In this document: positions 1 through 33,593 of the stretch, one piece after another
How positions within the stretch are numbered: position 1 is the stretch's first letter
Layout: the number at the start of each line of letters is the position of its first letter
Made by a program: the position numbers and the translations under genes
NCBI RefSeq assembly: GCF_900009145.1
Contig: NZ_LN889801.1
Location: forward strand, 244,560 to 278,152
Direction: 5' to 3'
Source of the DNA: Planktothrix tepida PCC 9214
Lineage (GTDB): Bacteria > Cyanobacteriota > Cyanobacteriia > Cyanobacteriales > Microcoleaceae
DNA length: 33,593 nucleotides
Notes under the pieces: model-generated
The model's database searches: none
What the model was told of the DNA's origin: nothing
What the model saw: the letters and a program-made list of their open reading frames with translations, nothing else

Positions 1-60
1 CCCATCCCCCTGTCCCCCTGTCCCCTACTCCCCACACCCCACTATCCCTTGTCCCCCAGT
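1..60. repeat. C-rich short tandem repeat (CCCCCTGT-like)
   Basis: Near-tandem units of the CCCCCTGT/TCCCCTA kind fill the window start. The array overlaps the last dozen codons and the stop of the minus-strand gene that follows. It resembles the short tandem heptamer/octamer repeats common between cyanobacterial genes, and similar heptamers occur near 13.5 kb and 27.9 kb. The left edge is outside the window. Confidence 0.6.
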
Positions 61-960
61 GGCGCAGACTTGTTCTGCCATTCCCAGGGCGACGGCATCA
101 AATACAGGTGCGGCCCATTGTCGTCCCGCTTCAATAGACCCGGCTCGTTGAATAATTTCTGCGGCTTGAGCGACTTCAATAATGGCAATTTTAGGATTAT
201 ATTCGGCGGCTCGTTCAATCATGGGATGCCATGCTAAGGAATGACCCTCACGGTTATTTTGACCTCCCCGCACTCTTGGCCCAATATTGACTAAACGTTG
301 TTGTTGATAAAAGGGTGCTAAACGGTTTTGAATGCGATATTCCCACCACAAATCACGGGGATGAAGTCCCGTTACTAACATTTGCGCTCCTGGATGAGGG
401 TTAGCTGCATTAGGAATATTAGCATCGGCACTTAAAACCACCGTTTGTACAGAAGAATTTCCCTTATGAACTCCCGCAATAAAATGTTCTAAAGCTTGAA
501 ATCCATCAATCGTTTCTCCATACATAGAAATGGTCGGAGTTAATACATAAAACTCTAACGCTTCTAAGCGTCGTTTCATTTCTTCAACGGTGATAGAATT
601 CCACACTCGACCGACAGAAACACCATTCACACTTGCCCCAGATTGTAGTCCATTCCGGGTATATTGCATCGGTAAAATAGCAATGGGTTTATTGGTATTA
701 ATCCGAATCGGAGCAACATCGGCATGAGTCCAATTTTCCCCCGTATAATTGTAGCGAACTCGATAAATCCCTTGTCCGGCTTCATATTGATATGACCGAC
801 CATCTTCTAAAATAGCAACGGTTTCTGTGGGGTTGGAATTTCGACATTGAACAATAGAAGTTGGGGAGTTTGTTGGACAGGAGTTTAGAGTTTGGGCTGT
901 AACCGGGTAGGAAAAACCTAATATTAGGGAGGTTAGACTGAGTGCAATCTGGGTTTTCAT
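25..960 (-). CDS. Secreted conserved hypothetical protein
   Basis: The 311-residue protein begins with a classic signal peptide: Lys2, a hydrophobic stretch of about residues 5-18, and a likely cleavage after the AQ/AxA-like site near residues 20-23. The mature protein should therefore be periplasmic or exported. It is rich in short Asn/Gly/Pro segments and has a Cys pair near the mature N-terminus and another at the C-terminus. I recognise no family motif or catalytic signature. The last residues (about TGGQGIVGCGE) are translated from the G-rich strand of the repeat at the window start, so the tail may be repeat-derived. The gene lies downstream of the ABC permease on the same strand, but an AT-rich 104-bp gap with a weak hairpin separates them, so co-transcription is uncertain. 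Confidence 0.7.
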   Translation of the reverse strand: MKTQIALSLTSLILGFSYPVTAQTLNSCPTNSPTSIVQCRNSNPTETVAILEDGRSYQYEAGQGIYRVRYNYTGENWTHADVAPIRINTNKPIAILPMQYTRNGLQSGASVNGVSVGRVWNSITVEEMKRRLEALEFYVLTPTISMYGETIDGFQALEHFIAGVHKGNSSVQTVVLSADANIPNAANPHPGAQMLVTGLHPRDLWWEYRIQNRLAPFYQQQRLVNIGPRVRGGQNNREGHSLAWHPMIERAAEYNPKIAIIEVAQAAEIIQRAGSIEAGRQWAAPVFDAVALGMAEQVCATGGQGIVGCGE

Positions 961-1041
961 GGAGAATTGACACGTTAATTGAGAAAGCTGTTAAAGCTTC
1001 AACAAAGAACTGTAGCATAAATCAGGAAAACTGAACAAACC

Positions 1042-1057
1042 CCAAAATTTTTTTTGG
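1042..1057 (-). terminator. Weak hairpin after the ABC permease gene
   Basis: CCAAAA and TTTTGG arms around a 4-nt loop start about 8 bp after the permease stop codon. On the minus strand they are followed by GG and a short T run. The stem is AT-rich, so termination strength is doubtful. Confidence 0.3.
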
Positions 1058-1064
1058 CAAAGTG

Positions 1065-1895
1065 TCAAACCTCAACAACTTGTTTAATGAAAGTTTTGAA
1101 GCTTAAAGTCAGTAAATAAGCGAAACCTGCGACTAAAATAATGGTTGCACCCGATGTTAAGTTAAAAAAGTAAGAAATTCCTAAACCGAGGGTGGTGAAA
1201 ATCATTCCTAAACTACTGGATAATACCATCATTTGTTTTAAATCCTTCACAAATTGTCCTGAAATCGCAGCCGGAATAGTTAACAGGGCAATCACCAAAA
1301 TTAAACCGACCACTTTCATCACCATGACAACGGTTAAGGCAATGGCAACAATTAACATTAAATACAGTTGATCAACGGGTACATTTCGAGTTTCGGCAAA
1401 AACAGGGTCAAAGGAAATGGCAACTAACTCTTTATAAAAGAGGATGACCATAACTCCAATTAGAATATCTAATCCCAGCATTAGAATTAAATCGGATTGA
1501 GGAACAGTAAGAATACTGCCAAATAAATAACTCATCAAATCAACTTTATAACCGGGCGTTAAATCAATTAAAATAATGCCAATTGCCATTCCAATCGCCC
1601 ACATCACCCCAATAATGGTATCGGCTCTTTGTTGAGTTTTTCGATAGACTAACCCCATTCCTAATGCAGAAAAAACAGAAAATGCGATCGCTCCAAAAAC
1701 AGGATTAAATTGAAAAAAATAACCCATGCCAATACCCCCGTATGCTGCGTGAGCAATTCCGCCACTGATAAATACAATTCGATTGACAACAATAAATGTT
1801 CCCATCATGCCACAAGCGATACTCACTAAGAGTCCGGCTATTAAGGCATTTCGCATAAATTCAAATTGAAATAATTTAATTAATTCTGTTATCAT
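1065..1895 (-). CDS. Zn/Mn-type metal ABC transporter permease (ZnuB/ABC-3 family)
   Basis: This is an inner-membrane permease of the ABC-3 family, whose members (ZnuB, MntB) move Zn2+ or Mn2+ into the cytoplasm together with a periplasmic binding protein and an ATPase. The sequence is about 276 residues of nearly continuous hydrophobic helices. Family-typical parts are the early VNRIVFISGGIAHAAYGGIG segment (Ser/His/Ala/Gly loop) and the later VMKVVGLILVIALLTIPAA stretch. The ATG at 1895 is preferred. An in-frame TTG at 1919 would add eight polar residues, and neither start has a clear Shine-Dalgarno. No ATPase or binding-protein gene lies beside it, so the metal is not determined and its partners must be encoded elsewhere. 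Confidence 0.85.
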   Translation of the reverse strand: MITELIKLFQFEFMRNALIAGLLVSIACGMMGTFIVVNRIVFISGGIAHAAYGGIGMGYFFQFNPVFGAIAFSVFSALGMGLVYRKTQQRADTIIGVMWAIGMAIGIILIDLTPGYKVDLMSYLFGSILTVPQSDLILMLGLDILIGVMVILFYKELVAISFDPVFAETRNVPVDQLYLMLIVAIALTVVMVMKVVGLILVIALLTIPAAISGQFVKDLKQMMVLSSSLGMIFTTLGLGISYFFNLTSGATIILVAGFAYLLTLSFKTFIKQVVEV

Positions 1896-2135
1896 TTTTT
1901 GTTCTTGATCAGAATTCAATCGTTTTATTCTATAATTTTTTAGGGTGTTTTTTATTTTCTATTTCTAATTTTCTATTTTTTATCTCCTCTTTTAATCACT
2001 AATTTACCATAATCAGTCCTGAATCCAAGGGGGTCTACAGATACCTGAAAAGCAGGATTTTTCAAAAAAGAGGGTGTTATATGAAGCCAGATTAGCCTTG
2101 TGTAAAGATTAGGTAAAAGTGCTTGCATCAGGCAA

Positions 2136-2153
2136 TTAGATGAAATAATCTAA
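2136..2153. promoter_or_regulatory. Small inverted repeat upstream of the DUF4347 gene
   Basis: Arms TTAGAT and ATCTAA are separated by six bases (GAAATA), 43 bp before the ATG at 2196. The 276-bp divergent gap here is T-rich near 1920-1990 and holds no gene I can support. An operator is possible, but a short AT-rich dyad can arise by chance. Confidence 0.25.
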
Positions 2154-2195
2154 ACACTAAGGATTTGCATTAATTGACACCCTAATGTTGCTGCT

Positions 2196-2771
2196 ATGTT
2201 CAGATTACCAGACTCTAACCTTAACTCCCGTTTAGCCTTTTTCCCGGTCGGATCTGCTGAAACAACATCCTCAGAGATTGCTTTTTTTGCTGCCGATGTT
2301 CCCAATTTACCTATCCTCCTCAATGGTTTAATGCCGGGGGTTGAAGCGATTATTCTTGAGGCAAATGGCACAGAATTGCAACAAATCGCTGATATCCTGA
2401 AAACAAAGCAATATCGCGCAGTCCATATTTTTTCTCACGGTAAAGCGGGAGAAATGGGATTAGGGAAAACAACCCTCACCCAAGATAACATCTATAATGA
2501 TGCCTCAATTATTCGAGAATGGAAACAAGGTCTAACTCCCCGGTCTGAGATTTTATTGTATGGATCTAATATTGCCAAGTCTTCTAATGTTTTGATTACG
2601 ATACTATCGGAACTTACAGAAGCTAATATTACCGTCTCAAACAATTTTAATACAAATTCGTCTTTAGAGGGAGATTTGGGCTTAAAAGTCCATACTGAAA
2701 GCATCAAACCCCCCCTGGCAATCCAACTGTTTGCGTTTCAATCCCCCCTTTTACCATTATCAATTGCCTAA
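2196..2771 (+). CDS. Stand-alone DUF4347-domain protein
   Basis: This 191-residue protein matches DUF4347, normally the N-terminal domain of very large cyanobacterial and marine bacterial adhesin-like proteins. Visible landmarks are the acidic strand before residue 60, HIFSHGKAGEMGLG at 77-90, and EILLYGSNIA at 118-127, followed by a Ser-rich helix and an SELTEANITVS segment. In the usual domain the second motif reads YGCN. Here the position equivalent to the Cys is Ser124. The protein ends about 40 residues after the domain with a Pro/Leu-rich tail, so it lacks the repeat regions seen in the giant proteins. It could be a truncated remnant or a small independent protein. No signal peptide is evident. 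It converges on hpnH with a 36-bp gap. Confidence 0.75.
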   Translation: MFRLPDSNLNSRLAFFPVGSAETTSSEIAFFAADVPNLPILLNGLMPGVEAIILEANGTELQQIADILKTKQYRAVHIFSHGKAGEMGLGKTTLTQDNIYNDASIIREWKQGLTPRSEILLYGSNIAKSSNVLITILSELTEANITVSNNFNTNSSLEGDLGLKVHTESIKPPLAIQLFAFQSPLLPLSIA

Positions 2772-2807
2772 AAAAACAGGCTACTGATAAAATTGTGGCT
2801 AAATTTA

Positions 2808-3818
2808 TTAAAATAAAGCCCCAATAGAACGCCCCATATTTTCCAGTTTCATCGCTTCTATTGCTGCGGTTGGTTCATAACCACAGTGAACCATACAATC
2901 TGCACATTTGGGATTTCCACTCGATTTTCCGTATTTTGTCCAGTCGGTTTTTTCCAATAATTCTTGATAACTGGAATAATACCCTTCATTTAATAAATAA
3001 CAGGGTTTTTGCCATCCTAAAACACTGTAACTTGGGCTTCCCCAAGGGGTACAATCATAATCTTCTTCTCCGATCAGAAAATCGAGGAATAAGGGATTAT
3101 GATTAAAATTCCATTTCTTTTTCCCTAATTTATAGGGAGATAAAATTTCACGAAATAAGGCTTTGGTTTGTTCTCGTTTGAGGAAATGGTCTTGATCCGG
3201 TGCCCATTCATAACTATAACCGGGAGAAATCATCATTCCATCCACACCCAAAGTTTCCAGAAAATCAAAGAATTTCTGCATTTCCTGGGGGTTAGTTCCT
3301 TCAAATACCGTTGTATTGGTTGTGACTCTAAATCCTTTTGATTTTGCGGTTTTAATCGCTTGAACTGCAATATCAAACACGCCTTCTCGGTCTACACATT
3401 GATCATGATGTTCTTTTAATCCATCTAAATGCACACTAAAGGTTAAATAGGGAGAGGGTTTAAATTTATCTAAACTTTTTTCCAATAAAATTCCATTGGT
3501 ACACAAATAAATAAATTTTTTGCGGGCGACTAACCCAGCTACAATTTCATCAATTTGCGGATGTAATAAAGGTTCACCCCCAGGGATAGAGACCACAGGA
3601 GCACCACATTCTTCAACGGCTTTAAAACAATCTTCCGGCGTTAAATTTTGCTTGAGAATTTCTTTCGGATGTTGAATCTTTCCGCACCCAGAACAAGCTA
3701 AATTACACCGAAATAACGGTTCTAACATTAACACCAGGGGAAATTTTTTCCGCCCCATTAACCGTTGCATGAATAAATATTTACCAACGGCGATCGCTTG
3801 TTCAATTTGAATAGCCAT
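2808..3818 (-). CDS. hpnH: Adenosyl-hopene transferase HpnH (radical SAM)
   Basis: HpnH joins the 5'-deoxyadenosyl group of S-adenosylmethionine to diploptene, the first step of bacteriohopanepolyol side-chain synthesis. The 336-residue protein has the radical-SAM cluster motif CxxxCxxC at Cys38, Cys42 and Cys45, the SAM-binding PGGEP at 79-83, and the HpnH-type C-terminal region with further cysteines ([12 protein letters not shown]). Length fits the family. It lies 21 bp downstream of hpnA on the same strand, so the two probably form an operon; this pairing is common in hopanoid producers. Membrane-hopanoid modification is the expected role. No squalene-hopene cyclase gene is in the window. 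Confidence 0.93.
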
Positions 3819-3839
3819 TTTTCTCCTCTCACCTGAAAC

Positions 3840-4814
3840 TTATTGTGATAACATAAACCAATTAACGGCATCTTTCAAGGCAGTTTTAATCGAAGATTGA
3901 GGTAAACCCAATTCTTGAACCGCTTTTGAGGCATTATAATACATCGATTGTCGGGACATTCTCACGCCATCTAAGGGGATAGAAGGGGTTTTCCCTAGCC
4001 GTGATAAAATCATTTCATCGACCCAGGCAACGCTTAAGGGAAGCCAAATCGGGATAGTTTTTTGAGGGGCGGGTAAACCTGTAATTTCTGATAATAAGTC
4101 TAAAAATTCTTTTAAGGTTAAATTTTGATGACCTAAAATATAACGTTCTCCCGTTTTTCCTTTTTCTAAAGCGAGAAAATGACCTTGGGCGACATCTCGG
4201 ACATCAATAAAATTTAATCCGGTATTCACATAGGCGGGCATTTTTCGGTTCAGGAAGCGTAATATTAACTCCCCTGTGGGTGTAGGTTTAATATCCCAAG
4301 GCCCAATAGGGGTACTGGGATTAACAATCACAATATCTTGACCTAATTTTACCGCATGATGGGCTTCTTGTTCTGCCCAATATTTAGATTTTTTATAATA
4401 TCCGACTAAATTCTCAACGGGACTTTGATAGGTTTCATCCACCACAACGCCGGGTTTTACCCCAATAGCAGCAACGGAACTGGTATAAATCGTGCGTTCA
4501 ATTCCCACTTGTCTGGCGGCGGCTAAAATATTACGAGTTCCGAAAATATTATAGCGTTCTAATAAGGATTTATCCTTCTGCCATAAAGAATAATGGGCAG
4601 CACAATGGAATAAAACTTGACAGCCTTTTAAAGATTGAGATAAATTAGAATTTGTTAAATTTCCTTCAACAATTTCAACATCTAAATTCTTTAAGTTTTC
4701 TAAATTACTATTAGGACGAACTAACGCTCGAACCGCATAGTTATTGTTTAATAATAGTCGAACTAAATTCGCTCCAATAAATCCCGTCCCACCGGTTACA
4801 AAAGCTTTGATCAT
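3840..4814 (-). CDS. hpnA: Hopanoid-associated sugar epimerase/reductase HpnA
   Basis: This is a 324-residue extended short-chain dehydrogenase/reductase. The NAD(P)-binding glycine motif is at residues 8-14 (Gly8, Gly11, Gly14), the catalytic Ser region is TSS at 111-113, and Tyr140/Lys144 form YxxxK. HpnA proteins are dTDP-sugar-epimerase-like and tied by context to hopanoid side-chain synthesis; their exact substrate is not shown by sequence. Adjacency to hpnH supports the name. No Shine-Dalgarno is visible before the ATG. A terminator-like hairpin sits just 16-42 bp upstream, so expression may come from read-through or from a promoter inside the previous gene. Confidence 0.9.
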   Translation of the reverse strand: MIKAFVTGGTGFIGANLVRLLLNNNYAVRALVRPNSNLENLKNLDVEIVEGNLTNSNLSQSLKGCQVLFHCAAHYSLWQKDKSLLERYNIFGTRNILAAARQVGIERTIYTSSVAAIGVKPGVVVDETYQSPVENLVGYYKKSKYWAEQEAHHAVKLGQDIVIVNPSTPIGPWDIKPTPTGELILRFLNRKMPAYVNTGLNFIDVRDVAQGHFLALEKGKTGERYILGHQNLTLKEFLDLLSEITGLPAPQKTIPIWLPLSVAWVDEMILSRLGKTPSIPLDGVRMSRQSMYYNASKAVQELGLPQSSIKTALKDAVNWFMLSQ

Positions 4815-4829
4815 GAGGGTTGCTTTGAG

Positions 4830-4856
4830 AAAAAAAGAAGGAGGCGTGAACGCCTC
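4830..4856 (-). terminator. Rho-independent terminator after the lipoprotein gene
   Basis: A GAGGCG/CGCCTC stem with a 4-nt loop (4841-4856) is followed on the minus strand by CTTC and seven T residues (complement of the A run at 4830-4836). It begins ten bases after the stop of the upstream gene and ends 15 bases before hpnA. Confidence 0.7.
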
Positions 4857-4865
4857 ACAACGATT

Positions 4866-5741
4866 TTAACGACGTCTTCTAGCCCCAGAGGAAGAACGAC
4901 TGCGGGAACCACTGCCAAAACTAGGTTTGCGTTGTTGGGTTGAGCCTTTATTGGGGGACTGACGTAAATCTGTTGCGCCAACACCCGAACCCGTTGAACG
5001 GCTGGAATTGGGGGAAGTCCGACGATTTACGGAGGAATTCGGACTGGAGTTGCGGATATTTCCGGTGGTGCGTAAGGTTGTACGATTTTTCACCGCCGCT
5101 GGGGGACTATTATAACGAGTCCGATAGTCGTTCACCGCTTGGTTATAGCTAGAACCATACCCTCCATATCCGATTAAAGGGCCTCCCGATACATACACCG
5201 GAGGGACATAATAACGGGGGGCAAATAATGTATTAGCGATGGCACTTCCAGCAAAAGAGGCGGCAAAAGGTGTCCAGAAACTCGATTCTTGGCGGACAAC
5301 AATGGTTTGGGGTTGACCTGTGGCGGGGTCAGGCTGGGTTTCAGTGACGTTATGAACGTATTCAATCCGAAAATCGGGCGTTAAATAAAAAACGGGTTGA
5401 CCGTTATTAATATCTAAGTTGCTTTTTTCTCCGGCTTTGATTTGTTCATCCGTTAACTGTGCCATCTGTAAATTGGAGGTTTGATAGGTGGCAGATTTAC
5501 CCGCAGGAGTATTCAATAACATCAGGGTATAGGTTCCATCCACATCATTATATTGAGCTTGTTGAACGGGATATTTACCCTCTTTAACTTGATTGGTTGG
5601 AGCCGATACAACCGGAGTTGATTGTTGAACCCTAGATGAAGTTGTTGAAGACCCACAGGCAACTGTTGTCCAACAAAAGGTGAGTGAAATGAACAGAATT
5701 AAAAGCTTTTTCCACATAAACCAATTAACTTTTGTGAACAT
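4866..5741 (-). CDS. Probable lipoprotein of unknown function with basic Ser/Arg tail
   Basis: The 291-residue protein has a hydrophobic N-terminal segment ending in TVAC at about residues 26-29, a lipobox-like site, so the mature protein would be lipid-anchored at Cys29. The middle (about 40-150) is soluble. A Gly/Tyr-rich stretch (GGPLIGYGGYGS) follows, and the last third is low-complexity Ser/Asn/Arg/Thr ending in RRRR. I recognise no named family. The ATG at 5741 is favoured because GGAG lies seven bases upstream; a second in-frame ATG at 5717 would give a more ordinary signal peptide but has no ribosome site. A strong terminator follows. Surface or periplasmic structural roles are possible but unsupported. 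Confidence 0.75.
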   Translation of the reverse strand: MFTKVNWFMWKKLLILFISLTFCWTTVACGSSTTSSRVQQSTPVVSAPTNQVKEGKYPVQQAQYNDVDGTYTLMLLNTPAGKSATYQTSNLQMAQLTDEQIKAGEKSNLDINNGQPVFYLTPDFRIEYVHNVTETQPDPATGQPQTIVVRQESSFWTPFAASFAGSAIANTLFAPRYYVPPVYVSGGPLIGYGGYGSSYNQAVNDYRTRYNSPPAAVKNRTTLRTTGNIRNSSPNSSVNRRTSPNSSRSTGSGVGATDLRQSPNKGSTQQRKPSFGSGSRSRSSSGARRRR

Positions 5742-5818
5742 TGACTTGCTCCAACATTAAACCAAAAATCGGTTGAGTTAGATAAACTTGTTGAAAGCAG
5801 GAAAACCGATGCTATTCC

Positions 5819-6421
5819 TTAAAGCGGAATCAGTTCCGGGAAATTCTGCAATAATTGATCATTGGTTAACTCATCTCCTAAACGAGCCGGAGAAAAATGA
5901 ATTTGAATTCCTCTGAGTCTGCCTTGATAGTGAAGATTAATTAATGCTTTTAACCCTCGATTCATCGCCTCCATACTCGCTAAATCTGTTTCTAAATCGG
6001 GAACTTCTCCTTCACTAACTATTGTAATCATTACCACTAAATTGTGGGTGATGGGTAAGGACAGAGGTTGATTTTCATACATCGGTTGAGATAAGTCAGG
6101 TTCGCTCAAATACCGTTGGCCAGAGTCGGTGAACAGTTCGTTAAAGTAATCTGCGGCTTCTCCTTCGTTCCAAACTACATCCCCTTCATTCGATCCTGAC
6201 TGCCAATAGGTATCATACTGAAGTAGACTTTGGCAAACTTGGACTAATGCTTCTCCGGCCACCTCCAAGTCTCCCTCGGCTTCAATGACGTTTCTGGCGG
6301 CTTGGTTGAGTACCCCTAATAGTGGCGCCACCTCATCACCGCCTAAATGCAGAAACAAACGACTGACCACAAACCGGGTTTTTCCTATCATGCGATTAAA
6401 GCGATCGCCTAAAGGAGCCAT
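5819..6421 (-). CDS. DUF1517-like conserved cyanobacterial protein
   Basis: This 200-residue acidic protein has no signal peptide. Its C-terminal half (from about HNLVVMITIVSEGE, then an acidic DLETDLASMEAMNRGLKAL stretch, then GIQIHFSPARLGDELTNDQLL) resembles the end of DUF1517 proteins, where a core strand is followed by a helix and a final beta strand carrying the conserved 'W/FxP' turn. The N-terminal half is helical with the LLQYDTYWQ segment also typical of that family. Biochemical function is unknown. GGGAG ten bases upstream supports the ATG at 6421. It is divergent from the symporter gene. The family assignment is from memory of its pattern, not from a search. Confidence 0.65.
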   Translation of the reverse strand: MAPLGDRFNRMIGKTRFVVSRLFLHLGGDEVAPLLGVLNQAARNVIEAEGDLEVAGEALVQVCQSLLQYDTYWQSGSNEGDVVWNEGEAADYFNELFTDSGQRYLSEPDLSQPMYENQPLSLPITHNLVVMITIVSEGEVPDLETDLASMEAMNRGLKALINLHYQGRLRGIQIHFSPARLGDELTNDQLLQNFPELIPL

Positions 6422-6538
6422 AATTGGATCACTCCCAAATCATTATTACTATTTAATTAGCATATCGTTTTAGGCTATCCTGTTGTCAGCCATCCGTTCT
6501 TGATTTTAGGGTGGTAATGTTCTCTGATATTAATTCTT

Positions 6539-7963
6539 ATGAACTCAACGCCTTCTGCAACGGTTTCTCCTCCAGAAAAGCTCAGTTTATCTACAAAATT
6601 AGCCTTTGGTGCGGGAGATTTAGGCCCTGCAATTACGGCAAATATTTCTGTATTTTTTGTTTTGGTTTTTCTGACTAATGTTGCGGGTTTACCTGCGGGA
6701 TTAGCTGGAAGTGTGTTAATGGTAGGAAAAATTTGGGATGCTATTAATGATCCCATTGTAGGGGTTTTAAGCGATCGCACGGTTCATCCTTGGGGAAGAC
6801 GTTATCCTTGGATGGTTTTTGGTGCAATTCCCTTTGGAATTTTATTTTTTTTACAGTGGATCGTTCCTAGTAATAATAACTCGGTTTTGTTTTGGTATTA
6901 TGTGATTATTGGGATTTTATTTAATACGGCTTATACTGCTGTTAATTTACCTTATACCGCTTTAACCCCTGAATTAACCAAGGACTATAACGAACGAACC
7001 AGTTTAAATAGTTTTCGCTTCGCGTTTTCGATTGGGGGTAGTATTTTTTCTTTAATTTTAGCACAAATTATTTTTGGCTTTTTTCCCAATGCCCCTTATC
7101 AACGCTATTTAATTTTAGGAGCGGTTTGTGGTTTTTTATCTGTTCTCCCACTTTTTTGGTGTTTTTTAGGAACCCGTAAACAAGTTTTCTCTCGACAAGT
7201 TGGAGAAACGATTGAGGATAATTCCGAAAGTCTTCCTATTGCTGAACAAATTAAAGTTGCTCTCAGTAATCGACCTTTTTTATTAGTGATTGGAATTTAT
7301 CTCTGTTCCTGGTTAGGCGTTCAATTGACGGCTTCTATTTTGCCTTATTTTGTCGTCAATTGGATGAAACTTCCTGAAACCACTTTTCCCCAGGTTGCCA
7401 TTGCTGTTCAAGGAACGGCTTTAGTAATGTTATTTGTTTGGAATTTAGTGAGTCAACGCTATGGAAAAAAAGCCGTTTATTTTATGGGGATGGGATTATG
7501 GATTGTTACTCAAGCAGGTTTATTTTTCCTGCAACCGGGACAAACTACGTTAATGTATATTCTAGCAATTTTAGCCGGATGTGGTGTGGCAACAGCCTAT
7601 TTAGTTCCTTGGTCAATGATTCCTGATGTGATTGATTTAGATGAATTAAATACCGGACAAAGACGAGAAGGGGTTTTTTATTCGTTTATGGTGTTATTGC
7701 AAAAAATTGGATTAGCCATTGGGTTATTTTTAGTCGGACAAGCCTTAGATTTTGCCGGATTTATTTCCAGTATTCCGGGTCAAATTCCCCCCATTCAACC
7801 AGACTCTGCTCTGTTAGCCATTCGCTTTGCTATTGGCCCGTTACCGACAATTATCTTAATTATTGGGATGATTTTTACTTTTTTATATCCGATTACAAAA
7901 GAAGTTCACGCCGATATTTTACTCCAACTCAGCGAAAGAAAACGCAACGAAACTCTGGATTAA
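6539..7963 (+). CDS. GPH-family sugar:cation symporter (MelB-like MFS)
   Basis: The 474-residue membrane protein has about 12 hydrophobic helices. The hallmark of the glycoside-pentoside-hexuronide:cation symporter family is present: an acidic helix (WDAINDP, Asp67 and Asp71) followed by GVLSDRT and WGRRYPW, residues about 66-91. MelB-type proteins import glycosides with Na+ or H+. The actual sugar cannot be read from sequence. A second signature, DVIDLDELNTGQRREG, lies in the C-terminal half and fits the family's central loop. The gene stands alone: an unrelated gene diverges upstream, and a hairpin terminator follows before the ArsR gene. Confidence 0.85.
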   Translation: MNSTPSATVSPPEKLSLSTKLAFGAGDLGPAITANISVFFVLVFLTNVAGLPAGLAGSVLMVGKIWDAINDPIVGVLSDRTVHPWGRRYPWMVFGAIPFGILFFLQWIVPSNNNSVLFWYYVIIGILFNTAYTAVNLPYTALTPELTKDYNERTSLNSFRFAFSIGGSIFSLILAQIIFGFFPNAPYQRYLILGAVCGFLSVLPLFWCFLGTRKQVFSRQVGETIEDNSESLPIAEQIKVALSNRPFLLVIGIYLCSWLGVQLTASILPYFVVNWMKLPETTFPQVAIAVQGTALVMLFVWNLVSQRYGKKAVYFMGMGLWIVTQAGLFFLQPGQTTLMYILAILAGCGVATAYLVPWSMIPDVIDLDELNTGQRREGVFYSFMVLLQKIGLAIGLFLVGQALDFAGFISSIPGQIPPIQPDSALLAIRFAIGPLPTIILIIGMIFTFLYPITKEVHADILLQLSERKRNETLD

Positions 7964-7985
7964 AATTGCGTAGGAATATGTACTT

Positions 7986-8030
7986 AAAATCTCTATCTCA
8001 TCCCTGAGATTGAAAGGAGATTTTTGTTTT
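7986..8030 (+). terminator. Terminator after the symporter gene
   Basis: An outer AAAATCTC/GAGATTTT stem (7986-7993 with 8017-8024) encloses an inner ATCTCA/TGAGAT hairpin (7995-8010). A TGTTTT tract follows. It starts 23 bp after the stop codon at 7963. Confidence 0.5.
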
Positions 8031-8050
8031 CCATTTATTGGATAATGTGG

Positions 8051-8074
8051 TAATATAGTAAACAAATAATATTA
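8051..8074. promoter_or_regulatory. Candidate operator upstream of the ArsR-type regulator
   Basis: TAATAT and ATATTA arms are separated by 12 bases and end 23 bp before the start codon at 8097. ArsR/SmtB proteins commonly bind AT-rich dyads of this size over their own promoters, so autoregulation is plausible. The short AT-only arms make chance likely too. Confidence 0.3.
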
Positions 8075-8096
8075 ATACCGCCATTGAGTTCCCACA

Positions 8097-8492
8097 ATGA
8101 CAAATTCCACTTTAAAATCCATGCAACCGACTTCAAGCTGCGACTATTTACAATTATCTCCCGCCGCCTTAGCGTTGATGGCAGACTTTTTTAAAGTGTT
8201 ATCGGAAGTCAGTCGTTTACAAATTGTTTGTTGTTTAAAATCCGGGGCTAAAAATGTGACCCAAATTATTGAAGCAACGGGATTAGGACAGGCGAATGTT
8301 TCTAAACATTTAAAAGTTTTAGCTCAAGCTGGAATTGTTACCCGGACTCAACAAGGCGTGAGCGTTTATTATGAAATTACCAATCCCTTTTTATTTGAAG
8401 TGTGCGATTTAGTCTGTGAATCTTTAGTGGCTCAAATGCATCAGCAAAATCAACAGTTAGAACAACTACGGGCTTTGAAAACTGCTGTTTAG
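8097..8492 (+). CDS. ArsR/SmtB-family transcriptional regulator
   Basis: The 131-residue protein has the winged-helix fold of the ArsR/SmtB family. Helix-turn-helix recognition residues are about 62-81 (GLGQANVSKHL then KVLAQAGIV), followed by the wing (RTQQGVSVYYEI). The metal-binding ELCVCDL motif of the ArsR alpha-3 type is absent. Instead Cys45/Cys46 lie in the second helix (RLQIVCCL) and Cys103/Cys107 in the C-terminal helix. This pattern is reminiscent of the BigR/SqrR persulfide-sensing members, which use one Cys in each of those helices. Effector and target are therefore uncertain. The next gene begins a few dozen bases downstream on the same strand and may be co-transcribed. Confidence 0.88.
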   Translation: MTNSTLKSMQPTSSCDYLQLSPAALALMADFFKVLSEVSRLQIVCCLKSGAKNVTQIIEATGLGQANVSKHLKVLAQAGIVTRTQQGVSVYYEITNPFLFEVCDLVCESLVAQMHQQNQQLEQLRALKTAV

Positions 8493-8527
8493 TTGTTCTT
8501 TTATCCCTCATGGTACTTGATATTATT

Positions 8528-9271
8528 ATGAATGTCGATGAATTTCTCCGAAGATATGCAGCGGCGGAACGTAATTTTCCTGAGATTGACTTATCTTCTG
8601 TTGATTTACAAGAAGCCAATTTAGTGAACTTAAACCTCACCAGAGCTAACTTAAGTTATTCGGATTTACGAGAAGCGAGATTAGGAAAAGCTAACCTGTC
8701 TAAAGCCAATCTTGTCCAGGCTAACTTAAGTGAAACTATTCTCTGGGGGGCTGATTTAACTGAAGCCAATTTATATCAAGCTCAGTTACGAGAAGCCGAT
8801 TTAACTGGGGCGAAACTTTTTAAGGCATCCTTAAAACAAGCCCAACTCATGAAAGCGTGTTTATCGGGATGTGATTTAAGAAATGTCAATCTTTTCCAAG
8901 CAATTCTTTTTGAAGCTAATTTTCGCCCCAATCATAATCAACAAACGGATTTAAGTTATGCGATTTTAGCGGAAGCCGATTTAAGTTATGCCAATTTTAG
9001 TGGGGCGATTTTACATCAAGCTAACTTGGAAAAAGCCAAGCTCTGTCACTCTATTTTTGGGGTTTCGGGTTTAGGGCTTTTAAGCTCTGAACAAAGTTAT
9101 CATACCAACCTCAGCGAAGTCAATTTAAAAGGGGCTGATTTAAGTTATGCGGATTTAAGTGGGGCTAATCTATGCAATGCTGATTTGCGAGGTGCTGATT
9201 TAACTCGCACCATTTTAACGGATGCTAATCTCAATGGGGTGATTATGCCAGATGGTAGTATTCATGATTAA
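8528..9271 (+). CDS. Pentapeptide-repeat protein
   Basis: About 247 residues consist mostly of A(D/N)LxX pentapeptides starting near residue 18 (IDLSSVDLQEANL). The array predicts a right-handed quadrilateral beta-helix. One interruption (FGVSGLGLLSSEQSYHTN) falls about three-quarters through. The N-terminal MNVDEFLRRYAAAERNF segment is the usual short cap of cyanobacterial members, which is why the ATG at 8528 is chosen over the in-frame ATG at 8510. Neither has a clear ribosome site. These proteins are cytosolic or thylakoid-associated with mostly unknown roles. The start lies 35 bp after the ArsR gene, suggesting a shared transcript. Confidence 0.85.
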   Translation: MNVDEFLRRYAAAERNFPEIDLSSVDLQEANLVNLNLTRANLSYSDLREARLGKANLSKANLVQANLSETILWGADLTEANLYQAQLREADLTGAKLFKASLKQAQLMKACLSGCDLRNVNLFQAILFEANFRPNHNQQTDLSYAILAEADLSYANFSGAILHQANLEKAKLCHSIFGVSGLGLLSSEQSYHTNLSEVNLKGADLSYADLSGANLCNADLRGADLTRTILTDANLNGVIMPDGSIHD

Positions 9272-9354
9272 GGATTCTGTAGAAACGGGGCTTTGAACAA
9301 GATAAAATTGATGAAAAAACCCAGTTTCTCTCGGAATTAATATTTAGTTTAGGA

Positions 9355-9417
9355 GTGTAGTTCCATAGGATTATCCTTAATCTTCTACACCCCAAACCTG
9401 CTCTAAATCCCAGGTTT
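9355..9417. terminator. Hairpins between convergent genes
   Basis: Two dyads lie in the 159-bp gap: GTGTAG/CTACAC (9355-9360 with 9385-9390), and AAACCTG/CAGGTTT (9394-9400 with 9411-9417) with a 10-nt loop. They sit between converging transcripts, so a two-way terminator is plausible. U tracts are short on both strands. Confidence 0.35.
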
Positions 9418-9430
9418 TGAGAATCGCAAC

Positions 9431-10507
9431 TTAATGCACTTCTCCCCGTAATGCTTCAGCATCAATGGGTTTGGTAATATAAATTCTGAATAAATTCCAT
9501 AACGTTGAACAGTTAGAGGGTAATTTTAATAAGAATTTAACCCATTTCGGTTTGTTGCTGGCATCAATTTTTTGGTTGTTGGCATTGTTCTCGGAACATT
9601 TTTCGAGGCGGCGGAAAAAGTCGGGATGTTCTGTATCTAAAACCTCTGGAAATGCTCTTAACGAAGTTTCATTGGTTTTGCGAACAACATGACGATTATA
9701 TTCCTTTGCATCTAATCCCAAGGTATCATAAAAGTCTGCCCGTTCATCAACCGTTAAGGTATGGGTAGCAAAGACCGTTAACAGGAAAAATCTAGCCCAT
9801 AATCTTCCTTGCCAACTTTGCCACATTTGCGGTTGAGAACGCAATAAAACCTTAAAGAAATCTCCATGTCGGTTTTCATCCTGACACCAACTTTCAAAAT
9901 AACGGAATAAGGGATAATATTGATGTTCGGGATGGGCTTCTAAATGGCGGAACACTGTAATATAACGCCAATATCCAATTTTTTCCGATAAATAAACCGC
10001 GTAAATAATCCACTCCGGTTTAAAGAAGGTATAAGTCCGGTGTTTGGTTAAATACCCTAAATCCAAAGATAAATTAAAATCCGACATGGCTTTATTAATA
10101 AATCCCGCATGACGCGCTTCATCTCTAGCCAATAAAGTAAAGGCTTCAGATAACAAGGGATTTCGAGTTTTGAGTTGACGAGATAACTCTTTAAATAATA
10201 AAAATCCAGAAAATTCCGAAGTACAAGACCGTTCTAAAAAGTCCACAAATGCCAAGCGTGTTCTCTCATCAATTTGTTCCCAACTTTGTTCAAATTCTTC
10301 ATCCCGAACAAAATGATGACGGTTATAGTCCGACCGTAACTCCTCTAAAACTGCTGAAAATTCCTCCTCATAGGCCGATAAGTCTAGGTTCGCCATCGCG
10401 TCAAAGTCTGTGGTGTAGAAGCGAGGCGTCAGCAATGTCTCTTGAACCGGATTTTTAATACCGGGGCGCAGTTCTTGAGTTCCGGGGTTTTGGACAGTAT
10501 TCACCAT
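9431..10507 (-). CDS. acsF: Mg-protoporphyrin IX monomethyl ester oxidative cyclase
   Basis: AcsF/ChlA forms the fifth (isocyclic) ring of chlorophyll using O2 and a diiron centre. The 358-residue protein shows paired ExxH iron-ligand motifs at Glu130-His133 (DEARHAGF) and Glu211-His214 (DENRHGDFF), with additional candidate ligand Glu98. Length and N- and C-terminal sequence match cyanobacterial AcsF. AAGGA nine bases upstream supports the start. It diverges from heme oxygenase and hemN. In Synechocystis the micro-oxic isoform (ChlA-II) is grouped with ho2 and hemN, so this copy may be the low-oxygen form, but that is inferred from context. An acsF paralogue elsewhere cannot be excluded. Confidence 0.95.
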   Translation of the reverse strand: MVNTVQNPGTQELRPGIKNPVQETLLTPRFYTTDFDAMANLDLSAYEEEFSAVLEELRSDYNRHHFVRDEEFEQSWEQIDERTRLAFVDFLERSCTSEFSGFLLFKELSRQLKTRNPLLSEAFTLLARDEARHAGFINKAMSDFNLSLDLGYLTKHRTYTFFKPEWIIYAVYLSEKIGYWRYITVFRHLEAHPEHQYYPLFRYFESWCQDENRHGDFFKVLLRSQPQMWQSWQGRLWARFFLLTVFATHTLTVDERADFYDTLGLDAKEYNRHVVRKTNETSLRAFPEVLDTEHPDFFRRLEKCSENNANNQKIDASNKPKWVKFLLKLPSNCSTLWNLFRIYITKPIDAEALRGEVH

Positions 10508-10534
10508 CGCTGCGAGTCCTTAAATATTACTGAT

Positions 10535-10548
10535 TAGTTATTAAACTA
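10535..10548. promoter_or_regulatory. Inverted repeat upstream of acsF
   Basis: TAGTT-ATTA-AACTA is a perfect 5-bp dyad with a 4-base spacer, 27-41 bp before the acsF start codon. Its size fits a MarR- or TetR-like operator. The low-oxygen regulator ChlR of Synechocystis is MarR-type, but no such regulator gene is in the window. Confidence 0.3.
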
Positions 10549-10590
10549 TATGACTCCGGTTTTGTCTAGTACCCGTTGTCATTTTTTTTG

Positions 10591-10608
10591 CCTGTAAAGA
10601 ATTGTAAA
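10591..10608 (-). promoter_or_regulatory. HLR1-like (RpaB-type) direct repeat in the acsF/ho control region
   Basis: Read on the minus strand the site is TTTACAAT-TC-TTTACAGG, two direct 8-mers spaced by two bases. The known HLR1 consensus is (G/T)TTACA(T/A)(T/A) repeated with a 2-bp gap; only the last two bases mismatch. On the plus strand it appears as TGTAAAGAAT repeated exactly twice (10593-10612). HLR1 binds the response regulator RpaB, which controls light-responsive genes. Confidence 0.5.
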
Positions 10609-10654
10609 GAATATATAACCAATCAGTGATATAGTGATATGCTCATTCGAGTGG

Positions 10655-10702
10655 TGAAGACAAAACCTTGTTTTCCTCTGTTGGGAATGGGTTAAGTCTT
10701 CA
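10655..10702 (+). promoter_or_regulatory. Imperfect hairpin in the heme oxygenase leader
   Basis: TGAAGACAAAACC (10655-10667) pairs with GGTTAAGTCTTCA (10690-10702), 11 of 13 positions matching, across a 22-base loop. It lies 34-81 bp upstream of the ho start. It could fold in the RNA leader or act as a DNA dyad. Transcription start is unknown. Confidence 0.4.
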
Positions 10703-10735
10703 GAGAAGTTTCATCTTAAATTCATTGATAAAACC

Positions 10736-11383
10736 ATGACAAACTTAGCTGAAAAACTCAAACTCGGAACCCAACAATCTCATAGCAATGCGGAACATAC
10801 CGGATTTATGAAAAACTTTTTATCAGGGGGTGTCAGTCGAGATTCTTTTTGCCAACTGTTAAGTAATTTATACTTTGTTTATAGTCAATTAGAATCGGAA
10901 TTGCAATGCCATCAAACCCATCCGATTATTAGCAAAATTTATTGTCCAGAACTGAATCGCAAAGCCAATTTAGAAAAAGACTTAACCTTTTATTATGGAG
11001 AACATTGGCCGGATAATATCACCCCTTCTCCAGCCGCACAAGCTTATGTTTCCCGACTGCGTGAACTTTCTGCCACCGAACCCGTTTTATTAATTGCTCA
11101 TGCTTATACTCGCTACATGGGTGATTTATCTGGGGGGCAAAGCTTAAAGAAAATTGCCCAATCCATCTTTCATTTAGAAGAACATCAAGGTATTTGTTTC
11201 TATGAATTTGATGAAATTCCTGATGTGAATGAATTTAAAAATCAATATCGTCAAAAATTAAATGAATTAATCCTGAGTGAAGACCTGCAAGATGAAATTG
11301 TTGCAGAAGCCAATAATGCCTTTACCCTCAATATTGCCATGTTGAAAGATTTAGGAGAAACCCAAACTCCAGTCACCGTTTAA
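10736..11383 (+). CDS. ho: Heme oxygenase (biliverdin-producing)
   Basis: Heme oxygenase cleaves heme to biliverdin, CO and iron, supplying phycobilin synthesis. The 215-residue protein has proximal His16 (in GTQQSHSNAE), the LYFVYSQLE helix, the IYCPELNRK segment, and the distal-helix GDLSGGQ at 129-135. All match cyanobacterial plant-type HO. It is about 25 residues shorter than Synechocystis HO1 and lacks that protein's C-terminal tail. Together with the following hemN it resembles the ho2-hemN micro-oxic set, so it may be the HO2 type, but isoform is not decided by sequence alone. No strong ribosome site is visible before the ATG. The leader contains a hairpin, and a 50-bp gap separates it from hemN. 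Confidence 0.95.
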   Translation: MTNLAEKLKLGTQQSHSNAEHTGFMKNFLSGGVSRDSFCQLLSNLYFVYSQLESELQCHQTHPIISKIYCPELNRKANLEKDLTFYYGEHWPDNITPSPAAQAYVSRLRELSATEPVLLIAHAYTRYMGDLSGGQSLKKIAQSIFHLEEHQGICFYEFDEIPDVNEFKNQYRQKLNELILSEDLQDEIVAEANNAFTLNIAMLKDLGETQTPVTV

Positions 11384-11433
11384 TTCAATTTTTCTATTAT
11401 CTGCAATTACAACTGATTTAGGAGATTCTATCA

Positions 11434-12819
11434 ATGGTTTTTTCGGTAGCGAATGTGGCGTTTGATTTTGATTTAATTCAAAAATATGATAATGCGGTTC
11501 CTCGTTATACCAGCTATCCCCCAGCAACGGAATTAAAAGATGGATTTACTTCCTTAGATTGGGAATTTGCCATTACTGAATCCAATCAACGTCAATCGCC
11601 CTTATCGCTCTATTTTCATATTCCCTTCTGCCAAAGTGCCTGTTATTTCTGCGGCTGTAATGTGATTGTTTCTAATAATAAAGATGCAGCTAGAAGCTAT
11701 ATCGATTATTTATCCAGAGAAATTGATTTTACCTCCCAGTTTATTGATACTCGTCGCCCGGTCACACAACTACACTGGGGCGGAGGTACACCCAATTACT
11801 TATCCTTAGAACAGGTTGATTCCTTATGGGCAACCATTAATAAACAGTTCACTTTTGCAGATAAAGCCGAAATCTCCATTGAAATTAATCCTCGATATGT
11901 GGATAGAAATTATATCTTTTTCTTGAAAGAAATGGGGTTTAATCGGATTAGTTTTGGGATTCAAGATTTTAATCCTGAAGTTCAAGAAGCCGTCAATCGA
12001 GTTCAACCCGAAGCTCTGCTCTTTAATGTTATGGACTGGATTAAAGAAGCCGGGTTTGAAAGTGTGAATGTAGACTTAATTTATGGTTTACCTTATCAAA
12101 CAGTACATACCTTCAAAGAAACGATTCAAAAAACCCTTGCTCTCGATCCAGATCGCATTGCAATTTTTAACTTTGCTTATGTTCCCTGGATGAAACCTGT
12201 ACAGAAAAATATTCCCCAAGCGGCCTTACCCCAACCCCATGAAAAGTTAGAAATTTGGCAAATGTCTATCCAAGAATTAACCGATAAAGGCTATGTTTTT
12301 ATTGGCATGGATCACTTTGCTAAACCCAATGATGAATTAGCGATCGCTCAACAAAATTCAGCCTTAAAACGGAATTTCCAAGGCTATACAACTCAACCAG
12401 AAGCCGAACTCTATGGATTTGGGTTAACTTCCATTAGTATGTTAGAAGATACCTATGCTCAAAACCATAAGCGATTAAAAGAGTATTATCAAGCCATTGA
12501 TCAAGGAATTTTACCCGTTAGCAAAGGGTTTAAATTAAGCCGAGATGACGTTCTGAGACGAGATGTAATTATGCAAATTATGTCTAATTTCTACTTAGAT
12601 AAATCTCAAATCGAATCTAAATATCACCTCGATTTTGATACCTACTTTGCCGAAGAATTAATCGAGATGCGCCCCTTAATTGCGGATGGGTTAGTTCAAT
12701 CCAATTATGATTCAATTGTGGTGACAAACTTAGGCAGACTCTTGGTCAGAAATATTGCCTTTTTATTTGATACCCATACTCCCGCCCAACAGCAACAAAG
12801 ATTATCCAGGGCGATTTAA
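11434..12819 (+). CDS. hemN: Oxygen-independent coproporphyrinogen III oxidase
   Basis: HemN decarboxylates coproporphyrinogen III to protoporphyrinogen IX by radical-SAM chemistry and so replaces HemF when O2 is scarce. The 461-residue protein carries CxxxCxxC with Cys66, Cys70 and Cys73 plus the HemN-specific extra Cys75, the YFHIPFC lead-in, HWGGGTP at 114-120, and GIQDFNPEVQEAVNR. Full length and N-terminal PRYTSYP (substrate arm) mark it as true HemN, rather than HemW. GGAG lies nine bases before the ATG. It follows ho by 50 bp and likely shares its transcript. A strong hairpin follows before hemJ. Iron-sulfur sensitivity to oxygen fits a micro-oxic role. Confidence 0.96.
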   Translation: MVFSVANVAFDFDLIQKYDNAVPRYTSYPPATELKDGFTSLDWEFAITESNQRQSPLSLYFHIPFCQSACYFCGCNVIVSNNKDAARSYIDYLSREIDFTSQFIDTRRPVTQLHWGGGTPNYLSLEQVDSLWATINKQFTFADKAEISIEINPRYVDRNYIFFLKEMGFNRISFGIQDFNPEVQEAVNRVQPEALLFNVMDWIKEAGFESVNVDLIYGLPYQTVHTFKETIQKTLALDPDRIAIFNFAYVPWMKPVQKNIPQAALPQPHEKLEIWQMSIQELTDKGYVFIGMDHFAKPNDELAIAQQNSALKRNFQGYTTQPEAELYGFGLTSISMLEDTYAQNHKRLKEYYQAIDQGILPVSKGFKLSRDDVLRRDVIMQIMSNFYLDKSQIESKYHLDFDTYFAEELIEMRPLIADGLVQSNYDSIVVTNLGRLLVRNIAFLFDTHTPAQQQQRLSRAI

Positions 12820-12843
12820 TTGCCAGATTGTCCAGAATCCGGT

Positions 12844-12871
12844 AAGGTGGGTTATGCCCACCTTTATTTTT
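12844..12871 (+). terminator. Intrinsic terminator or attenuator between hemN and hemJ
   Basis: AAGGTGGG (12844-12851) pairs with CCCACCTT (12857-12864) around a 5-nt loop and is followed by TATTTTT. GGTGGG..CCCACC hairpins are a common dispersed element in cyanobacterial genomes. It ends 18 bp before the hemJ start codon. Confidence 0.65.
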
Positions 12872-12888
12872 AGGTTGTCATTGGATCT

Positions 12889-13446
12889 ATGACTTATTTT
12901 TGGTTTAAATCCTTTCATATCATCGGAATGGTTGTCTGGTTTGCGGGTTTATTTTACCTGGTGAGATTATTTGTTTATCATGCTGAAGCGGAAGAAAAAC
13001 CGGAGCCCGCCCGCAGCATTTTAAAAGAACAATATGAATTGATGGAAAAACGCCTTTATGGAATTATTACAACCCCTGGAATGGTGGTGACGGTGGTAAT
13101 GGCGATCGCACTTTTAATTACAGAGCCCAGTCTTTTAAAAGATATGTGGTTGCATCTAAAGTTAGGATTAGTTGCCGTTTTAGTCGCCTATCATTTTTAT
13201 TGTGGTCGAATCATGCGACAATTAGCCACTCATAAAATTATGTTCACCAGTCAACAATTCCGCAGTTTAAATGAAGTTCCAACTGTACTTTTATTAGTGA
13301 TTGTGTTGTTAGCTGTCTTCAAAAATAGTTTACCCCTGAACACCGCAGTCGCTGTCACTGGCAGTTTTATTTTAGGGATGATTATTTTCTTTCAACTCTA
13401 TGCTATACATCGACAAAAAAACAGTCAGCAAGCTATGAGTCAGTAA
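12889..13446 (+). CDS. hemJ: Protoporphyrinogen IX oxidase HemJ
   Basis: HemJ oxidises protoporphyrinogen IX to protoporphyrin IX, the next step after HemN, in the membrane. The 185-residue protein has four hydrophobic helices. The N-terminal FHIIGMVVWFAGLFYLVRLFVYH segment, with the conserved His10, and the MEKRLYGIITTPGM loop are characteristic of cyanobacterial HemJ (slr1790 type). The position directly after hemN supports the role, since both enzymes act consecutively. A short C-terminal tail is Gln/Ser-rich. The hairpin just upstream suggests that it is expressed partly separately or at a lower level than hemN. No strong ribosome site is visible. Confidence 0.9.
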   Translation: MTYFWFKSFHIIGMVVWFAGLFYLVRLFVYHAEAEEKPEPARSILKEQYELMEKRLYGIITTPGMVVTVVMAIALLITEPSLLKDMWLHLKLGLVAVLVAYHFYCGRIMRQLATHKIMFTSQQFRSLNEVPTVLLLVIVLLAVFKNSLPLNTAVAVTGSFILGMIIFFQLYAIHRQKNSQQAMSQ

Positions 13447-13466
13447 GGGAATATTAACAGACTATT

Positions 13467-13500
13467 GAACAGGGAACAGGGAACAGGGAACAGGGAACAG
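13467..13500 (+). repeat. GAACAGG heptamer tandem repeat
   Basis: Four perfect GAACAGG units and a six-base partial fifth run from 13467 to 13500, 20 bp downstream of hemJ. It resembles the short tandem heptamer repeats described in cyanobacteria. The complementary heptamer CCCTGTT appears again at 27884-27918. Confidence 0.9.
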
Positions 13501-13542
13501 TAATGGGTAGCGTTATAACAGGAAATTCAATTTTAACCTCAT

Positions 13543-13569
13543 CAAAAAAAAGCTGGGCTTTACCCAGCT
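13543..13569 (-). terminator. Rho-independent terminator of the P-loop NTPase gene
   Basis: AGCTGGG (13551-13557) and CCCAGCT (13563-13569) form a 7-bp stem with a 5-nt loop. On the minus strand a run of about seven T residues (complement of A at 13544-13550) follows. It begins 33 bp after the stop codon at 13603. Confidence 0.75.
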
Positions 13570-13602
13570 AAAATCTGTTAAATCTGTTTAAGTTTAATGT
13601 CT

Positions 13603-14961
13603 CTAAATGCCTAATCCAAACTCCTTAGCTTCCGTCAATATCGGGTTAATATCATACCAAAAATGTTGAGCATGATTATATTCAAAAACCCATAAACTTC
13701 TGATTAGGGTTTGATATTCAATTTGACCACTCAACTTTTTAGTCGCTGCTACTTGGCGTAACATTTGCCATTCTTCAGCTTCAATGGCTAAGGTTAATTG
13801 ATGACGACGTTGTAGAATTACCTCTTCTAAGGATTCTCTTGTTAAAGGGGGATCTTCTTTTTGTAAACAGCTATATAACAAAATTAATAAACTCCGAACA
13901 TGACCGCCACTAATGGTACAAAGACGATCTAAGGTTTCAGGACTATCAAAAATTGTATCAATTAAAGCTGGATAATCTTTCGCAGCCAGACCTGGAAATG
14001 CTCTTGCCATTACCATTTGTCTTAACAATTCAATTCCCTCTTGACAAGGTGCGCCATCTTCAAATTTTACCGTCACCATCGGTAAGGTTTTTGGGTCATT
14101 CCCAAAACGATTCATCAGTTGTCCTAAATCATTAGAAAAAATCAAACCTAAAGGAATGGTATAAACTACATGACAATTGAGTTTATTGAGTTGTTCACCG
14201 CGATCAATAAATAAATATTCGGGTTGAAATCTTCCCGTACTATTGGGGCTATAACTAATCCGATCTAAATTATCAATAATCACCACTAAACCTTGTTTTC
14301 CCATCTGTTTTAATTGTTGGATGGAAGGTTCCAATAATTCTTTATTGATAGCCTCTAAAATATTATTGGTTCGGGGTTCTAAATATTGACGTAATAAAGA
14401 CCGTAAATCTCGACTATCTTTCGTCTTAGCCGTAATATTTCCAATCCCTGTAGAGAGGGAAAATTCTCCTTCTGTGTTAGCAGCCAATGTTCCCAGACCG
14501 GGGACGTTAATATCTGCTTTTAAGTCAATTTCTGTATTTAAAACATTAATGACTCCACTTAATAAACTTTTAAATCCTTTCGGTTGTAATTTAATTTTCA
14601 AGCTTTCAATACTTTCACTCACTTGACGAGCGATCGCTAATAAAATATCGGTAATATCCACATCCCCCATATCTAAATCTTTACTCGATTCAAAATAAAC
14701 GACATGGAATCCTTCTTTTTGGAGTTGAGCTTTCAACCTCAATAATTCCGTTGATTTCCCTGAACCTACTGGCCCGGTAAACAGTTGGCAGGTGGGGCGA
14801 TCAGGGGATAACCGCGTAATTGTTCGTGCAATTTGTTCCATGCACTTACCGCCTCGTGCTGGAGAAAAATCAATATAATATTTTTGATCTTCTGGACGTT
14901 CAACATCGAGGGTTTCAGCCGGATTAGAAGCTTTAAAAAAGCGAGATAAATCAAGTTCCAT
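13603..14961 (-). CDS. P-loop NTPase of the AAA/STAND-like type
   Basis: The 452-residue cytoplasmic protein has a Walker A motif, GPVGSGKST at 63-71, and a Walker B strand, LVVIIDNLD at about 225-233. A roughly 90-residue insertion (about 125-215) separates the two, in which Gly/Thr-rich strands alternate with helices. The C-terminal part (about 300-450) is helical, with ISGGHVRSLLILLYSCLQ resembling the sensor/lid region of AAA_16/KAP-like ATPases, then a short HTH-like end. No nuclease, TIR or membrane domain is visible. It is likely a regulatory or scaffold ATPase; substrate is unknown. AGGGA before the ATG supports the start. The upstream J-domain gene is on the same strand, 124 bp away. 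Confidence 0.75.
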   Translation of the reverse strand: MELDLSRFFKASNPAETLDVERPEDQKYYIDFSPARGGKCMEQIARTITRLSPDRPTCQLFTGPVGSGKSTELLRLKAQLQKEGFHVVYFESSKDLDMGDVDITDILLAIARQVSESIESLKIKLQPKGFKSLLSGVINVLNTEIDLKADINVPGLGTLAANTEGEFSLSTGIGNITAKTKDSRDLRSLLRQYLEPRTNNILEAINKELLEPSIQQLKQMGKQGLVVIIDNLDRISYSPNSTGRFQPEYLFIDRGEQLNKLNCHVVYTIPLGLIFSNDLGQLMNRFGNDPKTLPMVTVKFEDGAPCQEGIELLRQMVMARAFPGLAAKDYPALIDTIFDSPETLDRLCTISGGHVRSLLILLYSCLQKEDPPLTRESLEEVILQRRHQLTLAIEAEEWQMLRQVAATKKLSGQIEYQTLIRSLWVFEYNHAQHFWYDINPILTEAKEFGLGI

Positions 14962-15085
14962 TGTTTTCCCTGAGTGATACAGTTAACAGACAATTTTAAA
15001 TTCCCGATCATCCTTCTTCAAGGAGGGGACTTTTCTCTTTCTTTCGGAAGATATCCTCCCAATTCCGTACTAAGATTCACTTGAG

Positions 15086-16168
15086 TTAGTGGGCTAACCA
15101 CCAGCCAAAACTCAAGCCCAGACCGGAGGTAATCGCTAAAATTAAAAAGGTGTAAAATCCATTGTAGGACGCAAGTAATTTTTCTCCGGCAACCATTTGC
15201 GCCACCGTCCCTGCAACCACAGCGATCGCACCCCAAGCCGCAATAATCACCTCTGGCTGCATTCGTTGGATCACCCGCATCATCGCTTGTTTCCCGGCGC
15301 CGATCCAAGCTCCGATCCATCCTCCTAAGACTAATCCCAATAAACTTCCGGTTCCCAGTTTCGCCCTAGACCGAAAAATCGCATCTAAAATAATTCCTAA
15401 CATTAATCCCATTATGGAGCCAAAACCCCCACCCACCAAAGAACTTAACCAGTCTCCCTTTTTCGTTCCGGCGATTAACCCAGCAATTGCCGCAATTCCC
15501 ATGATTGTCAAGAGCCCAATTACCCCTTTAGCAGGGCTTTCTGAGCCTGCCATCGCCCCTAATCCCAAGCCCACGCCTCCCCAGACTAGGGCGGTAATCA
15601 TCCCCCCAGCTTCGTTTCCTAACACCCATCCGGCGATCGCTCCGGCAAAGATTAAGGCCATTAACCAAGGTTGACCGGACTCAGAATCTTCACTCGCCGC
15701 GATCGTAACCATGAGCCAACCCACGCTGAGAAAGACCCAAACCCAGGAAGGAATCTTCAATGTGGTTAAAATCCAGGCAATGATGGCATAGCTGAGAAAG
15801 ACCCCGGTTAACCAACCCATTGGTAGAGGTGGGGAAGTTGGGGGCACTTCGACAGGCTTAGTGACCACAGGGGGAGTTGGGGGTACTTCGACAGGCTCAG
15901 TAACCACAGGGGGAGTTGGGAGGGTAGGGTAGGGGCTACTTAAATCTGTTTTTAAGGTTTCGTAGGCGTGGCTAATTTCTTTAAATTTGGCTTCCGCTTC
16001 CGCTTGTAAGATAGAATTCTGGGGATAGCGATCGGGATGCCAAATCAACGCCTGATGGCGATAGGCTTGTCTGACCTCCTCTAAGGACGCCCCCGGTTCT
16101 AGGTTTAAAATTTTGTAGTATTTTTCGATCTCCACGTTTGAAATCTGTTGATCTTCTTTTATTTTCAC
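15086..16168 (-). CDS. J-domain membrane protein with Gly-rich helices
   Basis: The N-terminal J-domain (about 14-75) contains YYKILNLEPGASLEEVRQAYRHQALIWHPDR with HPD at 44-46, needed to stimulate Hsp70 (DnaK) ATPase. A Pro/Val-rich linker (about 82-112) holds two 13-residue repeats, PPVVT(E/K)PVEVPPT. The remaining 245 residues are a string of Gly/Ala-rich hydrophobic helices, so the protein is probably a membrane-tethered J-protein; glycine-zipper-like packing is plausible. It lacks the G/F and zinc-finger regions of DnaJ, so it is a class C J-protein. The likely role is recruiting DnaK to a membrane site; its client is unknown. It diverges from polA across a 60-bp gap. Confidence 0.8.
   Translation of the reverse strand: MKIKEDQQISNVEIEKYYKILNLEPGASLEEVRQAYRHQALIWHPDRYPQNSILQAEAEAKFKEISHAYETLKTDLSSPYPTLPTPPVVTEPVEVPPTPPVVTKPVEVPPTSPPLPMGWLTGVFLSYAIIAWILTTLKIPSWVWVFLSVGWLMVTIAASEDSESGQPWLMALIFAGAIAGWVLGNEAGGMITALVWGGVGLGLGAMAGSESPAKGVIGLLTIMGIAAIAGLIAGTKKGDWLSSLVGGGFGSIMGLMLGIILDAIFRSRAKLGTGSLLGLVLGGWIGAWIGAGKQAMMRVIQRMQPEVIIAAWGAIAVVAGTVAQMVAGEKLLASYNGFYTFLILAITSGLGLSFGWWLAH
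15846..15923 (-). repeat. 39-bp tandem repeat inside the J-protein linker
   Basis: Two 39-bp copies (15846-15884 and 15885-15923) begin with ACTTCGACAGGCT. They differ at a few positions and keep the reading frame, adding one 13-residue unit each. The core CTTCGACAGGCTCAG is a dispersed repeat I recall from many bacterial genomes. Confidence 0.8.
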
Positions 16169-16228
16169 CTACAGAGGCAGAAGGCAGATCGTTAGAATAA
16201 AGATTGTATTGCGCTTGGATTAAAAACG

Positions 16229-19114
16229 GTGTTGGAACATCCCCTATTACTTTTGGTTGATGGTCATTCGTTGGCATTTCGTTCCTATTTTGCCTTTGGG
16301 AAAAGTCGCCAAGGAGGGTTACGCACGTCAACGGGTATTCCGACCAGTGTTTGTTTTGGGTTTTTGAAGTCATTATTAGACGTTATGGCAAGTCAAAAGC
16401 CGGATTATTTAGCGATCGCTTTTGATTTAGGAGTTCCTACGTTTCGTCATGAAGCGGATGAAAATTACAAAGCGGATCGCTCTGAAACGCCTCAAGATTT
16501 TATTGAAGATGTGCAGAATTTACAAGCGTTATTACAAGCGTTTGATTTAAGCATTGTTACGGCTCCGGGTTATGAAGCGGATGATGTTTTAGGAACCTTA
16601 GCCAACCGGGGAAGCCGGGAAGGATATCGAGTTAAAGTTTTATCGGGAGATCAGGATTTATTTCAATTAATTGATCTTGAAAAACAGATTAGTATTTTAC
16701 ATTTAGAACCGGGCAAAGGTAGTGTTCCTACAGAGTTTTTAGCTCAACAAGTTTATGATAAATTACAGATTTATCCTCATCAGGTGATTGATTATAAGGC
16801 ATTATGTGGCGATAAATCCGATAATATTCCAGGGGTGAAAGGCATTGGGAAAACTACGGCTGTTAAATTATTAGGAGAATATGGTTCCTTAGAAAATATC
16901 TATGCTCATCTTGAGGATATTAAAGGCGCAACTCGCCAAAAATTAGAGGAAGGAAAAGCCGATGCGGATCATTCTCAAACCTTAGCGCGAATTATTCAGG
17001 ATGTACCTTTAGAGGTTGGTTTAGAAAATTTTAAATTACAAGGGTTTGATGTCGCTAAAATTCAACCTATTTTAGAGAAATTAGCCTTTCAAACATTTTT
17101 AGGAAAAATCAATCAAATTCAACAGCAATTTAAAGGAATAATTCAAACAGAAGTTACAGAAAATCCGGTTACTGTTGGGGACGATATCGATTTTTGGACA
17201 CCGGAAGAAACCACAGCTTACCAAGAGCAAAAACGGTTAAATAGTCCTGTGTCTAACATTAAAGTGCGTTTAATTCAAACTTCAGACGCTTTAGAAGAGT
17301 TAGTTGATATTTTAAAACAGCATACTGATGTTAACTATCCCGTTGCTTGGGATACGGAAACCACCTCTTTAGAATTCCTAAAAGCGGAATTAGTTGGAAT
17401 AGGATGTTGTTGGGGAACAGAAGCAACCGATGTGGCTTATATTCCGTTAAATCATACTCAAGGAACAAATTTAGATAAAGTCCAAACGTTAGATCTTTTA
17501 CGTCCGATTTTAGAAAGTGATCGCTATCCTAAAACGTTTCAAAATGCTAAATATGATCGGTCAATTTTTAGATCTCAGGGCATTAATTTACAAGGTGTTG
17601 TCTTTGATCCAATGTTAGCCGATTATATTTTAAACCCGGAAGCTAATCATAATTTAATTGATTTAAGTCTCAGACATTTAGGATCTGAATTAATCGCTCC
17701 TAGTTATGATGAATTAGTTCCTAAAGGGAAAACTATTGCAGATATTAATATTAATCAAGTCGCTGAATATTGCGGAATGCAGGTTTATGTCACTTTTCAA
17801 TTAGTAGAAAGCATCAAAGCCAAATTGATAGATAAGCCTCATCTGATGAAACTTCTAACCGATGTTGAACAACCTTTAGAAGTTGTTTTAGCCGATATGG
17901 AATATTGGGGAGTAAATCTCGATATTGAATATTTGCAAACTTTGGCAGAGCAACTCGATAAACAGTTAGAAATTATTGAAAATCAAGCTTATGAACTAGC
18001 TGGAGAAAAATTTAATTTAGGTTCTCCTAAACAACTTAGCCAACTGTTATTTGAAAAATTAGAATTAAATACCAAAAAAACGCGCCAAACAAAAACAGGC
18101 TATTCAACGGATGTCAATGTTTTAGAAAAATTACAAGGAGATCATCCTATTATTGATGTTATATTAGAATATCGAACTTTAGCGAAACTGAAGTCAACTT
18201 ATGTGGATGCGTTACCCACAATGGTTGATGCTAAACAACGCATTCATACCAGTTTTAACCAAACCGTTACCGCAACAGGACGGTTATCTTCTTCTAATCC
18301 TAATTTACAGAATATTCCGATTAAAACTGAATTTTCTCGAAAAATTAGAAAAGCCTTTACAACGGAACCCAACTGGTTATTAGTATCAGCCGACTATTCC
18401 CAAATTGAACTCAGAATTTTAGCTCATTTAAGTCAAGAACCTATTTTATTAGACGCTTATCAAAATAATCAAGATGTTCATACCGTGACCGCTAAATTAT
18501 TATTTGAAAAAGACACCGTAACATCCGATGAACGACGGTTAGGGAAAACCATTAATTTTGGTGTAATCTATGGAATGGGAGCCCAACGATTTGCACGGGA
18601 AGCAAAGGTGAGTAGTGCAGAAGGTAAGCAATTTATTGAACGATTTAACCAACGCTATTCCCAGGTTTTTGCTTATTTAGAAACGGTTAAAAGACAAGCA
18701 ATTGCTCAAGGGTATGTCGAAACTATATTAGCAAGAAGACGGTATTTTGATTTTCAAGGAAGCAGCTTAAACAATTTAAAAGGAGTTGATATTAATTCCA
18801 TTGATTTAAGCCAATTAGGAAAAAAAATGGGTCAAAATGATGCCCAACTATTAAGAGCCGCTGCTAACGCTCCTATTCAAGGTTCCAGTGCTGATATTAT
18901 TAAAATGGCAATGGTACAAGTGCATCAACTATTAACTCAATATCAATCTCGATTAGTATTACAAGTTCATGATGAATTAGTCTTTGAAATTCCTGAGACG
19001 GAATGGGAAGAACTTCAACCCAAAATTAAAACTATTATGGAACAAGTGCTTCCTTTAAGTGTTCCTTTAGTTGTAGATATTCACGCTGGACAAAATTGGA
19101 TGGAAGCGAAATAA
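16229..19114 (+). CDS. polA: DNA polymerase I
   Basis: PolA fills gaps and removes Okazaki primers. The 961-residue protein has an N-terminal 5' nuclease (about 1-300) with VDGHSLAFRSY, EADD at 116-119, SGDQD and GDKSDNIPGVKGIGK. The 3'-5' exonuclease-like domain (about 340-530) keeps motif I (Asp375, Glu377) and motif II (Asn439, Asp443), but motif III YxxxD reads Tyr514-Cys-Gly-Met-Gln518. The polymerase domain carries motif A with Asp722, the O-helix (Arg769, Lys773, Phe777, Tyr781) and motif C with His914-Asp915. The start is GTG at 16229, chosen as the only upstream initiator fitting the family; a weak GGA lies about nine bases away. Confidence 0.95.
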   Translation: MLEHPLLLLVDGHSLAFRSYFAFGKSRQGGLRTSTGIPTSVCFGFLKSLLDVMASQKPDYLAIAFDLGVPTFRHEADENYKADRSETPQDFIEDVQNLQALLQAFDLSIVTAPGYEADDVLGTLANRGSREGYRVKVLSGDQDLFQLIDLEKQISILHLEPGKGSVPTEFLAQQVYDKLQIYPHQVIDYKALCGDKSDNIPGVKGIGKTTAVKLLGEYGSLENIYAHLEDIKGATRQKLEEGKADADHSQTLARIIQDVPLEVGLENFKLQGFDVAKIQPILEKLAFQTFLGKINQIQQQFKGIIQTEVTENPVTVGDDIDFWTPEETTAYQEQKRLNSPVSNIKVRLIQTSDALEELVDILKQHTDVNYPVAWDTETTSLEFLKAELVGIGCCWGTEATDVAYIPLNHTQGTNLDKVQTLDLLRPILESDRYPKTFQNAKYDRSIFRSQGINLQGVVFDPMLADYILNPEANHNLIDLSLRHLGSELIAPSYDELVPKGKTIADININQVAEYCGMQVYVTFQLVESIKAKLIDKPHLMKLLTDVEQPLEVVLADMEYWGVNLDIEYLQTLAEQLDKQLEIIENQAYELAGEKFNLGSPKQLSQLLFEKLELNTKKTRQTKTGYSTDVNVLEKLQGDHPIIDVILEYRTLAKLKSTYVDALPTMVDAKQRIHTSFNQTVTATGRLSSSNPNLQNIPIKTEFSRKIRKAFTTEPNWLLVSADYSQIELRILAHLSQEPILLDAYQNNQDVHTVTAKLLFEKDTVTSDERRLGKTINFGVIYGMGAQRFAREAKVSSAEGKQFIERFNQRYSQVFAYLETVKRQAIAQGYVETILARRRYFDFQGSSLNNLKGVDINSIDLSQLGKKMGQNDAQLLRAAANAPIQGSSADIIKMAMVQVHQLLTQYQSRLVLQVHDELVFEIPETEWEELQPKIKTIMEQVLPLSVPLVVDIHAGQNWMEAK

Positions 19115-19138
19115 TGATTTTCTATAAAGCAGCCTAGA

Positions 19139-20680
19139 TCAAGTAGATTTTGTATTAATTATTCGAGATCTATAGCTATCAAAAAGTTCATCAATTTTTT
19201 GGGGGTCAGATACAAGTGTTCCCCGTTCATCTCGAAAGGTGCGATCGCGATCGCCCTTAAAAGAAAGCCAATTAAAACTTGTTGTAACAGCAAATTTTCC
19301 ATCAGATATGAGGATTTTTGCGTGGGTATCTCCAAGACGTTTAAGGATAAAATTACCTTGGTACTGATTTGCTAATTTTTCAAGATTTTTCTCAGCTTGA
19401 ATATCAGATTTTGAATTTTTATCATCGTTTTCTCCTAAACCGTACCCAATCAAAACTTGTACTCCCCGTTTGAGAAGATTTTCAAACTGTTGAATAAACT
19501 TTTTATCCACAGAACTTGCTCGAATCCAAGGAGAGATAATCATTAAACGTTTTTGACTCTCTTTAAGTGCTTGTTCGAGGATAGGACGGTGTTCGTACAT
19601 TTCTAGCCATCGCATCGGAACTGAAGCTAGAATAGAATCAAGTTGAGCTTGAAGTTCTTTTATTTGCTGTTGTGCTTCTTGAAGCTTTTGATCAAGAATG
19701 AGTTTTTCCTGATCATCTTCAGTTTGTTCAAGAGTATTTTGAGTTGTTTGTATTTTTTCTTCTATTTGAGCTTGAGCAGCAAAAACTTTTTCCTTAATCG
19801 CTTCAATTTCTTGTAAAGGAGCTTGAGCAACAAATTCATATCCTAAAACTGCTTCAGCTAACTTTCGGGGTGCGCTCTCTTTTAGGTTTTCTAATATCTG
19901 AAGTTTTTTGATTCCATTAGTACGATCAAAAATTTCTTCATGATCATTAGAAATAACATCATCAATCGCAAAAGATACCTGAATATTATCACTATCTTTT
20001 GCCTTATAAATCAGCATCAAAGCGGGTTGAAAAAATATCGACCTGCGCTCAATAGCTTTCAAGGCTAAAAGGTCTCGCTCTTGCTTAACTCTGGCTTTGC
20101 TGGCTCCGTCAATCTGGCGAATAATTTTGTCTACATCTTTGAGTTTAAGATCGGAAATTTCTGGTGACTTTTTTGGAAAGGGATCAATTTCTATAATGTC
20201 TTGATTACGCAAGTCTTTTTGCTTAAGTAAACGTGACTCTAACTTTCCGTACCAACGAGGATACCGTAAAAGTCCATCAAAATTGATATCAAATGTTCGC
20301 TCTTCTGGAACAATAATTTTAGCCTCGCGGAGTGTTCCTTCACCTTTTTTCGTCAACTTCCAAACCTGTATCTGAGAGCCATCAGGAGCTATGAGGTCTA
20401 TATCCTCACTCATCCTTAAATTGATCATTGCATCCCTGACAATAGGCAATTCAATGCCAAGAAATCCAGCAATATCCGTTTCAGAGGATAAACCAGCATT
20501 AATCGATTTCAAGACATATTCTTCTATTGGTGGAATTGGTTTATGCAGTTGAGTTAGAGCTTGAACAGTAATTTTATAAACAGGTAAACCGACTTGTTTA
20601 CAACTCACTAAATCGAAGCCTGTACGATTATTGTAGCGACGCAGTTCTTCTGGAGAAAAATCGAGATTTTCTAACTTCAT
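19139..20680 (-). CDS. PLD-family nuclease, MkoB-like (type I Mokosh)
   Basis: The 513-residue protein begins with a winged-helix-like region (about 50-115: a YVLKSINAG helix, a DIAGFLGI turn, then DAMINLRM and a WKLTKKGEG wing). A mixed middle region follows, then a long coiled coil (about 285-350, Gln/Glu-rich) and a C-terminal PLD domain (about 365-505). The single HxKxxxxD motif is His453, Lys455, Asp460, with Asn470 in the following SFNW turn; one motif per chain implies a dimeric active site. It is the last gene of a four-gene minus-strand run, 10 bp after mazF, and converges on polA. With the kinase-helicase upstream it matches the PLD partner of Mokosh. DNA or RNA cleavage is inferred. 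Confidence 0.8.
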   Translation of the reverse strand: MKLENLDFSPEELRRYNNRTGFDLVSCKQVGLPVYKITVQALTQLHKPIPPIEEYVLKSINAGLSSETDIAGFLGIELPIVRDAMINLRMSEDIDLIAPDGSQIQVWKLTKKGEGTLREAKIIVPEERTFDINFDGLLRYPRWYGKLESRLLKQKDLRNQDIIEIDPFPKKSPEISDLKLKDVDKIIRQIDGASKARVKQERDLLALKAIERRSIFFQPALMLIYKAKDSDNIQVSFAIDDVISNDHEEIFDRTNGIKKLQILENLKESAPRKLAEAVLGYEFVAQAPLQEIEAIKEKVFAAQAQIEEKIQTTQNTLEQTEDDQEKLILDQKLQEAQQQIKELQAQLDSILASVPMRWLEMYEHRPILEQALKESQKRLMIISPWIRASSVDKKFIQQFENLLKRGVQVLIGYGLGENDDKNSKSDIQAEKNLEKLANQYQGNFILKRLGDTHAKILISDGKFAVTTSFNWLSFKGDRDRTFRDERGTLVSDPQKIDELFDSYRSRIINTKST

Positions 20681-20690
20681 ATTTATTTAA

Positions 20691-21053
20691 CTAAATCTCT
20701 ATTTCGGGTAATAGGTTCATTAATTTAGCAACTACTTCAATTAGGACTTCTGGAGGCATTTTACAAGCAAACTCTGCTTGCCTTGCTTGCCAATCAAAGG
20801 ATTTAATTTGATCGGCTAAAACAACTCCTGATACTGCCAATCCTTCTGGAATTGCTACTTCAAAAGGATAACCTTTTACTCGGCTAGTAATTGGACAGAC
20901 TAAAGCTAGTCCAACTCGGCGATTATATGTTGTTTTTGAGATAACAATAGCTGGACGACGACCTGCCTGTTCCCTCCCTAATTGCGGAATAAAGTCAATC
21001 CAAATGATATCACCTTGACGGGGAATATACAACTGAGGATTATCAGAATTCAT
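20691..21053 (-). CDS. mazF: MazF-type mRNA interferase toxin
   Basis: MazF cuts mRNA at short sequence motifs. This 120-residue protein fits the PemK/MazF fold throughout: GDIIWIDFIPQLGREQAGRRPAIVIS at 14-39, CPITSRVKGYPFEV at 53-66, VLADQIKSFDW, and a C-terminal LMNLLP helix. Conserved positions align with E. coli MazF Glu24, Arg29 and Thr48 as Glu28, Arg33 and Thr56. It follows its antitoxin by only six bases and has no visible ribosome site, so translational coupling is likely. It precedes the PLD gene by 10 bp. Both pairs of neighbours therefore look co-transcribed. Coupling to the defence function is inference; a selfish addiction module is the alternative. Confidence 0.93.
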   Translation of the reverse strand: MNSDNPQLYIPRQGDIIWIDFIPQLGREQAGRRPAIVISKTTYNRRVGLALVCPITSRVKGYPFEVAIPEGLAVSGVVLADQIKSFDWQARQAEFACKMPPEVLIEVVAKLMNLLPEIEI

Positions 21054-21059
21054 ATATTA

Positions 21060-21269
21060 TTATAACCCAATTTCACTATGAATGCTATCAGGTTTGATTG
21101 CTTCTAATAATTGCTTCAATTGACTCTCTCTTTGAATTAAACAAGGTAATTTAGCAGCAATAATTTCAATTGCTAAATATTCTATTGATTCTTCTTTTAT
21201 TTCGGCTAGCAAAGAGAGTTGCTCAAAAAGCGTTTCCGAAATTTCTAATGTTATTTTGTGGTCTTTCAT
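21060..21269 (-). CDS. MazE-like antitoxin
   Basis: This 69-residue protein lies immediately before mazF, where its antitoxin is expected. The N-terminus (KITLEISETLFEQLSLLAEIKEESIEYLAIEIIAAKL) has one beta strand and two helices, a ribbon-helix-helix-like DNA-binding arrangement found in many cyanobacterial MazE-type antitoxins. The C-terminal 25 residues are charged and would bind and block MazF. Position, size and polarity support the call; sequence similarity to E. coli MazE is weak. AGGTG lies just before the ATG. An 82-bp gap separates it from the kinase-helicase gene, leaving room for a private autoregulated promoter. Confidence 0.8.
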   Translation of the reverse strand: MKDHKITLEISETLFEQLSLLAEIKEESIEYLAIEIIAAKLPCLIQRESQLKQLLEAIKPDSIHSEIGL

Positions 21270-21351
21270 TGAACACCTGCTTATTTCGTAATCTACCAGT
21301 TGTAAAATGAGTAATATACAGACTATTTACCCGATAAAGGCTATACAGGAA

Positions 21352-24300
21352 TTATAACCCAGGCTCAGTTAAATCGCAATTTTCACGGTGACATTCAATA
21401 TACTCTAAAACTCGGTGTAATGGATTCTCCTGTGAAGTTCGACAGAAATGGTGATCTCCCACAATTACTAAACCCACTTTACCTCTGGATAAAGCCACAT
21501 TTAATCGTTCTGCATCACGCAGAAAACCCACTTTACCTTGTTTGTTAGAACGAGTTACAGAATACACGGCAATATCAGCTTCACGTCCTTGGAACGCATC
21601 TACTGTATTACACTCAACTGTTAATGCTTGCCAATTGTTTAATTCTGAATTAAGCCTACGATTAAGTAATTTTAGCTGTGCTGCATACCCGGTTAAAACA
21701 GCCACACTATATTTTTTTTCAGCTTTTACTGCTGTCTGATTTAGCTGTTTGAGAAACTCAACAATGACGTTTACTTCACAGGGATTGTTAAAGCTAGAAT
21801 TTACAGACTGTTCATGAGAATTTTTAAGTTTACTTGTTGTTAACCAAGTAACGGTTTTTGGTAATATTTTAGCCAGGTCTTTATCGATATCTGTCCTGGC
21901 ACTTTTGAGTTGACCTTCATAAAAGCATTCACTAACTAAATTGCCAATTGGTGCAACCATCCGATGTTGAATCGTTAACATCTTGCGACACCCATCTGGG
22001 AGTGTTCTAAGCAGTCGATCAAATAGAGTTTCTCGAATATCATCTTGAGTCAGTTCGTATTCGTCTAAAAAGTCAGAATTTCTGCTAACTTCATCTTTAA
22101 AGGGTGGCAGTTGTTTAGGGTCACCAACCAATATCCAGCGATGAGATCGCGCCATTGGGACTAATACTTCTGTCGCCGTAGCTTTTGAAGCTTCATCAAC
22201 AATACACAGGTCAAATTCTATGTCTTGAATCTCTCTAGGAATTCCGATACAAGTCCCAGCTATTACTTGCGATCGCTTAATTAAAGGTATATTGAATTTG
22301 TCATTTCGACCAAACTGCTCAAACCATTCTGTTTGAATTTTTAGCAAGTTTTGTAGCATTTTTGAATCTGAATTATTTTGATCAATGAGTTGATTAATCT
22401 GTTCTTGTATCTCCTCAACCGATAATCTCAAAAGTTGATTGATACTACTTCTAGTTAATTCTTTTAACCGCTTGGCTTTTTCTTTCTGTTGCTGTCGCGC
22501 TTCTTTTAACTGCTGACGTAGAATGTTAATTTCCACTTCAATACTTTGACATTCCTCTAGCTTATCTTTGGGAATATGAGTTTCTAACAATGAATCTGGA
22601 TTTTCTATGTCGTAATTTATTGCTAGAATTTCATCTAAATCCTGTTTCCAGGCATTAACTTCTTCCCTGAAAGTTTCAATTTTTATTCCCAGATTTCTCA
22701 TTTCTTGAAATAGTGTGGCTATTTCACTGTTATGCCCAGAAATACCTCGTTGTGCTGACCAATTATCAATAAATTCCTGTCCTTTAGCGATCGCCGACTC
22801 TCTCCATTGTTCCATTTGTTCTTCCAGTAACAGAGAATGAACATTTTCTGATACCCTTTCATGGTTGCCAATTCGCAACAATTTCAAGTTAGGATCTTTC
22901 ACTTTAATTCGTTCTAATGCGTTATCTAGTGCAACATGAGTTTGTGAACTCAGCAAAATTCTAGTCTCAGGTTTTTGATTAAGAATTTGCAGAACAACTT
23001 CTGTAATAAATGTTGTTTTTCCTGTCCCTGGTGGCCCTTGAACAATTAGAAAATCTTCTGTAGAAAGTGCAGCTTTGACAACTTGTTCCTGTGATTCATT
23101 CAGAGATTGAATAAACTGCACATCCACTTCTAAATCAGGAATACGAACTTCTTGGGGATTGACAAGTAATTGGCGAATATCTGAACGGACTCCCCTATCA
23201 AATCTAATTGCATCTAGGGCATTTTTTTGTCGATTTAGGGAAACCTCAGCAGCACGAGTATCAAAACGTAATTCTCCAGATTGTGGGAGTCTTTCTGATT
23301 CTCCATATTTAATATAAAGAGTCAATTTGTCACCGATAACTTGCTCAACATCTCCCTCCAAGATGATCGATTCTTTGGCATTTTTCACATAGCGTGGTTG
23401 TCCACCTAGATCATCTTCTGGAAGTTCTGATAATTCAAAGGTAACGCGATTTCCATGATGAGTAAAGTCTTTGTATTTAATCGGTTTCTCTCTATTTTTT
23501 TCCCAATCACCCTTCGCTCTAAGAATATCCCACCAAACTTGAAATATTCGTTGCTTTTCTTTCTCATCTTCCTGTTCTTTTAAGTTATCTTCATGCTCTA
23601 TAACTGCATCCTCTAAATCCCGAATTACATCTTCTGCTTCATATAAATTCCGTGGCTTTCCAAATCTGAACTCGTAGGGAAGAATCCAAGAACGTTCTCG
23701 ACGTTGTTCTAATTGCCAGTAAGAAGTAGACCAAGCATTCAAAATAACTAGGTGCTGTCGTTGGTTTTGATCTATCTTTATATGATATCGATAGGAAATA
23801 CCATAAATTTCGTAGTGATCTTCACGGGACGCAGCATCGTTGGTGTCGTCCTTAAATTTAAAGGGACGAATGCCACAACCAGATTCATTATTGATATCTT
23901 CAAGGATAAGATTCTTGATCTCAACTTCTGAAGAAATCTTCAATTCATTCCTAAGTCGTTCTAAGCACCTTGGTGTAAGCTCAATAAAGCAAGGACGTTT
24001 TTTAATTTCTCCTGTTTTTGTCTTTCTTTGAATAGCATTAATTTCAGCTAACAATACATCTGCATTATGCTGACGCTCTGCGGGGTCTAAGGAAACAGCA
24101 CGCTCGATTACTTCTACGATTTCAGAGGGTGCATTAAACGCTTTTAGAGCGGTGGAAATATTATTATGTTCTGTTAGTTCAATATTAGTTAAACACTTCA
24201 AAACCAATACACCAAAACTGAAAACATCGCGGGTGTAAGTATAGGAACCATCATCAAATTCTGGCGGCGTGAATGTACGCGATACAAAGTCTTTGAGTGT

Positions 24301-24804
24301 AATATTGGGTTCCAAATATCTTTTAAGCTTAGATATGCCAAAGTCAGCAAGTTTGAGTTTACCGTCAATTCCTACTAAAATATTGCTAGGTTTAATATCC
24401 CGGTGTATAATTCCGCGATTATGGGAAAATGCTAAAGCTTCCAATGTGGGTAAGGCTATTGCTTTCCAGAATGAATCCCAATCTTCCGGGGGAGATTCTT
24501 TTAAAAGTGTTGTTAAATCTTTCTCCATCCACTCCAGAACCAGAAAATAATTCCCCGTAGTTTCATCCTTTCCAGAATCAAGGAGTTCCACAATTCTAGG
24601 GTGTTTTAACTCTTGGAGAGCTAGGGTTTCACGTCTGAAGGATTCGGCTAGAAAATCTGCTTCAATTTGTCCATTTTTGAATTCTTTTACCGCAACTAGC
24701 CGTTCTTCTTGGTTGTAGTCTCTTGCGCGGTAGACATCTGCCATTCCACCTGATCGTGGGTTGGGGGATAGAGCATAGCGATCGTTGATGAAGCGAGGTG
24801 GCAT
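21352..24804 (-). CDS. Ser/Thr kinase-SF1 helicase fusion, MkoA-like (type I Mokosh)
   Basis: The 1150-residue protein starts with a Hanks-type kinase (about 8-262): VAVK with Lys40, catalytic loop HRDIKPSN (Asp136, Asn141), DFG at 154-156 and PPEF at 180-183, all intact. Residues about 270-450 are an unassigned region. From about 565 it is an SF1 helicase of the COG1112/AAA_11-AAA_12 kind: Walker A GPPGTGKTT 590-598, Walker B Asp870-Glu871, GDPKQLPP 894-901, QHRM 946-949, FQGREAD 1071-1077 and LNVALSRGK 1101-1109. A coiled-coil insertion lies at about 660-830. No membrane helix is seen. Kinase plus helicase with a PLD partner is the type I Mokosh layout. ATG at 24804 opens the operon. Confidence 0.88.
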   Translation of the reverse strand: MPPRFINDRYALSPNPRSGGMADVYRARDYNQEERLVAVKEFKNGQIEADFLAESFRRETLALQELKHPRIVELLDSGKDETTGNYFLVLEWMEKDLTTLLKESPPEDWDSFWKAIALPTLEALAFSHNRGIIHRDIKPSNILVGIDGKLKLADFGISKLKRYLEPNITLKDFVSRTFTPPEFDDGSYTYTRDVFSFGVLVLKCLTNIELTEHNNISTALKAFNAPSEIVEVIERAVSLDPAERQHNADVLLAEINAIQRKTKTGEIKKRPCFIELTPRCLERLRNELKISSEVEIKNLILEDINNESGCGIRPFKFKDDTNDAASREDHYEIYGISYRYHIKIDQNQRQHLVILNAWSTSYWQLEQRRERSWILPYEFRFGKPRNLYEAEDVIRDLEDAVIEHEDNLKEQEDEKEKQRIFQVWWDILRAKGDWEKNREKPIKYKDFTHHGNRVTFELSELPEDDLGGQPRYVKNAKESIILEGDVEQVIGDKLTLYIKYGESERLPQSGELRFDTRAAEVSLNRQKNALDAIRFDRGVRSDIRQLLVNPQEVRIPDLEVDVQFIQSLNESQEQVVKAALSTEDFLIVQGPPGTGKTTFITEVVLQILNQKPETRILLSSQTHVALDNALERIKVKDPNLKLLRIGNHERVSENVHSLLLEEQMEQWRESAIAKGQEFIDNWSAQRGISGHNSEIATLFQEMRNLGIKIETFREEVNAWKQDLDEILAINYDIENPDSLLETHIPKDKLEECQSIEVEINILRQQLKEARQQQKEKAKRLKELTRSSINQLLRLSVEEIQEQINQLIDQNNSDSKMLQNLLKIQTEWFEQFGRNDKFNIPLIKRSQVIAGTCIGIPREIQDIEFDLCIVDEASKATATEVLVPMARSHRWILVGDPKQLPPFKDEVSRNSDFLDEYELTQDDIRETLFDRLLRTLPDGCRKMLTIQHRMVAPIGNLVSECFYEGQLKSARTDIDKDLAKILPKTVTWLTTSKLKNSHEQSVNSSFNNPCEVNVIVEFLKQLNQTAVKAEKKYSVAVLTGYAAQLKLLNRRLNSELNNWQALTVECNTVDAFQGREADIAVYSVTRSNKQGKVGFLRDAERLNVALSRGKVGLVIVGDHHFCRTSQENPLHRVLEYIECHRENCDLTEPGL

Positions 24805-24948
24805 AACTTAGCTATCAATAGAAGACATTTGTTTATTTATAACACAAATTACATTTTTAAGTCATCAAGCCTTTCTACTGTTAATCATCCGAAATCCTCA
24901 AGGATGCGGTGGTAGATTTAGAGTAATCCCTGAATCAATCAGTTGAAA

Positions 24949-25338
24949 ATGAAACGATCTCAAAAACCTTGGCAAATTGCTTGTTTTCTCTATTTTTTGT
25001 TGTTATTATTAATTGTAATTACAGCAGATCTAGGAAATTTACCCTATAGTTTATTAGAACAAATTCCCTATTATGATGTCTATGGACACTTTATTTTATA
25101 TGGAATTGCCTCTTTTTTAACTCATTTAGCCTGGGGAGGAAAAAAGATTATCATTTATCCCCTATTTTTTCCCCTAGGGCCATTTGTTTTTGCCCTAGTC
25201 ACTATCGCAGAAGAAATGATGCAAACTCTTTTTCCCAGTCGTACCTTTAGTTTACTCGATTTAAGCTCAAGTTTAATTGGGATTATTCTATTTTATTATT
25301 TAGCAGAATTATGGATTTTTTATCATAAAAAAAACTGA
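24949..25338 (+). CDS. VanZ-like membrane protein
   Basis: This 129-residue protein has about four hydrophobic helices. The GHFILYGIASFLTHLAW segment and the later EEMMQTLFPSRTFSLLDLSSSLIGI segment (acidic pair, then Arg and DL..S..G) are the recognisable VanZ-family pattern. In Gram-positives VanZ confers low-level teicoplanin tolerance; in cyanobacteria its role is unknown. The ATG at 24949 is preferred over a TTG two codons earlier. It is divergent from the kinase-helicase gene and separated by about 140 bp that should carry both promoters. It probably sits outside the defence operon, although a shared regulatory gap means this is not certain. Confidence 0.8.
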   Translation: MKRSQKPWQIACFLYFLLLLLIVITADLGNLPYSLLEQIPYYDVYGHFILYGIASFLTHLAWGGKKIIIYPLFFPLGPFVFALVTIAEEMMQTLFPSRTFSLLDLSSSLIGIILFYYLAELWIFYHKKN

Positions 25339-25364
25339 GGGAATAAAATTACCCTTGCTTATTT

Positions 25365-25412
25365 AACTCAATTATGAGAAAATTCAAAACATCCCAAACG
25401 GGGAATTGAGTT
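25365..25412. terminator. Long hairpin between the VanZ-like and GH116 genes
   Basis: Perfect 9-bp arms AACTCAATT (25365-25373) and AATTGAGTT (25404-25412) enclose a 30-nt loop holding a CCC/GGG mini-stem. TTTTGTT follows on the plus strand. It starts 27 bp after one stop and ends 29 bp before the next ATG, so it may terminate or attenuate. Confidence 0.5.
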
Positions 25413-25441
25413 TTGTTAAAATAGCATAATCCCTTAACCGC

Positions 25442-27832
25442 ATGACCCATTCTAGCCCTATTAACAATATTCCTGAGTCTACTTGGAGTCGTCCCATTGG
25501 TTTAGGGTGGGAAAAACCTTATACCGTTCGCTACGCCAGTAATTTAGATGATGGCCCTTGGCACGGAATGCCGTTAGGGGGGTTGGGTGCAGGTTGCATT
25601 GGACGGTCTTCACGGGGAGATTTTAACCTTTGGCATTTGGACGGGGGAGAACATATTTTTAGAAATCTTCCCGCTTGTCAATTTAGTATTTTTGAAGAAA
25701 TCAACGGTCAAAAAAAAGCTTACGCTTTATCAACAGAACCGCCAGAAGATGGGAGTTTAGCGGCGTGGAATTGGTATCCTAATCCTAAAAATTATCCTGA
25801 ACAAACAGGAACCTATCATGCGTTATATCCTCGCAGTTGGTTTGTTTATGAAAATGTATTTTCAGCACAATTAACTTGTGAACAATTTTCTCCAGTTTGG
25901 GCAAAAAATTATCAAGAAAGTAGTTATCCTATTGCAATTTTTGAATGGATAGCTCACAACCCAACGGATGAACCGATTACCTTAAGTATATTATTAACGT
26001 GGGAAAATACGATTGGATGGTTTACCAATAGTTTAGCGAGTCCTGAAGTCAAAGTCAGAGATGATGGCAGTCCGGTTTATGAATATCAACCCCGATGGGG
26101 AAATAGTGCCGGAAGTGTTAATCGATTAGTTGAAGATTTTCATCGTATTGGCTGTTTAATGACTCGTCTAAGTACCCATGAAGAGGTGCGGGAAGGGGAA
26201 GGACAAATGGCAATTGCCACCATTATAAATCCTGCGGTTGAAGTGTATTATCAAACCCGTTGGAACCCGACTGGAACTGGACAAGATATTTGGGAATATT
26301 TTGCTGAAGATGGCACATTATTAGATCAAGAAAGTGAACATCCGGCCAAAGAAGATGAACGACTTGCAGTTGCTTTAGCAGTTAAATTTACAATTCGACC
26401 GGGAAAAACTCGCAAAATTCCATTTTATTTAGCCTGGGATTTACCTATTACTGAATTTGCATCAGGAATTAATTATTATCGTCGTTATACTGATTTTTTT
26501 GGTCGGAATGGTCACAATGCTTGGTCAATGATTCGCACAGCGATGAAGCATTCTGATACTTGGCGAGAACAGATTGAACTGTGGCAAAACCCAATTTTAC
26601 AACGTCAAGATTTACCCAATTGGTTTAAAATGGCACTCTTTAATGAGCTATATTTACTCACGGATGGAGGTGCACTTTGGACTGCGGCAGATGAACGTGA
26701 TCCAGTCGGTCAATTTGCCGTTTTAGAATGTTTAGATTATCGCTGGTATGAAAGTTTAGATGTGCGATTATATGGGTCATTTTCTTTATTAATGTTATGG
26801 CCAGAGTTAGAAAAATCAATATTAATCGCCTATTCCCGTGCGATTTCTCAAGGCGATAATACTCCGCGAATTATTGGTTATAATCAAGCCTCTGCGATTC
26901 GGAAAGCTGTCGGTGCAACCCCCCATGATTTAGGAGCACCGAATGAACATCCTTGGGAAAAAACCAATTACACCAGTTATCAAGATTGTAACCTCTGGAA
27001 GGATTTACCTTGTGATTTTATTTTGCAAGTTTATCGAGATTTTCGATTAACGGGGGGAACAGATTACGAGTTCTTAAAAGATTGTTGGTCAGCAATGGTT
27101 GAAACCCTCAATTATCTGAAAACCTTTGATTTAGATCAAGATTCAATTCCTGAAAATAGTGGCGCACCCGACCAAACCTTTGATGATTGGAGATTACAGG
27201 GAATTAGTGCCTATTGCGGGGGGTTATGGTTAGCGGCATTAGAGGCAATGATTGCGATGGGTAAGGTATTAGAAAAGGAAACTGTTACCCCGTCTCCTCA
27301 AAGCGTTCTTCCGACCTATCAAACTTGGTTAGAAACGGCTAAACCTTTGTATCAAAAAACCCTTTGGAATGGTCAATATTATCGTTTGGATAGTGGTAGT
27401 GGTTCTGATGTAGTCATGGCGGATCAATTATGTGGTCAATTTTATGCTAGATTATTAGAATTACCTGATATTGTTCCTACTGATTGTACAATTTCGGCTT
27501 TAAAAACCGTTTATGATTCCTGCTTTAAAAAGTTTCATAATGGACAATTTGGTGCAGCTAATGGTGTTAGACCGAGTGGAGAAGCGGTTAATCCTCAAGA
27601 TACTCACCCCTTAGAAGTTTGGACAGGAATTAATTTTGGGTTGGCGGCGTTTTTCATGCAAATGGGAATGAAAGCGGAAGCGTTAGAATTAACGGAAGTT
27701 GTGGTTAAACAAATCTATGAAAATGGTCTACAATTTCGGACTTCCGAAGCCATTACAGCCGTTGGCACATTTCGCGCCAGTCATTATTTAAGAGCGATGG
27801 CAATTTGGGCAATTTATTATCAATACTTGTAA
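25442..27832 (+). CDS. GH116 glycosidase (glucosylceramidase/GBA2-like)
   Basis: The 796-residue protein has the two-domain layout of glycoside hydrolase family 116. An N-terminal beta-rich domain (about 1-330) includes MPLGGLGAGCIGR near 43-55. A C-terminal (alpha/alpha)6 domain (about 385-796) follows. The candidate nucleophile is Glu429 in VLECLDYRWYESLDVRLYGS, aligned from memory with GBA2 Glu527. The acid/base Asp lies in APDQTFDDW (about 575-583), followed by ISAYCGGLWLAAL. Family members hydrolyse beta-glucosides including glucosylceramide. No signal peptide is seen, so it should be cytosolic; the natural substrate in cyanobacteria is unclear. Downstream is an MsbA-like exporter, possibly co-transcribed. 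Confidence 0.88.
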   Translation: MTHSSPINNIPESTWSRPIGLGWEKPYTVRYASNLDDGPWHGMPLGGLGAGCIGRSSRGDFNLWHLDGGEHIFRNLPACQFSIFEEINGQKKAYALSTEPPEDGSLAAWNWYPNPKNYPEQTGTYHALYPRSWFVYENVFSAQLTCEQFSPVWAKNYQESSYPIAIFEWIAHNPTDEPITLSILLTWENTIGWFTNSLASPEVKVRDDGSPVYEYQPRWGNSAGSVNRLVEDFHRIGCLMTRLSTHEEVREGEGQMAIATIINPAVEVYYQTRWNPTGTGQDIWEYFAEDGTLLDQESEHPAKEDERLAVALAVKFTIRPGKTRKIPFYLAWDLPITEFASGINYYRRYTDFFGRNGHNAWSMIRTAMKHSDTWREQIELWQNPILQRQDLPNWFKMALFNELYLLTDGGALWTAADERDPVGQFAVLECLDYRWYESLDVRLYGSFSLLMLWPELEKSILIAYSRAISQGDNTPRIIGYNQASAIRKAVGATPHDLGAPNEHPWEKTNYTSYQDCNLWKDLPCDFILQVYRDFRLTGGTDYEFLKDCWSAMVETLNYLKTFDLDQDSIPENSGAPDQTFDDWRLQGISAYCGGLWLAALEAMIAMGKVLEKETVTPSPQSVLPTYQTWLETAKPLYQKTLWNGQYYRLDSGSGSDVVMADQLCGQFYARLLELPDIVPTDCTISALKTVYDSCFKKFHNGQFGAANGVRPSGEAVNPQDTHPLEVWTGINFGLAAFFMQMGMKAEALELTEVVVKQIYENGLQFRTSEAITAVGTFRASHYLRAMAIWAIYYQYL

Positions 27833-27883
27833 CCCCAAAGACACGAAGACACGAACCAGGATAATTCAAGTGAAGTCTTTTCC

Positions 27884-27918
27884 TCCCTGTTCCCTGTTCC
27901 CTGCTCCCTGTTCCCTGC
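27884..27918 (+). repeat. CCCTGTT heptamer tandem repeat before an ABC transporter start
   Basis: Five heptamers read TCCCTGT, TCCCTGT, TCCCTGC, TCCCTGT, TCCCTGC. The array ends eight bases before the ATG at 27927 and occupies the usual ribosome-site region. It is the complement of the GAACAGG array at 13467-13500. Confidence 0.9.
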
Positions 27919-27926
27919 TCTAAAAT

Positions 27927-29723
27927 ATGGTAGGTTATAAAAGACGTTTTGATGCTCACAACTTGAAACAAAAACAACCTTCTAGCTATCAGGAATTAAT
28001 TCCTTATATTCGCACCCAAGGACAAACCATTGCTAAAGCATTAGTTTGTACCCTTGCCTTTACCGTATTCTGGCCGTTATTAGCGTGGTTAGCGGGGCAA
28101 ATGGCGGGGTATATTGGGGCTGGAAATGTCTCCGCCATTTCTCAATTAGCCGGAGTGGCGGCGGTGGTTTTTCTAGTGCGGGGAACGGTACAATATGGTC
28201 AAGATACCTTGATGGCAAAAGCTGCCTTAACGATTTCTTTGGAATTAAGAAAACAAGTTTATCGTCATTTACAACGGCTGAATATTGGCTATTTTGAAAC
28301 CGCTAAAACCGGGGATCTCGCCTATCGCCTCACGGAAGATATTGACCGCATTGGCGAAGTAATTAATAAATTTTTCCATCAATTTGTTCCCTGTATTTTG
28401 CAGTTAATTGTAGTTTTGGGATATATGATTTATCTCAACTGGCAATTAACCCTCGCTACGTTAATTATTGCCCCGTTTATGGCAGTATTAATTGGTTGGT
28501 TTGGCGAAAAATTATTAACCTTTACTCGCCATAGCCAAAACCGAGTTTCTAATTTAGCAGCGTTATTAACAGAAGTGTTTGGAGGAATTCGGTTAGTCCA
28601 AGCGTTTGCGGCGGAAGAATATGAAATTAATCGCTTTAGTTTAGAAGCCGAACAAAATCGCAAAGCCAAATATTTAGCCGAACAAGTTAAGGCGTTACAA
28701 TTTGTGGTGGTTGGCTTTTTAGAAGCCATGAGTGTAATTTTATTATTCTTTTTAGGAGGATGGCAAATCTCCCAAGGGAATTTAACGGGAAGTGGGTTTA
28801 TTAGTTATATTGCGGCGGTGGCGTTATTAATAGATCCCATCTCTTTAACTACGAGTAATTATAGTGATTTTAAACAAGGTCAAGCTTCTTGCGATCGCAT
28901 TTTTGAACTGTTAGCCGTGCAGCCAACGGTTCTTGAAAAACCTAATGCTTTTATTTTACCCCATGTGACCGGGAAAGTCGAATATTATAACGTTAATTTT
29001 ACTTATCCTAAAACGGATTTTTCTCAAAGTCAAGATCACAATAAACCGGTTTTACAGAATCTCAATTTATGTGTTAAACCGGGGGAAATGGTGGCTTTAG
29101 TGGGGCCGTCGGGGGCTGGAAAAACAACATTAGTGAGTTTATTACCCCGATTTTATGATCGCCAGTCAGGAACTATTAAAATTGATGATATTGATATTCA
29201 AGATGTCACCTTAAAAAGTCTCCGGCGACAAATTGGGATTGTTCCCCAAGATATTACCTTATTTTCAGGAACCATTGCTCAAAATATTGCCTTTGGTCAA
29301 GCTTATTATGAATTAAAAGATATCGAAGAAGCTGCAAAAATTGCCAATGCTGATTCGTTTATTATGCAGTTTCCGAATGGCTATCAAACGATTGTTGGAG
29401 AACGAGGAGTAAATTTATCCGGGGGACAACGACAACGAATTGCCATTGCTAGGGCTGTTTTATTAAATCCCAGAATCTTAATTTTAGATGAAGCCACATC
29501 AGCCTTAGATTCAGAATCAGAAGCCTTAGTTCAAGAAGCTTTAGAACGATTAATGCAGAATCGAACCGTTTTTATTATTGCTCATCGTTTGGCAACGGTT
29601 AGACGTGCTACTCGAATTTTAGTCTTAGAACAAGGTCAAATTGTGGAATCAGGAACCCATCAAGAGCTATTAGAAAAAGGTGAACGTTATGCTTTATTTT
29701 ATGCTCAACAATTTGATTCATAA
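27927..29723 (+). CDS. MsbA-like ABC exporter (fused membrane and ATPase domains)
   Basis: The 598-residue half-transporter has six hydrophobic helices in about residues 35-325 and a C-terminal ATPase domain (about 345-595). Walker A is GPSGAGKTT at 393-401, the signature LSGGQ at 497-501, and Walker B with catalytic Glu522 in ILILDEATSALD (about 517-528). Length and layout fit type I exporters that move lipids, polysaccharide precursors or drugs. Databases often label such cyanobacterial proteins HepA, but nothing here points to heterocyst envelope glycolipid. No strong ribosome site precedes the ATG; a heptamer array lies there. It follows the GH116 gene by 94 bp on the same strand. Substrate is unknown. 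Confidence 0.88.
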   Translation: MVGYKRRFDAHNLKQKQPSSYQELIPYIRTQGQTIAKALVCTLAFTVFWPLLAWLAGQMAGYIGAGNVSAISQLAGVAAVVFLVRGTVQYGQDTLMAKAALTISLELRKQVYRHLQRLNIGYFETAKTGDLAYRLTEDIDRIGEVINKFFHQFVPCILQLIVVLGYMIYLNWQLTLATLIIAPFMAVLIGWFGEKLLTFTRHSQNRVSNLAALLTEVFGGIRLVQAFAAEEYEINRFSLEAEQNRKAKYLAEQVKALQFVVVGFLEAMSVILLFFLGGWQISQGNLTGSGFISYIAAVALLIDPISLTTSNYSDFKQGQASCDRIFELLAVQPTVLEKPNAFILPHVTGKVEYYNVNFTYPKTDFSQSQDHNKPVLQNLNLCVKPGEMVALVGPSGAGKTTLVSLLPRFYDRQSGTIKIDDIDIQDVTLKSLRRQIGIVPQDITLFSGTIAQNIAFGQAYYELKDIEEAAKIANADSFIMQFPNGYQTIVGERGVNLSGGQRQRIAIARAVLLNPRILILDEATSALDSESEALVQEALERLMQNRTVFIIAHRLATVRRATRILVLEQGQIVESGTHQELLEKGERYALFYAQQFDS

Positions 29724-30086
29724 ACTAAACCTTTAAACTGCAATCCTTGAGATTAAAACAAGTTTTTAACCTCTTGTTAACCCCTAATCCCCTATTTTTA
29801 TCTGTTTTGAGCAAAAATTCTATCTTGAGATAGAGGATAAATTACCAAATATTTTTCAATCTAGTGATATCCTTTCCAATCTTTCCGCCTAGGACAGTTA
29901 AATTTTCTGTCCTTTGTTATCTTATTAGGGAAACCAGGGTTTTATCGATTAAGTTTCAGGAGTCAATCTTTAACAAAAAGTTTCAAGTTGTGGTTTTTTC
30001 AAAAGAGCCAGCTTTTAAACTGTCCATGTTGAGTTGTCAAACCTGTTGATCTCAGCTAACTTAAATTCAAGTCAATTATTTTAATT
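29724..30086. other. 363-bp region without a supported gene
   Basis: No convincing gene is visible. A 61-codon frame at 29864-30049 lacks a ribosome site and looks translated from noncoding sequence. Two hairpins occur: AACAAG/CTTGTT at 29757-29778, and a stronger one at 29891-29913. A small RNA is possible but not shown. Confidence 0.55.
29891..29913 (+). terminator. Hairpin in the gap after the ABC exporter
   Basis: AGGACAG (29891-29897) pairs with CTGTCCT (29907-29913) around a 9-nt loop, followed by TTGTTATCTT. It lies 168 bp past the stop codon, far for a simple gene terminator, so it might end an unannotated transcript. Confidence 0.35.
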
Positions 30087-30287
30087 ATGCTGCAAGAACG
30101 CCCGATAATTTCCCCTTTATATCGCCAATCTCAACAAAGACGGCAGCGCCTTGAAAAAATAGAACAAATATTAATTGACATTCATCAACGCTTAAATACC
30201 ATGACTGATGAGAACCGCAAGCTCATAGAAACCCTAGAATTTAATTCTCGAATTGATTGGATTCAAAAAAAGTTAGGTCAATTATGA
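30087..30287 (+). CDS. Small coiled-coil-like hypothetical protein
   Basis: The 66-residue frame is strongly charged and helical (RQSQQRRQRLEKIEQILIDIHQRLN), with hydrophobic residues in a heptad-like spacing, so a short coiled coil is plausible. The last third (EFNSRIDWIQKKLGQL) is amphipathic. There is no signal peptide or membrane segment. No clear ribosome site precedes the ATG. The composition is gene-like, which separates it from random frames nearby. I know no family for it. It lies 107 bp before a small membrane protein on the same strand. Confidence 0.5.
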   Translation: MLQERPIISPLYRQSQQRRQRLEKIEQILIDIHQRLNTMTDENRKLIETLEFNSRIDWIQKKLGQL

Positions 30288-30339
30288 GTTCGTTAAAAAT
30301 TTCTTCTGCTATAAGTGAAAGCTGTTCTAAAATTGACCC

Positions 30340-30356
30340 ATGAGGACAGTCCTCAT
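30340..30356. promoter_or_regulatory. Perfect 17-bp palindrome upstream of a membrane-protein gene
   Basis: ATGAGGACAGTCCTCAT has two 8-base arms around one central base and lies 37 bp before the ATG at 30394. It could be an operator dyad, or it could fold as a tight 5-bp hairpin in the RNA leader. Confidence 0.4.
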
Positions 30357-30382
30357 GCAACAGCAGATAGGGGTTAAAAAGC

Positions 30383-30388
30383 AGGAGG
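30383..30388 (+). promoter_or_regulatory. Strong Shine-Dalgarno that fixes the start at 30394
   Basis: AGGAGG lies five bases before ATG 30394. It decides this start over the in-frame ATGs at 30340 and 30355, the first of which is inside the palindrome. Confidence 0.8.
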
Positions 30389-30393
30389 CCGAA

Positions 30394-30795
30394 ATGGGAT
30401 TAAACCCTTCGCCAGATGATTCAACGTTTAATGCTCAAGTGCAAAAATTGCATCGACTCACCGTTTACACCCGATGGTTAGTCATTGGAATTTTGTGGAT
30501 TACCGTAGCGCCTTTAAGTATGTGGGCGTTGCGCGGAGAAATTGCCCTTTGGCAAAACCATTTTACTTGGTCGGCGGTTCGTTATGGTTTAGCTTATAAT
30601 CGTTTTGCCGCTTTGGGGTTGGGGTTGTGTATAGGTCTGACAACAGCAACGTTAGTCTGGCATAGTCGCAACATTTTATTCGGGGTTTCTCCCGCCTATC
30701 AACACCGTTTAGAACAGCAAGTCTTTAAAATTCTGAAACAGGGGCCAACTCATCCCTTTTGGAAGTGGATTAGTTCAACCCAGGATGACCCCTAG
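30394..30795 (+). CDS. Two-helix membrane protein of unknown function
   Basis: Starting at 30394 the protein has 133 residues. A soluble N-terminus of about 30 residues is followed by a helix (WLVIGILWITVAPLSMWAL), a polar stretch with several Trp and Arg residues, and a second helix (FAALGLGLCIGLTTATLVW). A basic, amphipathic tail follows (QHRLEQQVFKILKQGP). Both helices flank a short loop, so an inner or thylakoid membrane protein is likely. No named domain is recognised. The strong ribosome site suggests good translation. It converges on the CNB-fold gene with a 26-bp gap. Confidence 0.75.
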   Translation: MGLNPSPDDSTFNAQVQKLHRLTVYTRWLVIGILWITVAPLSMWALRGEIALWQNHFTWSAVRYGLAYNRFAALGLGLCIGLTTATLVWHSRNILFGVSPAYQHRLEQQVFKILKQGPTHPFWKWISSTQDDP

Positions 30796-30821
30796 TTGCT
30801 ACTCTCAAAATAGTTGATGTT

Positions 30822-31379
30822 TTATTCTCTAGCTCGAAGATTTTGAACTAACCAATTAAATTTAGCTTGAGCTAAAACTAAAAATTCTTTGGTCTGTTCA
30901 CTAAATTCTTCAGGTTCTAGTACATCTATTTCATATTCTGTCAGATCATCATAACCTAAACGTCGAATTGTGCCTCGCATCCGACTGGCTAAACATAGGG
31001 ATAAACCATGATAAAATCGGGCAGCAAATTTAGAATCATGGTGAAGTTTGCTATTGAGATCAAAACGAGAAATAGCTAAAACTTGAGTGGTTTCTAAGGC
31101 TTTAACCGTTGCTAAAGGTGGGCGACTATCGATAAAAGAAATTTCTCCAACGACTTCCCCTGTCGTAATTTGGGCTAATTCTCGATCTTCTTTCGATCCT
31201 ATCACCACCGTTAACAATCCACTCAATACAAAATAAAGGGCATTAATGGGGCGTCCTTCATAAATTAACCGTTCGCCTGGGGGCAGTTTTTCTATTTTTG
31301 CTTTATTGATAATCCAGCTTAGATCATCATCGCTGAGTCCGCCTAAAAGAAAAAGTGCTTTTTCTGTTTTGTGAGTCAT
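30822..31379 (-). CDS. Cyclic-nucleotide-binding-fold protein with degenerate cassette
   Basis: The 185-residue protein is a single CNB domain (about 10-130) with the ERLIYEGRPINALYFVLSGLLTVV beta-barrel core, then a helical tail. The phosphate-binding cassette GEISFIDSRPPLATV (78-92) keeps Gly78-Glu79, but the Arg that should precede the ATV end (Arg82 in CAP) is replaced by Pro/Leu; Arg86 sits four residues early. It may bind another ligand, bind weakly or have a structural role. No HTH of the CRP type follows, so it is not a CRP transcription factor. AGGATG lies upstream of the ATG. Partners are unknown. Confidence 0.8.
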   Translation of the reverse strand: MTHKTEKALFLLGGLSDDDLSWIINKAKIEKLPPGERLIYEGRPINALYFVLSGLLTVVIGSKEDRELAQITTGEVVGEISFIDSRPPLATVKALETTQVLAISRFDLNSKLHHDSKFAARFYHGLSLCLASRMRGTIRRLGYDDLTEYEIDVLEPEEFSEQTKEFLVLAQAKFNWLVQNLRARE

Positions 31380-31503
31380 CTTTTAATCATCATCCTAGGA
31401 GTAATTAAGAAAAAAATGTTGAATTTAACCTTGAGGATATAATTTTATCCGATTGCAAAAAATAGGAAAATAATAAACTCTAAAAAAACGGATAAATAAA
31501 ATG

Positions 31504-32109
31504 TTATGAATGAGAGTTTATACGGTTCACAAATTCCATGAGATGTTCATGAAACTTAGGAGTTGCTTTCATGTAACAAGCATGACCGGCTTGTTCTAAA
31601 ATTACAATTTGTACATTGGGCATGAATTGTTGAAGTAACTTTGCGTGATCCAATGGAACAATTCTATCATTACTTCCCCAGATGGCTAAGGTTGGCAGTG
31701 AAATTCTTTGCAAATGTTCTACCATCTGAGGGATACCCACGGGAGCAACAGCGACAAATCCTCCTAAGCGGTCTGAATGTTGAGCGATAAAGGGTAAGCT
31801 ATAATTCCCACTCATCGAAGGAGAGACTAACACGCACCCTGATAAGTTCAGATGATCAATGAGCTCTAATAAAAGCTCAACTCGATTTCCGCTAAAGGAT
31901 TGAGATTTGCCATATCCAGGGAGATCCACAGCAATAGCATGATATTGGTTTTGACCCATCAATTCTAGGGTTCCAATCTCTTGCCAAGTCTTCGCTTTAA
32001 AGCTGGCTCCATGAAGGAATAAAACCGATGGATTTTGAGAGTTTCCTACTTCTAAGAAATGAATTTTTGCTTCTTTAATTTGGATAAAATTTGATAAAAC
32101 TTTAGTCAT
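31504..32109 (-). CDS. Alpha/beta hydrolase of the ABHD14 type
   Basis: The 201-residue protein has the compact alpha/beta-hydrolase fold: the oxyanion HGASFKA loop at 33-39 and a DLPGYGKS loop. The nucleophile elbow reads SPSMSG (Ser98) rather than GxSxG. Asp148 (GSNDRIVP) and His176 (GHACYM) complete the triad. SxSxS with the following YSLPF and GFVAVAP stretches is the pattern of human ABHD14A/B, with which the C-terminal half aligns well from memory. ABHD14B has reported deacetylase-type activity toward lysine. The substrate here is unknown. No signal peptide is present. It diverges from the PucC-type gene across a 145-bp gap. Confidence 0.82.
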   Translation of the reverse strand: MTKVLSNFIQIKEAKIHFLEVGNSQNPSVLFLHGASFKAKTWQEIGTLELMGQNQYHAIAVDLPGYGKSQSFSGNRVELLLELIDHLNLSGCVLVSPSMSGNYSLPFIAQHSDRLGGFVAVAPVGIPQMVEHLQRISLPTLAIWGSNDRIVPLDHAKLLQQFMPNVQIVILEQAGHACYMKATPKFHEHLMEFVNRINSHS

Positions 32110-32254
32110 TTTTTATCACAAATAGTTTGAATTTGGTTTAACTTGAAATTCAGTAGCTCTTCTATTATAATCAGAAAATGCAACTCAGCCTAAATTTTAA
32201 TAAAATTGTTAAAAATGAGTTGTTTTTCCTTCTTGCTGTCTTAACTCACGACCC

Positions 32255-33593
32255 ATGAAAATCGGTGATTCCTCAGAGCAATCCTCAACCTCTAATCCCC
32301 TAGAGGGTAAACCCTTGCCCCCCATTCCTCTATTTACCATGTTTCGGTTAGGTTTGTATCAAATGGGGTTAGGAATTATGTCTTTACTAACCCTGGGTGT
32401 GATTAACCGAATTATGATTGATGAGTTAAAAGTTCCGGCGTTAATTGCAGCAGGGGCGATCGCAATGCACCAATTTGTTGCTCCTGCTAGGGTGTGGTTT
32501 GGTCAGATGTCCGATACCAAACCGTTATGGGGATATCATCGCAGTAGCTATGTATGGATTGGGTTAATTTTATTTACCAGTGCTTCATTTTTAGCGATAC
32601 AAGTGGTTTGGCAATTAGGGGCTAGTATTCAAGCCAATGGATTTAATGGAATCGCTTATTTATGGGCTGGTTTATTAGCGTTTATTTTTGCCGGATATGG
32701 TTTAGCATTAAGTGCGAGTTCCACTCCCTTTACTGCCCTTTTATTTGATGTTTCCGATGAAGATAATCGCTCTAAATTAATTAGTATTGTTTGGTCAATG
32801 TTAATGGTGGGAATTGTCATTGGAGCCATTATCAGTTCTAAAATTCTTCATCGTCCTGAACTGTGTGGGGCTGCGATTTTGACCGAGAACCCCATAGCAA
32901 CAACCACAAATTTACCTGAATTACAAGCCTCTGTTACTCCGTTATTTATCATTGTACCGTTAATGGTGATCGGATTATCCGTGATTGCAACCATCGGTAT
33001 TGAACGTCGGTTTTCTCGTTACCAATTTCGCTCTACTGTTGTGGAACGTGAAGATCAAATTACTTTAAATCGCGCCCTCAAAATTTTAACCGCTAGTCCC
33101 CAAACGGGATTATTTTTTACCTTTTTGTTGGTGATGACGATTAGCTTATTTATGCAGGATGCGGTTTTAGAGCCCTATGGGGGTGAAGTTTTTGGAATGT
33201 GTGTGTCTGAAACTACAAAATTAAATGCGTTTTTTGGAACAGGAACCTTAATAGGCATTGCTTCAACGGGATTTTTAATGGTTCCTCGTCTCGGTAAAAA
33301 AAATACAGTTAAAATTGGTTGTGTCGGAGTTTCAATTTGTTTAATATTCTTCATTATAGCAGGGTTTACCGCTAACCCTGTCTTTTTAAAAGGGTCATTA
33401 TTAGGCTTTGGTTTATGTTCAGGAATTCTAACGGCGGGAGCGATTAATTTAATGTTAGATTTAACCTTAGCTGAAACAGCCGGAACTTTTATTGGAGCTT
33501 GGGGTTTAGCTCAAGCAATGGCGCGAGGATTAGCAACGGTTTTAGGGGGTGCGGTTTTAGATTTAGGACGGGCGATCTTTCAGGTTCCTGTTT
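32255..33593 (+). CDS. PucC/BCH-family transporter (partial, runs off window)
   Basis: From ATG 32255 an open frame of 446 codons reaches the window end without a stop, so the C-terminus is missing. It has about ten hydrophobic helices so far. Family landmarks are TMFRLGLYQMGLGIMSLL, RVWFGQMSDT, SSTPFTALLFDVSDE and MQDAVLEPYGGEVFG. The BCH1/PucC family is linked to chlorophyll or light-harvesting complex assembly in phototrophs. The exact role in cyanobacteria is unsettled. The N-terminal 22 residues are polar and Ser/Pro-rich. It diverges from the ABHD14-like gene. It is about 20 kb from the tetrapyrrole cluster, so there is no direct operon link. Confidence 0.88.
   Translation, partial: MKIGDSSEQSSTSNPLEGKPLPPIPLFTMFRLGLYQMGLGIMSLLTLGVINRIMIDELKVPALIAAGAIAMHQFVAPARVWFGQMSDTKPLWGYHRSSYVWIGLILFTSASFLAIQVVWQLGASIQANGFNGIAYLWAGLLAFIFAGYGLALSASSTPFTALLFDVSDEDNRSKLISIVWSMLMVGIVIGAIISSKILHRPELCGAAILTENPIATTTNLPELQASVTPLFIIVPLMVIGLSVIATIGIERRFSRYQFRSTVVEREDQITLNRALKILTASPQTGLFFTFLLVMTISLFMQDAVLEPYGGEVFGMCVSETTKLNAFFGTGTLIGIASTGFLMVPRLGKKNTVKIGCVGVSICLIFFIIAGFTANPVFLKGSLLGFGLCSGILTAGAINLMLDLTLAETAGTFIGAWGLAQAMARGLATVLGGAVLDLGRAIFQVPV

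What the first reader, a model, noticed from the sequence alone, without database searches (positions are those of the whole stretch)
19139..24804. Type I Mokosh-like defence operon with a MazEF pair nested between its two genes
The kinase-SF1 helicase fusion (21352-24804) and the single-HKD PLD protein (19139-20680) have the domain make-up reported for type I Mokosh (MkoA: kinase plus COG1112-like helicase; MkoB: PLD). Between them, on the same strand with gaps of 82, 6 and 10 bp, sit an antitoxin and MazF. Spacing suggests that mazF and the PLD gene are translated from one message. MazF could act as a second effector or guard if the defence is disabled. A selfish module that inserted by chance is the alternative.
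Basis: partly seen in the sequence, partly recalled or inferred. Interest (0 to 1): 0.85.

Follow-up and report, generated by a model that had tools for sequence, protein, structure and literature searches.

The report
MazF toxin pair inside Mokosh operon
A cyanobacterial anti-phage gene pair (type I Mokosh) carries a toxin-antitoxin pair wedged between its two genes, and in sister species the defence genes have been deleted right up to the edges of the toxin pair while the pair itself survives, as expected of an addictive passenger rather than a working part of the defence.

Summary
The two large proteins are type I Mokosh MkoA and MkoB (PADLOC 1.1e-270 and 1.7e-89). A MazF and a 69-aa protein, probably a ribbon-helix-helix-like antitoxin, lie between them. 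The nested order is rare. Of 25 cyanobacterial loci with a readable mkoA/mkoB junction, 2 have the pair inside (this genome and one congener), 3 have it just after mkoB, and 20 show neither gene, mostly with mkoA and mkoB overlapping by 1-4 nt. None of 24 plasmid pairs has room for it.

Two congeners (G008, G009) keep open antitoxin and mazF genes but no match to mkoA or mkoB; only stubs of 4-66 nt remain beside the cassette. A third, G005, keeps only an antitoxin fragment. In G002 an ISL3-type element interrupts mkoB. So the pair outlives Mokosh and does not need it. A second genus (g190) has the closest antitoxins, also beside Mokosh, and in one genome an mkoB stub follows mazF.

Verdict: type I Mokosh carrying an addictive MazEF-type passenger. 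A second-effector or guard role is not supported.

The parts
21352..24804 (-). mkoA: Ser/Thr kinase fused to SF1 (IGHMBP2-like) helicase, 1150 aa
   Evidence: PADLOC MkoA PDLC03920 E 1.1e-270 over residues 4-1145; PF00069, PF13086, PF13087; IGHMBP2 family helicase TIGR00376 1e-80, below its cut-off
21351..21379 (-). promoter-like site (TTGCGA-17-TATAAT) overlapping the mkoA stop codon; probable own promoter of the cassette
   Evidence: 10 of 12 consensus positions, but the region has no more such sites than shuffles (15 vs 17.3); TTATAAT kept in 4 of 4 congeners aligned, also in G009 where mkoA is gone; the -35 part is not kept in G009
21060..21269 (-). probable antitoxin, 69 aa, RHH-like N-terminus, MazE-like C-terminus (both weak)
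   Evidence: no Pfam/NCBIfam hit of its own; profile and family-member hits to RHH_7/CopG, ParD and a MazE C-terminus, all weak; MazF hit in 19 of 30 loci fetched with it
20691..21053 (-). mazF: mRNA interferase toxin family, 120 aa
   Evidence: NCBIfam MazF equivalog NF007386 125.9 bits, cut-off 120; PF02452; solved MazF 7d28 E 1.7e-35
19139..20680 (-). mkoB: single-HKD PLD-family protein, 513 aa
   Evidence: PADLOC MkoB PDLC03922 E 1.7e-89 (weaker matches to MkoC 2.5e-20 and DrmC 4.1e-9); PF13091; HxK(x4)D at 453-460 invariant in the 9 aligned sequences
16229..19114 (+). polA (DNA polymerase I), chromosomal left neighbour
   Evidence: NF004397, 1063.7 bits; polA found in 9 of 10 genus genomes
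24943..25338 (+). VanZ-like protein, right neighbour, followed by GH116 at 25442-27832
   Evidence: NF037970 weak, below cut-off; PF04685/PF12215 for GH116; VanZ and GH116 hits in L024, L045, L047-L050

Best explanation
This is a type I Mokosh operon into which a self-contained MazEF-type toxin-antitoxin cassette (about 670 bp) has come to lie exactly at the mkoA/mkoB junction. MkoA (kinase-helicase) and MkoB (PLD protein) are the defence. The cassette probably has its own promoter over the mkoA stop codon and needs neither mko gene. It persists by addiction: cells that lose the antitoxin gene are poisoned by residual MazF, so deletions that take the cassette are purged while deletions of the mko genes are tolerated. 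Because mkoB lies 10 bp behind mazF with no terminator-like site between, it is probably also transcribed from the cassette promoter, so the nested order decouples mkoB from mkoA. Shown: the genes, their families, the rarity of the order in the loci surveyed, deletions up to the cassette edges, survival of the pair without Mokosh, and a second genus with the same antitoxin clade beside Mokosh. Inferred: addiction, the promoter, read-through into mkoB, and the anti-phage activity itself.
For: Family assignment. Normal Mokosh has no cassette: 20 of 25 genome junctions show neither gene, with overlapping or near-touching mko genes, and 24 of 24 plasmid pairs have no room. In the nearest relatives the genes overlap as TTATGA at the point where the cassette sits here. 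In the genus, full MkoA is found in 2 of 10 genomes, and a close mazF (93-100%) in 4 of 10. With all candidates scored, none of the 8 other genomes has the helicase part of MkoA, and only G007 has a weak PLD match (2.1e-7, residues 359-503). In G008 and G009 the cassette region aligns at window 20615-21402 and 20677-21364, so only 66 and 4 nt of mkoB and 51 and 13 nt of mkoA remain beside it. On the mkoB side each genome keeps mkoB bases that the other lacks (G009 keeps 45 nt of the 3' end), so those two deletions are separate. G005 shares the G008 mkoB junction and has then lost mazF. G002 has mkoB interrupted at codon 251 by sequence whose copy in G000 (L211) leads into an ISL3 transposase. 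mazF and antitoxin stay open in G000, G002, G008 and G009, with pairwise dN/dS 0.12-0.52. mazF is less diverged between species than its neighbours: dS 0.07 against 0.57 for polA and 0.67 for GH116, G000-G009, while the g190 mazF has dS 0.77, so synonymous constraint alone does not explain it. The same TA family stands alone near other genes, including transposases, elsewhere.
Against: No killing or addiction experiment exists. G001, sister of G009 (polA dS 0.10), has no cassette, and G005 has lost mazF and about half of the antitoxin, so the cassette can be lost. G000 and G002 each have a second, 49% identical MazF elsewhere, and G005 a 42% one, which could cushion or complicate addiction. 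The mazF similarity implies recombination between species, so the deletion histories may not be strictly vertical. On the mkoA side the two deletions could be nested in one another. The promoter call is not statistically special. The recurrence of the same antitoxin clade beside Mokosh in g190 is more than a random passenger predicts.
Confidence: 0.68

Rival explanations
1. MazF is a second effector or a guard of Mokosh: when a phage disables or overwhelms MkoA/MkoB, the antitoxin is lost and MazF shuts the cell down.
For: Nested, same strand, tight spacing. The closest antitoxin clade, in a second genus, is also beside Mokosh, in one genome with an mkoB stub directly after mazF. Antitoxin and mazF are open where Mokosh is intact.
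Against: 20 of 25 genome junctions and 24 of 24 plasmid pairs have no cassette. G008 and G009 keep open mazEF with no match to mkoA or mkoB, and G002 keeps it with a broken mkoB, so MazF is not held back by Mokosh and does not need it. In g190, mko genes, mazF or the antitoxin are themselves decaying.
Confidence: 0.12
2. Regulatory rewiring: the cassette matters because its autoregulated promoter now drives mkoB, so that antitoxin loss during infection raises the PLD effector.
For: mkoB starts 10 bp behind mazF with no terminator-like site between on that strand; TATAAT conserved in 4 of 4 congeners aligned; the overlap of mkoA and mkoB usual in relatives is broken.
Against: Promoter score is not above shuffles. 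No operator palindrome met the criteria of a simple scan. G002, with the same wiring, has a broken mkoB. Autoregulation is recalled from other TA systems, not tested.
Confidence: 0.12
3. Neutral insertion: the cassette landed there and is simply too small to have been deleted yet; no addiction.
For: Short target (about 0.67 kb). G001, G003, G006 and G007 have none at this site; G005 retains only a fragment.
Against: All four inner deletion edges in G008 and G009 lie within 66 nt outside the cassette, none inside it; both genes remain open with dN/dS below 1 in all six pairs each.
Confidence: 0.08

Closest known systems
Mokosh type I (Millman et al. 2022, recalled; MkoA/MkoB of PADLOC-DB)
   Same: Kinase-helicase MkoA and PLD MkoB in one operon; full-length MkoA model match
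   Different: A toxin-antitoxin cassette lies between the genes; the 4-bp overlap usual in relatives is lost; mkoB may also have a second promoter
Oscillatoria nigro-viridis PCC 7112 pOSC7112.01 and Allocoleopsis franciscana pMIC7113.01 Mokosh (NC_019763, NC_019739)
   Same: Closest plasmid relatives: MkoB 75.6 and 78.0% identity, MkoA residues 300-1150 82.3 and 75.5%
   Different: No cassette; mkoA and mkoB overlap by 4 bp; on plasmids typed as conjugative rather than beside polA
Stand-alone MazF with related small antitoxins in other cyanobacteria (e.g. L061, L077, L080)
   Same: Same antitoxin family and MazF in the same order
   Different: Neighbours scanned are metabolic genes or a transposase, not Mokosh
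Toxin-antitoxin modules as stabilisers of chromosomal islets and mobile elements (review PMC12548467, passages read)
   Same: The review notes chromosomal islets that lost other mobile-element genes and retained only the TA system
   Different: Here the lost neighbours are a defence operon, and intact, IS-broken and deleted states can be seen in one genus
CreTA, TA linked to CRISPR-Cas (PMC9458426, search listing and start of abstract only)
   Same: A toxin-antitoxin genetically linked to a defence system
   Different: CreT is repressed by Cascade itself; here open mazF persists where Mokosh is absent

Membership tests
Mokosh type I | MkoA: whole-length match to the kinase-helicase MkoA model | tested here: met
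   PDLC03920 E 1.1e-270, residues 4-1145 to model 5-1107 of 1112
Mokosh type I | MkoB: separate PLD protein matching the MkoB model | tested here: met
   PDLC03922 E 1.7e-89, two stretches, the best 25-443 to model 3-386 of 610; PF13091 one domain
Mokosh type I | mkoA and mkoB in one operon, same strand, mkoA first | tested here: met
   Same strand and order, but 671 nt apart because of the cassette
Mokosh type I | NERD domain listed for Mokosh type I in a review table (PMC10952713, passage read) | tested here: inconclusive
   PF08378 not among the best 25 of 33 Pfam families shown for MkoA; the kinase-type MkoA model matches over its whole length without it
Mokosh type I | Anti-phage activity | not testable with these tools
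   No experiment
MazF toxin | Score above the curated MazF equivalog cut-off | tested here: met
   NF007386 125.9 bits against 120; PDB MazF 7d28 E 1.7e-35, residues 9-115
MazF toxin | RNA cleavage and growth arrest, neutralised by the antitoxin | not testable with these tools
   No experiment
MazE (AbrB-type antitoxin) | AbrB/MazE family match | tested here: not met
   No Pfam or NCBIfam hit; weak hits are to RHH/CopG and ParD, and a 22-residue C-terminal match to a MazE at E 0.14. Filed as 'MazE-like antitoxin of MazF', not as MazE family
Guard module held off by a defence system (CreTA-like) | Toxin kept off by the defence system itself | tested here: not met
   Open mazF and antitoxin in G008 and G009 with no match to mkoA or mkoB in those genomes

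The most novel reading that the evidence does not exclude
One particular MazF-antitoxin clade is a repeated partner of type I Mokosh. It joined two separate Mokosh lineages at the mkoB start, and its autoregulated promoter makes expression of the PLD effector depend on antitoxin stability, so that a phage that shuts down the host raises both MazF and MkoB. The pair would then be both addiction device and trigger.
Probability: 0.14. Interest if true: 0.75.

Novelty: new variant of a known kind. Interest (0 to 1): 0.5.

Why it matters
It gives a natural series within one genus (intact operon, IS-broken mkoB, mko deleted with the TA kept, TA fragment, no trace) that shows what can happen to a defence operon when a toxin-antitoxin pair sits inside it. 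It bears on an open question: do TA pairs next to defence systems take part in defence, or do they hold a place in the genome? It also warns that a MazF found inside a defence operon should not be counted as an effector on position alone.

Tried and rejected
The tool chose only two kinase motifs as patterns. None of the 80 loci kept has a hit to the helicase part of MkoA, to MkoB, to the antitoxin or to MazF at 1e-5, so no survey outside cyanobacteria beyond plasmids was made. A viral-contig scan with MkoB (alignment A2) found no relative among 118 pattern matches. A single-sequence fold of the antitoxin (pLDDT 82.9, pTM 0.54, all helical) neither proves nor excludes an RHH fold; I did not search it against structures. 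I looked for repeats bounding the cassette (none of 12 nt or more in 20650-21420; by eye an 11-mer TGGGTTATAAT occurs at the ends of both mkoA and the antitoxin gene) and for an operator palindrome (none met the simple criteria). No Rfam family reaches its threshold in 19000-25500. Considered and dropped: that mazEF came first and Mokosh was built round it. The mkoB and mkoA stubs beside mazEF in G008 and G009, and the cassette-free overlap in relatives, argue against that. Considered and dropped: that the low mazF dS reflects synonymous constraint; the g190 mazF has dS 0.77.

Rows left out of the 25-junction count: of the 37 loci, L188 (no MkoA hit), L194 (mkoB 5' part missing), L209 (same place as L207), and nine more distant loci (L195-L202, L208). 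Of those nine, six have MkoA and MkoB hits close together and three have no MkoA hit with this query; none has an antitoxin or MazF hit. L171 was misread by my script, which picked another kinase, so I used its annotation (4-bp overlap). L169 and L172 were in that call too but are counted with the plasmids. Some start codons are ambiguous; I took the nearest plausible one. What lies after mkoB was seen only as far as the fetched stretch went (L193 ends inside mkoB). The 24 plasmid pairs are those in both listings shown (all 27 MkoB records; 60 of 194 MkoA records). Gaps between alignment ends are 11-212 nt, and 625 in one record where 203 residues of MkoB are unaligned.

Whole-genome searches scored only 12 and 3 candidates per genome; searches repeated the 8 congeners with all candidates scored. 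One search had no positive genome in it; the full-length query rings in G000 and G002.
Full report
WHAT IS THERE. The four minus-strand ORFs are as described, with gaps of 82, 6 and 10 bp. PADLOC assigns 21352-24804 to MkoA over its whole length (1.1e-270) and 19139-20680 to MkoB (1.7e-89). Pfam gives kinase plus AAA_11/AAA_12 helicase for the first and one PLD domain for the second. 20691-21053 passes the MazF equivalog cut-off (125.9 bits, cut-off 120) and aligns over residues 9-115 to a solved MazF (7d28, 1.7e-35). The 69-aa protein has no Pfam or NCBIfam hit of its own at the limits used (0.1, 0.01) and a chance-level PADLOC hit (Csn2, 0.0021). A 12-member alignment gives only weak leads: RHH_7/CopG 9e-4 and ParD 0.008 in some members; in PDB, HP0222 0.027, ParD 0.52 and the C-terminus of a MazE 0.14. 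It is best called an RHH-like antitoxin of MazF. The operon lies between polA and a VanZ-like gene plus GH116, ordinary chromosomal genes. Of ten other window proteins scanned with PADLOC, one matched at 1e-10 (a weak viperin hit, 3.7e-11), so I see no sign of a defence island in the window.

HOW COMMON IS THE NESTED ORDER. With a MkoB profile, 30 of 388 order genomes and 11 of 388 class genomes match at 1e-40 (the sets overlap and include the window's genome). The PADLOC MkoA model matches 10 of 386 phylum genomes at 1e-100. Of 25 genome loci with a readable junction, 2 have antitoxin and MazF between mkoA and mkoB (G000, G002), 3 have them just after mkoB (G485, G517, G527, one genus, g190) and 20 have no hit to either. 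In the 20, the gap runs from -17 to +74 nt, and is -4 or -1 in most. Six cyanobacterial plasmids carry related Mokosh pairs with an overlap of 4 bp (four plasmids) or a gap of 21 bp (two) and nothing between. In 24 plasmid records with both genes, none has room for the cassette. Two of the genome loci (G442, G594) appear to be the Allocoleopsis and Oscillatoria plasmids again. At the nearest relatives' junction (..CCTAACTTATGAG..) the cassette sits flush in the overlap.

THE GENUS SERIES. Full MkoA is found in 2 of 10 genomes of the genus, polA in 9 of 10. G000: intact. G002: mkoB stops matching at codon 251 and continues into sequence that has two more partial matches in G002 and two copies in G000, of which the one examined (L211) leads into an ISL3 transposase (PF01610 3.9e-53); the 3' end of its mkoB is on another contig. 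G008 and G009: open antitoxin and mazF between polA and the VanZ gene; no match to the helicase part of MkoA and none to MkoB in either genome at 0.001. The window aligns to them only at 20615-21402 (G008) and 20677-21364 (G009) between polA and the right flank, so the stubs left next to the cassette are 66 and 4 nt of mkoB and 51 and 13 nt of mkoA, plus 45 nt of the mkoB 3' end in G009 (edges are BLAST alignment ends). On the mkoB side each keeps bases the other lacks, so those deletions are separate; on the mkoA side one could be nested in the other. G005: the same mkoB-polA junction as G008, but only an antitoxin fragment is left. G003 and G006: polA-VanZ with no trace seen. G001: also lacks the VanZ gene. 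G007: other DNA with transposase-like ORFs at the site, and a weak PLD match elsewhere (2.1e-7). G004 (73% complete) could not be read at this site. The unrooted tree from polA and GH116 groups (G000,G002) with (G008,G005), then (G009,G001), against (G006,(G007,G003)), all nodes 0.995 or more (G005 has polA only).

SELECTION AND EXCHANGE. In the four genomes with open mazF and antitoxin, pairwise dN/dS is 0.21-0.52 for mazF and 0.12-0.48 for the antitoxin (120 and 69 codons, so rough). mazF is far less diverged between species than its neighbours: dS 0.04, 0.17 and 0.07 for G000 against G002, G008 and G009, where polA gives 0.29, 0.46 and 0.57. The antitoxin shows this less (0.08, 0.25, 0.32). 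The g190 mazF has dS 0.77 to G000, so I read the low values as recent recombination of this segment between species. This means the deletion history need not be strictly vertical. G000 and G002 also carry a second MazF, 49% identical, elsewhere.

A SECOND GENUS. The antitoxin family occurs in 32 of 291 order genomes; 30 loci were fetched and 19 of them have a MazF hit. The genus of the window and g190 form sister antitoxin clades (support 0.975, 27 sequences). Among the 30 loci only those of G000, G002 and the three g190 genomes have Mokosh hits within the fetched flanks. The MazF tree joins the two groups with only 0.36 support. In g190 the order is mkoA, mkoB, antitoxin, mazF. In G485, directly after mazF, there is a stub that matches the start of its own mkoB with the leader (88 of 118 positions). 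So antitoxin-mazF-mkoB once existed there too (inference). MkoA and MkoB trees place the two Mokosh lineages apart. One TA clade therefore joined two Mokosh lineages, or a cassette moved between them by recombination. The g190 loci are decaying: frameshifted mkoA in G485 and G527, an interrupted mkoB reading frame in G485, truncated mazF in G517 and G527, a stop in the G517 antitoxin. Of ten neighbour ORFs at eight stand-alone loci, Pfam found aldehyde dehydrogenase, CN-hydrolase, PfkB, two transposases, a TPR protein, a TerB-dynamin fusion and a DUF4340 protein, and nothing in two; PADLOC matched two of the ten, the TerB-dynamin (LeoA 3.6e-23) and the TPR protein.

HOW IT MOST LIKELY WORKS. 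Mokosh: a helicase-kinase that recognises foreign nucleic acid with a PLD nuclease partner. This is general knowledge; one paper states that Mokosh degrades viral transcripts (PMC11291487, passages read); nothing was tested here. Cassette: antitoxin and MazF from a promoter whose -10 (TATAAT) overlaps the mkoA stop codon and is kept in four of four congeners aligned, also where mkoA is gone. The site is not exceptional by score. No terminator-like site lies between mazF and mkoB on that strand, so mkoB is probably read from this promoter too. Addiction explains why inner deletion edges stop at the cassette and why both genes stay open when their neighbours are lost. A guard whose toxin is held down by Mokosh is contradicted by G008 and G009. 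A guard that senses inhibition of Mokosh is not excluded, but nothing found here supports it.

LITERATURE. Full-text searches for Mokosh with mazF returned two reviews (search listing only). Mokosh with toxin-antitoxin and cyanobacteria returned none. A five-of-six-term search for TA embedded in a defence operon returned none. The library is open-licence PubMed Central only, so absence there is weak. [quoted passage not shown]

LIMITS. The host family is inferred only from G594, whose mkoB place (49793-51301) nearly equals the annotated gene of the Oscillatoria nigro-viridis PCC 7112 plasmid (49790-51301) and which is listed as same family. No survey of other phyla beyond plasmids. No experiment.

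Noticed in passing
L024:8086-8282 (G002) and L211: End of an ISL3-type insertion sequence interrupting mkoB in the sister species; two copies of that end in the window's own genome at 92-94%, one of them examined.
   Followed up: partly
L162:10193-10330 (G485): About 118 bp stub of a second mkoB start, with leader, directly behind mazF.
   Followed up: partly
L164:11704-11782, and L163/L164 about 10780 onward: Group II intron (Rfam RF00029) beside the g190 locus in L164; the sequence it may belong to appears to interrupt, in L163 and L164, a stretch that is continuous in G485.
   Followed up: partly
L163 and L164, about 9900-10300: Short tandem repeats (unit like TGTGGCATGTGAAGCATGACC) directly behind a truncated mazF.
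   Followed up: no
L045:1791-2802 (G008): Two ORFs without Pfam match at 0.01 where mkoA used to be.
   Followed up: partly
window:13603-14961 (-): P-loop NTPase with weak KAP/STAND-type matches, function unknown.
   Followed up: no
L165:7053-10029: Stand-alone antitoxin-MazF next to a TerB-dynamin fusion gene (PADLOC LeoA and LeoBC matches 3.6e-23 and 4.5e-16).
   Followed up: no
window:20691-21053 against L045/L050: mazF is several times less diverged at synonymous sites between congeners than polA and GH116, suggesting recent exchange of this short segment between species.
   Followed up: partly
G000:C56:76688-77008 and G002:C28:12952-13278: A second MazF, 49% identical to the nested one, elsewhere in the two genomes with Mokosh.
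   Followed up: no
window:2808-3818 (-): Weak match to prokaryotic viperin models (3.7e-11) in an ORF outside the Mokosh locus; probably a radical-SAM enzyme (inference).
   Followed up: no
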